Source: Lepus europaeus (lineage: Eukaryota > Chordata > Mammalia > Lagomorpha > Leporidae). Taken from it: DNA of 64,000 bases. Made by a program: the position numbers and the translations under genes. The number at the start of each line of letters is the position of its first letter. Position 1 is the stretch's first letter. Below are positions 1-64,000 of the stretch, one piece after another. The notes beneath the pieces are model-generated. The model had not been told where the DNA came from, searched no databases, and saw only the letters and a list, made by a program, of their open reading frames with translations. Location of the stretch: NCBI RefSeq assembly GCF_033115175.1, contig NC_084850.1, positions 15,097,218 through 15,161,217 on the forward strand, written 5' to 3'.

Positions 1-785
1 TTGTATGTATCAATAGATAATTATTTTCTTCCTTGAGTCATATACCTTAGTGGATGCACTGCACTGTTTTTAACCATTCACCCAGCAAAGAACATCTGGG
101 CTCTTTCCAAGCTGCTGTTTTTGCCATTATAAACAAAGATGCTATGAATATTCATGTACAAGGTTTTGCATGAACACAAGTCTTCATTTTTGTGGCAAAT
201 GCTCAGGACCACCTTGGCTGAGTCATAGAGGAGTTGTATGTTCACTTTTTTAAAGAGGCATCCAAGCTATTTTCCAAAATTGATGCATCATTTCCCATTC
301 CCACTGCGATATATTGGTAATCTACTTTATTCATATCCTCACCAGCATTGGTGATGTCATTACTTCCCATTGAAGTCACTCTGAGCATTAGGGGTGTACT
401 GATATCCTGTTGTGGCTTTAACTTACATTTCCCTTATGTTGAGGTAATGATGTGGAACATTATCTTATGTGACAGTTTGCCATCTTTTATTCTCCTCAAT
501 GATATGGCTACTCATGTTTTATGTCTAATTTCTGATTAAATTGTTTTATTATTATTTTGTGAATTATTTATATATTCTAGATCCTAGTTTTTTTCAGGTA
601 TATGGTGTGAAAATACTTTCTCCCCATCTGCCAATCAGCTTTCAGCCTCTTTGCCCTGGCTTTTGAAGAATAAAAGTTCAAATTCTGATGAGGTGCAATT
701 TGGCAAGTTTTCCTTTTATGGGTTGTGCTTTTGTCCTTAGGATTCAGATAGGACAGCCTTGTTAAAGAAATCAGGGCTGAGATGA
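1..785 (-). mobile_element. Old L1 (L1M-type) fragment, reverse orientation
   Basis: Read on the minus strand this is the 3' part of L1 ORF2; motifs such as the reverse of 'CACAATAGCCAAG..GGAAACAACC' survive in degraded form at 60-330. The window edge cuts it. It is non-coding now. Confidence 0.6.
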
Positions 786-1200
786 GTTACATTTTACAAT
801 ATTGACTTCAATAAGAAATAGATTTCAGAACTGGGATGCACCACTGGCCAAAGATGGTTTCGAATGGCCCTGCCTCTAGAGGTGAGCTGTATTTACAGCC
901 AGAAAAACATTAATCACATACAAGATTGCACTGATCGGTGCAGCTTGGCATTTGCCTTATCTGAGCCTAATTGGGCAGCCTGATGCCTGTGATTGACTGA
1001 GGGTTTGGTTGCTATGATTGGGTAAAGCTTGGTTTTGTGGTTGCCATGGTGCACTCTTAGGTCAGGTTACAGCTTGCTTACATATCAAGCTTGGTTACAT
1101 TTCACTATATAAAGAAGCTGCAAAGGAACAAAATTTATGACCCAAGTATGGAGACCACTTACGCCAAATTTATTTCAGTTTAAAATGGTGGACCTGTGAC
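786..1200 (+). mobile_element. Possible old ERVL-like LTR
   Basis: A TATAAA-like box (CTATATAAAGAAGCTGCAAAG, about 1104) is followed by a short leader with AAAATTTATGACCC. The layout is LTR-like, but I cannot name the family or set exact ends. Confidence 0.3.
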
Positions 1201-1443
1201 AGGCATTGTGTTCCAGTAGTGTAAGCTGTTGCTTTGAACACACATTCCATATGAGAGTGCCAGTTTCTGTCCAGGCTACTCCACTTTTATTCCAGGTTCT
1301 TGGTAATGTCCCTGAGAAAGATTTCAAAGGTGGCCTCTTTACTTTTGTCCCTGACACCTATGTAGGAGTCTTTGGAGGAGTTTCAGACTCCTAGCTTTGG
1401 TCTGATGCAGCTTGGCTATTATAGGTATTTGGGGAGAAATAAT
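1201..1443. other. Unassigned intergenic sequence
   Basis: I see no gene or recognisable element here. Confidence 0.5.
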
Positions 1444-1482
1444 TAGATAGATAGATGGATAGATAGATAGATAGACAGACGG
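1444..1482. repeat. (GATA)n microsatellite
   Basis: Imperfect ATAG/GATA units are visible directly, decaying to GACA/GACG at the right end. Confidence 0.9.
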
Positions 1483-1534
1483 ACCAACCAACTTTGTCAA
1501 TAAGTAAGTTATATTACTTTTGTTAGTGGGAGTC

Positions 1535-1705
1535 TGCATTCAATCACTGTGTGCCAAGCACTCTCTAGACATTACTTCATTTAATCCTCCCCTCCAATCC
1601 GTGACATACATGCCATTTCTATTTGCATTTTCTAGATGTGGAAGTAGAGACACAGAGTGACTTGGGGATTTGTCTGAGGTCCCACAAGTAGGAAGTAGAA
1701 GAGCT
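1535..1705 (-). mobile_element. MIR SINE fragment
   Basis: The sequence follows the antisense MIR order: GTGCCAAGCACTCT, CATTTAATCCTCCC, TTCTAGATGTGGAAGTAGAGACACAGAG, then GGTCCCACAAGTAGG. Confidence 0.7.
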
Positions 1706-1818
1706 CAGAGAAAATCCTGATTCTGTGTTGTTTCCAAGCACCTGTCCTTGTGATGATTTCCAGTTTCCATCAGGCAACAGAAAATTCAACCTCCAGAATA
1801 CAGAGTTTTTATAACCAA

Positions 1819-2166
1819 GTTTTTTTTTGACAGGCAGAGTTAGACAGTGAGAGAGAGAGAGAGAGACAGAGAGAAAGGTCTTCCTTTTCCCATTGGTTCA
1901 CCCCCCAAGTGGCCGCTACGGTCGGCACGTTGCTGTCAGTGCACTGCGCAGATCCAAAGCCAGCAGCCAGGTGCTTCCTCCTGGTCTCCCATGTGGGTGC
2001 AGGGCCCAAGCACTTGGGCCATCCTCCATTGCCCTCCTGGGCCACAGCAGAGAGCTGGCCTGGAAGAGGGGCAACTGGGACAGAATCCGGCGCCCTGACA
2101 GGGACTAGAACCCGGTGTGCCGGCGCCGCAGGCAGAGGATTAGCCTAGTGAGCCATGGCGCCAGCC
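1819..2166 (-). mobile_element. C repeat, type B
   Basis: Full length. It is flanked by the target duplication TATAACCAA (1810-1818 and 2167-2175). It contains a (GA)n tract. Confidence 0.95.
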
Positions 2167-2175
2167 TATAACCAA

Positions 2176-2867
2176 CTTCTGACACAATCATACAGTTGGG
2201 AACTTCCCGTCATCAGGTCAAATGACAGTAGGGACAATAACTGACTCAAAAGTAGAAACATTCCCAGTTCTCCAAGCTTTCCTGTGCTCTCTGTGCAGTT
2301 CTTCTTCTAACTCAGCATAATCCAAATACCAGTGAGCATCCAGTATGTGGACCCATGCCCTCTAGCCACCATGTGTCTTGCACTGGTGGACTTTCCTGGG
2401 GCCTCTCACTAGGCCCATGTACATGGATTTCTAGGAATGCCATCTGGACTGGCCCCAAGCTTTGCTGAGGTTGTCCACTTTCCTGGATTGGATTGCTGCT
2501 GCCTCCATGAAGACAGAGGAGTCACATACCCACCATATCTTAAAGGTCTACACTGCCCTCCTGTGAGCCCTTCCCTTTTGTGCCATAATACAGGCCTTTA
2601 CTAGCTCAACTGATCACAGAGACAGTTGCCTGCCTACACATGTTTACTGCAACTTCCTTGTAAGTATGACTTGTGGATTTTGGTTAGAAAACTCATTTTG
2701 GAATCAGGCTGTTAGGAAGAGATCAGTGCATTTCTCTGTTATTTGGTGCATTTGTCCTGATTATTTTCCAAAGGCATCAGCAACCTCTATGACATAATCT
2801 TAACATCTTCATTCCTTTCAAAAGTTTCCCTGAAATGACAACATGATCCCAAACCTCCACTTAAGAT
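2176..2867. other. Unassigned intergenic sequence
   Basis: Moderately GC-rich and free of recognised repeats. No conserved reading frame and no splice-bounded coding stretch seen. Confidence 0.5.
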
Positions 2868-3067
2868 CTTTTCTTGAAGCCCATTTGTTTCATTCAATCA
2901 TTCATCTATTCAGCATCTTGTTACTCAGACCTTCCTCTGTAACGTGTGCTGTGCTAGGCATTGGGAATATAGCACAGAACAAGACAGGCACTGACCCTGA
3001 TATCCAGACACTTGATTTCAATCTGGGAGAATTTAATAAGAAAAAAATCATTATAGAAATCACTATT
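2868..3067 (-). mobile_element. L2 fragment
   Basis: Antisense L2 end: TTCATTCAATCATTCATCTATTC, then GTGCTAGGCATTGGG and ATAGCACAGAACAAGACAG. Confidence 0.65.
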
Positions 3068-3357
3068 GGGGGGTATCAGTGCTGTTGTGCAGTAGGTTAA
3101 GGCACCATCCACAGCTCCAGCATCCAATATAGGCATTGGGTCAAGTCCTGGATGCTCTACTTCTGATCCAGCTCCCTAATGTGTCTAGGAAAGCACCAGT
3201 GGATGGCCCAAGTGCTTGGGACTCTGCACCCATGTTGGAGACCTGAAAGAAAATCCTGGATCTTGGCTTCAGCCTGGCCCAGTCCCAGCCATTTCAGCCA
3301 TCTGGGGAGTAAACCAGTGGATGGAAGATTTCTTTCTTTCTCTCCCCCCCCCCCCTT
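3068..3357 (+). mobile_element. C repeat, type A
   Basis: Old copy whose tail is replaced by a C13-like run (3344-3355). It abuts the next C repeat directly. Confidence 0.85.
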
Positions 3358-3661
3358 CTGTGCCAGTATTGTAGCACAGTGGGTAAAGCCACTACCTGCA
3401 ACATCTGCCTCTTATATGGGCACTGGTTCACATCCCAGCTGCTCCACTTCTGAACCAGCTCCCTGCTAATGGCCTCGGAAAAGCACTGGAAGATGGCCCA
3501 AGTGTTTGGGCTCCTGCCACCTACATGGGAAACCTAAATGAAGCTCCTGGTTCCTGACTTCCTATGGACATTGCAGCCATTTGGGGAGTGGACCAGCAAA
3601 TGGAGGATCTCTCTGTCTCTCCCACTTTCTCTGTAGCTCTTTTAAATAAATAAATCTTTTA
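3358..3661 (+). mobile_element. C repeat, type A
   Basis: Head TTGTAGCACAGTGGGTAAAG, tail AAATAAATAAATC. Second of four same-strand copies in a row. Confidence 0.9.
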
Positions 3662-3669
3662 TAACATAA

Positions 3670-3996
3670 TCTGGGGTTGAGGGTTTGCTGCAGTGGTTAA
3701 GTTGTGGCTTGAGACACCCACTTCCCATTTCCAAGTGCCTGATTTGAGTCATAGCTACTCAATTTCTGATCCATATTCCTGCTAATGTACATCCCAAGGG
3801 GCAGCAGATGATGGCTCAAGTGCTTGGGTTCCTGCCACCAACAAGGGAGACTGAATAGAGTTCCAGACTCCTGGCTTCAACCTGCCCCAGATCCAGCTGT
3901 TGCTAGCATTTGGGGAATAAACCAGCAGGTGGAAGATCTCTGTCTCTCTCTATCTTTCAAACAAAAATTGAAAATAAATAAAAATTTTTAAAAATA
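3670..3996 (+). mobile_element. C repeat, older subtype
   Basis: Head CAGTGGTTAAGTTG with 'GAGACACCC'. The tail is A-rich with AATAAATAA. Confidence 0.85.
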
Positions 3997-4006
3997 TTCT
4001 GATCAT

Positions 4007-4337
4007 GGGGCCGGTGCTGTGGCATAGTAGGCTAAGCTCCACCTGTGGCACCAGCATCCCATATGGGCACCAGTTCATGTCCCAGTTGTTCTTCTTCCAG
4101 TCCAACTCTCTGCTCTGGCCTGGAAAAGCAACAGAAGATGGCTCAAATGCTTGGGCCCCTGCACTTGTGTAGAAGACCCGAAGAAGCTCCTAGCTCCTAA
4201 TTTTGGATCAGCCCAGCTCTAGCTGTTGCAGTCATTTGAGGAATGAACCAGTGGATGGAAGACCTTTCTCTCTGTCTCTCTCTCTTTCTGTCTGTAATTC
4301 TACCTCTCAAATAAATAAATAAAATCTTTAATAAAAG
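4007..4337 (+). mobile_element. C repeat, type A
   Basis: GGGGCCGGTGCTGTGGC head. Target duplication TTCTGATC (3997-4004 and 4338-4345). Confidence 0.95.
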
Positions 4338-4570
4338 TTCTGATCTAATATTCTAAAAACAGAACTACCATATGAGCCAACATTCCCACTTCTCTATATA
4401 TATCCAAAATAATTGCAAGCTGAGTCCTAAAGAGATATTTGTATAGCCGTATTCCAAGTAGCATTATTCACAATAGATAATAGGTAGAAGCAACACAAGT
4501 GTCCATTGATGGATGAATGGATAAACAAAATGTGGTATATACACATACAATGGAATACTTTTCTTTCTTT
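4338..4570 (+). mobile_element. Old L1M fragment
   Basis: Typical L1 3' ORF2 text: AACTACCATATGAGCCA, ATTATTCACAATAG, GTGTCCATTGATGGATGAATGG, ATACAATGGAATAC. Continues beyond the C repeats that cut it. Confidence 0.75.
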
Positions 4571-4900
4571 TAAAAAACTATCTATCTATCTATCTATCTA
4601 AAAGGCAAAGTTACAGAGAGAGAGGGAGAAATAGAGGTCCTCCAACCCCTGGTTCACTCCACAAATGACCACAATGGCTGGGGCAGGACCATGCCAAAGT
4701 CAGGAGAATGGAACTCCATCTGGGTCTCCTACACAGATGCAGGAGCCCAAGTACTTGGGCCATCTCCTGATGCTTTCCTTGGAGCATTATCAGAGAGCTG
4801 GATTGGAAGTGGAGCAACAGAGTCTCAAACCAGCACTCCTTTGGGATGTGCTGGAACTTAACACACTACAACAGGCAGGAACTTAACACACTACAACACA
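4571..4900 (-). mobile_element. C repeat, type A, with (CTAT)n tail and a 25-bp duplication
   Basis: The tail side carries (CTAT)n at 4578-4600. The head end holds two copies of GGAACTTAACACACTACAAC (4853 and 4878), a local 25-bp tandem duplication. Confidence 0.85.
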
Positions 4901-5000
4901 ATGCTATCCTCACTATGCAGCCTTTAAATAAAGGCAATCTTGCATCATACTATGAGAGTACTAAAAAGATTCACAGAAAAGTGTAAAAAATGTAAGAGCT

Positions 5001-5336
5001 TGGGGTCAGTGCTGTGGCGTCATAGGTTAAGCCTCTGCCTGGGGAGTCAGCATCCCATATGGGAACCGCTTTGAGTCTTGGCTGCTCTAGTTCCGAAGCA
5101 GCTCCCTGCTAATGGCCTGGGAAAATGCTGGAAGATGTTCCAAGTGCTTGAGCCCCTGCACCCCCATAAGGAGACTCAGAAGAAGCTCCTGGCTTGTAGC
5201 TTCAGATCAGCCTATCTCCGGCCATTGTGACCATTTGGGGAGTGAACCAGTGGTTGGAAGACCTCTCACTCTCTGTCTCTCCCTCTCCCTGTAACTCTGC
5301 CTCTCAAATAAATAATTAAATAAATAAATGAGCTTT
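5001..5336 (+). mobile_element. C repeat, type A
   Basis: Target duplication AAAATGTAAGA-CT (ends 5000; right copy 5337-5351). Tail AAATAAATAATTAAAT. Confidence 0.9.
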
Positions 5337-5351
5337 AAAAATGTAAGATCT

Positions 5352-6045
5352 TACAGAACTGGCATTGTGACACAGCAGATTAAGCTACCACTTGCAGTGC
5401 CAGTATCCCATATAGGAGAACTTGTTCAAGTTCCAGCTGCTTTACTTCCGATCAAGCTTCCTGCAAATGCGCCTGAGAAGGCATTGGAAGATGACCCAAG
5501 TATTTGGGCCCTTGTCACCCATGTAGGAGATCAGGATGAAGTTCCTGGCTCCTGATTTTGGCATGGCTCAGTCCTGGATTTTGAAGGCATTTGGGGAGTG
5601 AATCTGTAGATGGAAGATCTCTTTCTCTCTCTGTCTCTCCGTCTCTGTCACTCTGCCTTTTTTAAAAAAAGATTTATTTATTTATTTATTTATTTGAAAG
5701 ACAGAGTGACAGAAGAAGAGAGAGAGAGGGAGAGAGAGAGAATCTTCCATCCACTGGTTCACTCCCCAAATGGTCGCAACAGCCAGAGCTGGATTGATCT
5801 GAAGCCAGGAGCCAGTAGCTTCTTCTGGGCCTCTCATGTGGGTGCAGGGGCCCAAGTACCTGGGCCATCTTCTGCTGCTTTCCTAGAACATTATCAGGGG
5901 GATGGATTGGAATTGGAGCATCTGGGACTCAAACAAGTGCCCATATGAGATGTGGGCACTGTAGGTGGTGGTTCAACCCGTTACGCCACAGCACCTGCCC
6001 CATGTTGCTCTGACTTTCAAATAAATTAATTAATCTGGTTTTTTT
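5352..6045 (+). mobile_element. C repeat, type A, split by a second C repeat
   Basis: The 5' part is 5352-5662. The 3' end resumes at about 6003 (GTTGCTCTGACTTTCAAATAAATT). The interruption is the inverted copy at 5663-6002. Confidence 0.85.
5663..6002 (-). mobile_element. C repeat, type A, nested and inverted in another
   Basis: A full-length reverse copy begins with (TTTA)n and ends GCCACAGCACCTGCCCC. CTCTG-CTTT is repeated at both junctions, consistent with a target duplication inside the host SINE. Confidence 0.9.
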
Positions 6046-6054
6046 TTTAAAGTA

Positions 6055-6200
6055 AGAGATTATGCTGGTACAAAAAGTTTATTTCATAATACATGGAAAA
6101 TGTGTATTATGAAGAAACTGCATGGATTTCAAATTTTTATAACAATATAAACTTCTATTTTAATTCCACTTTCCATGAATTTCTTGATGTAGCCTCACAT
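6055..6200 (-). mobile_element. Palindromic DNA-transposon MITE, copy 1
   Basis: TACATGGAAAATGTGTATTATG at the left and TTTAATTCCACTTTCCATGAA at the right form inverted ends. Its reverse complement matches the element at 12985-13465. Looks like a mariner/Tc1-type MITE; family not confirmed. Confidence 0.45.
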
Positions 6201-6288
6201 AACATGCATGAACCTTAGAAATATTATGCTAAATGAAATAAGCCAGTCACAGAAGAGAAAGAACTATATATGACTCAATTCATAGGAG
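6200..6288 (+). mobile_element. Old L1M fragment
   Basis: ATGAACCTTAGAAATATTATGCTAAATGAAATAAGCCAGTCACAG is the L1 ORF2-end signature, in decayed form. Confidence 0.65.
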
Positions 6289-6651
6289 TGCTATGGTTTG
6301 AATGTTTCCTCTAATTTTCATGTGCTGGGAATTTGATCTCCAATGTGATGGTATTAAGAGGTAGGACCTTTAAGAAGTAATTAAGCTGTGAGAGCTTTTC
6401 CCTCATGAATGGATTAAAACAAATATCACAAAAGTAGGTTCTTGAAGGATGAGCTCTGCCCCCTTCTTTCTGTGTTGCCTTCTCTCAATCTTTCTTCTTC
6501 CACACTGGCATGATACAGTAAGGCCTTTGCCAGATACTGGCCCCTCCATCTTGGACTTTTCAGCCTTCAGATCTGAGAAATAAATTTATTTTCTCTATAA
6601 ATTATTCAGTTTATTACACTCTGTCATAACAGCACAAAAAAGACTAAGACA
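6289..6651 (+). mobile_element. MaLR-type LTR (MLT1/MST-like), complete
   Basis: Starts TGCTATGGTTTGAATGT and ends AAAAGACTAAGACA (TG...CA). Contains the known internal order: AGGTAGGACCTTTAAGA, CCCTCATGAATGGATTAA, CTTGGACTTTTCAGCC, GAGAAATAAATTTATT, and CATAACAGCACAAAA. A solo LTR of a non-autonomous ERVL-MaLR. Confidence 0.85.
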
Positions 6652-6667
6652 ATAAAGTCTCTAAAAT

Positions 6668-7010
6668 TTTGAATTGGGGATAGACATGTGGCACTACAGC
6701 TAATCACTGCTTGGGATACCCACACCCCATATCAGAGTGCCTGCTTCTGGGTCCCAGCTATTCCACATCCAATACAGCTTTCTGCTAATCTGAACCCTGG
6801 TAATGCAGCAACTGATGGCTCAAGTGCTTGTGTCCCTGCCACCCATGCAGTATACCTGTATTGAGATCTGGGTTTCTGTATTCAGCCTGGCCCAGCTTTA
6901 ACTGGTACAGGCATTTGGGGAGTAAACTAGCAGATGGAAGATCTCTTTCTGTCTCTGCATGTGTGTCTCTCTCTCTTTTAAGCTAAAAAAAAGTTAAATA
7001 AATAAATATG
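6668..7010 (+). mobile_element. C repeat, older subtype
   Basis: Head with 'TGGCACTACAGCTAATCACTGC' and a GGGATACCC motif. Tail TTAAATAAATAAAT. Confidence 0.85.
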
Positions 7011-7019
7011 CGAATTCAT

Positions 7020-8721
7020 AGATACATAAAATAGAATGCAAAACAGAACTAACAGGAATGCAAGTCTCGATCAACATATGAAAATCAATCCATGTAATAT
7101 ATTAATAAAATAGAAATATGCATGATAATCTTGATATAGAAAATAACTTGATAAAATCTAAATAATTTATTGATAAAAATTCTCCACAAACTAAGAATAG
7201 AACTTCCTCAGCCTGATAAAAGGCATCTATGTAAAACCTTATAATTAACATCATACTTCAAGGTGAAAGACAGAATGCAAAAAAAAAAAAAAAAGACTGA
7301 ATGCCTTCCCCCTAACATCAAAAATAAGACCAGGATGTCTGATCTTGCTGCTTCAACACCACAGTAAAAGTTCTTTCCAAGGTAATTAGATAAGATAAAG
7401 AGAAAAAAGTCTTCAAGATTAGAAAGAAAATATTGAAACTCTGTATACACAGATGACATCATCTCACATATTAAAAACTCTCAAGGATCCACCACATAAA
7501 AGAAAAATACATATATTAGAGCTAATAAATGAGTTCTGGAAAGGTGCAAAGTATAAGATCAATATAAAAACATCAGTTGTATTTCTGTATACTAGCAATG
7601 AATTATCTGAAAATGAATTTAAAAAAAGAAACCCCATATATAATAGCATCAAAAAGAAAAGAACACTTAGGAATAAATATAGCAAAACAAGTGTAAGACT
7701 TGTACATTGAAAACCACAATATCTTGTTGAAAGAAATAAAAGATATAAACAAAAAGAAGCATATCCCAATCTACAGTTTAAAAGTCTTTACTGTCAAGGT
7801 TAAGATGGTAATGCTCTTTAAAATGATCTACAGAATCAATAAAATCCTTGCCTAAATCTTAGGCCCCTCATGTGAAGAAGTGGACAAGTTAATCATAACA
7901 TTCTTATGGAAATGCAAGGGATCCTAATAGCCAAAACAATCTTGAAAAAGAACAAAATTGAAGGATTCACACTTCCCAATTTCAAAATTCATTACAAAGC
8001 TACAGTACTGGAGACCATGTGGTATTGGCATAAGGACAAACATGTAGCTCATTGCAATGGAATTGAGAGTTCAGAAATTAACCTATACATCTATGGTCAA
8101 CTGATTTTCAACAGAGGCACAAAGTCCATTCAATAAGGAAAGAATAGTCTTTTCATCAAAAGGTGGTTGGACAACTCACTATCCCGTGTAAAAGAATGAA
8201 CTGGGACCCCCTAATACATACCAGATATAAAAAATTAATTCAAAATAGATCAAAGGCCTGTATTTAAGAGCTAAATCTATAAAAAATTTTAGGAGGAAAC
8301 ACAGGCATAAATCTTAATGACCCTGGATTAAGCAATGATTCATTTTAAATATGGAGCTCAAAACAAGCAACAAAAGCAAAATGAGATAAAATGTATTCAT
8401 CAAAATTAAAAATTTTTGTACATTAAAGGACATTGTCAAGAGAGTTAAGATAACCCACAGAACAGGAGAAAATATTTGCATATCAAATATCTGATTTTAA
8501 AACCTTGTATATAGACTACAAAAACAATAATTATACCTCAACAATGAAAAGACAAAACAAAATTTAAATGGGTAAAGATTTGAATAGATATATCTGCAGA
8601 GAAGATATAAAGTGGCTAGTGAGTACATGAAAATATGTTCAACATCATCAGTCATTAGGGAAATGGCAATTAAAACTACAATGAAATATCACTTCATATC
8701 CACTAGGATGGCTATAAATTA
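7020..8721 (+). mobile_element. Old L1M, ORF2 reverse-transcriptase to C-terminal part
   Basis: TACACAGATGACATCATC at about 7446 is the degraded YxDD box of the reverse transcriptase. ACATTCTTATGGAAATGCAAGGG, TACAAAGCTACAG and ATGAAATATCACTTCATATCCACTAGGATGGCTA follow in L1 order. Multiple stops. Resumes after 9118 and 10360. Confidence 0.85.
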
Positions 8722-8797
8722 TCTATTAAAGATTTATTTGTTTAAAAGGCAGATCTGCAGAGAGACAGGGAGAAGGGGAGGGAGAAAGAGAAAGAGA

Positions 8798-8853
<56 letters not shown>

Positions 8854-9118
8854 TTCCATCTGCTGGCTCATTCTCCAAACAGCTGCAACAGCCAGGTCCG
8901 GGTCAGGTTGAAGCCAGGAGTCAGGAACTCCATCCTGGTTTCTCACATGGGTGGCAGAGCCGCAAGCATTTAGGCCACCTTTCTCTGTCTTCCCAGGCAC
9001 ATTAGCAGGAAGCTGGATTGGAAGCATACAGCCAGGACTTAAATCAGCACTCTGATATGGGATGCCAGTGTTACAAGTGGTGTCTTAACCCAGTATGCCA
9101 CAGTGCCCTCCCTAGAAT
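8722..9118 (-). mobile_element. C repeat, type A, inserted in L1M
   Basis: Carries long (GA)n at 8790-8848. Junctions show GGCTATAAATTA (8710) and GGGTATAATTTA (9119), a likely target duplication. Confidence 0.9.
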
Positions 9119-9147
9119 GGGTATAATTTAAGAAAAAGCAGAAAATA

Positions 9148-10344
9148 TTGCCCCAAATGGTGGAGTTAGAAATGTGCCAGGGGATTCCAATACAATCCTA
9201 TCAAGGTGGCATGTACCAATGCCATCTCACTAGTCCAAGTGATCAATTTCAGTTCACAATTGATCACACTGTTAGGTCTAAGAGTCAAAGGGATCACACA
9301 AACAAGACAAGTATCTGCTAATACTAACTGATAGAATCAAAAAGGCAGAGAAAGATCCAACATGGGAAGTGGGATACACGGGAGACTCATAGAATGGCAG
9401 ATGTCCTAAACAACACTCTGGCCTCAGAATCAGCCCTTAAGGCATTCGGATCTGGCTGAAGAGCCCATGAGAGTATTGTAGGCATGGAAAGCCAAGATAC
9501 CATGGAAAAGAAAAAAAAAAGACCTAAATGAAAGATCTCTGTGAGTGAGATCCCAGTGGAAAGAACAGGGCCATCAAAGAAGGAGGTACCTTTCTCTGAA
9601 GGGAGGAGAGAATTCCACTTTGACTATGACCCTATCGGAATAAGATCAAAGTCAGCGAACTCTAAAGGCTTCCATCGCCCTGGCAACTCATGACTAGAGC
9701 CTAGGGAGATTACTGATGCCATGAACAGGAATGTCAAATTGTTAAGTCAGCAACAGAAGTCACTGTGTACTTACATCCCATGTGGGATCTGTCCTTAATG
9801 TGTTGTCTAATGTGCAGTGATGCTATAACTAGTACTGAAACAGTATTTTTACACTTTGTGTTTCTGCGTGGGTACAAACTGATGAGATCTTTACTAATTA
9901 TATACTGAATCGATCTTCTGTATATAAAGATAATTGGAAACGGAAAAAAAAAAAAAAAAAAAAACCCTGGTGTTAAATTGGAAATGGCATAGAAAATTAA
10001 TTAATTTTTTTAAAAAAATATTATGTAGGATCCCTGTCTTTAATGTGCTGTACACTGTTATTTAATGCTATAACTAGTATTCCAACAGTATTTTTTTTTC
10101 ACTTTGTGTTGCTATATGGGGGCAAACTGTTGAAATCTTTACTTAATATATACTAAACTGATCTTCTGTATATAAAGAGAATTGAAAATGAATCTTGATG
10201 TGATTGGAAGGGGAGAGGGAGCGGGAAAGGGGAGGGTTGTGGGTGGGAGGAAAGTTTTGGGAGGGGGAAGCCATTGTAACCCATAAGCTGTACTTTGGAA
10301 ATTTATATCCATTAAATAAAAGTTTAATAATAAAAAAAGGAAAA
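9148..10344 (+). mobile_element. Younger lagomorph L1 3' end with two 3'UTR copies
   Basis: Flanked by a 15-bp target duplication AAAAAGCAGAAAATA (9133-9147 and 10345-10359) inside the old L1M. The first 3'UTR copy (to about 9940) ends early in A20. A second one starts near 10020 and runs through the G-rich tract to ATTAAATAAAAGTTT and the final A-tail. 5'-truncated and non-coding. Confidence 0.85.
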
Positions 10345-10359
10345 AAAAAGCAGAAAATA

Positions 10360-11090
10360 AACAAGTTGTGGTGAAGATGTGGTGAAACTGGAGCCTGTAT
10401 ACAATATTAGTAGACTAAAATATGGTATGACTGCTTTGAAAAATAGTTTGGCCATTTTTCAAAAAGTTAAATATAGAATTACCATATGACCCAGCAATTC
10501 CACTCCTAGGTATACTTGTATACACATGAGAATGAAAAAAGAAGAATTCACAGAAGAGCTTGTGCACAAATTATCCTATCAGCATTATTCATAAAAGCCA
10601 AAGCTGGAAGCAATCCAAATATCCATCCACTGATGACTGAATAAATAAAATGTGTCGCATCCATAAAGTGGAATTCTATTTAGCCATAAAGAGAATGACC
10701 ATTGATATATGCTACAAGATGCATAAACACTGAAAATATCATGCTATGTGAAAGAGGCCAAATATACAAGGCCTTATATAATTCTGCTTACATAAAATGT
10801 CCAGAAAAGCAAATCTATGGGAACAGAAAGTAGATTAGTGGTTGCTACAGTCTGGGGAGGGGAAAGTGGGGAGTGTTAGGCAATGAGTATGTGGTTTTTT
10901 TTTTTAAGTTGATGAAATATTCTAAAATAAGATAGTGGTGATAACTCTACAACAGTGTGAATATACATAAAATCCACTGAATTATACATACTAAAATGTT
11001 AGAATGGTGAATGTTAAGTTGTATGAATTATATCTCAAAGCAATAAAACAAAACACTATATTTGCCTCATTGGGGGCAGTATTGTTCCTT
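10360..11090 (+). mobile_element. Old L1M, 3' end
   Basis: Resumes the interrupted element: ACAAGTTGTGGTGAAGATGTGG, then CATATGACCCAGCAATTCCACT, and ends near GAATTATATCTCAAAGCAATAAAAC. Same strand and phase of homology as 7020-8721. Confidence 0.8.
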
Positions 11091-11106
11091 TAAGCATGCA
11101 ATGATG

Positions 11107-11427
11107 GGGCTGGCGCTGTGGCATAGCTGGTAAAGCTGCTGTCTACAGTGCTGGCATCCCATATGGGCGCCGGTTCAAGTCCTGGATGCTCTACTTCCGA
11201 TTCAGCTCTCTGTTATGGCCTGAGAAAGCAGCAGAAGACAGCCCAAGTCCTCAGGCCCCTGCACCCATGTGGGAAGAGCCAGAGGAAGCTCCTGGCTTCA
11301 AATCAGTGCAGCTCCAACCATTGCGGCCAGCTGGGGAGTGAACCACCAGAAGACCTCTCACTCTCCCTGCCTCTCCTCTCTCTGTATAACTCTGACTTTC
11401 AAATAAGCAAAATAAATCTTTTAAAAA
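11107..11427 (+). mobile_element. C repeat, type A
   Basis: Target duplication ATGCAATGATG (11096 and 11428). Confidence 0.95.
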
Positions 11428-11601
11428 ATGCAATGATGGTAAGTATTGTCTCTACTGTCTAATAATAGAATGTGACCAATGATTCATTCCTATACCCTTT
11501 TGAACTGGGTGACATTTCATTGAAGTAATACACTTGTTATACTGTCCAATAGTTAATGATAACAATAGTAACCCCCACAACAACAAGTGCTGATAAGGTT
11601 T

Positions 11602-11932
11602 ATTTTTATAAAGATTTATTTATTTATTTGAAAGGTGGAGTTACAGAGAGGCAGAAGCAGAGAGAGAGAAGTCTTCAATCCTATGGTTCACTCCCCAAAT
11701 GGCCACAATGGCCAGAGTGGACCAGTCTGAAGCCACGATCCAGGAGCTTCTTCTGGGTCTCCCATGTGGGCCCAGGGGTCCAAGGACTTGGGCCATCTTC
11801 CACTGCTTTCCCAGGCCATAGCAGAGAGTTGGATCAGAAGTGGAGCCACTGGGACTCGAACCGGCACCCATATGGGATGCCGGCACTGCAGGTGGTTGCT
11901 TTTCCCACTATGACACAGCACCGGCACCATCA
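11602..11932 (-). mobile_element. C repeat, type A
   Basis: Target duplication ATAAGGTTT (11593-11601 and 11933-11941). Confidence 0.95.
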
Positions 11933-12089
11933 ATAAGGTTTTACAATGGGTTATTTTGTAGAGTTTGCCATGTTCATATCCTTTCATTTCAATTTTCAAA
12001 CAAAGCTACATGCAAAGTGTTGGATTGAATCATATGGAAATTGCTAACTTTGTATTTCAAAAAAGATAGAATATACTCTAGCTCATATA

Positions 12090-12235
12090 GCTGAAACTTA
12101 TCTTGTTACCATCATCCTCAATTCACAGATGAGGAAAATGAGACACATGAGGTGAAACAACTTTTTTATCCAGGGTCACAGGGCTACTAAAGTATCAGAG
12201 TAAGGATTTTAAATTACAAATTTTTCATTTCATGG
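12090..12235 (-). mobile_element. MIR SINE fragment
   Basis: CAATTCACAGATGAGGAAAATGAGACACATG and CAGGGTCACAGGGCTACTAAAG follow the antisense MIR core. Confidence 0.75.
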
Positions 12236-12254
12236 CTTCTACCAACTCTGACTT

Positions 12255-12400
12255 CATAAATTTATTGTTCACTCAACAAACACTGATTATATATTTAATA
12301 CATGCATAATCATGAATAAGATATGAATCTTGCCTTCTAGAAACTCACAGTATAGTATGGAAGACATATGTTAGAACAAAAAATAATGACCACTCAAGAT
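12255..12400 (-). mobile_element. L2 fragment
   Basis: TTCACTCAACAAACACTGATTATAT followed by CTTGCCTTCTAGAAACTCACAGT fits the antisense L2 end. Confidence 0.55.
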
Positions 12401-12984
12401 TGTGAACAAAAGTCAATTATGGAGGGCAATTGTAGAGTTACTACAGAGAAAGAAAGATTGTCTTAATTCATGTCTTGTAAAAGCACAATGCAAAGTCAAA
12501 CAGGATTAAAGGAACATGTGTTTTATTAGAGGAAATATCTGTATGTGAGAAAATAAGAAGGGAGCCAGAAAATAGCTGACAGGGTCATTACACCATGATA
12601 CAAGTCTGATATGAAAGAAGAGAGGCAAACAACATTGAGTGTTAGCACCCTAGACTACCATAAGGGAGATTTGACAAAGTCTACTGAGAACTTCCCAAGT
12701 CAAGTCACCAATGCAGAAGAGCCAAGTATCCTAGCAACAATCTGCTTTAGCAAACCCTGTGGTCTAAATTATTGACTGAGAGAACTCCATGAAATTCATG
12801 GCCTTAAAGCAAACTTAGAGATGAATTTCAGCCAGGATCCTCGGTCTATTATGTTCCCTGTAGTTGAAAGTACTCCGGGTATAGTCCTAATTGTCACCAT
12901 AAGGGTTAAGTGCTAAGGAATGATTTTTGACATTAGGGATTTTTGACCTGGATTCTAAGATTAAAATCTCCTAGTGGTTAGAAA
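12401..12984. other. Unassigned intergenic sequence
   Basis: No gene or recognised repeat seen in this AT-rich stretch. Confidence 0.5.
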
Positions 12985-13465
12985 AAGTACAGGGAACTTA
13001 AAAATATTCATGGAAAATGGAATTAAAAGATAAGTTTATGGGGCTGGCATTGTGGTATAGCAAGTAAAGCTGCTGCCTGCAATGTTGGCATCCCATATGG
13101 GCAACAGTTGGAGTTCCAGCTGTTCCACTTCTGATCCAGTTCCCTGTTTATGTGCCTGGGAAAGCAGAGCAAGATGGTCCAAGTGCTTAGGCCCCTGCAC
13201 CAGGTGGGAGTTCCTGGCTCTTGGTGTTAGCCTAGTCCAGCCCCAGCCATTGTGGCCATTTGGGAGACTGAACCAGTGGATGAAGACCTCTCTCTAAGTC
13301 TCTTCCTCTCTCTCTCTGTAACTCTGACTTTCAAATAAATAAAATAAATCTTAAAAAAAGATAAGTTTATTAGGGTACAAACAACACTGAAATCCACACA
13401 GATTTTTCATGATAATGCAATATTTTCTAAGAACTTTTTGAAGTAGTTTTCTATGAGGAAAGAAA
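12985..13465 (+). mobile_element. Palindromic DNA-transposon MITE, copy 2, split by a C repeat
   Basis: Left end ACTTAAAAATATTCATGGAAAATGG and right end TTCTAAGAACTTTTTGAAGTAG are inverted versions of each other. It matches the reverse complement of 6055-6200. A C repeat sits in its middle. Confidence 0.5.
13040..13356 (+). mobile_element. C repeat, type A
   Basis: Target duplication AAAAGATAAGTTTAT (13025-13039; right copy ends at 13370) within the MITE. Confidence 0.95.
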
Positions 13466-14960
13466 TTGAGCGCCATGTTGAATAGAATAAGCTAGCAATT
13501 ATAGAACTTTCAAAGCCTTACATCAACTGTGGGACTCAGTCTTCGAAGCTTTCAATAGCATTTTTCTTGTCCTAGCTGAGTCCCCAATATCTTACTGTTA
13601 TAATCTATCACTTATTAATAATGTTACAAAATAAAATATAACTAGATTATAATTGAATATTGCATTGCCCACTGTAATTCAGCTCCTCATTTAACACATG
13701 GGAAACTTTGTACATTAATATTCTGCCATTCCAGGCAGAGTATTTCTAAAAGATTTGTGAGTTCATTTACATGTTTATCTGCTCTTTTCTCCTTGGGAGT
13801 TGGACTTTCTTCCGCCTGATGATTAAAATGAATTGGATACTTTGAACTCATCCATCAGATTTGGAAATGATCGCTTAATTGACGAGGGTGTTTAACACTT
13901 AATTGAACATTTCTATTGTGAACTTCCATTTTTCTTAAGTACAGAAATAGCACAGCAGGATCATGGACAAGTAAAGTCTATCATACAAACATCTTCCCAT
14001 GGGTCTCTTGTTCTCTGCAATATCCCTGCTTTCTCTCAAACTGCTATGCACACAGGATATTTGAATATTCTATTTTCTTTGAATCTTTTAAAATTTAAAT
14101 ATACAGAAGCAATTTTATCTTTGGTATGTGTGGCTATTTAGAAATTTAATCTAATATTATAATAAGCTTTGATAATCTGAATGCTACCAGTTCATTGAGG
14201 TGGAGTATTTAGTGTTTTATTCCTATTCAAATGCCATATCAGATATTTATATTATATATTCCTTCATCTCCTCCTCTTCTTTCTTCCAAGTTACCATCTC
14301 TTAGCTGCCTAAAAGTTATATTAATGCATAGATCCAGCCCAAAATAGAGAAAATAATTTCTTTTATTGTGAAATCCTTTCAACCAAGAAATACAATTCTC
14401 TATATCCTTATTAGAAAGTTATAACCTTCATTCATTTAAATTCTTTCCAGAATTTGGGCCAACCAAAAAGCATTCATATTTTTTCCAATTTGTGCCAACT
14501 AAGAGGCATTGCATTTCTTCCAATTTTCAAATTAGTGTCTTAATGAAATTCTTTGTTAGGAGTTGCTAATATGCATATTAATTTAGTATCTATAATCAAA
14601 ATATTATTATTCCAGCTCTTCAAAAAAATACTATTTGAAGAATACAGTAAACTCACCGCTTGTCTCTCACAGTTCTATTCTGGCCGTCTATCTTTTTCCT
14701 TGTATAATCTCTTTATCTGGCTAGTCTTTTCCTCTTATTTCCAGAAATTATTTACCTAAGCAGGTATCAATGCATCAGGAAATTCTTATTTAATTCTCTG
14801 GGTCCTGCAAGAAGGAAAAGATACAAAGAGGGATTTACTGGACAAAACACCTCTGAGAGAAAATGGTGATGAAGAGAGAGAGGAGGCTAAGCAAGCTCTA
14901 GGTCAGAAATACAGATCTGATCCCTGAATAGAAGAGAAGGACGATTAGATAAGAAAAGTC
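13466..14960. other. Unique AT-rich intergenic sequence
   Basis: About 1.5 kb without a clear repeat or gene. The longest open frames are under 70 codons and have no recognisable content. Confidence 0.5.
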
Positions 14961-15290
14961 TTGGTACTGGTGTTGTGACACAGCAGGTAAAACTGCGGCT
15001 TGCTATGCTGGCATCCCATATGGGTGCCGGTTCGTGTCCCTGCTGCTCCATTTCTGAACCAGTTCTCCCTGATAATGGCCTGAGGAAAGTAGTGGAAGAT
15101 TGCCCAAGTGCCTGGGTCCCTGTCACCCATGTGGGAGATCTAGATGAAGTAACTGGCTCCTGGCTTAATTCTGGCCCAGCTTAGGCCATTCAGGCTATCT
15201 GGGGGAGTGAACTATCAGAAGGAAGATCTCTTTCTCTTTGTCTCTCCCTCTTTCTCTGTAACTCTGACTTTCAAATTAATAAATAAATAT
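14961..15290 (+). mobile_element. C repeat, type A
   Basis: B-box-like GGTTCGTGTCC at about 15030. The tail AATAAATAAAT runs into a purine microsatellite. Confidence 0.9.
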
Positions 15291-15373
15291 TGAAGAGAAG
15301 AGAAGGGAAGGGAAGGGAAGGGAAGGGAAGGGAAGGAAGGAAGGGAGGGAGGAAGGAAGGGAGGAAGGGAGGA
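15291..15373. repeat. (GGAAG)n / (GGAA)n purine microsatellite
   Basis: Grown from the C-repeat tail: GAAGAGAAGAG changes to GGAAG pentamers and then GGAA tetramers. Confidence 0.9.
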
Positions 15374-15890
15374 ATTTCTAAACTGTAGAGCAGTTCTAAG
15401 AAAATTTCACCAAGATCAACAGGAATTTCTTGAGCCAAAGTCACACTTTAGAGGTGACTTTAGAGGTATCTTTGGGAAGTGAACCAGTTTGAGTATATTT
15501 AATGTGCTCAGACACTGGCTGGGAACAAGCCAAATGAAACTTGGCCTCATCCAAATGCAGTGGAGGATTTCAGGGCTCAGCAATGGAAATCATCATTTCA
15601 GAGTCAGGCTCCCTGAAGACAGAGCTCTGAGAGGACTTTGAAGGCTACCACTGTACTCTTATAAGAAAACAGAGGCTTGCATCTCAAACATAAAGCATAC
15701 TTCTCAATATAAGCACACAAATGGGAAATAAAGTTCAATTTATGGCAGAGGTAACTTGCCCATGCCAGAACTCACTGATTGGTTCAGATCATACTTTAGA
15801 AATGCAATTAAGCAAGTGTCCTTTGGCTTACAGAGATAGATTCAAATACCACATCCCCACTCCCTCTGAATTATTATTGTAAAAAATATT
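15374..15890. other. Unassigned intergenic sequence
   Basis: No gene or recognisable repeat seen. Confidence 0.5.
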
Positions 15891-16480
15891 TAACTAGAAC
15901 TAGAACAAGTTTTATATCTAATATTCACTCTTATGAAATGCAGGGGTAAGAGAACAAAATCATGAGGAAACCATAAGAAAAAAACCAGAAGGTAGAACAT
16001 TCCACAGGACAACTGACCTAGTATTTAAAACAAGTCAATGTCATGGAGAAAAAATGGAGGAGGGGGGAGCAGGAGAAACAGGACTGTTCTAGATTAGAAG
16101 AAACTTTAGAGCTATAACCATCAAAAAGTCCTCGATTGGAATCTGGTTTGAATAAATGAATGGTAAAAAAAAAAACATTTTTGGTACATTCAGAGAATCT
16201 TAAATGCAGACTGTGTGTTTAAAGGATATGAGGGAATAATTGTTAATTTTGTTATGTGTGATAATAGTACTTTAGCTATATGGGAGGAATGGTTTTTTGT
16301 TAATGATGCATAAAGAAATTATGTAAGGGTAAAATATGATATCCATAAATTATTTTTAAGAATTTCAAAAATAGATGAAATACAATAAATTCTTATAATT
16401 GTTAAATCAAGATTGGTACTTATTCTATTCTTCCTTGTGTGTATTAAATTTTTCACAATAAAAATATGTTGAAATAAAAA
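15891..16480 (+). mobile_element. Old L1M 3'UTR fragment
   Basis: CCTCGATTGGAATCTGG, a short A-run, then ATTTTGTTATGTGTGATAATAGTACTTTAGCTATATG and GATGCATAAAGAAATTATG follow the 3'UTR layout of old L1M elements. Confidence 0.55.
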
Positions 16481-16689
16481 CTTTTTCAGGCATACAAAAA
16501 CTGAAGGAATTCATTACCAGCAGAACCGCAATGAAGGAAATGTTAAAGAAAATCTTTCAGGCAGAAAGAAAATGTTACCAGATGGATATCTGAATATACA
16601 GAAGAGAGTGAAGAACACCTGAAATTGCAGCTATGTGAACAAATACATACTTTAAACTTATTTTTAAGATAATTTTAAAAAATTGAGTC

Positions 16690-17023
16690 ATGGGGCTGGC
16701 GCTGTGGCATAGCGGGTGAGGCCGCTGCCTGCAGTGCTGGCATCCCATATGGACTCCAGTTCAAGTCCCAGCTGCTCCACGTCTGATCCAGCTCTATACT
16801 ATGGCCTGAGAAAGTAGCGGAGGATGGCCCAGGTGCTTGGGTCCCTGCACCCACGTGGGAGACCTGGGGAAGCTCCTGGCTCCTGGCTTCAGATCGGCAC
16901 AGCTCCCACTGTTATGGCCATTTGGGAAGTGACCAGCGGATGGAGGACCTCTTTCTCTCTCTCTGCCTCTCCTTCTCTCTCTGTGTAACTCTGACTTTCA
17001 AAGAAATAAATAAATCTTTTTTT
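16690..17023 (+). mobile_element. C repeat, type A
   Basis: Near-consensus head GGGGCTGGCGCTGTGGC. Target duplication AAAAAATTGAGTC (16677-16689 and 17024-17036). Confidence 0.95.
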
Positions 17024-17247
17024 AAAAAATTGAGTCTTTTACTTTTGGACTTGGATGAGATTAAATATGGCTTTTGGCAGGTTAAAAAATTTAAAATTTG
17101 AACAATTATAAATGTATAATTACCAATTAAAATATGGATTCCCTCTCTTCTTGAAGACTTGGAAGCTCTGGCAGTCTGGTCCTCACAGACTTCGTGGCAA
17201 CAACTCTCTTGGATTGAGTGAATGTTGGCCTGGATTAGATCCCATTT

Positions 17248-17565
17248 TTTTAAATATTATTTTTTAAATTTATTTGAGAGGCAGAGAGAGAGAAAGAAAG
17301 ACTGACAGAAAGATCTTCCGATTTGGGAAGTTGGCCTGCAATGCCTAGTGCCAGGCCAGGCCAAAGGTAGGGGACAGGAACTCCTTCAGGGTCTCTCATG
17401 TGGGTGGCAAAAACCCAAGTACTTGAGCCATCATCTGCTACCTCCTAGGATGTGCATTAACTGGAAGCAGATTGGGAGCAGGGCTAGGGCACAAATACAG
17501 TCACTCCAACGTGTGATATGAGCATCTCAAGCTGGGTCTTAACCACTACACCAAACACCCACCAC
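17248..17565 (-). mobile_element. C repeat, older subtype
   Basis: Contains the old-subtype words GGGTCTCTCATGTGGGTGG and CATCATCTGCTACCTCC. The younger repeat at 17579 sits at its end. Confidence 0.85.
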
Positions 17566-17578
17566 ATGGATCACTTTT

Positions 17579-17914
17579 ATTTATTTATTTATTTATTTTT
17601 TTGACAGGCAGAGTGGACAGTGAGAGAGAGACAGAGAAAAAGGTCTTCCTTTGCCGTTGGTTCATCCTCTAATGGCTGCCGTGGCCTGCGCACCGTGCTG
17701 ATCCAAAGGCAGGAGCCAGGTGCTTATCCTGGTCTCCCATGGGGTGCAGGGCCTAAGTACTAGGGCCATCCTCCTCTGCACTCCCTGGCCACAGCAGAGA
17801 GCTGGACTGGAAGAGGGGCAACCGGGACAGAATCCGGCGCCCCGACCGGGACTAGAACCCAGTGTGCCAGTGCCGCAAGGCGGAGGATTAGCCTAGTGAG
17901 CCACAGCGCCGGCC
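17579..17914 (-). mobile_element. C repeat, type B
   Basis: Target duplication ATGGATCACTTTT (17566-17578 and 17915-17927). Confidence 0.95.
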
Positions 17915-17927
17915 ATGGATCACTTTT

Positions 17928-18244
17928 TGTAAGGAGGTAAACCAGAACAATGGGATTGGCATTTGCCATGGTAGTTGAAGAGAATGACAGCTTAATGGTT
18001 AAGGTGCAAATCAGATCAAAGACAATAGATCAACAGTCTAAAACAAAAACAAAACAGAGAGCACCAGATCCATTATATTGCAAGTTAAGGGCAAATCTGT
18101 TTGACTCCAAGCTTCTGAACTATCATAGCTTCCAATGGCACAAGCTCCTCAAAGAAAATAAGTTTCTTGCATTTTTTCTAGGAGTTGTTTGCCAGCACTA
18201 ACTGTTTATCATGATTTATTAGGGTTTGCAAGAGATATGGCTTT
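17928..18244. other. Unassigned intergenic sequence
   Basis: An 83-codon open frame (17950-18201) has no recognisable family; nothing else seen. Confidence 0.5.
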
Positions 18245-18256
18245 AAGATTTTTTTT

Positions 18257-18591
18257 TTTTTTTTTGACAGGCAGAGTGGACAGTGAGAGAGAGAGACAGA
18301 GAGAAAGGTCTTCCTTTGCCGTTGGTTCACCCTCCAATGGCCGCCGCGGTAGCGCGCTGCGGCCGGCGCACCGCGCTGTTCCGATGGCAGGAGCCAGGTG
18401 CTTCTCCTGGTCTCCCATGGGGTGCAGAGCCCAAACACTTGGGCCAACCTCCACTGCACTCCCTGGCCACAGCAGAGAGCTGGCCTGGAAGAGGGGCAAC
18501 CGGGACAGGATCGGTGCCCCGACCGGGACTAGAACCCGGTGTGCCGGCGCCGCAAGGCGGAGGATTAGCCTGTTGAGCCACGGCGCCGGCC
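18257..18591 (-). mobile_element. C repeat, type B, CpG-rich
   Basis: Target duplication AAGATTTTTTTT (18245-18256 and 18592-18603). Among the most CpG-rich copies here, so probably young. Confidence 0.95.
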
Positions 18592-18603
18592 AAGATTTTT
18601 TTT

Positions 18604-19144
18604 CTTTTAATAAATATCCCAGAGTTGGGACAAGTGGTATACCTTCACTGGAAAATGGTTACAGTTTTTGTTAAAGTGCATATTAGTACTTTCAGAATCG
18701 GGTAGGTCACTTTAAAAAAGTCACACTGGAATATTTTTAAGGTGGAAAAGGTACTTGGGACAATAAATTTTCCCTCTCTTTCTCAAATTTGAAAATTTGC
18801 TCCATGGTGCAATAGTCATAAAAACTGAGGATTTCTAATGTCCAGGTTAGAGAGAATATTTTTATCATCTTTGAGAGTGAATACTCAAAAATTTTTTTTC
18901 TGGTACCAGTCTCTTTACATATGTGAGTTATATTAGATGAAAATAATCACAGGGATGGTTATCATCTCCAGAGTCTTGTACTTGGTCCTCTTGCTGTCTC
19001 ATTCCACTGCTCACCAATCTTATCATAACTAAATATAGTTATGTGGCTTAAAGTTTTTCTTAAACCCTGAATTATATAACTGCATATATAAAGTGGAGTA
19101 AAGAATATTGTATACCTTACCAAGATAAATCTTAAAACTAAGGA
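18604..19144. other. Unassigned intergenic sequence
   Basis: No gene or clear repeat. Directly left of the L1 5' end. Confidence 0.5.
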
Positions 19145-20500
19145 AAGATTGGATTAAGATGGTGGGGTAGGGAGGGAGTTTGCTGCTCTAGTCTAGGAGG
19201 AGTTAATTTTTAAAAAGTGGGAAGAGTGTAGTCTCAGGGAAGAATTAGGGAGAAAGCAGCAGAGGAAACTCTACACAAATTGGAGGGACATAGTAGACCT
19301 CTGTAGAGGGCATGGGCATGCACAACTCAGGACCCCAGCAGCTGAGAGCCTCCACACCAGCATTGGAGCGAGGTGAGACCAGACTCAGCAGCTCAAGCCA
19401 CTGATGAAAAAGCTGCAAGAAGAACCTAGAGGGAATCCAGCTTAGAGCCCCATGGGTTTGGGCTCCTCCCAAACTAGAGGAGAAAAAACAAAGTGGGGGC
19501 ACATTTATCTCTCCCCAGTCACCCTGCAATGGCATCCTGTAACAATCTGACAGAGGGCAGGTGCCATTTTAGACATACATAACAGCTGCGCTAGCTTGTG
19601 TCCATGCCCAGCAACCAGCCAAGTGGAGATTCCTGAGTCTGGTGGGGAGAACAGACAGGGGGCTGGGGGCTTGTGACTGTAGGAGGTTTGTGTGCTGGGA
19701 CTATGAAAACACTGAGGCTTCGTGGGAGGACTCAGCGTATGATGGGACTTTGAGCAGTCACTGTGGGAGGCTCCACATGCTCAGGGCTCCCTGGTTCCCT
19801 GGTGAGGGATAATGCTGGAGAATCTGAGTTTACACTGAGGACTACACAGATCCTTTGTGTAGTCCTGGTGGCAGTGCAGACAAATAATATACCCACTCAG
19901 GCTAGCACTCAGGTACTGGTCTCCTTTGAGGAGAGGAGCTCAGCTGAGTCTATGCCAACAGACAAGAACAAACCTCCCCTCTGATAATAAAAAAGAGATT
20001 TATCATGCCAAAGCTGGGTGTGTCACCTCAGACACACCCTTCACCCTGGAGAACTGAACAGAACTCCCTGGCCACACCTACCACACACCTCTAGGTATTC
20101 ATTGAAAGCAGATACTACACTAATTTACAGAGGCATAGTACAAAGATAAAAGCTGCCACAGCCAAAAAAAAAGGGAAGAAACCACCAAGTATCCCCACAA
20201 ATTCCGAATAACAAATGCATCAATTCAAGAAACAAGAATAAGGAAGACAACATGATGCCCTCAAAAGAACACAGCTCTTCAATACTAGATTGTGAAGATG
20301 ATGAGATTGAAGAAATGCCAGAAATGGAATTCAAAAAACTGATCATAGGATTACTTAGAAGTAATCAGAAGCAAATGCACGAACTAATGAAATCTGTACA
20401 TGACATGAAAGAAATTTTCCCCCACGAAATTGAGATTTTAAAGAGAAATCAAAATGAAATCTTAGAAATAAAGAATTCAGTAGAACAAATAGAAGTAGAG
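19145..20500 (+). mobile_element. Lagomorph L1: 5'UTR and start of ORF1
   Basis: About 1.1 kb of GC-richer leader precedes ORF1. An open stretch from about 20252 encodes a Lys/Glu-rich start of ORF1p (EEMPEMEFKKLI..., then a coiled-coil-like QKQMHELMKSVHDMKEIF). It ends abruptly at 20500, where unrelated sequence begins after about 83 codons. ORF1p is the L1 RNA-binding chaperone. This copy cannot make it. The element continues at 22189. Confidence 0.75.
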
Positions 20501-21889
20501 TGATAAAATGTTTTTATAGGTTTGTGCTTGAGTTTGCTGGTCAAACAAGCTATACCATATTAGATATTTAGGAGATGTTTCCAAATACATGTATTCTTAA
20601 AATTTATAGAAGGCATTGGACCTTCTGGTAAATGTTTTCATAAGTTGTTATTTAATGGTTGAAATTGCTTGCTAAGTTTTAATTTGATATTGTTATTGTC
20701 AGTAATCGATCAGGGAAGCCTGACTTGTTCCCTCATTTCTCTATTCTCTTCTAGATGGGAAACTGACTCTATAGTGAAGTACTCCCCAGGATGTGCAGTT
20801 TGATTTTTAGATCTTATAAAGGATGGCTAACTTTTTCTGGAACAATAGCATAGCCAAAAGGAGAGCTTAAATTACAATTTCACAGCTAAATTTACTTCAT
20901 CATGGACACAGAAAACAGGTAAAACCTTCCTTTCAGATCAAAGGGAGAAAAAGCTTTAAAGTGAGGACATAGATTTCTTCATGGCCATTGTCTATCTTAC
21001 AGAAAAATCACTATCAGAACATGCCTGTGACTATAGACTTCTAGTTTAGGCCACCAAAGATTAGAAATGGGACTTAAGCACCCCCTTGACTTGCATCATC
21101 TGGTCTGCTTTAACAAAAACTAGGAAGAAGAGAAAGCTAGGCATAAGAAGCAATGTAAAGACAGGTGGCAGGCCAATTAATGGACATTTTGCACAGTGAT
21201 CTGCCATCAAGGAGACTCAATAGGCCAGTCTACTGCATTGGTTTATATGGAAAGCCAGGGATTCAGCAGAAGTCAGCTTATGAAGAGCCCTCGCAGCTCT
21301 GCCAGCCAAGAGTTGGGTCACTGGAAATGGAACTGCCCTGTAGTCTAAGGACTTCAGGTCAGAGCTACAGATCTTGTTGGCTCTAAACTGAAAAGCCCTT
21401 CACTCAGCACAGCTTCCAAAGTAAACACCACTGCTGAGGAGACAGCCAAGTAGGGTCAGCAACATTGTAGGCAGAACTGTGAATTTCCTGTTAGAGATGC
21501 CTTTACCTGGCCAGCTATCGTCCCAGGCCAGCTAAGTAATAGAAGTTAACAGGATGCCTTCCACAAGGTTAACACCTCCTTTACAATGTACCCCATGTGA
21601 AGAGATAGATAGGTCTGGGCCTCATAACTGGCAAGGCCTCAAAGCCCACCTAATTATTGTCAGGCCCCTTCTGTCAGTTTCTGTTTGCATCTCATTTAGG
21701 AAACTTATTCGTGGCTTAGACAGCAGCTTCTTAGGTCCTCCAATAATGACTCTGTCCTTTGTTCTACACCCAGTCTAGCCCACATGGGGCTCTAAAGACA
21801 GATCGTCACCCCTCCACCCGTCCTGGACTTTTGGGGCTGATGTAGTCCCATACAGCACTTGCTTTATAAAAAACAAAAGGGGGGGGGAA
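20501..21889 (+). mobile_element. LTR-retrotransposon internal remnant ending in a polypurine tract
   Basis: This 1.39-kb block is unlike L1. It ends in an A/G run (21869-21889, AAAACAAAAGGGGGGGGGAA) placed exactly as a polypurine tract before an LTR starting TGT. No gag, protease, polymerase or envelope reading frame survives; the longest frames are about 70 codons and unrecognised. No matching 5' LTR is present at the left edge. It is probably a non-autonomous or heavily deleted endogenous retrovirus-like element; the family is not determined. Confidence 0.55.
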
Positions 21890-22188
21890 TGTCAGTGAAA
21901 TGTCTCAGTCTTATCTGTGGCATGATCCACGTTCCTGGACACCATCCTAGGATCTAGCCCCAATTGCCATCGCTGGAAGCCAGGTGACCAGATGGCCAAC
22001 CACAGATATTAGCTCTACCCCAATCCTAATGGGATTCACTACTCCTGCTTCACTGCCCACTCCCTGGCAAAAGAATAATAGGACCTACTTCTTAGACATG
22101 TATCCTCTTTTTCCTTCTTCACCACTTCCCTCTGATCTGTCGGATTTCCCCCATCAATAAATCCTTTCCCTTAAAAAAAAACCCTACA
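21890..22188 (+). mobile_element. 3' LTR (solo side) of the element inserted in L1
   Basis: The LTR starts TGTCAG and ends CTACA, giving TGT...ACA termini over 299 bp directly after the polypurine tract. AATAAA lies at 22156-22161, 27 bp from the end, as expected for the U3-R border. L1 ORF2 sequence follows at 22189. There is no partner LTR upstream. Confidence 0.6.
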
Positions 22189-25100
22189 GGCTAGGAGAGA
22201 ATGGCAAGAGTAGTAATGGTGGATTTCAATACTCCACTTTTAGCAATAGACAGATCAACCAGACAGAAAATCATCAAGGAAACAGCAGAGCTAATCAAAA
22301 CTATAGACCAAATGGACCTAACAGATATCTACAGAACAGAACTTTTCATCCTACAGTTGCAGAATACACATTCTTTTCAGCAGTGCATGGAACTTTCTCT
22401 AGGAATGACCACATACTAGGCCACAAAGCAATTCTCAGCAAATTTAAAAAAATTGAAATCATACCATGCATCTTCTCAGACAACAATGGAGTGAAGCTGG
22501 AAATCAACACTCCGGAATCTCTAGAACATATGCAAACACATGAAGACTGAGCAACATGCTCCGAGGTCATAGGAGAAATCAAAAACTTTCTGGGAATAAA
22601 TGAAAATGGTAACACAACATATCAAAACTTATGAGATACAGCAAAAGCAGTGTGAAGAGGAAAAGTTATAGCAATTGGTACCTACATCAAGAAATTGAAA
22701 AGGTGCCAATAAAAATGAACTAACCATGCACCTCAAGGATCTAGAAAAACAACAGCAAACCAAACACAAAACCAGTAGGACAATAGAAATAATTAAAATT
22801 AGAGAATAAACAAAATTGAAACAAAAAAATAAAAAGGATCAGAAAAACCAAGAACTGATTTTTTTGAAAAAATAAGCAAAATTGACACATCATTAGCCTA
22901 ACTAACCAAAAAAATAAAAAAGAAGAGAGAAGACCCAAATTAATAAAATTAGAGATGAAAATAGAAATGGAACGACACAACAGAAATAAAAAGAATAATC
23001 AGAAATTACTACAAAGAATTGTATGCCAACAAACCCTGAAACCTGGAAGAAATGGATAGATTCCTGGACACATACAACCAACCTAAATTGAGCCATGAAG
23101 ACTTAGAAAACCTAAACAGACTCATAACCAAGATGGAAATTGAATCAGTAATAAAGACCCTCCAACAAAGAAAAGCCCAGGACTAGATTGCTTCACTGTT
23201 GAGTCCTACCAGACATTCAAAGCAAAAATAATTCCAATTCTTCTCAAGTTATTCGAAACAATTGAAAGGCAGGGAATCCTCCCAAATTATTTATATGAAG
23301 CCAGCATCACTTTAATTCCTAAAGTAAAAAAGACACAACAGAGAAAGAGAACTACAGTCCAATTTCCCTGATGAACACAGATGAAAAAATCCTCAACAAA
23401 AAAAATCCTCAACAAAATTTTAGCCAATTGAATCCAACAATACATCAGAAAGATCATCCACTCAGACCAAGTGATATATATCACTGGTATGCAGAGATGG
23501 TCAACATTTGCAAATCAATCAATGTGCTACATCACATTTACAAACTGAAGAACAATAACCATATCATTATCTAAATAGATGCAGAGAAAGCACTTGATAA
23601 AATACAGCACCATTTCATGATGAAAACTCTAAGCAAAGTAGTTATAAAAGGAACATTCCACAACACAATCAAGGCATTTATCACAAACCCATGGCCAGCA
23701 TCCTATTGAATGCAGAAAAGTTGGAAGCATTCCCACTGAGATCTGGTACTAGACAATGAGGCCCACTCTCACCATTGCTATTCAGTATAGTCCTGGAAGT
23801 TTTAGCCAGAGCCATTGGGCAAGAAAAAGAAATCAAAGGGATACAAATAGGGAAAGAGGAAGTCAAACTATCCCTATTTGCAGATGACATGATTCTATAT
23901 ATGGGGATTCAAAAGAGTCCAACAAGACACTATTGGAACTCATAGAAAGTTGGTAAGGTAGCAGGACATAAAAATCAGTACACAAAAATCAACAGCCTTT
24001 GTATACACAGACAATGCTATGGCTGAGAAAGCACTTCTAAGATCAATCCCATTAACAATTGCTACCAAAAAAATCAAATACCTTGGAATAAATTCAACCA
24101 AGGATGTCAAAGATATCTATGATGGGAATTACAAAATCTTAAAGAAATAGAAAATACAAAAAAAAATGAAAAAAATCTTCCATTTTCATGGAATTAGGAG
24201 AATCAATATCATTCTTCTTAAAGCAATCTACAGATTTAATGTGATACCAATCAAAATACTAAAGACATTCTTCTCAGATCTAGAAAAAATGATGCTGAAA
24301 TTTATATGGAAACACAGGAGACCTCGAGTAGCTAAAGCAATTTTATACAACAAAAAGAAAGCATCACAGTACCAGATTTCAAGACATACTACAGGGCAGT
24401 TATAATCATACAGCCTGGTACAGGTACAAAAGCAGACGTATAGACCAATGGAACAGAATTGAAACACCAGAAATCAATCCATACATCTACAACCAACTGT
24501 TCTTTGACAAAGGAGCTAAAACCATTCCCTGGAGCTAGGATAGTCTCTCCAACAAATGGTTCTTGGAAAACTGGATTTCCACATGCAGAAGTAGGAAGTA
24601 AGACCCTTACCTTATACCTTACACAAAAATCCATTCAAAATATATTAAAGACCTAAATCTATGACCTGATCCCATCAAACTATTAGAGAGTATTGGGGAA
24701 ACCCTTCAAGACATTGACACAGGCAAAGAGTTCTTGCAGAGACACAGGCCATCAAAGCCAAAATTATCAAGTGGGATTACATCAAATTGATGAGCTTCTG
24801 AACTGCAAAAGAAACAGTCTGGAAAGTGAAGATGCAACAAACAGAATGGGAGAAATTATTTGCAAACTATGCAACTGATAAAGGATTAATAACCAGAATA
24901 TATAAAGAGATCAAGAAACTCCACAATAACAAAACAAACAACCCAGTTATGAAATGGGCAAAAGACTTAAACAGACATTTTCAAAAGAGTAAGTCCAAAT
25001 GACCAACAGACACATGAAAAAATGTTCAGGAACACTAGCCATCAGGGAAATACAAATCAAAACCACAATGAGGTTTCACCTCACCCAGTTAGAGTGGCTT

Positions 25101-26754
25101 TCATACAGAAATCAAGAAACAACAAATGCTGGCATGGATGTTGGGGAAAAGGTACCGTAATCCACTGTTGGTAGGAATGCAAACTGTTAAAACCACTATG
25201 GAAGACAGTAAGGAGATACCTCATGAATCTGAATATAAACCTGCCATGTGACCCAGCCATCCTACTCCTGGGAATTTACCCAAGGGAAATTATATCAGCA
25301 AATAAGAGCATTATCTGCACCTCCATGTTTATTGCAGCTCAATTCACAATAGCTAAGACATGGAATCAACCTAAATGTCCATCAACTGAAGACTGGATAA
25401 AGAAATTATGAGATATGTACTCTATAGAATACTATACAACAGTAAAAAAAAAATGAAATCCAGTCATCCAACAAAATGGATGAATCTGGAAAGCATCACA
25501 GTTAGTGAAATAAGCCAGTCCAAAGGGACAAATACCATATATTCTCCCTGATCCATGATAACAAATAGAGCACCTAAAAGGAAATCTGTAGAAATAAAAT
25601 TGATACTTGAGAAGCAATGACTTGAACAGTCCTTCTCTTGACTGTTGAGAAACAGTTTTTTTTTCTTCTTCATATTATTTATTGAACTCATTACTTAACA
25701 TAGAGTTAATCATATGTGTATAAAGTCATTGAAAATAGATCTTAGTAAAAATAAGAATGGGAATAAGAGAGTGAGGAGGAAGTTTGTAACTGTAAAGCTA
25801 TATAGTTCTGCATAAATTTCCATGGACTTATTTCTAAGGGTACAGTTTAAAAACTTGCCAAGGGACCACAAATCCCATTAAGCTGGGTGGTAAGATTGCC
25901 ATCTTAAGTGTTAAAGTGATCATATAGGTAGTATTAAGTCTTAAAGGGATCATATAAATAAAATCAAATGTTTGGTAATACTAATAGAATTAAAAAGGAG
26001 AGAACATTCCAACATGGGAAACAGTCCAAACAGCAGACTCATAGAATGGCAATCATTTTAAATAGCACTCTAACCTCAGAATCAGTGCTTAAGGCATTCT
26101 GGTCTTGCTGAAAAGCCCATGAGAGCATTTCAGGCATGGAAAGCCAAGACACTGTGGCAAAAAGTGATCTACATGAAGGATCTCTGTGAGTGAGATCCCA
26201 GTGGAAAGAAGGGGCCATAAAAGAAGGATGCACTTTTCTCTGAAGGGAGGAGAGAATTTCCACTTTGCTTATGGCCTTGTCTAAATACTGATGGAAATTG
26301 TGGATTCAAAAGGCTTCCATAGACTTGGCTGTTCAAGTCAAGAGCATTGGGTGATCACTGACATCATACATAAGAGTGTTAATTGTTAAATTAACAACAG
26401 GAGTCACTGTACACTTACTTCCATGCAGGACCTCTGTCCTCAATGAGTTGTATTATGAGAATTAACTGGAAAACTTGTTCTCAAACCATTTTCTTTTCGT
26501 GTGTGTGTGTGTGTGTGTAAATTGTTGAAATCTTTACTTAGTATAGAGTTGGTCTTCTGTGTATAAAGTTAATGGAAAATGGGTCTTAGTGGAAAATAAG
26601 ACTAGGAATGGGAGAGGGAGGAGGAGGTGGGGTGGGAGTGGGGGTGGGAGGGTGAGTATGGTGAGAAGAGTCACTATATTCATTGGTTGTACTTACGAAA
26701 TTTGTTCTCCCTAAATAAAAGGTTTCATTGGGAACAAAAATAATAATTAAAAAT
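22189..26754 (+). mobile_element. Lagomorph L1: decayed ORF2 and 3'UTR
   Basis: The sequence resumes inside the ORF2 endonuclease (DFNTPLLAIDRSTRQK at about 22227) and runs through reverse transcriptase (LFADDMILY, catalytic box at 23877-23888) to the C-terminal region near 25430. A 3'UTR follows with the lagomorph L1 signature (..TTTACTTAGTATAGAG.., G-rich tract 26600-26660). It ends at CTAAATAAAAGG and an A-rich tail. Many stops and frameshifts break ORF2, so it is immobile. A (GT)n run lies at 26499-26518. Confidence 0.85.
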
Positions 26755-26763
26755 CTAAGGAGA

Positions 26764-27105
26764 TGGCCAGCACCACGGCTCACTTGGCTAATCCTCCACC
26801 TGCGGCGCCAGCACCCTGGGTTCTGGTCCTGCTTGGGGCACTGGATTCTGTCCTGGTTGCTCCTCTTCCAGTCTAGCTCTCTACTGTGGCCCAGGAAGGG
26901 CAGTGGAGAATGGCCCAGGTGCTTGGGCCCTGCGCCTGCATGGGAGACCAGAAAAAAGCACCTGGCTCCTGGCTTCGGATCGACGCAGCGCGCCAGCCGT
27001 AGCAGCCATTTGGGAGGGTGAACCAACAGAAAGGAAGACCTTTATCTTTGTCTCTCTCTCTCTCTCACTGTCTAACTCTGCCTGTCAAAAAAAGAAAAAA
27101 AAAAG
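26764..27105 (+). mobile_element. C repeat, type B
   Basis: Target duplication CTAAGGAGA (26755-26763 and 27106-27114), right at the L1 tail. Confidence 0.95.
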
Positions 27106-27114
27106 CTAAGGAGA

Positions 27115-28081
27115 AACACAGCTAATATAACACTTATAGCTGAAGGACTAAATGTTTTCATTCTATGATCAGATACAAGCAAATATGGTCTGCTTTTGCC
27201 AGTTCCATTCAATACTTTATTGGAATTCTAACTAGGGCAATTGGACAAGGAAAGGACATAAAAGGCATCCAGATTAGAAAGGAAGTGACAAAATTATATT
27301 TACCAAAGATATGGTCTTTTTTAAAAAGATTTATTTATTTTGAAAATCAGACAGTTCAATGGAAAAGGAATAGTCTTTTCAGCAAATGGTGCTGTGACAA
27401 ATGGATATTCATATGCAAAAGAATGAAATTGAATGGCTGCTCAACATCATACACAAAAATTGACTCAATGAGGACCACATATCTAAATGTAACAGCTAAA
27501 AACCCTAAAACTCTTACAAGTTACAAGTGAAAAATAAATGCAAATCTCTATGACCATCAGTTAAGCAATGATTGCTAAGCTTGGATATCAATATCACAAG
27601 TGACAAAATAAAGGACAGATAGATTGGATATTATCAAAAATCTTTTGGGCCTCAATGGAAACAAACAACAAAGTAAAGACCCACAGAATGAGAAAAATAT
27701 GCTTGCAAATCATATATGTGAAAAGGGACTTATAAAAGAACTATCACAACTGAATAATAAAAAGACAAATCCAATTTTTAAATGGACAAAGAACATGAAT
27801 AAACATTTCTCAAGAAAAAATACACAAATGAACAAAAGACACATAAAAAGATGCTTAATACCATCAGCGACCAATGAAATACAAGTCAAAACCACAATGA
27901 GATACCACTTCACACCCACTAGGATGGCTATAGTCAAAATAACAATTCCATGTCTTGTAGATGGTGAGCAGTTGGAATGTTCACATACTGCTGGTGGGAA
28001 TGTAAAATGCTGCAGTCATTTTGGAAAATTTTTCAAAGGGTTAGATGGAGAATTATAAGATATTTCTTTGAGGCTGGAGAA
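27115..28081 (+). mobile_element. Old L1M, ORF2 C-terminal part
   Basis: L1 ORF2 text in order: TTCAGCAAATGGTGCTGTGAC, AAATGCAAATCTC, CATCAGCGACCAATGAAATAC, ACAATGAGATACCACTTCACACCCACTAGGATGGCTA, and CTGCTGGTGGGAATGTAAAATG. Frameshifted. Resumes after the C repeat. Confidence 0.85.
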
Positions 28082-28334
28082 GGGTTGGTGGCATTTAGTC
28101 TAGTGGTTAACACATAGGTTAAGATGCCCATATGCGACATCCCATATTGTGCCTGGGTTTGATTTCCAGCTCCAGTTCCTGACCCCAGCTTTCAGCTAAT
28201 AATGAAAACCCTGGTAGGCAGTGGTGATAGCAAAATAATTAGGTTTCTGACACCCATATGGTAGTTCTAGATTGAGTTCTCAGCTCCAGGCTTCAGCCCT
28301 GGCCCAACTCTTACCATTGCGAGTATCTGAGGAA

Positions 28335-28393
<59 letters not shown>

Positions 28394-28452
28394 ACACAAG
28401 TATCTGTTTCCCTCTCTTGCTGTCTCTCTGCTTCAGAAATAAATAAATATAA
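28082..28452 (+). mobile_element. C repeat, older subtype, with (CT)n(CA)n
   Basis: Carries a compound microsatellite (CT)n then (CA)n at 28337-28398. Tail AAATAAATAAATATAATT. Confidence 0.85.
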
Positions 28453-28700
28453 TTAATTAATGCTTTCTAAAATTATCAGACACCTCAGCAATTCTGTTCC
28501 TTAGACCCAAGAAAACTGAAAACATATTTACACAAAAACTTGTACATGAGTGTTCACAGCATCATTATTCAGAATAGCTAAAAATTTAATGACATTGTTT
28601 TGTAGAAAAAATTCCCTTTTATTAGTGATGCCTGCAGAAATTATGTACAGGTAAAATATATCTGTAATTTATTTAGAAATATTTTTAAATTGATGAAGTA
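28453..28700 (+). mobile_element. Old L1M, 3' continuation
   Basis: CAGCAATTCTGTTCCTTAGACCC and GTGTTCACAGCATCATTATTCAGAATAGC continue the interrupted L1M. Confidence 0.75.
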
Positions 28701-28913
28701 AATTACAGTAAAATTATTATCCAAAATCTTGCAACAGGTTAAAAATGCACACTGATGTATTCCAGCTAAATTAGTATTAAATCTGTCTCAAAGAGAAGAT
28801 AAAACAAAGAAAACAAATGATGACCAATGAAACTAATAAACTTATAGTTAAACACAAACCTTTCTTTGTCATGCGGTCAGAAAGTAATGCTTTCTGTGAA
28901 GAAATATTTCTCG

Positions 28914-29205
28914 AGGGGCAGGCATTTGGCCTAGCAATTAAGCTACCCACTGAGATGCTCATATCCTCTATCAGAATACTTGGGTTCAATACCAATCTCT
29001 AGCTCCTGACTCAAGCCTCTGCTAATTCATACCCTGAGGTGATGTATCAGGAATTTGGGTCACTGTCATCCAATGTGGAAGACCTAGACTGAGTTTCCTG
29101 GCTCCTGGCTTTGGCCCTTGCCAGGGGCAGTGGTAGGCACTTCTCTCTGTCTCTACTTCTGCAACTCTGTCTTTCAAATAAATAAAATAAATCTTTAAAA
29201 AATAC
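28914..29205 (+). mobile_element. C repeat, older subtype
   Basis: Head GGGGCAGGCATTTGGCCTAG, tail AAATAAATAAAATAAATC. Confidence 0.9.
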
Positions 29206-29656
29206 TGCTATTACCAGAGGAATGCCTAAAATAAATGGCCATATAAAAAGTTACTCATAAAAATATGGTCAAAATATACCAAAGAAATTCAATTAAAATG
29301 AAAACAAGAAGGCTGTATTCCTCTCAAAGTTAACTATAAGCCAAAAGTATTAAATGATACAGGGACATTTAATAATGATTAAGGATGAAATACAAAGAAG
29401 ATAACATGACCTCTAACTTTTATCTACAGAACTACACAGGAGCACAGCTGTTTAAGAATAACTACTAGAAATATATCATTTCACACAACTGCAATCATAT
29501 TAGAAGTTTTAATATACCACTCTTATAATTTGATGAGAATGAAACATGTAATACATAAATATTTAAATAGTATACTGAAAGCTTGTTTTTAACAAATATA
29601 AAGAATTTTAGATGCCGAAATCATTGTTTTCTTAAATGTATTTGAAACACATCCAC
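29206..29656. other. Unassigned AT-rich intergenic sequence
   Basis: Possibly more old L1M in decayed form; not firm enough to call. Confidence 0.4.
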
Positions 29657-29671
29657 AAATTAAACCATCCC

Positions 29672-30013
29672 GGACCGGCACCGCGGCTCACTAGGCTAAT
29701 CCTCCGCCTGCGGCGCCGGCACACCAGGTTCTAGTCCCGGTTGGGGTGCTGGATTCTGTCCTGGTTGCTCCTCTTCCAGTCCAGCTCTCTGCTGTGGCCC
29801 GGGAAGGCAGGGGAGGATGGCCCAGGTCCTTGGGCCCTGCAGCCGCATGGGAGACCAGGAGGAAGCACCTGGCTCCTGGCTTCAGATTGGCGCAGCGCGC
29901 CAGCCACAATACACCAGCCGTATTGGCCACTTGGGGGGTGAACCAATGGAAAGGAAGACCTTTCTCTCTGTCTCTCTCTCTCTCACTGTCTAACTCTGCC
30001 TGTCAAAAAAAGA
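29672..30013 (+). mobile_element. C repeat, type B
   Basis: Target duplication AAATTAAACCATCCC (29657-29671 and 30014-30028). Confidence 0.95.
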
Positions 30014-30028
30014 AAATTAAACCATCCC

Positions 30029-30450
30029 AAAGAAAAGCTAAAAACTTCTAAATTATAATATGCTACATTGCCTTGTCACAATTTCAAAATAACACTAGAA
30101 ATTATCAATAAACAGGTATGAATTTTTAAGCATCAAGAGGAAAGCTATGGAAAATGGTCATAACTTACAAGTTATAGTAAAAATCATACTCAAAAGAAAA
30201 CCCACAGCATTAAATTATTTTATCATTAAAGAAGATTGAAAACATATAAATATAATTAATTTAAAAAGCTGAACTAGAAAAAGAAGTGGAAAATTAAAAT
30301 AGTGAAAATCGATTTAAATGAGGCAGAAATAAATATATAAATTTTTAATACTTAGAGATGGATACAGTTAGTAAAATCAATGGCTTCCTTTTACAAAAAG
30401 TAAAACAACTATATAAAACCTTGCAAGACTGACCTAGAAAAAAAGAAAAC
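30029..30450. other. Unassigned AT-rich intergenic sequence
   Basis: No gene or clear repeat seen. Confidence 0.5.
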
Positions 30451-30464
30451 AAAATTATACAATA

Positions 30465-30783
30465 GGGGCCGGCGCTGTGGCACAGTGGGTTAAAGCCCTG
30501 GCCTGAAGAGCTGGCATCCCACATGGGCACTGGTTCTAGTCCCGGGTGCTCCACTTTCGATCCAGCTCTCTGCTGTGGCCTGGGATAGCAGTAGAAGATG
30601 GCCCAAGTCCTTGGGCCCCTGCACCCATGTGGGAGACCTGGAAGAAACTCCTGGCTCCTGGCTCTGTATCGGTGCAGCTCTGCCAGTTGCGGCCACCTGG
30701 GGAGTGAACCAGCAGAGGGAAGACCTCTCTCTGTCTCTACCTCTGCAACTCTGTCTTTCAAATAAATAAAATAAATCTTTAAA
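30465..30783 (+). mobile_element. C repeat, type A
   Basis: Near-consensus. Target duplication AAAATTATACAATA (30451-30464 and 30784-30797). Confidence 0.95.
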
Positions 30784-31013
30784 AAAATTATACAATAAGT
30801 AATGATAAAAAATAGATGTCAGTAGGCTTTCTAAGCTATTAGAAAATAGTATGCATATTGTATGCCATTAAAAATCAGAAAATGTAGACCCTTTGCTAGG
30901 ATACTTTAAATTCAAAATTGTCTCAAAAAGCAACAAAATAAACAGAATAGTCATAGAAGTAAATTCTTTTGAAAACTTTTTTTAAAGACCACAAAAAAAA
31001 ATCCTGATTTTAA

Positions 31014-31326
31014 TATCTATTTGAGAAGAGGAGAGAGAGCAAGAGCAAGAGTGAGGGAGAGTGTCAAACAGCCCTCAATCACTGGTATATTCCCCAAATG
31101 CCTGCAATGACCGGGATGGAAGCTGAGAGGTGAGAATGCAATCCAGGTCTCTCACATGAGTGGCAAGGACCCAACTACTTGAGCCATCACCTGCTGCCTT
31201 TCAGAGTGCACATTAGCAGGAAGTTGGAATTGGAAGAGGAGCTGGAACTTATGCTCAGGCACTCTGATATGGAATAGGGGCATCCTAAGGAACATCTAAC
31301 CACTACATCAAATGCCTGCCCTCAAA
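31014..31326 (-). mobile_element. C repeat, older subtype
   Basis: Target duplication CTGATTTTAA (31004-31013 and 31327-31336). Confidence 0.9.
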
Positions 31327-31336
31327 CTGATTTTAA

Positions 31337-31735
31337 ATCATGAATTCTTTCATATTTTCAGGAAATAGTAACAATTGTGTTATTTAAATTATTTCAAAAT
31401 ACAGAAAAGGACAATTTTTCAGATAATTTTGGAAGGTTGTTGATGATACTTGTAACAAAATCTGATGAAGATAATAAAAAGTCATTGTCACCTACAAATT
31501 TAGTTATAGATCTAATTATTAGCTGATCAAAACTATCAGTGCTTTAAGTCAACAATATATCATAAAAAAGTTTTAATTTAGGAAGGCAGGAGTAGTTCAG
31601 TATAAATAAGTCAATTACATTAACTGGTTCGATGTGATTTAAAAAGATAAAAGACCACCTCATTAGATACCAAAAAAGAATTTGATAAATTCGAACAGCC
31701 ATTCCTGGTTGTAAAGCTGAGAAATCAAAGAATAA
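31337..31735. other. Unassigned AT-rich intergenic sequence
   Basis: Some L1-like words (ACCTCATTAGATACCAAAAAAG) occur near 31650-31690; not firm. Confidence 0.4.
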
Positions 31736-31749
31736 AAACATATTCATCA

Positions 31750-32062
31750 GGATGTCCGTGGGTTAAGCTGCCTCTTGGGATGCATGCATATCAGAGTGCC
31801 TGGTATGAGTCCTGGTTACTGTGTGCTTCTAATTCAACTTCCTGCTAATGCACCTGGGAGGCAGCAGATAATGGCTCAAGTACTTGGATCCCTGCCACCC
31901 ATATGGAAGACTTGGATGGAGTTCCCGGTTCCTGCCTTCTGCCTGGCCCTGACTGTTATGGGCATTTGAGGAGTGAACCAGAAGATGGAAGATATCTCTC
32001 TCTCACTCACCTTCTCTCTCTTTCACCGTGCCTTTCAAATAAATTAATGAATTTTTTTAAGT
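31750..32062 (+). mobile_element. C repeat, 5'-truncated
   Basis: Lacks the first bases of the head (begins at GTGGGTTAAGCTGCC) but has a target duplication AAACATATTCATCA (31736-31749 and 32063-32076). So it was truncated at insertion. Confidence 0.9.
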
Positions 32063-32093
32063 AAACATATTCATCAATATAAAAGTAAATACC

Positions 32094-32420
32094 TGAGGCC
32101 AGTGTGGTGGTGTAGTGGGTTAAGCTATCACCTGTGATGCTGGCATCCCTTATAAACATCAGTTCAAATCCCAGCTGCTCCATTTCCTATTCAGCTTCGT
32201 GCTAATGCTCCTGGGAAAGCAGCGAAAAAGATGGCCCAAATACTTGGGCCCCTGCCACCCACCTGGGAGATTCAGATGGAATTCTAGGCTCTGGCTTTAG
32301 CCTAGCCCAGTCCTGGCTGTTATGGCCTTTTGGGGAGTAAAGCAGTGGATGGAAGATCTCTCTGTCTCTCCCTCTCTCTTTATTTCCCTGCCTTTCAACT
32401 AACTAAATATTATTTTTTAA
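32094..32420 (+). mobile_element. C repeat, type A
   Basis: Junctions AAAA-GTAAATACC (32081) and AAAATGTAAATATCC (32418) are a decayed target duplication. Confidence 0.9.
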
Positions 32421-32432
32421 AATGTAAATATC

Positions 32433-32978
32433 CAAAACCAATACAATATCATGATAATGGTAATGCCCTATAAAGCATTAAAAACAGAATCAAAAGAAGG
32501 ATATCACTGCTGCTACATTATTCTTCACATTGTACCTAATGTAATAAGTCTATAAAAAGTAGTGAACAATAAATGTTAGAAGGACAGAAGATGTTGCAAT
32601 AGTCTTCAAGAAAGTAAATTAATAAAAATAACAAAGTATGCAATGAAGTGGCTATTTATAACATAAACATTAAAAGCCATTAACTAGTTTACCTTATACC
32701 AGCAAAAATCTATTGACACATGTAATGAAAAAAATATCTTTTGTAATAACCATAAAATTGCTCTCATTCTCAATAATTTTTTTAAAAATCTAAGAATAAA
32801 CAAGTCTTATACTAAGAAAATGATAAGAAATTCCATGAAGGAATAAAAGAAAACCTAAGTCCTGCATAGAAGACTTATTTGGTAAAGATTTTGTTTCTCT
32901 AGAGATTATTTATTAATTTAATGTAACTCCAGTTAGAACTCTATTTTTCCATATTATAGACAACATAAATTAGGGATT
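32433..32978. other. Unassigned AT-rich intergenic sequence
   Basis: May be decayed L1; no motif is firm. Confidence 0.4.
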
Positions 32979-32992
32979 CATCAGAGATTTAA

Positions 32993-33319
32993 TATTTTAA
33001 AAGGTTTATCCATTTGAAAGTCAGAGTTACAGAGAGAGAGGGAGAGACAGAGAGAGAGATGTTTCCAATGCTTGTTCACTCCCCAAATGGCGGCAACAGT
33101 TGGAGCTGGGCAGATCCAAAGCCAGGAGCCAGGAGCTTCTTTCAGTTCTCCCACGTGGGTACAGGGGCCCATGGACTTAGATCATCTTCTGTTTCTTTCC
33201 CAGGTGCATTATCAGGGGGTTGGATAGGACTTGGAGTAGCTGGGAGTCGAACCACCACCCGTATGGGATACCTGCATTGCAGGTGGCAGCTTAACCTGCT
33301 ACACCACAACCCCAGCCCG
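32993..33319 (-). mobile_element. C repeat, type A
   Basis: Target duplication CATCAGAGATTTAA (32979-32992 and 33320-33333). Confidence 0.95.
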
Positions 33320-33333
33320 CATCAGAGATTTAA

Positions 33334-33761
33334 GTAAGAATAATATCTATAATTTACTGTGGACTTGCTATGCACAAAGTGAGTACTTCACAATTGTTCT
33401 TTATACTGCTGTGTTTATTTCATTAAATCTAAGGTGCTATGGATCACATAATTTTAGAGTTGTTTATTAAAACATGAAAAGTAGCCAATGGCAATTTAAA
33501 ACTATATAATGATTTCTGGAAAAATGTTTATCTTAGAATTAACTGAAACATTCAAATAAAAGCATTAACATCATTACTTCCATTTCAAACATGCTTCAAC
33601 CCTGTCTAAACAATCAAACATAGAGGATGAGGAGAAGGGAACACAGACATCCTTGTTTAGGAAAAGCTTTCCAAATGATCCCATAATCTGGCACTGTTTT
33701 AGGACATACAAGCACATAATGATACAACTAGAAAAGGAAAGCTGAAAAAATGAAGGCAGTT
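33334..33761. other. Unassigned intergenic sequence
   Basis: No gene or clear repeat. It borders the decayed 3' end of the RPL31 pseudogene. Confidence 0.5.
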
Positions 33762-34115
33762 TTTTAACTGTATCAGCAGTTAGTTCTCACATTGACTGTA
33801 GGTTTTTGAAAGTGGTGACGGGTATATACATAACCAAAGTAAAAAGCTTGTTTGGTGAATCTTCATCCTCATCACCTCGTCTGGACAACCTTACATGGAT
33901 ATGGTATGGGACATTCCTTATTCCTTTGGCCCAGATAACTTTGTTGAGCCTGGTATCAATGCTTTCATCTGGAGTCCCCATGTCCTTCATGGCAAATTTC
34001 CGGATCTCTCTGAGTACCTGAGAGGCACCCTTCTGGAAGTACATACCATTGATGTGCTTGTGAATGTTGATGGGGTACTCTTGGGTCACCACTTTGCTGA
34101 CCCTTCTGAGTTTCA
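33762..34115 (-). pseudogene. RPL31P: RPL31 processed pseudogene
   Basis: The minus strand encodes a recognisable ribosomal protein L31 (eL31), 60S subunit. Blocks seen are [43 protein letters not shown] and PVTTFKNLQ. There are no introns. The first 15-20 codons are missing or scrambled. Several conserved basic residues are changed, and a 4-bp deletion near the end shifts the frame into an early TGA (33787-33785). A second small deletion precedes the original TAA region. It is a dead retrocopy, open for 121 codons only by chance. The poly(A) tail has decayed. Confidence 0.9.
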
Positions 34116-34339
34116 GCCAATACCAGGCTGAAGGCTGCTGAGTTATGCACAAGTAACATAAACACTGAACTGCATGAATTAAGTTATCTCTGTAAGTTAG
34201 TTTCTATTTTTCTGGTTATAAACCAGTTCACCATCCTGGAGATGGGGGCATTGGAAACCATCTTTGGTTACACTGCTTTCTGGTTCTAGAACCTATTTTT
34301 TCCTCAACTAAATTTTGTTAATTTAAATGGTTTCAAGTT

Positions 34340-34830
34340 TGTTTTTATTTTTCAATGTTCCTATTTTATAGATGGAAAAATTAAGACACAGTGAAGAATC
34401 TTTTTTTTTTTTTGACAGGCAGAGTGGACAGTGAGAGAGAGAGAGACAGAGAGAAAGGTCTTCCTTTGCCTTTGGTTCATCCTCCAATGGCCACCGCGGC
34501 CGGCGCGCTGCAGCCTGAGCACCGTGCTGATCCGAAGGCAGGAGCCAGGTGCTTCTCCTGGTCTCCCATGCAGGTGCAGGGCCCAAGCACTTGGGCCATC
34601 CTCCACTGCACTCCCGGGCCATAGCAGAGAGCTGGCCTGGAAGAGGGGCAACCGGGACAGAATCCGGCGCCCCAACTGGGACTAGAACCCAGTGTGCCGG
34701 CGCCGCTAGGTGGAGGATTAGCCTGTTGAGCCACAGTGCCGGCCGTGAGGAATCTTGAGTTGCCCAAGGTCATTCAAACAGAAATTGTTAAAGCAATGAC
34801 TCAAATATATCTTTCCTATTTTGGTGCCAA
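34340..34830 (-). mobile_element. MIR SINE split by a type B C repeat
   Basis: ATTTTATAGATGGAAAAATTAAGACACAGTGAAG before the insertion and TTGCCCAAGGTCATTCAAACAG after it are the two halves of an antisense MIR core. Confidence 0.75.
34401..34744 (-). mobile_element. C repeat, type B, inside MIR
   Basis: Target duplication GTGA-GAATC (34391-34400 and 34745-34754). Confidence 0.95.
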
Positions 34831-34880
34831 TTCTCTTAATCCTAGTGCTTTGTATATTTGAAGTATTTGAAAACTTAAAA

Positions 34881-35190
34881 CAGCCCACATTGTGAGCTAA
34901 GCTGCTGCCTGCCAAGCCAGCATCCCATATTGGAGTGCCAGTTCAAGTCTCAACTGCTCTGGTTCCCATCCAGCACCCTGCTGATGTACCTGGGAAAGCA
35001 TAGGAAGATGACCCAAGTACTATGGCCCATGCCACCTGTGTGGAACACCAGGATAGAATTCCAGGATCCTGGCTTTGGCCTGACCCAGCCTCAGCCATTG
35101 CAGCTATTTGAGGATGAACCAGCAAATGGAAGATCACACGTTCACTTGCTCTCTCTCCCTCTCTCTCTTTCAAATAAATAAATAAATCCT
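34881..35190 (+). mobile_element. C repeat, type A, head decayed
   Basis: Begins near GTGAGCTAAGCTGCTGCC. Its tail AAATAAATAAATCCT is the target of the next repeat. Confidence 0.9.
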
Positions 35191-35493
35191 GGGGCCACTG
35201 CCTGCAGTGCCAGCATTCCATATGGGCACCAGTTCCAGTTCTGGCTGCTCCACTTCTGATCCAACTCTCTGCTATGTCCTAGGAAAGCAGTACAAGATGG
35301 CCTAAGTGCTTGGGCCATTGCACTCATGTGGGAGACCCAGAAGAAGCTCCTGGCTCCTGGCTTCGGATAGGCACATCTCTGGCCATTGTGGCCAACTGGA
35401 AAGTGAAACAGTGAATGGAAGACTACTTTCTCTCTCTACCTCTTATTCTCTTTGTGTGTCACTCTTTCAAATAAATAAATAAATATTTTTTAA
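35191..35493 (+). mobile_element. C repeat inserted in the tail of its neighbour
   Basis: Target duplication AAATCCT (35184-35190 and 35494-35500) shows it landed in the A-rich tail of the copy at 34881. The head is shortened (GGGGCC-ACTGCCTGCAG). Confidence 0.9.
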
Positions 35494-35509
35494 AAATCCT
35501 TAAAAAAGT

Positions 35510-35888
35510 AAACCATAAAATCATCAAAATAACTACATAGGAGAGGTATTTTTGCAATTTCAGTTTTGAGATTTTTCCATTCATGGAGTGGAAAGCCTTT
35601 CTTTGCTGTGGCCAGCAAATCATAATGAAACACCTAATAGCTCCACTTACACAAGAATTCTAAACATGTATATAGGAAAACAAAAAAAAAAACATCAGAA
35701 ACAAAGGTTAAACAAAAACGACAAACAGAAATATTTGCAATGTTTATGAGTGATACTTATTAACCACAAAATGCAGAAAGCCTGTACATGTCAATTTAAA
35801 AATAATCAAATAAATGAATAAGTAAATAAATAAACTAGGAGTTCACAGAAAAAAAAAACCTACAAAACACCAAGAAACAAAGATACTT
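35510..35888. other. Unassigned AT-rich intergenic sequence
   Basis: No gene or clear repeat. Confidence 0.5.
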
Positions 35889-35898
35889 AATTTAATTT

Positions 35899-36211
35899 AT
35901 TTATTTGAAAGTCAGAGTTACAAAGAGAAAAAGGAGAGGCAGAGAGAAAGAGAGGTCTTCTATTCGCTGGTTCACTCCCCAATTGGCCGCAGGCGGGAGC
36001 TACGCCAATCCGAAGCCAGGAGCCAGGAGCCTCCTCGGGGTCTTCCCATGCACCTGCAAGGGCCCAAGGACTTGGGTCACCTTCTACTGCTTTCCCAGGC
36101 CACAGCAGAGAGCGGGATCAGAAGTGGAGGAGCTGGGACTTGAACCCACACCCATAGGGATGACAGCACTGCAGGCAGCAGCTTTACCCAGTATACCACA
36201 GCACCAGCATC
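35899..36211 (-). mobile_element. C repeat, type A
   Basis: Junction repeat AATTTATTT (about 35894 and 36212-36220). Confidence 0.9.
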
Positions 36212-36246
36212 AATTTATTTTTATAATTTTATAACAGGTTTTTTAT

Positions 36247-38679
36247 AAGATTTTATTTATTTATTTGTTTGTTTCAACTTTAATAAATATAAATTTCCAG
36301 AGTACAACATTTGGATTTTAGCAGCTTTTCCCCCCATAACCTCCCTCCCACCAACAACTATCCCATCTCTCACTCCCTCTCCCATCCATTCTTCATCAAG
36401 ATTCATTTTCAATTATCTTGATATGCAGAAGATCAACTTAGTATATACTAAGTAAAGATTTCAACAGACTGCACCCACACAGACACACTAAGTATAGAGT
36501 ACTATTTGAATAGTAGTTTTACCATTAATTTGCATAGTACAACACATTTAGGACAGAGATCCTACATGGGGAGTAAGTGCACAGTGACTCCTGTTGTTGA
36601 TTTAACAACTGACACTGTTATTTAAGGCGTCAGTAATCACCTGCAGCTCTTGTCCTAAGCTGCCAAGGCTATGGAAGCCTCTTGAGTTCACAAACTCCAA
36701 TCTTATTTAGACAAGGCCATAGTCAAAGCAGAAGTTCTCTCCTCCCTTCAGAGAAAGGTACCTCCTTCTTTGATGGCCCGTTCTTTCCGCTGGGATCTCA
36801 CTCACAGAGATCTTTCATTTAGGTCATTTGTTTTTTGCCACAGTGTCTTGGTTTTCCATGTGAAACTCTCATGGGTTTTTTAGCCAGATCCCAATGCCTT
36901 AAGGGCTGATTCTGAGGCCAGAGTGCTGTTTAGGACATCTGCCATTCTATGAGTCTCCTGTGTATCCTGCTTCCCATGTTGGATCGTTCTCTCCTTTTTA
37001 ATTCTATCAGTTAGTATTAGCAGACACTGGTCTTGTTTACGTGATCCCTTTGACTCTTAATCCTATCATTGTGATCAATTATGAACTTAAACTGATCACT
37101 TTGATCAGTAAGATGGCATTGGTAGATGCCACCTTGATGGGATTGAATTGGAATCCCCTGGCACATTTCTAACTCTGTCATTTGGGGCAAGTCGGATTCA
37201 GCATGTCCCAAATTGTACATCTCCTCCCTCTCTTATTCCCATTCTTATATTTAACAGGGTTCACTTTTCAGTTTAAACACTTAAGAATAATTGTGTGTTA
37301 ATTACAGACTTAAACCAATAGTATTAAGTAGAACAAAAAATACTAAAAGAAATAAAGTAGTAAGTTGTTCCTTGACAGTCAGGACAATGGCTGATCAAGT
37401 CATTGTTTCTCATAGTGTCCATTTCACTTCAACAGGTTTCCCCTTTGGTGCTCTGTTAGTTGTCACAAATCAGGGAGAACGTACGATATTTGTCCCTTTG
37501 GGACTGGCTTATTTCACTCAGCATGATGTTTTCCAGATTCCTCCATCTTGTTGCAAATGACCGGATTTCATTGTTTTTGACTGCTGTATAGTATTCTACA
37601 GAGTACATATCCCATAGTTTCTTTATCCAGTCTTCTGTTGATGGGCATTTAGGTTGATTCTATGTCTTAGCTATTGTGAATTGAGCTATAATAAACATTA
37701 AGGTGCAGACAGCTCTTTTATTTGCCAACTTAATTTCCCTTGGGTAAATTCCAAGGAGTGGGATGGCTGGGTCTTGTGGTAGGACTATATTCAGGTTTCT
37801 GAGGAATCTCCAAACTGTCTTACATAGTGGCTTTACCAGTTTGCATTCCCACCAACAGTGAGTTAGTGTGCCCTTTTCCCCACATTCTCACCAGCATCTG
37901 TTGTTGGTAGATTTCTGTATGTGAGCCATTCTAATCGGGGTGAGGTGAAACCTTATTGTGGTTTTGATTTGCATTTCCCTGATTGCTAGTGATCCTGAAC
38001 ATTTTTTCATGTGTCTGTTGGCCATTTCGATTTCCTCTTTTGAAAAATGTCTATTGAGGTCCTTGACCCATCTCTTAAATGGGTTGTTTGTTTTGTTGTT
38101 GTGAAGTTTCTTGATCTCTTTGTAGGTTCTCTTTATTAATCTGTTATCATTTGTATAATCTGCAAATATTTTTTCCCATTCTGTCGGTTGCCTCTTCACT
38201 TTCCTGTTTCTTTTGCAGTTCAGAAGCTCATCAATTTGATGTCATCCCAAATGTTAATTTTGGCTTTGACTGCTTGTCCTCTGGGGTCTTTTCAAGAAGT
38301 CTGCCTGTGCCTATATCTTGCATGGTTTCTCCAATGTTCTCTAATAATTTGACGGTGTCGGGTCATATGTTTAGATCTTTAATCCATGTTGAGTGGATTT
38401 TTGTGTAAGGTGTAAGTAGCAGTCTTGCTTCATACTTCTGCATGTGGAAATCCAGTTTTCCCAGCACCATTTGTTGAATAGACTGTCCTTGCTCCAGGAA
38501 TTGGTTTTAGCTCATTGATCAAATATAAGTTTGCTGTAGATGTTTGAATTGATTTCTGGTGTTTCAATTCTGTTCCATTGGTCTATCCATCTGTTTCTGT
38601 ACCAGTACCATGCTGTTTTGATTATAACTGCCCTGTAGTATGTCTTGAAATCTGGTATTGTGATGCCTCTGGCTTTGTA
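36247..38679 (-). mobile_element. Lagomorph L1, 5'-truncated, reverse orientation
   Basis: From the left: T-rich tail (reverse of the A-tail), G-rich tract as CCCTCCC at 36335-36400, 3'UTR, then ORF2 C-terminal coding. An open 103-codon piece at 37888-38199 (minus strand) reads as the ORF2p C-terminal region ([20 protein letters not shown]). Frameshifts elsewhere. The 5' end stops where a C repeat begins. Confidence 0.9.
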
Positions 38680-38994
38680 TATATTTATTTATGTGAGAGG
38701 TAGAAATATAGACAGAGAAAGAGAGACAGAGAAAGGTCTTCCATCTGTTGTTTCACTCTCCAAATGGCTGCAACAGTTGGAACTGTGCTCGTCTGAATCC
38801 AGGAGCCAGAAGCTTCTTCCAGGTTTCCTATGTGAGTGCAGGGTCCCTAGTACTTGGGTCATCTTCCACTGCTTTCCCAGGTCATAAGCAGAGAGCTAGA
38901 TCAGAATAGGAAGAGCCAGGACATGAACTGGCATCCATGTGGGATTTGGGCACCACAGGCAGAGGCTTAGCCCACTACGTCACAGTCCCAGCCT
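38680..38994 (-). mobile_element. C repeat, type A
   Basis: Reverse copy with TATTTATTTATG at the tail and CACAGTCCCAGCC at the head. Confidence 0.9.
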
Positions 38995-40167
38995 CAATAT
39001 TAAATTGTTAAATGGTAAGGATTTGGAGGGGGTAAGATTATAAGGCAGGGGAAAGTGATTTTTTTTTGTTTTACTTCACAATATGCATGTACTTTTATAA
39101 AAATATTGATTATAAGTAGTGTGCAATATAAAATGTAGAGATACACATTTAGAAGATTATATATAAATGTAATATATTAAAAAACAAAAATATGTGCATA
39201 GCATAAGGTGAAAACATTAACGCTTATATTTGCAGATGGATCTGAGAACAATAATCTCTGGGGTTTGGGGACAAAGGAGCATTTTCTTTTTCTTATAGTT
39301 AACTTCAGTTTTATTTGACATGAAGTGGAAGAAAACCATGCCTGTTAGTCATGTGTAAATCAATGTGAAGTTCACTGGCCTGGGAATCAGAAAAAGTAGA
39401 TCCTGATGCCAAATCTGTCCCTCTTTCTCTCTGCTCTGCCACTTTTCCTATCCCAAAGATTGATCAATATTATCTGATTTCTAAACTTTCTCCCAACTCC
39501 ATAAACATATAATTTTATGATTCTGCATACTTCATTTCTTTCCTTATAAAACAACATTGCCAGTGCTTACAAAATGCCTAAAAATAATACCACCTCACAG
39601 GGAAAACATGAAACCTTGAATAATTCAGTATTACCATCCTCAGCACTTGTTGCATGCCCATTTGGATTGCAGCACCAGACAACAGTATATATTCTGATAG
39701 CTGGAAACAAATAGCCAGCAAATAGAGACACTGGGATAATGTACAATAGGAATGACCTCTATTGGGGGTTCATTATCTAAAAATAGCAAAGGTCAAATTA
39801 GAAAAGTTGCTTTTTGTTATTTTGTTTGCTCATTTTGTAGTTCTGCAAATACATATAAGTTAGATATTTGATTCCTGCTTTAACATAGTTCTCTTGTTTT
39901 TACCAATCCACAACAGCCCATACTCCCCACCCCGACCTCAATTCCAACCCTTTGCCCCATAGGTTCCTTGTTAGCAGTATGCACAATTCTGGTCAACATT
40001 AATCCTTGTCTTCTCCAGTCCTCCATAGTACAATCGCCTCTCTATTTCATTTTGCTCCCCCATCTACAACCTGCACATATTTGTAGTCAATTGGAGAACT
40101 AATTATTTGTACTGGCAACGCCACAAACAAACTGCTATTTTCACTAGACATTAGTGCTGCAGAACTT
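38995..40167. other. Unique intergenic sequence with a possible MIR
   Basis: 39330-39500 (CTGGCCTGGGAATCAGAAAAAG..CTCTGCCACTTTTCC) loosely fits sense MIR. The rest shows no gene or clear repeat. Confidence 0.4.
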
Positions 40168-40340
40168 GAAAGAAAGAAAGAAAGAAAGAAAGAAAAGAAA
40201 GGAAAGGAAGGAAGGAAGGAAGGGAGAGAGAGGAAGAAAGGAAGAAAGAAAGAAAGAGAGAAAGAGAGGAAGGAAGGAAGGAAGGAAGGAAGGAAGGAAG
40301 GAAGGAAGGAAGGAAGGAAGGAGGAAGGAAGGAAGAAAAT
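40168..40340. repeat. (GAAA)n / (GGAA)n purine microsatellite
   Basis: About 170 bp of pure purine tetramers on the plus strand, moving from GAAA to GGAA units. Confidence 0.95.
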
Positions 40341-42580
40341 AGGGAAGTGGAAAAATAATATAGTCTTATTCTTTAACAGGATTTCAGGTGTTATTTTTAA
40401 AGAAGCAGAAAAAGCAAGAATCCCTTTAGACAGTATAAATTATATCCTTTATTTTTAGAGTCATTTTCTTGATAGAAAGGTTAAAATCTGTAGAAATTTG
40501 TCTAAGAAATGTAGCAAATATATTCTACATTTTTCAATAGCCTAAAAGATGCTGTTTTAAAAAAATCGGATCAAAGACACTCACTTGCATAGTAATGGCA
40601 AAAGCATATTCAAGGTAAATGAGGGTTGGCAAGGATTAAGTCTGAAAAAAAAAGGAATTTTGTTTTTGTGACTGATTTACCTGGAGCAGCCAATCATTTG
40701 AATTTTGCAAATTCAGCAAAAAAAGGTGACAATCAGATTTCTTACATAAAACAGTAAATAAATTCTCCTGTATTATAATTATTTTTAAATAAATAAAAAG
40801 TTAACAAAATCTTCTATCTTAGCAGATACAAATAAAACAGACTCCTCTTAAAATAAACTAATACGTATCGCATAAGATTATTTTGTCTTGGGAAATGTGC
40901 CTCCCTTTATTGTTCCAAGTCATATTACTCTCTTAATGACCTGTTTTCATTTGAATTTCTGTGTGTGTATGTGTGTATGTGTGTGTATACATGTATACAA
41001 CACATTCACACAGAGACAAATGACCACATACCTGGTACAGACAAGAGGCTAGTACTTGACCAGCCTGTCTTCCTTCTCTTATTAATACAACTGCTAATCA
41101 TACACCAGAGCCTATAATCTTGAACTTTGAGAAACAAAATATATTCATCAATGTTTGAAAAGTAACTCCCAAAAAATACATTCCTAAATCCTTTAAAATA
41201 AACAAATTAAGAGTCTAAGAATAGGAATTCAAGGAGATTTAAACTTGAATTAGCTTAACTACTTTTGACACGTTTACACATGAAAGACACCAAGATTGTA
41301 TGTACTACTTGCTGCTTTAAGAAGTTTCATTCTGCCTGTCTATCTAAAAAGTTTCAGCCAAAGTTAAATCAATCTCCTCTACTGATTTTCAACATTAGAC
41401 AAATACCCAGCCCCCTCCACCCCCCTTTTTTTTTTGAACTCTGCTTTCAGTCTGACTTTTTCCCCAATTGAAATTCAGGCCTTCAATGGTTGGTTTTTCT
41501 TGGTTCTAAATGTTGATAAAAAAGGGTTTTCTCCACTCCCTCAATTTGATGTGACAGGCTTCTGACATGAATAATGGAAGCATTTCTTTCACAGGCAAAT
41601 CAACTTAATTTAGCAAGCCTTTATACTCTCAGTGGGCAAGCCACAATCCCTGAGATTCCATGAGAGCTTTTAAGTTAGACGAAATCTTTAGAATTTGCAG
41701 AAAATGTATAAAGTAAACAACACTTATTTTGTCACAATACTTGAATAACTTTTATGCAGGAGTTACAGATGAATATATTACTTCCTAATCAGATCTTGAT
41801 TTACAAGCAATTTGTAAGGAACCCTCTAAACTCAAGGGAAACTAGCCCCCAGTAAGAAAAATCAGTCTCCACACAAACATTTTAAAGCCTACAGAGAGGG
41901 TATGGTGGGAATTATCACTACGCTCTTAAAACTGTATATATGAAATATACAAAATATATTATTGCAAAAATTAAAGGGAAAAAAAGAAAGGGAAGAAGTA
42001 GGTGGGTTTGAGGGAAGGAGGAAATATGGTTATCTTAAAATTGTATCTATGAAATACATGAAATATGTTCCCTTTATAGTAATAAAAATTAAAAGAGGAG
42101 GCTGTAGTTTGAAAAAAAAAAAAAAACAAAATAACAAGCTAAGGAAATAAAAATCAACACCCTACACCACCCCTCAAAAAAAAGAAAGAAAAATAAAGGT
42201 ACCTATACCCTGTAGGGCAGAGTGAAGTTTATAACAGCACTAGATCTCTTTTGGAAAATCCTTTTAACCAGAATCTTAGAGAATTGAAAGGGCAGTATTT
42301 GCTAGCCATCAGATTGAAAGAAATAGATCCTATAGTCATTTCCATTTCCAAACTCAGGACACAGTTATTCCCCTGAGAACTTTGCAGAACAGAAACAAGA
42401 CATATTAATAATGCATTTGTGCTCAAAGGATGGGATTCGTAAGAATAAAACTGAGACATATGTCTTCTGTGTTGACTTAGAAATAAATGCAGACAGACTT
42501 ACAGTGAGGCAGATTTTGAATTAAAAGTCTCTAACAGAATATGGTGGTTGGTTTTTGCCTTTTGGCTTCTGATATCATTA
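40341..42580. other. Long unique AT-rich stretch without young repeats
   Basis: About 2.2 kb with no C repeat or young L1. Only short simple repeats, such as (TG)n near 40972-40990. No coding signal. Confidence 0.5.
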
Positions 42581-42584
42581 ATAT

Positions 42585-42780
42585 AAAGGGGGTGGAAGAA
42601 AGGAAAGAACACAGGCTTGGGAACCTGGAGACCTGTTCTAGGTTTAACCAGAAAATTTTACACATAACCTTAGAAAAGTCCATTCTTGGATGTGAACCTC
42701 TGATTCGTTTTCTATTCAATGAGAAGATAAAACTAGATGATTTCTAAGGTTCATTCCAACTCTAAAATGCTGTAATTCCA
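42585..42780 (+). mobile_element. MIR-family SINE fragment
   Basis: GAACACAGGCTTGGGAACCTGGAGACC followed by ATGAGAAGATAAAACTAGATGATTTCTAAGGTTCATTCCAACTCTAAAATGCTGTAATTCC fits a MIR/MIR3-like order. Confidence 0.55.
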
Positions 42781-42940
42781 TAAATTTGTGACTAAAGTCT
42801 ATATGAGTAATGATGAAAGTAATGGAGTTTTATACATAATATAAAAATTTTAAAAGAAAGCCTACAATTCTGGGATTTGGCTTGAGTTGGTATAGCAAGT
42901 ACACCTTGAGCTTCCTCTGGTAGCTTTCCATAGTTTATTA

Positions 42941-42985
42941 TTACCATATATATACATAAATATATATATATATATATATATATAT
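42941..42985. repeat. (TA)n microsatellite
   Basis: An uninterrupted TA run at 42958-42985 with imperfect TA units on the left. Confidence 0.95.
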
Positions 42986-43323
42986 GAGAAAAGATGGTCC
43001 TTTCATTTCTAAACTTTTCTTATCCTCAGCTTCTGAGAATATTTATTACATGGTAAGTGATAATTGAGAAACATTTATCTACATGCATATTTTTCTGTAC
43101 ACTTAATGTATTATAATTTCTCTCATACAAATAAAAATATAATTGTCCCAACAATATATTTATTCTATAAAGATAACTTCTGTTTTACTGTTTAAATTTT
43201 TATGAAAGTATATTCAAGTACAAAATAGTTGGATTCATTAATGTCAGAGGCTTCATGTTATATTTCAATTTGCATGTTAAGGTTGTGGAGTTCATAAATG
43301 AGGAGGTAATTGTACCAGTAAGA
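42986..43323. other. Unassigned AT-rich intergenic sequence
   Basis: No gene or clear repeat. Confidence 0.5.
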
Positions 43324-43337
43324 AAAAGTGATATTAT

Positions 43338-43667
43338 TGACTGGCACTGTGGCTCACTTGGCTAATCCTCCGCCTGCGGTGCTGGCACCCTGGGTTCTAG
43401 TCCTGGTTGGGGCGCCGGATTCTGTCCCGGTTGCTCCTCTTCCAGTCCAGCTCTCTGCTGTGGCCCGGGAGTGCAGTGGAGGATGGCCCAAGGGCTTAGG
43501 CCCTGCACCCACATGGGAGACCAGGAGGAAGCACCTGGCTCCTGGCTTCGGATCCGCACAGCGCACCGGCCATAGCAGCCATTTAGGGGGTGAATCAACA
43601 GAAAAAAGGAAGACCTTTCTCTCTGTCTCTCTCTCACTGTCTAACTCTGCTTGTTTAAAAAAAAAAG
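43338..43667 (+). mobile_element. C repeat, type B
   Basis: Target duplication AAAAGTGATATTAT (43324-43337 and 43668-43681). Confidence 0.95.
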
Positions 43668-43681
43668 AAAAGTGATATTAT

Positions 43682-44666
43682 AAATTCTAAATAATAGTCC
43701 TTAACTACAGAGAACTATTTTTATATAAACATGTTTTTAGAGAGTAAACAACCATGTCTAATCCATACTCTACAATGTCAAGCCTTTTCTCTCCTTTTCC
43801 CTTCTTTATTCTCTCTCTTTTTTTCTCCTTCTCTCTTTCTCAATTAGCTAATAAGCCAATTAGGTGTTCCAACAATTATAAAAGTCATGAAAACAGAAAG
43901 AAAAATAGGAAACAAGTGAAGGTAGAACAAAATCCTTTTACTTTAAAGGATGTCCACTGTTAACCCCTGAAGTATCCTACTCCAAGTTGACAGATTCGCT
44001 ATGCCAACTCTTGGCCCTCCCACCTCCCTTCTCTATTATAATGATTAGGTCAGTTAATTGGCTGATTAAGAATACACCAGCATTTTTAGTAACTGGCAAT
44101 TAGGGTCAGACCCTGAGGTATAGAGGATCCTTTCAGATTGGTGGTATCACTTGAGTTATAAAGATTAATAAAGTCAAGTGAGTTTTTAGGTCTGCCCTCT
44201 TATATGACTATGATAGTAGCATCTATAGCTCTAATATATCAGTTGCTTTCAAACCAAGCTGCATTCATTCAAGAGTAGCAATCATAGTCTCCAAACAGGA
44301 AAAAAACAAAAGTACAAAGTACATATAAGTACATATGGGAATATCATATCATCACAAGCCCTACAGGTGCTCCTATCTGCTATGATAACAATTCTTATAT
44401 TTTATTCACAACTATTATTTTCTATCTAGAGCCATTCCAATAGAGACTCAAGTTCCCTATTTAAAAGGCCCATAGGAGTATGATGTATGACATACCCAAA
44501 TCCCCTTTGGCCTAGTTAAATCTTCTCACAGTCGTCTCTCACCATAACTTAGGTCAGACAAGCTAGCATTTAGGAAGATCCATTACAAAAGGTATCCAGT
44601 TATGGGCAAGGCAAATTCTCCCTTACAGCCCTAAAACAGTTTGTGCTATTTCTTACAATAAGAAAT
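43682..44666. other. Unique intergenic sequence
   Basis: About 1 kb with no gene or repeat recognised. A pyrimidine-rich patch is at 43783-43840. Confidence 0.5.
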
Positions 44667-44678
44667 AATGGTATAATA

Positions 44679-44961
44679 GGGGCCCACGCTGTGGTGTAGC
44701 CAGTAAAACTGCTGTCTGCAGTGCCAGTTTCCCATATGGGTGCTGGTTCGAGTCCCGGCTGCTGCACTTCTGATCCAGCTCTCTGCTATGGCCCGGGAAA
44801 GCAGTAAAAGATGGCCCAAGTTCTTGGGCACCTGTATTCATGTGAGAGACCTGGAAGAGGCTCCTGGCTTCGGATCAGCCCAGCTCCAGCCATTGCAGCC
44901 ATTTGGGGAGTGAACCAGCAGATGGAAGACCTTTCTCTCTCTGTCTCTGTCCCTCTCTATG

Positions 44962-45005
<44 letters not shown>

Positions 45006-45058
45006 CTGCCTCTCTGTAACTCTGCCTTTCAAATAAATAAATTGATCTTTAAAAAAAG
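44679..45058 (+). mobile_element. C repeat, type A, with expanded (TC)n
   Basis: B-box-like GGTTCGAGTCCC at about 44745. (TC)n at 44968-45000. Junction repeat AATGGTAT (44667 and 45061). Confidence 0.95.
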
Positions 45059-45229
45059 AAAATGGTATGCTTGCATTAAAATTATGACACACTGAGGCAG
45101 AACTGGGTATATCAATTACAACTTGGACAAGCTGCTACAGAATAGGATATATTGACTCTACATGTGGTATTGGGAGGATGGCATCCCAGAAAAATTCTGC
45201 AGACAGTATAAAGACAGTATAAAATAAGA

Positions 45230-45470
45230 GCTAAACCCATAAACTTTGGATCAGGTTTGTCCCAAGTCAAAATCCTGGCTCTACCACATACTTAATGTGT
45301 GACCTTAATGCAAGTTACTTAATGCAAGTTTCTCAGCTTATGTGAGCCTTGGTTTGTGTATCTGTAGAATGAGAACAATAACAGAACCCATCACATAGAC
45401 ATAATGGGAAAACTATGAAATAATCATGCCAAGCATTTTTCTCAAGCTTTCCATATAGTAAGTGCTCAAA
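45230..45470 (+). mobile_element. MIR SINE
   Basis: CCTGGCTCTACCACATACTTAATGTGTGACCTT, then GTATCTGTAGAATGAGAACAATAA, and a TAGTAAGTGCTCAAAAA end: the full sense MIR order. Confidence 0.85.
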
Positions 45471-45859
45471 AAAAAAAAAAAACAACTATATTGACATGAT
45501 TGTCTTTCCTCATTCAATATGCTGGTTGGTTGAGTAAATCAATAGGTTTAAGGTCATGGTTACTATTCTGTAGACAGAGTCTGAGCATTTGGGAAAAGCT
45601 ACAGGACAGAGAATCAGAGATCAGAGAACACACAATTCCAGCCTAGGAAGGGTAGGATGGGTTTGAATACAGTAAACCCAGAGTTCGGGAAATTCAACAT
45701 TCCTTGGATCTAGGTCTATATCAGGTTCACAGGACTGGGAAGAATATGGTGCCTGACCAACATCTGCAGCTACTGGTTATTCACAAAATCTGCTGCACCT
45801 TTGGAGTGAGGTACATGGAAATGCACCAGGCAGTTTCAGTTATCTACAGCATACAGGTT
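45471..45859. other. Unassigned intergenic sequence
   Basis: No gene or clear repeat. Confidence 0.5.
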
Positions 45860-46000
45860 AAAAGAAAGAACCATGGAGCCTGGCTGCCTGAGTTTTAACA
45901 TCTGCTGTTAGTAGCTATTCGACCTTAGGCAAAGTAATTAATCTTTCTGTTCCTGAATTTTCCTCCTGTATAAAATAAGGGAAAATAATATGTCTTAATT
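45860..46000 (+). mobile_element. MIR SINE
   Basis: ATGGAGCCTGGCTGCCTGAGTTTTAACATC, then TTAGTAGCTATTCGACCTTAGGC and TCCTCCTGTATAAAATAAGGG fit sense MIR. Confidence 0.85.
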
Positions 46001-47539
46001 TATCATACATGTTATGAAAAACATGAGTTCATATTTGCAAAACTTTTAAAGACTTTCTGACAAAAACTGAGCTTTACATACATTTTATCAAATTAAATAA
46101 GTAAAATCCATAATGTACTAGCAGCATTCGATTTATCTTCATTTCACTAGCATACTGCCCTCAAAATGTCAAGCATTTAGGAGACAATGTATTTGATCTT
46201 TGTTTCAGTTTTTGCAAGATGTCAGTTAGATGACCATGGGCCAGAAGGGAAAAATGGTAAGGAACCCAGGAGTCCAAAAGTTAGTATTATTCCTCCCTTT
46301 CCTGGTTTAGCAGTTTAATACCCCACTGACACATGGTGAAATATGAGTATTCATAATTTTATTAGCCCTTTAACCTGAGAGAAAAGGGGTAAGGAACAGC
46401 TCTAATACTGGACAAAATTGGAAAGTCAGTGAAGTCTGTCTTTGAACCTTAATTATCTCACATCGGATCTCCCTTTCAACTCAAAAGTTGGTTTTTCCTT
46501 TTCCTTCAATGCTTAATTGTTAAACCTCTTCCTTAAAACACACACACACAAACAGAAACACAGAATGTTAGAATTGGGAGGTCTATCTCCAAGTTTTATG
46601 CTCTTATAGATGAGGTCATTGGTGCCCATAGAAGGTAAGTGATTTCAGTTAAATGATCAAATTCAGTTTTCCCCCAATCTCTCTACAGTCAGTATCAAGT
46701 TGCATTTAAAGTAGAACAATGGACTGCTCTCAACCCAACATTTGCCTCTTTGGCTTCTTTGCAGACTGACATGCCTTCTAAGAGTTCAAGGCAAATGCCA
46801 CTTCATGAGTTCTGATTTGCTGTTTGCATGGGGCATTCCGATGCAAATTGAGTGTCTTGGTCATAACATCTTGGTCTTGTTCTTCTCTCAGATTTGCATT
46901 ACTAATATATGCAAGTGCTGTATAGTTCAAGGGCATCTGGGGGGTAAAACTACATAGGAAATGTTGCCCTTTCACGGTTCTGTTCTCTCAATAGCAATTT
47001 AGTTACTATGGCAAGTTTCCCCAAAATAGCATTTTTACTCCAACTGTGAACCTGAAGGATTGTTAGTCACATAACCAACAAATAAATAGTGGAGGATCAT
47101 GTGTGGAAGCAAAGAACAAGTAGAATTTAGAGTAAGAAGAAAGTGATTGCTTTGTACAACTCTACCCTTGTTTTATGTCTAAGGAAAGAGGAATCCAGAG
47201 AAGACAGCAACAGAGTGAGTTGGTGCCAGAACAAGGTTGAGAACCCAAGTATCTGATTCCTGTCTAGGGTTCCTGCCCCTGCCCAAATTGGTGCATAAAT
47301 TTTAGTTTACGTAAAATTCCTTTGTCACTAAATAAATGGCTTGAAGTAGAGGTGAATCATATTATCCATGGGTACATTACTGGGACTTAGTTCTAACTTA
47401 AATTCATAGTCCCTCTGTGTAAACATGTTGCTTCCTTTTAGTGGGCAGAAAAAAATGTATAATTTCAGTTAAAACTGTTCCAGAACTTCTGAGTATGGGA
47501 AATGGATGTTGCCAGGAGAGGTTAATAATAGGTCAAAAT
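46001..47539. other. Unique intergenic sequence with possible MIR remnants
   Basis: 46590-46650 and 47170-47265 have antisense-MIR-like wording (TAGATGAGGTCATTGG; GAACAAGGTTGAGAACCC). A short (CA)n is at 46540. No gene. Confidence 0.4.
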
Positions 47540-47548
47540 GGGACTGAA

Positions 47549-47909
47549 ATGCCGGCACCGTGGCTCACTAGGCTAATCCTCCGCCTTGTGGTGCCGGCAC
47601 ACCAGGTTCTAGTCCTGGTTGGGGCACCGGATTCTGTTCCGGTTGCCCCTCTTCCAGGCCAGCTCTCTGCTATGGCCCGGGAGTGCAGTGGAGGATGGCC
47701 CAAGAGCTTGGGCCCTGCACCCCATGGGAGACCAGGAGAAGCACCTGGCTCCTGCCTTCGGATCAGCGCAGTGCGCCGGCCACAGAGTGCCGGCCGTGGC
47801 GGCCATTGGAGGTGAACCAACGGCAAAATGAAGACCTTTCTCTCTGTCTCTCTCTCTCACTGTCCACTCTGCCCGTCAAAAAATAAATAAATAAAATAAA
47901 TTAAAAAAA
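47549..47909 (+). mobile_element. C repeat, type B
   Basis: Target duplication GGGACTGAA (47540-47548 and 47910-47918). Tail AAATAAATAAATAAAATAAATT. Confidence 0.95.
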
Positions 47910-47918
47910 GGGACTGAA

Positions 47919-48269
47919 TCCCTGTGTGAGCTAGAACAGAAACTCCCTAGAAATATTTACTCAAGACTCTACCTGTTATTATTTGATAATGCTTGATTGT
48001 ATTCAATTAAGAATAGGGCTCTTTTTAGGTAACAATGCTGCATTTAGAAAAATTCAACAATAAAGGAGTTTTATGGTAGATTTCTTCTAATTTTCTCAAT
48101 TATCTGTTGGTCTTTGTCAATAAAAACCATGTAAAAACACTACTGTTTGGAACAAAATGAATGACATTTCTTGCTATGTTATAGGTCAACAGTTAATATA
48201 GCCAAACTTTCATTTCTCTCCCATTAAAGTTGCTTGTTTGCCTTATCTGGATGCATATTAACTGGCAAT
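47919..48269. other. Unassigned AT-rich intergenic sequence
   Basis: No gene or clear repeat. Confidence 0.5.
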
Positions 48270-48284
48270 AAAATACAGAACATA

Positions 48285-48615
48285 GGCTGGCGCCGTGGCT
48301 CAATAGGCTAATCCTCCGCCTGCAGCACCGGCACACCGGGTTCTAGTCCCGGTTGGGGCTCTGGATTCTGTCCCGGTTGCCCCTCTTCCAGGCCAGCTCT
48401 CTGCTGTGACCTGGGAGTGCAGTGGAGGATGGCCCAAGTGCTTGGGCCCTGCACCCCATGGGAGACCAGGAGAAGCACCTGGCTCTTGCCTTTGGATCAG
48501 CGCGGTGCACCGGCCGCAGCACGCTGACCGTGGCGGCCATTGGAGGGTGAACCAACGGCAAAAGGAAGACCTTTCTCTCTGTCTCTCTCTCACTGTCCAC
48601 TCTGCCTGTCAAAAA
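48285..48615 (+). mobile_element. C repeat, type B
   Basis: Target duplication AAAATACAGAACATA (48270-48284 and 48616-48630), perfect over 15 bp, so young. Confidence 0.95.
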
Positions 48616-48630
48616 AAAATACAGAACATA

Positions 48631-49423
48631 TAAGGTTGTGACCCATGCCAGCAGGTTTTGCTGTTTCAAGGGATTTTTGTTGTTGCTAGTTGGTTGGATG
48701 GTATGTCAGATCTGATCTTTCCATACAATTTTTAAGGCTAATGATTCTACAGAAGACAATTGAAAAGAGAACTGGAAGAGGTTTTACCAAAAGAAACCAG
48801 AAATAAAATTTCCTAATGGAAGAGTGATGGTTTTTACTTTTATGGTTCAGAAAATAAAATGCATTCTATCCAGTGAAATTTGTTGAGTATGAAAAAGAGT
48901 GTTTTACCAGGAAAACAAGAGAAGAAAAAACTACTTGATTTGAAATTCTGCACTGATTTTGGAGGTTTCAGGTTAGAACATATTTATGGAAATAGAAAAC
49001 AGACTAATGTGAAGAAATTATTCTTGCCAACCTCAAGTAAAGACCTGCCCTGCAGAACTATGTATACTTTACTTTATCTAATAAATGTCCTCTTTAGTCC
49101 TTGGTATAAAATTGATGTTTTGTAAATGAAATTATATAGTTTCATTCCAGGTTAACTCAGTGTTGAAAAATATATGCAAAATATCCTTGGGTGATCAGTG
49201 AATTTAAAACATTTTAAGAGTTATTTCAATTTTGATCCTATATGATATGTTGGGGATAAACCTTTGACTAACTGATTTGAAAACACTGATCTTTGAAGGC
49301 CCAGTTCAGTTAGATCTCCCATGACCAGATCCTGAATCCCATCAGTTAGAATTATTCTGTACCCCAATTATATATGGTGTGCCTCCAGCATGGCACTCAT
49401 TTGCATTTCTTTTTATTTGTTGT
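48631..49423. other. Unassigned AT-rich intergenic sequence
   Basis: An 81-codon open frame (48880-49125) has no recognisable family. Confidence 0.5.
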
Positions 49424-49740
49424 TAAATTTATTTTCTTTATTTGAAAGGCAGAGAGACAGAAAGAGACAGAGTGAGATGTTCCATCCCCTAGTCTACTTT
49501 CCATGAGCCCATAATAGCCAGGGCTGGGCCATGCCAAAGCCAGAAGAAGGGAATGCAATATAGGTCTCTCACATGGATAACAGGGATGCAAGTACTTGAC
49601 TCATTATTTGTTGCCTTCCACCGTGTGCATTAGTAGAAAGCAGAAATCAGGAAGCAGAGCTAGGACTTGAACTCAGGCACTCTGATATGGGATGTGGGCA
49701 TCCACCAAAGTGGCAGCTTAACTGCTGTACCAAAAGTCTC
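49424..49740 (-). mobile_element. C repeat, older subtype
   Basis: Old-subtype words such as GGTCTCTCACATGGATAACAGG and TTATTTGTTGCCTTCC. Confidence 0.85.
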
Positions 49741-49804
49741 CACTGCATATAGTTTATCTTAGAGTTTTTGTGTGCATGTATAAACGTATGTGTTTGTATT
49801 GACT

Positions 49805-49925
49805 CTTTCAAAAGAATATAGGATCCTTGAAGGCAGGAATCATGTCTTGGTCATTTTTGTATGTCCTGCATATCATCTATCACATTACATAATAGTTGCC
49901 CAATAAACTATTACTGTTAAAGGGA
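49805..49925 (+). mobile_element. L2 3' end
   Basis: AGGATCCTTGAAGGCAGGAATCATGTCTTGG, then AATAGTTGCCCAATAAACTATTA match the sense L2 terminus. Confidence 0.7.
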
Positions 49926-50066
49926 ATGAAATTCATACATCTATTTAAGGGAGACAGTATTTCATTTCTTCTGTGCGTGGAAACTATATACTTCAAGCTG
50001 TAAGAAGTCCTCCTCCTTATTGAATCCATGGAGTAAGAGCTGACATATTTTTTTAAAAAAATGGAA

Positions 50067-50341
50067 GGGGCTGGCATTGTGCTATACTGAGTAAAGCTAC
50101 TGCCTGCAGGGTAGAATGCCCTATGGGTGGCAGTTCAACTCCTGACTGCTCCACTTCTTATCCAGCTTCCTGATGATGCACCTGAGAAGGCAGTGGAGGA
50201 TAGCCCAAGTCCTTGGGCACCTGCACCCACATGGGAGAACCAGAAGAAGCTCCTGGCTCCTAGCTTTAGTCTAGCCCAGCCCTGGCTATTGAGGCCATTT
50301 GGGGAGGGAACCAGAAGATGGAAGATATCTCTCTTTATCTA

Positions 50342-50376
<35 letters not shown>

Positions 50377-50424
50377 TTCTCTCTCTGTAACTCTCCTTTC
50401 AAATAAACATAATAAAGCTTTTTC
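50067..50424 (+). mobile_element. C repeat, type A
   Basis: Target duplication AAAAATGGAA (50057-50066 and 50425-50434). (CT)n at 50341-50390. Confidence 0.95.
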
Positions 50425-50466
50425 AAAAATGGAACAGTTAGTCCTCAGCATAACAAACATAATCAC

Positions 50467-50826
50467 GGCCGGTGCCACGGCTCACTAGGCTAATCCTCCG
50501 CCTGCAGCACTGGCACACTGGGTTCTAGTCCTGGTCGGGGCACCGGATTCTGTCCCAGTTGCTCCTCTTCCTGCCCAGCTCTCTGCTGTGGCCCGGGAGG
50601 GCAGTGGAGGATGGTCCAAGTCCTTGGCCCCTGCACCCGCATGGGAGACCAGGAGAAGCACCTAGCTCCTGCCTTCGGATCAGCGCGGTGCGCCGGCCAC
50701 AGCGTGCCGACCACAGCAGCCATTGGAGGGTGAACCAACGGTAAAGGAAGACCTTTCTCTCTGTCTCTCTCTCACACTGTCCACTCTGCCTGTCAAAAAA
50801 AAAAAAAAAAAGAAAAAAGAAAAAAG
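50467..50826 (+). mobile_element. C repeat, type B
   Basis: Target duplication AAACATAATCAC (50455-50466 and 50827-50838). Tail A17 then (GAAAAAA)n. Confidence 0.95.
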
Positions 50827-51027
50827 AAACATAATCACTGTTCTTGAAGCAAAGTATACTTGAGATAACTCACTGTAATTGAGTTATCTCAGTCCTCCAT
50901 CCCAACTGGAGGTTGGGTGTATCTAGGACAATGTTGTCCCATATAGGAGGCACTAGCCACATGTGTTTATTGGACACATGAATTGTGCCAGACTGGATTG
51001 AGATATACTGTAAAGGGAAAACATACT

Positions 51028-51277
51028 GGGGCCAGTGCTGTGGCATAGAAGGTTAAATCTTGGCCTGTAGTGCCAGCATCCCATATGGGTGCAGGTTCAG
51101 GTCTCAGCTGCTCCACTCCCTATCCAGCTCCCTGCTAACCTGCCTGGAAAAGCAGCAGAAGATGGCCCAAGTACTTGGGTCCCTGCATCCACGTAGGAGA
51201 CCTGGAAGAAGCTCCTGGCTTTAGCCTGGCACATCCACAGACATTATGGCCATTTAGGGAGTGAATCAATGGTTAGA

Positions 51278-51319
<42 letters not shown>

Positions 51320-51711
51320 AAAGATTCATTTATTTATTTGAAAATCAGAGTTATACAGAGAGAGGAGAGGCAGAGAGAGACAGAAAGGTCTTCCATCTGC
51401 TGGTTCACTCCCCAATTGTCCGCAACAGCCGCAGCTGTGCTGATCCAAAGCCAGGAGCCAGGAGCTTCCTCCAGGTCTCCCACTCGGGTGCAGAGGTCGA
51501 AGGACTTGGGCCATCTTCTACTGCATTCCCAGGCCATAGGAGAGAGCTAGATCAGAAGTAGAGCAGTTGGGATTCGAACTGGTACCCATATGGGATGCCG
51601 GCACTGTAGGTGGTGGCTTCACCCACTACACCATGGCGCCAGCCCTTCTCTTTCTGTCTTTATGTCTCTGCATTTCTGCCTTTCAAACAAATAAATAAAT
51701 CTTTAAAAAAT
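51028..51711 (+). mobile_element. C repeat, type A, split by an inverted C repeat
   Basis: 5' part 51028-51319 ends in (TC)n. The 3' part 51646-51711 resumes with TCTCTTTCTGTCTTTATGTCTCTG and the AAATAAATAAATC tail. Confidence 0.9.
51320..51645 (-). mobile_element. C repeat, type A, nested and inverted
   Basis: Reverse copy, TTTATTTATTTG to CACCATGGCGCCAGCCC, inserted in the (CT)n region of the host SINE. Confidence 0.9.
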
Positions 51712-51928
51712 ACACAAGATTACAAAGACAGGATGAGATAAAAAATAATATTAAATATTTCATTAATAATTTTTGTACTGAATACATGTTGAAATGATTA
51801 TTTCAGTTATACTGACTTAAATAAAATGTATTATTAAAATTAATTCACCTGATTTTTAAAAAATGTGGCTATTGGAAAATTTAGAATTATATACCTGGTT
51901 TTCATTATATTTCTATTGGACTGCACTG

Positions 51929-54315
51929 CTGTAGTGATCAAGAAAGTATAAGAATGATCCACACAGGAACTTAAACTGGAACACCCCTCTCCAAAGACTC
52001 CACCCTTAAAACAACCTAAATTCTAGTAATTAGCATATCCATCATCTCCAGTTAAGGCCAGCAGCCCCCACCCCCAAAACAAAAGGCCACAACACAGAGC
52101 CCTAATGCAAGACTACATCTTCATATCCAATATATCTGAATCTGAATCCAAATTAGGAATAAAAGTGCTCAATAAAAGCCTTCTAAGCAGAGTAGAGAAC
52201 TACGAAATTTTCAATAAGAATTACAAGTCAGTAAGAAAGGGAATTCTTGAAGTTTCTGAACAATGAAACCTCAACATTTACCAATTTAACTTAGGCTGAC
52301 ATAATGCTACAACGAACCAAAAAGGTAAAATAAAATCCAAATGTTTTGTACAAAGTAACACAGTTCCTTGCATTCTGTGTTTGTTGAATGGATTTGAATT
52401 TGGAAGAGGCTACCTAATTGACTTTGAATCCTTTTTAAACTGAAGTCAATGTACCTAATGTGAGTCCATATACAACCTTATAATTCTTTACTATGTCGAT
52501 TAACACATGTCATAGGTGCTCTCTTGGCCCTTTAGATAGCAACTACTAGATCCTCACAAGAGTTTTACCTGCTACAGAGTAAACTAATTAAGAACTAGAT
52601 CTTCATTATAATAAATGCTCTCTGATATTCATCTCACCTTAATCAGGAGGGTTCTTGTGTTTTGATCCCTGAGACAGCATCCTAATAGTCTCGGACTACT
52701 GCACACACCTGTAGTAGTTAAATATTATCATCCATGAAGTTTGTGTTTCATATATGAGGCACAGATATCACCTGAATTGGGGTATTAAAACTAAACTTTA
52801 ATAGGGAGCACTGATTTTTCAGCAAATGGAATATAAATACTAAAAGAACGGCCCTGTTAAAATTGCACATAATTCCACTTAAAACATGAAAAGGCAAAAG
52901 CAGCATCAAGAGTTAACTCAGTTAACTCAGTGAAATATAAAGAGAAAAACATTCAAGCTAGACATTTGGCATTGTGAAAACAGACTAGGCAGTTGATTGA
53001 TCGATCTATTTTCAACAAGTTGTGTGGACATCCTGTAGGCACAGACTTAGTCTGTGGGCTATTGCCTTAAAAGAGGCAAAATCCAATCTGATATAGTAAA
53101 GTGGAGATGGTCACTGTGACCCAACAACCTCTGTTAGAACTTTACCCATATTAGGACACTCTTACATAGGGTTGTTTTGAATGAGATCCAAATCTATTTA
53201 TGTATTTTCTTAGTCTTCTTTATCACCTCCTTGTGTACCACTGAGCAGTTTTTGAGAACACAAGCCACTATTACAATGTTGTCAAGGCCCTTCTCGTTTT
53301 CTAGTTCAAATCCTTGTTCATGCTGTTTGCTAAGTACTTGTTCCCTGTGACAGCTTTCAGCCAAACAGAACACACTGAATGCTGCATTCCAAACCACTCT
53401 GTCCTGCTGGGCTCTGAGTAAAACAAGCTCTTCAAACTCCATCATGTGAACTTTTCACAAGGAACAATCTCCCTCAGACAATTCCATTCAGAGATACTAT
53501 CCGTGAAACTGGGACTCAGGGAAGAGGTGACATCACAGGCTTCCCTTTCTGGCCAGGGTCATGACCACCAAAGTTGTATTTAAGAGGCTCCCACGTGGTT
53601 TGCACATGATTTTCTTAATGATCTAACATTTCCTCCAACTTTCCCATAAGCTTACAATTTAAAGATATTCACACTTAAATACAAAATTGGGTTCTGGTGT
53701 CAAGAAAGCCTGAGATTTCAAGAAGAATGAGAAAATTACAGCTGGGATCTCTATTAGGGCTAGGAGGGTAAATGTAAGACATACTCTATAATGCATGCCA
53801 TATGTGAGGGCTTGGGACAGTGTCTTAGGAGACATGGAAACAAAAAGTATTATATCCAACCAAGAGGCTGAAAAAACTTAAAGAAAAAAGGAAGGAAGAA
53901 AAAAGGCAAGAAAAAAATGGACAAATTTAAACAAATCAGATTGTAGTTCTTAAATGTCTGAAGCCAAGGTTTGGAGAAAGAATGCTTTATAAAATGCAGG
54001 AACATTAATCTACTGAGATGGACAGCCAGCTTGTCTGCAGTTAGCCTACAACAGGAGAACAGCACATCCGGCTGCATTCTGAAGAATCTGGAGTTGTTTT
54101 CAGACCTACCTGGCAGCTCCCAAAGAAGGCTTTGGGATCTCCTAAAAGAACTTTAATAAGAAGAGAACAACTCATGGACTTAGGATGTATTCCATTCCAA
54201 TTTTCATCAGAGTCAGGAGCATATGGAATTGGTGGCCTTCCAAGTCTCGCTCCAATGAGTCCACAATCTCATCCTTTTATGTAACATTTTTCTATGTAAC
54301 CTAGCATTTTAAAAT
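51929..54315. other. Long unique stretch without young repeats
   Basis: About 2.4 kb with no C repeat, L1 or MIR that I can name. An 83-codon frame on the minus strand (53194-53445) has no known family. Local CCCCCAC runs near 52070. Confidence 0.5.
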
Positions 54316-54579
54316 TTACTTTTAAATTTTTATTTGAGAGTCAGAGAGAGATCGATCCCATCTACTGACTCACTTCCCAAATGCTTGCAATAGTCCTAAC
54401 TGGACCAGACTAATGATGGGAGCCAGGAAGTTCCAACTGCTTGAGCCATCACCTGCTACTTTCCAGGGTCTATCTGCATTGGTGGGAAGCTGGAGTCAGA
54501 AACAGGAGCTGGGAATCAAACCCAGTTACTATAATATGTGATGGGGGTATATTAACCAGTAGGACAAAAGCTTGCCCCA
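54316..54579 (-). mobile_element. C repeat, older subtype
   Basis: TTTTATTTGAGAGTCAGAGAGAG tail side; GCTTGAGCCATCACCTGCTACTTTCC core. Confidence 0.85.
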
Positions 54580-54879
54580 TCAACTTAATATTTTTGAAAC
54601 AGAAAAGTGCCCAAATGAGAAGGCACTTGGCTATAATGTTCCTCTTAAGCATTGCAAGTTGGTTTTGTTTTTGTTTTCATTTTTTTTTTATTTTCTGAGG
54701 AAGATGGAACTGAGAGATTGAGTCTGATGGCTTGGGATTTTTTCTACTTCACAGTTCATATTTCAAGCTGTTCACAGAGTTCAACCACTGAGAGACTAAA
54801 CTATTTAAAAGGGGAGTATCTTAGAAAGAAGGTCATTGCTACCACTGCCTACTGAATTAAATCAGAGATCAGAAGGTGT

Positions 54880-55040
54880 CAAAGCTTGTGAGGACTTTAT
54901 TTTGTATAACAAGCAAAAAAAGGCCCAGAAAAGGAACTGAGTTGCTCAAGGTCAATTATTGGGAAAGTCAAGGTTTAAATCAAAAGCCCATGTGCTTGCC
55001 TCTGATGACTGGGACACTGCAGTCTTATCTACAAATGAGA
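54880..55040 (-). mobile_element. Possible MIR fragment
   Basis: GGCCCAGAAAAGGAACTGAGTTGCTCAAGGTCA followed by CAAGGTTTAAATCAAAAGCCC resembles antisense MIR. Confidence 0.5.
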
Positions 55041-55125
55041 AAGAATGTTGATATCATACTTGCTATGCTTCTTTGGGGAACTGTGTTTATGTTCCATAGA
55101 ATAAAACTGTTCCTCCAAAACTTAA

Positions 55126-55162
55126 TTTTTTTATTTGACAGGTAGAGTCATAGACAGTGAGT

Positions 55163-55214
<52 letters not shown>

Positions 55215-55473
55215 TCTTCCTTCCATTGGTTCACTCCCCAAATGGCCGCTACAGCCGGCGCTGCGCCAATCTGAAGCCAGGAGCCAGGTGCTTCTTCCTG
55301 GTCTCCCATGTGGGTGCAGGAGCCCAAACACTTAGGCCATCCTCCACTGCACTCCCAGGCTACAGCAGAGAGCTAGACCGGAAGAGGAGCAACCAGGACT
55401 AGAACCTGGCACCCATAATGGGATGCTGGTGCCACAGGTGGAGGATTAACCAAGTGAGCCATGGCGCCAGCCC
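55126..55473 (-). mobile_element. C repeat, mixed type A/B
   Basis: Has a TTTGACAGG tail side of type B but a CATAATGGGATGC head part of type A. (GA)n at 55167-55210. Target duplication CCAAAACTTA (55115-55124; 55474-55483). Confidence 0.9.
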
Positions 55474-55639
55474 CCAAAACTTAGCTTTGAGCTTTCCTTC
55501 TACTGATACAATTTTGTGACAAAAACAATTTTTCATTAAAAATATAAAAGTACAGTGTCATTTTGAATATGCTTTTTCAACATAAACATGGAATTATGGA
55601 GATTGTTATACAACATTCTAGGGAAGTGAATCCCTTGGT

Positions 55640-56290
55640 ATGAGAATGATGAATTATAGTCTAGTAGGGCAAAAAACCAAACTGACAATTACAGGGATGA
55701 TTCCAAGGTGGGGATTTTAGCAGCTGTCACTGTGGCATAGGGTTTTAAGCTGCCACTTGTGATGTGGGCATCCCATATCAGAGTGCCAGTTTGAGTCCCA
55801 GCCATCCGCTTCTAACCCAGCTCCCTGATAGCGTGCCTGGGAAAGCAGCAAAATATGGTTCAAGGGCTTGGGCTCCTGCCACCGACGTGGAAAACCCAGA
55901 TAGAGTTCCATGCGCCTGGCTCTGGCTTGGTCCAGTTTTGGCTATTGCAGCCATTTGGGGAATGAACTAGCTAGATGGAAGTGTGATCTCTTTCTCTCTC
56001 TGCATTTCAAACAAATAAAATAAACCTGAAAAATGAAAAAAGTGGGGACTTTATGGAGGAGGGAACATTTAATTCTAACTTAGAAGGGCAAAGAAAATAA
56101 CAACAAAAAAAGCAGTATCCTTTGAAGGCTCAGTAGGAGTTAGGCAGGCAAAGGCAGAGCATTCCAGATTAAAGGAGCTACCAGGCAGAAGGACCTGGGG
56201 GCAGAAAAGATTGAAAATTCAGGAAGCTTCAATTGGTTCAGTTTGGTTGGTGGCTAGAATGCCAATGGTGACTTTTGTTTCCTGAGTGTC
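55640..56290 (-). mobile_element. L2 fragment split by a C repeat
   Basis: The right part reads AGGCTCAGTAGGAGTTAGGCAGGCAAAGGCAGAGCATTCCAG, AAGGACCTGGGGGCAG, and TTCAGTTTGGTTGGTGGCTAGA: antisense L2 3'UTR. The left part carries TCTAGTAGGGCAAAAAACCAAACTGACAAT. Confidence 0.65.
55720..56041 (+). mobile_element. C repeat, older subtype, inside L2
   Basis: Target duplication GTGGGGA-TTTA (55708-55719 and 56042-56053). Confidence 0.9.
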
Positions 56291-56771
56291 CAATTCCTAA
56301 CAGCTTACCCCAAATAAACACAACATAATAAAAAGTAGGTTTGCCATGCTAGAGTGGTTTCATAGTATAAATTCCCCACCCCCACCCAACCATCAACATA
56401 TTAATTAAAAAGGTCATATGCAATATAACTAAGGGAGGTATAGTGAAGGAAGCAACAGACTGGAACTTCACAATAAGTCACTACAGCCCTCCCTAGTGAG
56501 GTCACCTGCCCCATTTTTTAAATGAATAGTTGACCGTGCCCTGGATTGATCTTTAAGGTCACTTTGGCTGTGTTTGGGAATGAAACCACCATGCAGATGT
56601 TATTAGAAGATCAAACACAGAGGTCTGTATACCTTCACAAAAGCCCAGGTTGCTCCTCAAACAATCCTCTCTGACCCCTGCTCTATCATCATTTCATAAA
56701 AGGCAAAGCAACCTAACTGAAATGTTTCCTAATTCTCAGTTCTTAAGTAATATTTTAAAAGGTATTTATGT
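56291..56771. other. Unassigned intergenic sequence
   Basis: No gene or clear repeat. Confidence 0.5.
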
Positions 56772-57056
56772 TCTTTTAATTTATGTTTTATGTATTAGAG
56801 AGTCAGAGACCTCTCATTTGTGGCTTCACTTCCCAAAAGCCTGCAATACCCAGGGCTGGGGCAGGCCAATGCCAGAAATTTATTCTGGGTCTCCCATATG
56901 AGTGGCAGGGACTCAACTACTTGAACCATCACCTGCTGCCTCACAAAGGTGTAAACTAGCCAGAAACTGGAATTGGGAGTGGATCTGGGACTTGAACCCA
57001 GGCACTCTGTCATGGGATGTAGGCATCTTAATTGTTAGGTCAAATGTCTACCCTCA
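56772..57056 (-). mobile_element. C repeat, older subtype
   Basis: Words GGGTCTCCCATATGAGTGGC and CATCACCTGCTGCC; tail decayed. Confidence 0.85.
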
Positions 57057-57640
57057 GATTGCAAGTTATTTTGATCAGGAAATAAATGCATAAAATATTC
57101 AGCTAGAGATTAAGAAACAAGAGACTTCTCTTAGGTTACTATTAAAAGAAGAAATGAGGACATTTCACTTTTCTAGTTTTTACCTCAGTCTTCTCTGTAC
57201 TCTTATTAAAAAATACATGACATATGCAAAGTGATGATAAAGATAATATCTGCAAATGAGGAGATTCATTTTAGGCCTGCAGAGAAAGTTCACCAACAAT
57301 TATCAGTTGGAACTTAGTCTCTTGAATCAATCACAAAACTCACAATCAGGGTCAGACTTCTCCATGAATTCCAAATCCCAAGACTTCTTCCTGAAAGCAA
57401 GTAGCCTTTGAGACACTACTACTAAGATTTTAAATCAGCTGGGGGACAGTTTCCAAAGCTGTCAGTTTCACAAGCTCTTCAGGAAATTCTCATGGGTGGT
57501 AGTTATGGGATCAAATGTACTATGTCAAAAGGTGAACTGAATAGTTAAGAATGAGGATAAAGATATGTAGAGGACAATCATCTAGAAAGTAGGGTGTGGG
57601 CTTCAGGTGCCTTCACTGGGTGGTAGATCAGCAGAGAAAA
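57057..57640. other. Unassigned intergenic sequence
   Basis: No gene or clear repeat. Confidence 0.5.
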
Positions 57641-57830
57641 GGGAAAGGGGAATAGTTTTACCTGGGTCTGGAAGGGGGCCTGTGCATCCACTCCTTTAGC
57701 GAATACTATGAGCCCATATGGACCAGACATTGTAGTAGGCACTGGGGATTGCAGAAGTATAGAAGGCAAATGAAGTCTCTTGCCTTCATACTGATATACA
57801 CTCTTATGACTCTCCTCACCCACCTGTTAA
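57641..57830 (-). mobile_element. L2 fragment
   Basis: GCCCATATGGACCAGACATTGTAGTAGGCACTGGGGATTGCAGAAGTATAGAAG matches the antisense L2 end. Confidence 0.65.
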
Positions 57831-57940
57831 AATTGCTGTATTTTCTGAGTGAATTCTATAGGCAGAGTGTCCCCAATGATTCCACTGAAGAAGGGATCTC
57901 CAGCAGAGGAAGTAGGAAATTCTTAAAAAAAAAATCATGG

Positions 57941-58256
57941 GCCGGCGCCGCGGCTCACAAGGCTAATCCTCTGCCTTGCGGCGCCGGCACACCAGGTTCT
58001 AGTCCCGGTCAGGGCACCGATCCTGTCCCGGTTGCCCCTCTTCCAGGCCAGCTCTCTGCTGTGGCCAGGGAGTGCAGTGGAGGATGGCCCAAGTGCTTGG
58101 GCCCTGCACCCCATGGGAGACCAGGAGAAGCACCTGGCTCCTGCCATCGGATCAGCGCGGTGCCATTGGAGGGTGAACCAACGGCAAAAGGAAGACCTTT
58201 CTCTCTGTCTCTCTCTCACTGTCCACTCTGCCTGTCAAAAAATAAATAAATAAAAT
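57941..58256 (+). mobile_element. C repeat, type B
   Basis: Target duplication AAAAAAAATCATGG (57927-57940 and 58257-58270), perfect. Lacks part of the GC-rich block before CATTGGAGGG. Confidence 0.95.
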
Positions 58257-58270
58257 AAAAAAAATCATGG

Positions 58271-58500
58271 CCCCTTTGTTTTCTTCTTCAAGACTGTCCC
58301 TTCAAGAGATACTGCAGCTGGAAGTGAAGGCTTTCTCACCTACATGAAGCACCACAGATCACACTGGAGGTGTTTCCAAACTTGTACATTTTGTGGTGTG
58401 AACACAGGTTTCCCAGGGAAAGCTCTGCCAACCTAAACATTTTCCTAGCCTGGATTAACCAAAAAGCAATGTCCCTGGTAAAGAGTATCCTGCAGGGATA
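58271..58500. other. Unassigned intergenic sequence
   Basis: No gene or clear repeat. Confidence 0.5.
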
Positions 58501-59000
58501 GCCTTGTGCTGCCCCTGCTCCAGAACCTCACTTAAAGGCAGGCAGGCATTCTGCCAAATCAATCTTCCTAAAAAGCACAATTGGGTGGAATCATTTCCTG
58601 CTCCTGGACAGAATCTAGTACTGGATCAGATATCTGAGGCCCTCTATACTTTGGCCTCTGCCTTCCTGACCCACTGCACTGTTTCCTCCTCAAATTTTTC
58701 TAGATAACCTGACCCTGTTGCATCCTGTATCTGCTCCCTTCCTACCCATTTTTCTGAACCCAGTTCAAATGCCACCTCTCCCAGAAGCTGTGACCATTTT
58801 GGCAAGGAGTGCCTCTGTCCTCTGAATTTTGCACAGCCCTTGGGTGCTTTTCCCATAGTTAGAAGTGTTTTCTTGCCTACATAATCTCTCTATCAATGCA
58901 GGATGTGATCTTTCAGAATAAGGATTGTTTTTATGCTTCTCTGTGTCCATTCTCAGGGCCTAGCACAATGCTTCAGTATTTCTTGAGAGCAATAGCAACG
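58501..59000 (+). mobile_element. L2 3' region
   Basis: CCAGTTCAAATGCCACCTCTCCCAGAAGCTGTGACC, then TCTGTGTCCATTCTCAGGGCCTAGCACAATGCTTCAGTA are in sense L2 3'UTR order. Confidence 0.75.
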
Positions 59001-59616
59001 TTTTATTCTAACAGGGAAGTTACTTTGTTTTATTTTAATGAATTGGCAAGTTACAAATCTACTCCAAAGGCCATGCTTTTGAAGCAGAAACAATTCCGAT
59101 ATGAACATAAAGGCAAGATTTTATTAACCTATTAATATATTAAGCAGTTTTGGGGACATTATGAGGGAAATTTTGGCTCTTTAACATTCCCCCATTCCTT
59201 CTGTAATCTCCTCCACCCCAACTCTACCTGCTCTATCTCCTTCATCACTTCCACTGCACTCCATGTCACTCTTTTATTCAAAACCACTTGGAATTTTTTG
59301 ACTAAAGGACTGTCACTTCCAAATCCTTTTCACCCTCACCTCCCTCCCCATGTTCTTTCAGGCCAGAAGAGGTAGATCTTCCAATACTCTGGTAGCAAAG
59401 CACATCCCTCAGACAATTTCAGGAACTCCATGGCTGCCCTAGTATTCAGAGCTCAACATACTTAGAATATTTTGTTATTTATACAAGTTTAAATTATATA
59501 ACAGTAGTTACCAGATCAAGCATAGATATTCTATTTGTTGATTTCTAAACTGACCTATTTTGTTGCTTTTTCTAAAATATAATGGATTTTAATGTTTTAT
59601 TTGCTTTTCTTTTATA
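59001..59616. other. Unassigned intergenic sequence
   Basis: A pyrimidine-rich part (59185-59400) may be further L2; not firm. Confidence 0.4.
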
Positions 59617-59923
59617 TGTAAAGATTTTTTTAATTTATTTGAAAGCCAGAGTTAGAGAGACAGAAGTAGAGACAGATAGATTTTCCATCTGTTCGTTCAC
59701 TATCTAGATGGGCACAATGGCCAGGACTGGGCCAGGCCAAAGCCAGGAGCTTCATCAGGGTCTCTCACATGGGTGGCAGGGGCCCCAGTATCTTTCATTT
59801 GCTTTTCCCAGGCCATTAGCAGGGAGGTGATCAGAAGTGGAGCAGCCAGGACACAAACCAGCGCTGATATGGGATGCTGGCATGGCAGGTGGCACTTTAC
59901 TTGCTACACCACAATGCTGACCC
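59617..59923 (-). mobile_element. C repeat, type A
   Basis: TTTAATTTATTTGAAAGCC tail side; ACACCACAATGCTGACCCC head. Confidence 0.9.
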
Positions 59924-59994
59924 CTATTTATAAAGAACACTTACTGAGTGCATTTATGTGCTAAACATTGAGTTAGACCATTGAAATATGGACT

Positions 59995-60145
59995 TCATTT
60001 GATCCTCACCATGACTTCTGGAAGACATAGTTATATTTTACAGATGAAACACTAAGGTCAGCAGACATTAAGTGATGTACCCAAAATCATGCAGTTAATT
60101 TGTGGAGCTAGGATTCCACTGTTGGTCCTTTTAATAGAAAGCTCA
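59995..60145 (-). mobile_element. MIR SINE
   Basis: TTTGATCCTCACCATGACTTC, then ATATTTTACAGATGAAACACTAAGG and CCCAAAATCATGCAG fit antisense MIR. Confidence 0.8.
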
Positions 60146-60164
60146 TAGTCTTTTAGTTCTACTA

Positions 60165-60470
60165 TGATGTACCTTTAAACAAAATCTAGAAGCTCATTCT
60201 GAATTCCAGGTCTTGCATTTTAAAACAGATATCACCAAAAAGATATAACCCTAGAAAAACAAACTTTCTAAATTCCTAAGAAGAAGGTGCATCCCTGGGC
60301 CACCAGGGACATTCTTATTTAACGTTATTGTACCCTTAAATAAAACCCAGAAGTTCATTCTACTTGGTCTTCTTCACCAAAAAGATGTAACCTCAGTAAA
60401 AGGAACTTTTTACATTTCTATGAAAAAGCAGCACCACTGGGCCACTAAGGGACACAATCTTAGGCTCTCA
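60165..60470. repeat. Diverged tandem duplication, about 158-bp unit
   Basis: Two adjacent blocks (about 60165-60318 and 60326-60470) share the same order of words: GTACC-TTAAA, AGAAG-TCATTCT, CACCAAAAAGAT-TAACC, and CTGGGCCAC. The period is about 158 bp with roughly one in four positions changed. I do not recognise the unit as a known element. Confidence 0.65.
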
Positions 60471-60814
60471 AGTATTGTTTTTTTCCTAAAAAGTGCAGTG
60501 AATTAATTCAGTACCAAGTATTACCAGTCCAACCATCATAATCACCAAAATCATTCACTATTTTTCAAATTATGAAAATCACAGCCTAGTAAATGTTACG
60601 TGCAAAATTTCTTCGAGAAATCAGGTGCATGGTAGAGTGGAGTAAAAATGGAAAACTCCAGATTTCACAAAGATGTCAAGTTTTACATTTCGGTGCAATG
60701 TAACTGAATTGGCAAAGACCATTAGAACCAGCAACCAAAACCGAAAGGATAAATTTTCCTATCACCAAGTAAACACCCACTCTGCCCTTCCCATTTAGGA
60801 ATTTAAAATAAGAT
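60471..60814. other. Unassigned sequence, possibly HAPSTR 3'UTR or flank
   Basis: AT-rich; no gene or repeat seen. Lies downstream of the HAPSTR retrogene on its strand. Confidence 0.4.
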
Positions 60815-60905
60815 CACATTTATTCATTCAACAAACATTTATTGAACACCAGCAAGTGTGCTAGGTGCTAATGTAACTTAACAAGGCTCCCGCCCTGACT
60901 GAATA
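60815..60905 (-). mobile_element. L2 3' end carrying two AATAAA signals downstream of HAPSTR
   Basis: The plus strand reads TTATTCATTCAACAAAC..TTATTGAACACC..GTGCTAGGTGCT, the reverse of the L2 terminal consensus, so the LINE2 piece runs with the HAPSTR gene strand. It supplies AATAAA on the minus strand at 60819-60824 and 60838-60843, about 315-335 nt past the HAPSTR stop. It could act as polyadenylation signals. Whether it came with the retrocopied 3'UTR or was already in the target is unknown. Confidence 0.6.
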
Positions 60906-61156
60906 CTTTTGCTGTAAGTGACCTTGTTAACTACTACATGACATCTGAGGTTCTCTGCTACAATTATACTTTTTGGGAAGTCAGAGTCATATGAGGCCTC
61001 TTCTGAAATACTTTTAAAGTTTCTTTACGGCAAACTTGATAGAAATCTTTGTTTAACTTAAGGAAGAAAGATGATCTCCGGCACCCTGCGGACAAGCGTG
61101 CTGAAGGTCGACTTAGCGCTCAGGCAATGTGGTGGTTGGTGACCAGTGACGCAGTT
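60906..61156 (-). other. Probable HAPSTR 3'UTR
   Basis: The sequence directly after the TAA up to the L2-derived AATAAA. GC-rich for the first 75 bp (61080-61156), then AT-rich. Called 3'UTR from position only; no transcript data. Confidence 0.45.
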
Positions 61157-61978
61157 TTAGACCATTCGGTTGCGCTTGTAGGTTGGGGAGTCTGTGATGC
61201 CATCACCGCAACGGGCTGAGGTGCGCTTGCGGGTCCCCCCACTGTCCAGGTGTTGGGCAACTTCTTCTGGGTTGAGGTCGTCCTCAAAGAAGCTACTTCT
61301 TCGGCGGCCACTGCTGGCGACACCACTCTCTTGAGATGGGGAGCCAGGCGCGCCAGACCGCATGCTGATTCCCGCCATCGCGCCGCTGAGGCAATGTAAG
61401 GCTATAGCCTCGTGGAAAGGCTGTAGGTCGACGTCCACTGATGAGCTGGATTCGGTGGCCGCAGCCTGGCCAGCGGCCCCAGTATGCGGCTTCGGGGATG
61501 TCCTGGGAGGGCGTGGCGGGGCAGGGGCGGGGGGAGCTTTGCCACAGAGAAAGCTAATCAGATCTTCACGGCGAATAGTGCTTCGGCCCTTTTTCACCCA
61601 CTCCAACACATCTCTGATGCGACGCTGGTAGCCAACCTGGACACCTAGCTCAAAACTTCGTCGGTGGGCATTCCCGCTCTCTTTGTACAGGCTGGTCACG
61701 GCCATGGCCGCATGCTGGAAGGGGTCCCACACGGAGAGTCCTGGCTGTGGGCACCCAGAATCCTTGTAGAGCTGAGCCACAGCAGTGGCCGAAATCTGGA
61801 AGAGGTGCCACAGCTTCTGCTGCTCGCTCCTCAGCCCTGCCGCCTCGGCGGCCGCCTCCTCCTGCAGCTCGGGGAGCTGCTGCTCTTCCTGCTCGGCCTC
61901 GGCCAGGCACTGGCGCTCCCACTTAGACAACCAGGGCTCTGCGACCTCGGCCTCGCCCTCCTTCGGCTTCTCCTCCAT
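61157..61978 (-). CDS. HAPSTR2: HAPSTR-family retrogene, intact 273-aa ORF (HAPSTR2 candidate)
   Basis: The product resembles HAPSTR1 (C16orf72), a nuclear/cytosolic protein that binds the giant E3 ligase HUWE1 and tunes stress signalling. It has the acidic/Gln-Glu-rich N-terminus (about residues 1-55) and the conserved core LWHLFQ (57-61) and ATAVAQLYKD (64-73). A second AVTSLYKE-type helix follows (93-100), then VGYQRR (115-120) and TIRREDLISFLCGK (134-147). A divergent Pro/Ala linker (148-173) leads to LQPFHEAIALH (185-195) and a basic C-terminus (RKRTSA 250-255, KRNR 268-271). The length is close to the parent (about 275 aa). The whole frame is open in one exon although HAPSTR1 has introns, so this is a retrocopy. 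The start is fixed by an in-frame TGA three codons upstream (61985-61987) and a strong context (A at -3, G at +4). The stop is TAA at 61157-61159. The symbol is an inference: a lagomorph-specific second retrocopy is possible. Family membership is firm. Confidence 0.85.
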   Translation of the reverse strand: MEEKPKEGEAEVAEPWLSKWERQCLAEAEQEEQQLPELQEEAAAEAAGLRSEQQKLWHLFQISATAVAQLYKDSGCPQPGLSVWDPFQHAAMAVTSLYKESGNAHRRSFELGVQVGYQRRIRDVLEWVKKGRSTIRREDLISFLCGKAPPAPAPPRPPRTSPKPHTGAAGQAAATESSSSVDVDLQPFHEAIALHCLSGAMAGISMRSGAPGSPSQESGVASSGRRRSSFFEDDLNPEEVAQHLDSGGTRKRTSARCGDGITDSPTYKRNRMV

Positions 61979-61979
61979 C

Positions 61980-62060
61980 CTCCTTCACCTCCTCCACCTC
62001 CTCCACCTCCTCCACCTCCTCCACCGTCTCCACCTTCTCCACCTCCTCCTTCAGGCCGCG
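61980..62060 (-). repeat. 9-bp purine minisatellite in the HAPSTR 5' leader
   Basis: On the plus strand, units of CTCCTCCAC repeat about six times with slight variation; on the gene strand this reads GTGGAGGAG. The array ends only a few bases before the ATG and so should lie in the 5'UTR. The G-rich sense strand has closely spaced GG pairs that could fold into a G-quadruplex in the mRNA. The in-frame TGA at 61985-61987 interrupts the CDS frame, so the array is not an N-terminal extension. Confidence 0.8.
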
Positions 62061-62263
62061 CGCCTCCTCCACCGCCTCCTCCTCCGCCGCCTACTCTTGC
62101 TCTTCCACGTCCACCTCACCTCCTGCTCCGAGCTCCCCTCCACCTTCCGCGGCGGCCGCCGCCGCCTCCTCCGCGTGCGCTGGCGGGCGGGTAGGCAAGC
62201 GCGCGGGCGGCGGGGCCCTGAGGCCAACTGCTACGGCTCGCGCCGCCCGCGGCCCGGGAGTAC

Positions 62264-62371
62264 GCCCCGCCCCGCCCCGCCGGCCCGGCCCCCGGCAACG
62301 CCGCGGTCGCTGTCTCTGCTGCTGTAGAGATAACCCCGCAGCCGCTGGTGCCGCTGCGCTGCCCCTTCCGG
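62264..62371 (-). promoter_or_regulatory. GC boxes and ETS-type site upstream of the HAPSTR retrogene
   Basis: A run of CCCGCC units at about 62264-62281 gives overlapping Sp1-type GC boxes. CTTCCGG at 62365-62371 (CCGGAAG on the gene strand) is an ETS/GABP-type core. Both lie 290-395 bp upstream of the ATG inside the CpG island. There is no clear TATA box, so a dispersed CpG-island promoter is the best reading. Function is inferred from motif match alone. Confidence 0.4.
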
Positions 62372-62560
62372 CCCCGCGGTGTGCTCCTACGGCCCCCCCA
62401 TGGCGCCGCGGCCTCCCCGCAGCCTTAGTCACCACCGCCGCTGCCGCCAGGGCCCGCAGCCCGGCCCCAGCCCCCGCTCGCGCCGCGGCTGCCGCACTGA
62501 GAACTTGGAGGTGGGGGCTGGCTGGAGCGCTGCCTCAACGCGGCGCTTGCCTACCTCTTG

Positions 62561-64000
62561 GCCCCCTTTTCACACATTTTTGGGACTTGTCGGCTTCATC
62601 CAATGAGCTGATCAAATTTTACATCCTATGTTGCCAGAGAGGATTATGGGGCAACTTCATGGTGTCGATCACATCCAGGGCGCCGATCCGGGGAGGCCGG
62701 AGGGTAGAGTGGAAAGACCGCGGCCCTCATGAATAGCAGTCTGAACTCCAGAAATAGGTGCCTGAGGAAAGTGTTTTCCTCGGACTGAAAAAGTATTTTG
62801 ATAAGGAAAAAAAATCGTATCAGGGTATGCGCTCTCCCTTTTTCCGACCTCTGCTTCTTCGACTCAGTTTCCCCAAATGCCCGAGGAGGTTTCTGGACAG
62901 ATTTCTGGAAAACACTTTCAGTCGTGATATAGAACTTGCCTGCTTTCCCCGCAAAGCGCCTCTCGGGGCTGGTTGTATAGTTAACGAATTCTGGAAGTAA
63001 CGGTCAGAAATGATCTTCATTCTCCTACTACCCCCCCCTCCCCATTCTTGCAAAGGTTTTTATCATTAAAAAATGTGCTGGTGGGGGTTCTGTGTGGTCA
63101 ACTCTCAGTTACTGAAAATTCCAAGATGAAGGAAAAGAAAAAACAAAAAGAAAGCTCATACGCGAGATTCTCTGCTCTAGTATAAAATCCAATACCTTTT
63201 GGGGAAAAAAAAAGACAAAAAAGTTACCTGAATAACAGTACCCCTCAAAAACTGGTTACTTAAAGCATCATAATAATACCAAAATTAAGCCAAAGCAGCA
63301 TGGGATGCTACTGTCTGTTCTTTAAGTTCAATAACAAATCCTTTGAAAGATGCAAGCCTTTCTCAGTGTAGCCAGTTCCAGAGCAAACTGTGTTAAAAGA
63401 AGAAAAATTCACACTGACCTAAGAATAATATCAAAATGGTAGAAACTAACATGTAAGGAGTGGTTTAATTTCGGGGGAACATTTAGAATATTAGTCAAGT
63501 ATCCAGAAAGCCTTACAAAGATAAAGCCAAATCTTAAAGCAAAAATCTTTAAAAATTCCCAACAAAACTAGTGCATAAAGTAAAATTATCTAATAATTAA
63601 GCTTTATCATCTTCCTTAAAAGAAACACATGTTTCCAAGTTAAATTTAAAAGAGAAGAAGAAGAAGAAGAGGGGATTGTACCCTTTCTCTGCAAACGGGG
63701 CTTTTTCACGATTCATTAAACCCTTTTTCCAAATGTGTAATTGGACTCTTCTCATTTACATAAACGAAGGATGAGGCAAAAGACTAAAGATCAGCCCAAA
63801 AGGAGAGATATGTTTCTCATTAACCTGTACTAAAAAATATTGTAGAAGGAAACTCCAAGAAAGCAGAGGCCCCCTTTCTCAACCCCTGTCTCACCACTAG
63901 ACCTGAAATACTTCATGGCCAAGGAATTAGCCTATTTGCCAAAGCTGTGAGGGTTGCCCTGCACATGATGCCTCACCGTTTTTTTTTTTTTTAAATCATA
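62561..64000. other. Flank upstream of the HAPSTR island
   Basis: CpG content falls gradually to about 63000, then the sequence is AT-rich. No gene or C repeat seen. A short (AAG)n is at 63652-63671 and a T12 run at the window end. Confidence 0.45.

Follow-up and report, generated by a model that had tools for sequence, protein, structure and literature searches.

HAPSTR1 (C16orf72, TAPR1) has been proposed to enable nuclear HUWE1 activity (PMC10921065, in its available part). Its X-linked retrogene HAPSTR2 is known as LOC389895 (ENSG00000230707) in human and as 'Predicted gene 715' in Mus spicilegus (P0033). According to the available portions of PMC9834230, HAPSTR2 is expressed in testis and neural tissue in human, with a similar pattern in mouse. 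In human cells, the same portions report, the protein binds HAPSTR1 and stabilises it independently of HUWE1; its own binding to HUWE1 is weaker than that of HAPSTR1, and upon loss of HAPSTR1 it can buffer stress signalling. Residues F90, AA93-94, LY100-101 and G119 of HAPSTR1 are called perfectly conserved there; in human HAPSTR2, G116 is required for the formation of oligomers, and residues 250-273 contain a nuclear signal (PMC9834230, available portions).

The genomic setting has also been described. The gene table of PMC11947168, as far as available, lists F9, MCF2, MIR505, ATP11C, CXorf66, LOC728660, HAPSTR2, SOX3 and LINC00632 for human Xq27.1. In a human comparison of the 1000 bases upstream of the HAPSTR2 start codon with the 5000 bases upstream of HAPSTR1, the promoters did not align, and the role of a proto-promoter was suggested for a CpG island close to the start site (PMC9834230, available portions). 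The available main text of the same paper contains no mention of 'lagomorph', and 'rabbit' occurs in it solely as an antibody.

Here we consider a gene in a window of 64,000 nucleotides of Lepus europaeus DNA (G000:C43:15097218-15161217, on contig C43 of 135,169,695 bases). It is almost certainly the lagomorph ortholog of HAPSTR2, the X-linked HAPSTR1 retrogene that was retroposed early in placentals; it appears to be held by purifying selection and would, with expression and binding taken by analogy, have a HAPSTR1-stabilising role. HAPSTR2 has been described since 2023, and public databases already give the rabbit protein this name; the window HAPSTR2 is therefore an ordinary, already known gene, and because of the existing database name it is less new than the first-pass annotation had implied.

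Identity and chromosomal setting

Six ATG frames in the window reach 120 codons or more, and the HAPSTR frame (Table 1) is the longest. An in-frame stop lies just upstream, separated by two codons from the ATG, which is therefore the likely start. The Pfam family TAPR1-like (PF15251) matches residues 21-271 of the protein with an E-value of 9.4e-88. The full-length, intact and intronless HAPSTR coding frame that the first-pass annotation had reported without a strand is thus present, on the minus strand. A further open frame of 160 codons (61712-62194, plus strand) runs antisense to the HAPSTR2 start; it is Pro- and Leu-rich and probably meaningless. A PDB sequence search with the window protein returned no HAPSTR structure and three matches to von Willebrand factor (E 0.48-0.66), and structure prediction from a 17-row alignment gave a mean pLDDT of 41.5 and no usable model. 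Rfam, at gathering thresholds, had zero matches in the window, and a scan of viral contigs for HAPSTR1 yielded no relative.

Table 1. Coordinates of the HAPSTR2 locus, of other features in the window, and of related copies elsewhere in the genome
Feature	Position	Strand	Basis or remarks
RPL31 processed copy	33790-34101	minus	104 open codons; 71% identical to an RPL31 query protein
HAPSTR1 3' UTR remnant	60484-61156	minus	blastn and local alignment to C24 copy
Segment of about 120 bases inside HAPSTR2 3' UTR	60796-60915	minus	not found in the C24, C18 and C8 copies
HAPSTR2 coding sequence	61157-61978	minus	single exon, 273 codons and stop; frame, Pfam, best match, tree, alignment
CpG-rich 5' flank	61979-62511	minus	aligns with presumed HAPSTR1 5' UTR in C24 retrocopy
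CpG island beside 5' end	62001-62750		CpG observed/expected 1.01, 0.93, 0.62 (three 250-base bins)
Processed HAPSTR1 copy L002	G000:C24:15553998-15557705		5' and 3' UTR sequence; TAG and frameshift near N-terminus
Processed HAPSTR1 copy L003	C18		stops and gaps; more diverged than C24
Processed HAPSTR1 copy L034	C8		fragmentary; more diverged than C24

The protein search found 413 relatives and listed 120 of them. The best match among those listed is P0001, the NCBI-named HAPSTR2 of Oryctolagus, which is 99% identical over its full length and differs in 2 of 273 residues (the window protein has R49 for K and H165 for L); so small a difference points to a leporid, whether through another allele or through a close relative of the rabbit. 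Second among the matches listed is P0002, the HAPSTR2 of Ochotona princeps, with 91% identity. As the best relative is an annotated protein of 99% identity, the match to the HAPSTR family is far beyond chance.

A maximum-likelihood tree was built from 51 rows, the window protein and 50 of the 120 matches listed, with a midpoint root for drawing only. The window protein, Oryctolagus and Ochotona are grouped with support 100/100, and this lagomorph group is nested in a HAPSTR2 clade of 36 rows (100/100) that includes primates, rodents, carnivores, ungulates, bats, Xenarthra and Afrotheria. A separate clade of 15 rows (100/100) contains named HAPSTR1/C16orf72 proteins of mammals and other vertebrates and includes the marsupial Gracilinanus. 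The window protein thus groups with placental HAPSTR2 and not with HAPSTR1. For comparisons with HAPSTR1 we used P0063, which has no gene name in the table and groups with the named mammalian HAPSTR1 proteins in the tree. Of 17 rows given a HAPSTR1 label on the basis of their names, two, P0072 of Miniopterus and P0106 of Tupaia, fall in the HAPSTR2 clade of this tree, and for these the label was rejected.

The chromosomal neighbourhood was assessed from the flanking genes. The SOXp family model has seven matches, the best of them at C43:14,759,953, where a single-exon frame of 490 residues, some of them unknown, matches SOX3. Among the 20 best proteins listed for this frame, 18 are named SOX-3 and 2 are without a gene name, with SOX-1 and SOX-2 ranking lower among the matches listed. 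Gla-domain matches number ten in the genome and three on C43, and for the Gla exon at C43:15,809,045 (a 35-residue query) factor IX occupies the eight best of 33 PDB rows. The order on the contig is SOX3 (14.760 Mb), HAPSTR2 (15.158 Mb) and the F9 Gla exon (15.809 Mb), so that HAPSTR2 lies about 398 kb from SOX3 and about 650 kb from F9. It is settled that this SOX3-HAPSTR2-F9 interval is syntenic with human Xq27.1, and from the location of the three genes we infer that C43 is the X chromosome. The first-pass annotation had suggested that the gene may be lagomorph HAPSTR2, and had proposed a protein search against HAPSTR1 and HAPSTR2 and a comparison with the human X. Both point the same way: the best match is rabbit HAPSTR2, the protein sits in the HAPSTR2 clade, and SOX3 and F9 flank the gene on one contig, as in human.

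HAPSTR1 retrocopies and constraint on the open frame

Besides the X copy, the best-scoring candidates of the genome searches include three HAPSTR1-derived retrocopies, on C24, C18 and C8. Measured in the 3' UTR, divergence from the C24 copy is 0.17 substitutions per site for C18 and 0.21 for C8, and 0.35 and 0.42 for the two pieces of the X copy. A SINE-like insertion is present further downstream of the C24 copy (L021, 5317-5666). A search of the genome with HAPSTR1 protein returned the retrocopies and weak matches, and no intron-bearing gene. Absence of HAPSTR1 from the genome was nevertheless rejected, since a 3' UTR stretch on C27 is 97% identical to the C24 copy over 522 bases and adjoins unreadable bases. 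From this likeness we infer that the C27 stretch probably belongs to the parent HAPSTR1, with the coding exon outside readable sequence.

How long a frame of this kind would stay open by chance was estimated by neutral simulation of the window's own frame, with substitutions only and 4000 runs per level. The frame was open in 1428 runs at 0.03 substitutions per site, in 781 at 0.05, in 161 at 0.10, in 11 at 0.20 and in a single run at 0.35. In the light of these counts, it is no surprise that the C24 copy (about 0.03) is broken, and it is a surprise that the X copy is open. The genome thus provides an internal control, in that three of the four HAPSTR1 retrocopies found are damaged and the one left intact, between SOX3 and F9, is the most diverged. 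The first-pass annotation had argued that a neutral copy of this age should be broken, as is the RPL31 copy in the same window. The comparison with RPL31 is weak, given the 104 codons that are open there. The RPL31 copy has no in-frame start codon that we could see and an apparent frame change at its C-terminal end; it looks damaged only at its ends, and less broken than had been implied.

A gene without introns, in a genome that holds independent HAPSTR1 retrocopies, could in principle be one more of them: a lagomorph-specific processed copy, independent of HAPSTR2 and open by chance. This explanation conflicts with the position in the placental HAPSTR2 clade, with the SOX3-F9 synteny and with the simulated counts at 0.20 and 0.35 substitutions per site, and it can for practical purposes be set aside in favour of orthology with HAPSTR2.

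Constraint on the ortholog was gauged against the C24 copy, a HAPSTR1-derived pseudogene that stands in for the parent, over the 230 codons that are in frame, with the beginning of the frame excluded. With this stand-in, dN/dS is 0.14 (bootstrap 0.07-0.22), with dN of 0.22 and dS of 1.57, the latter near saturation and unmeasurable in 23 of 1000 bootstraps. The ratio is thus below 0.5, and not near 1, the value that the first-pass annotation had named as evidence against its reading. As dN amounts to 0.53-0.63 of the 3' UTR divergence (0.35-0.42), that is, about half to two thirds of it, the HAPSTR2 branch by itself may be less constrained than the ratio of 0.14 suggests.

In the protein, F87, A90, A91, L97, Y98 and G116, which match the HAPSTR1 residues listed above, are invariant in 17 of 17 rows of the alignment. 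The window protein thus keeps the residues of oligomerisation and HUWE1 binding, and also, as sequence, the C-terminal nuclear localisation signal (250-273) with its RKR and KRNR blocks, so that the conserved core motifs and basic C-terminus of the earlier description are found again. Identity to P0063 is 68% overall, 77% in the core (53-147), 36% in the linker (148-173), 48% in residues 209-248 and 84% in the C-terminus (249-273). Divergence is therefore high in the linker and the core is kept, as had been noted, but that description is incomplete, because residues 209-248 are also fast. All three lagomorph rows, and none of the other 14, have N89H and G196C; the non-lagomorph rows have N (13 rows) or S (1 row) at position 89 and G (14 rows) at position 196. 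Three residues before E238 are missing in the same three of 17 rows. Function could be altered by N89H, which adjoins the invariant AA90-91, and by G196C.

It has therefore to be considered whether HAPSTR2 might be non-functional or relaxed in lagomorphs, with a frame that has survived by chance. The lagomorph stem branch (0.12) is the longest inner branch in the HAPSTR2 clade, and the lagomorph-only changes at N89 and G196 and the fast evolution of the linker and of 209-248 would fit such a history. However, the frame is full-length in the window, in Oryctolagus and in Ochotona, and the window and pika proteins are 98% identical in the core (53-147) and 73% in the linker. The observed identity of 91-93% needs only about 0.03-0.05 neutral substitutions per site, and the distance between rabbit and pika is far above this range. 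Loss or relaxation in lagomorphs is thus very unlikely, and a constrained HAPSTR2 ortholog is the preferred reading.

Untranslated flanks and the CpG island

For a constrained HAPSTR2 ortholog, HAPSTR1 mRNA would have been reverse-transcribed with its untranslated sequence and inserted between SOX3 and F9 early in placental evolution, and the insertion would then have been kept by purifying selection. On the 3' side, the two pieces of the HAPSTR1 3' UTR remnant are 68% and 72% identical to the C24 copy in aligned columns, and homology extends at least to 60484. In the 60796-60915 segment, which we take to resemble an old mammalian-wide repeat, the hexamer AATAAA occurs twice on the gene strand, at 60838-60843 and at 60819-60824. 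Among the A-runs listed, none was assignable as a poly(A) remnant that would mark where the retrocopy ends, and no target-site duplication was assigned either. An A-rich stretch near 60440 was not counted as such a remnant, because it aligned inside the HAPSTR1 3' UTR.

On the 5' side, the CpG island lies in a window with an overall CpG observed/expected ratio of 0.21. When the 533 bases ahead of the HAPSTR2 start codon are compared with the 353 GC-rich bases that precede the ATG in the C24 copy, a segment whose 5' limit was set by eye, they align with a local score of 581. This score was reached by 0 of 300 dinucleotide shuffles (maximum 540), 0 of 2000 order-1 Markov sequences (maximum 549) and 2 of 2000 order-2 sequences (maximum 595). 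Control scores were 399 for the wrong strand, 467 for the reversed sequence and, across 25 windows taken at the SOX3 locus, at most 434. On 900 bases, the margin was narrower: the score was 586, and 200 local shuffles reached at most 559. The HAPSTR2 flank and the presumed C24 5' UTR also have an exact 20-mer in common (maximum of 17 in 300 shuffles), and GC-rich repeats yield shifted matches as well. The alignment begins at the point where both sequences become GC-rich; this may be the mRNA start, or merely the edge of like composition.

Judged from this alignment, the CpG island may have arrived, at least partly, as HAPSTR1 5' UTR within the mRNA. That an inherited 5' UTR, and not a chance proto-promoter, gave rise to the CpG island and perhaps to the promoter, while the old repeat in the 3' UTR may supply the polyadenylation signal, is possible, with the balance somewhat against it. 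The published human result counts against it, as do the single genome and the use of a pseudogene in place of the parent. This hint is, tentatively, the sole possibly new point of the analysis. If true, the published explanation for the first expression of HAPSTR2 would need revision.

Comparison with known HAPSTR proteins

The conserved residues suggest a nuclear protein that would form oligomers through its central helical (HBO) domain. By analogy with human and mouse (PMC9834230, available portions), the window HAPSTR2 would join and stabilise HAPSTR1, thus supporting stress signalling, and it would be expressed mainly in the germline and in neural tissue. The findings support the persistence of an X-linked stress-response retrogene, intact and constrained, in lagomorphs, in which the rabbit and pika proteins are already named in databases.

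The known HAPSTR2 and the window gene have in common the single exon, the F9-SOX3 interval and the full-length HAPSTR frame, together with G116, AA90-91, LY97-98, the basic C-terminal signal and a CpG island near the 5' end. Unlike known HAPSTR2, the lagomorph proteins lack the three residues before E238 and carry histidine and cysteine at positions 89 and 196. There is also a difference upstream, in that the 5' flank in the window aligns with a presumed HAPSTR1 5' UTR, whereas for the upstream kilobase of human HAPSTR2 no alignment with sequence upstream of HAPSTR1 is reported (PMC9834230, available portions). With the parent, HAPSTR1, the window gene shares the family, the domain plan and the C-terminal signal, at the 68% identity found for P0063. 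The parent gene has introns, whereas the window copy is without them, and its linker and residues 209-248 have diverged.
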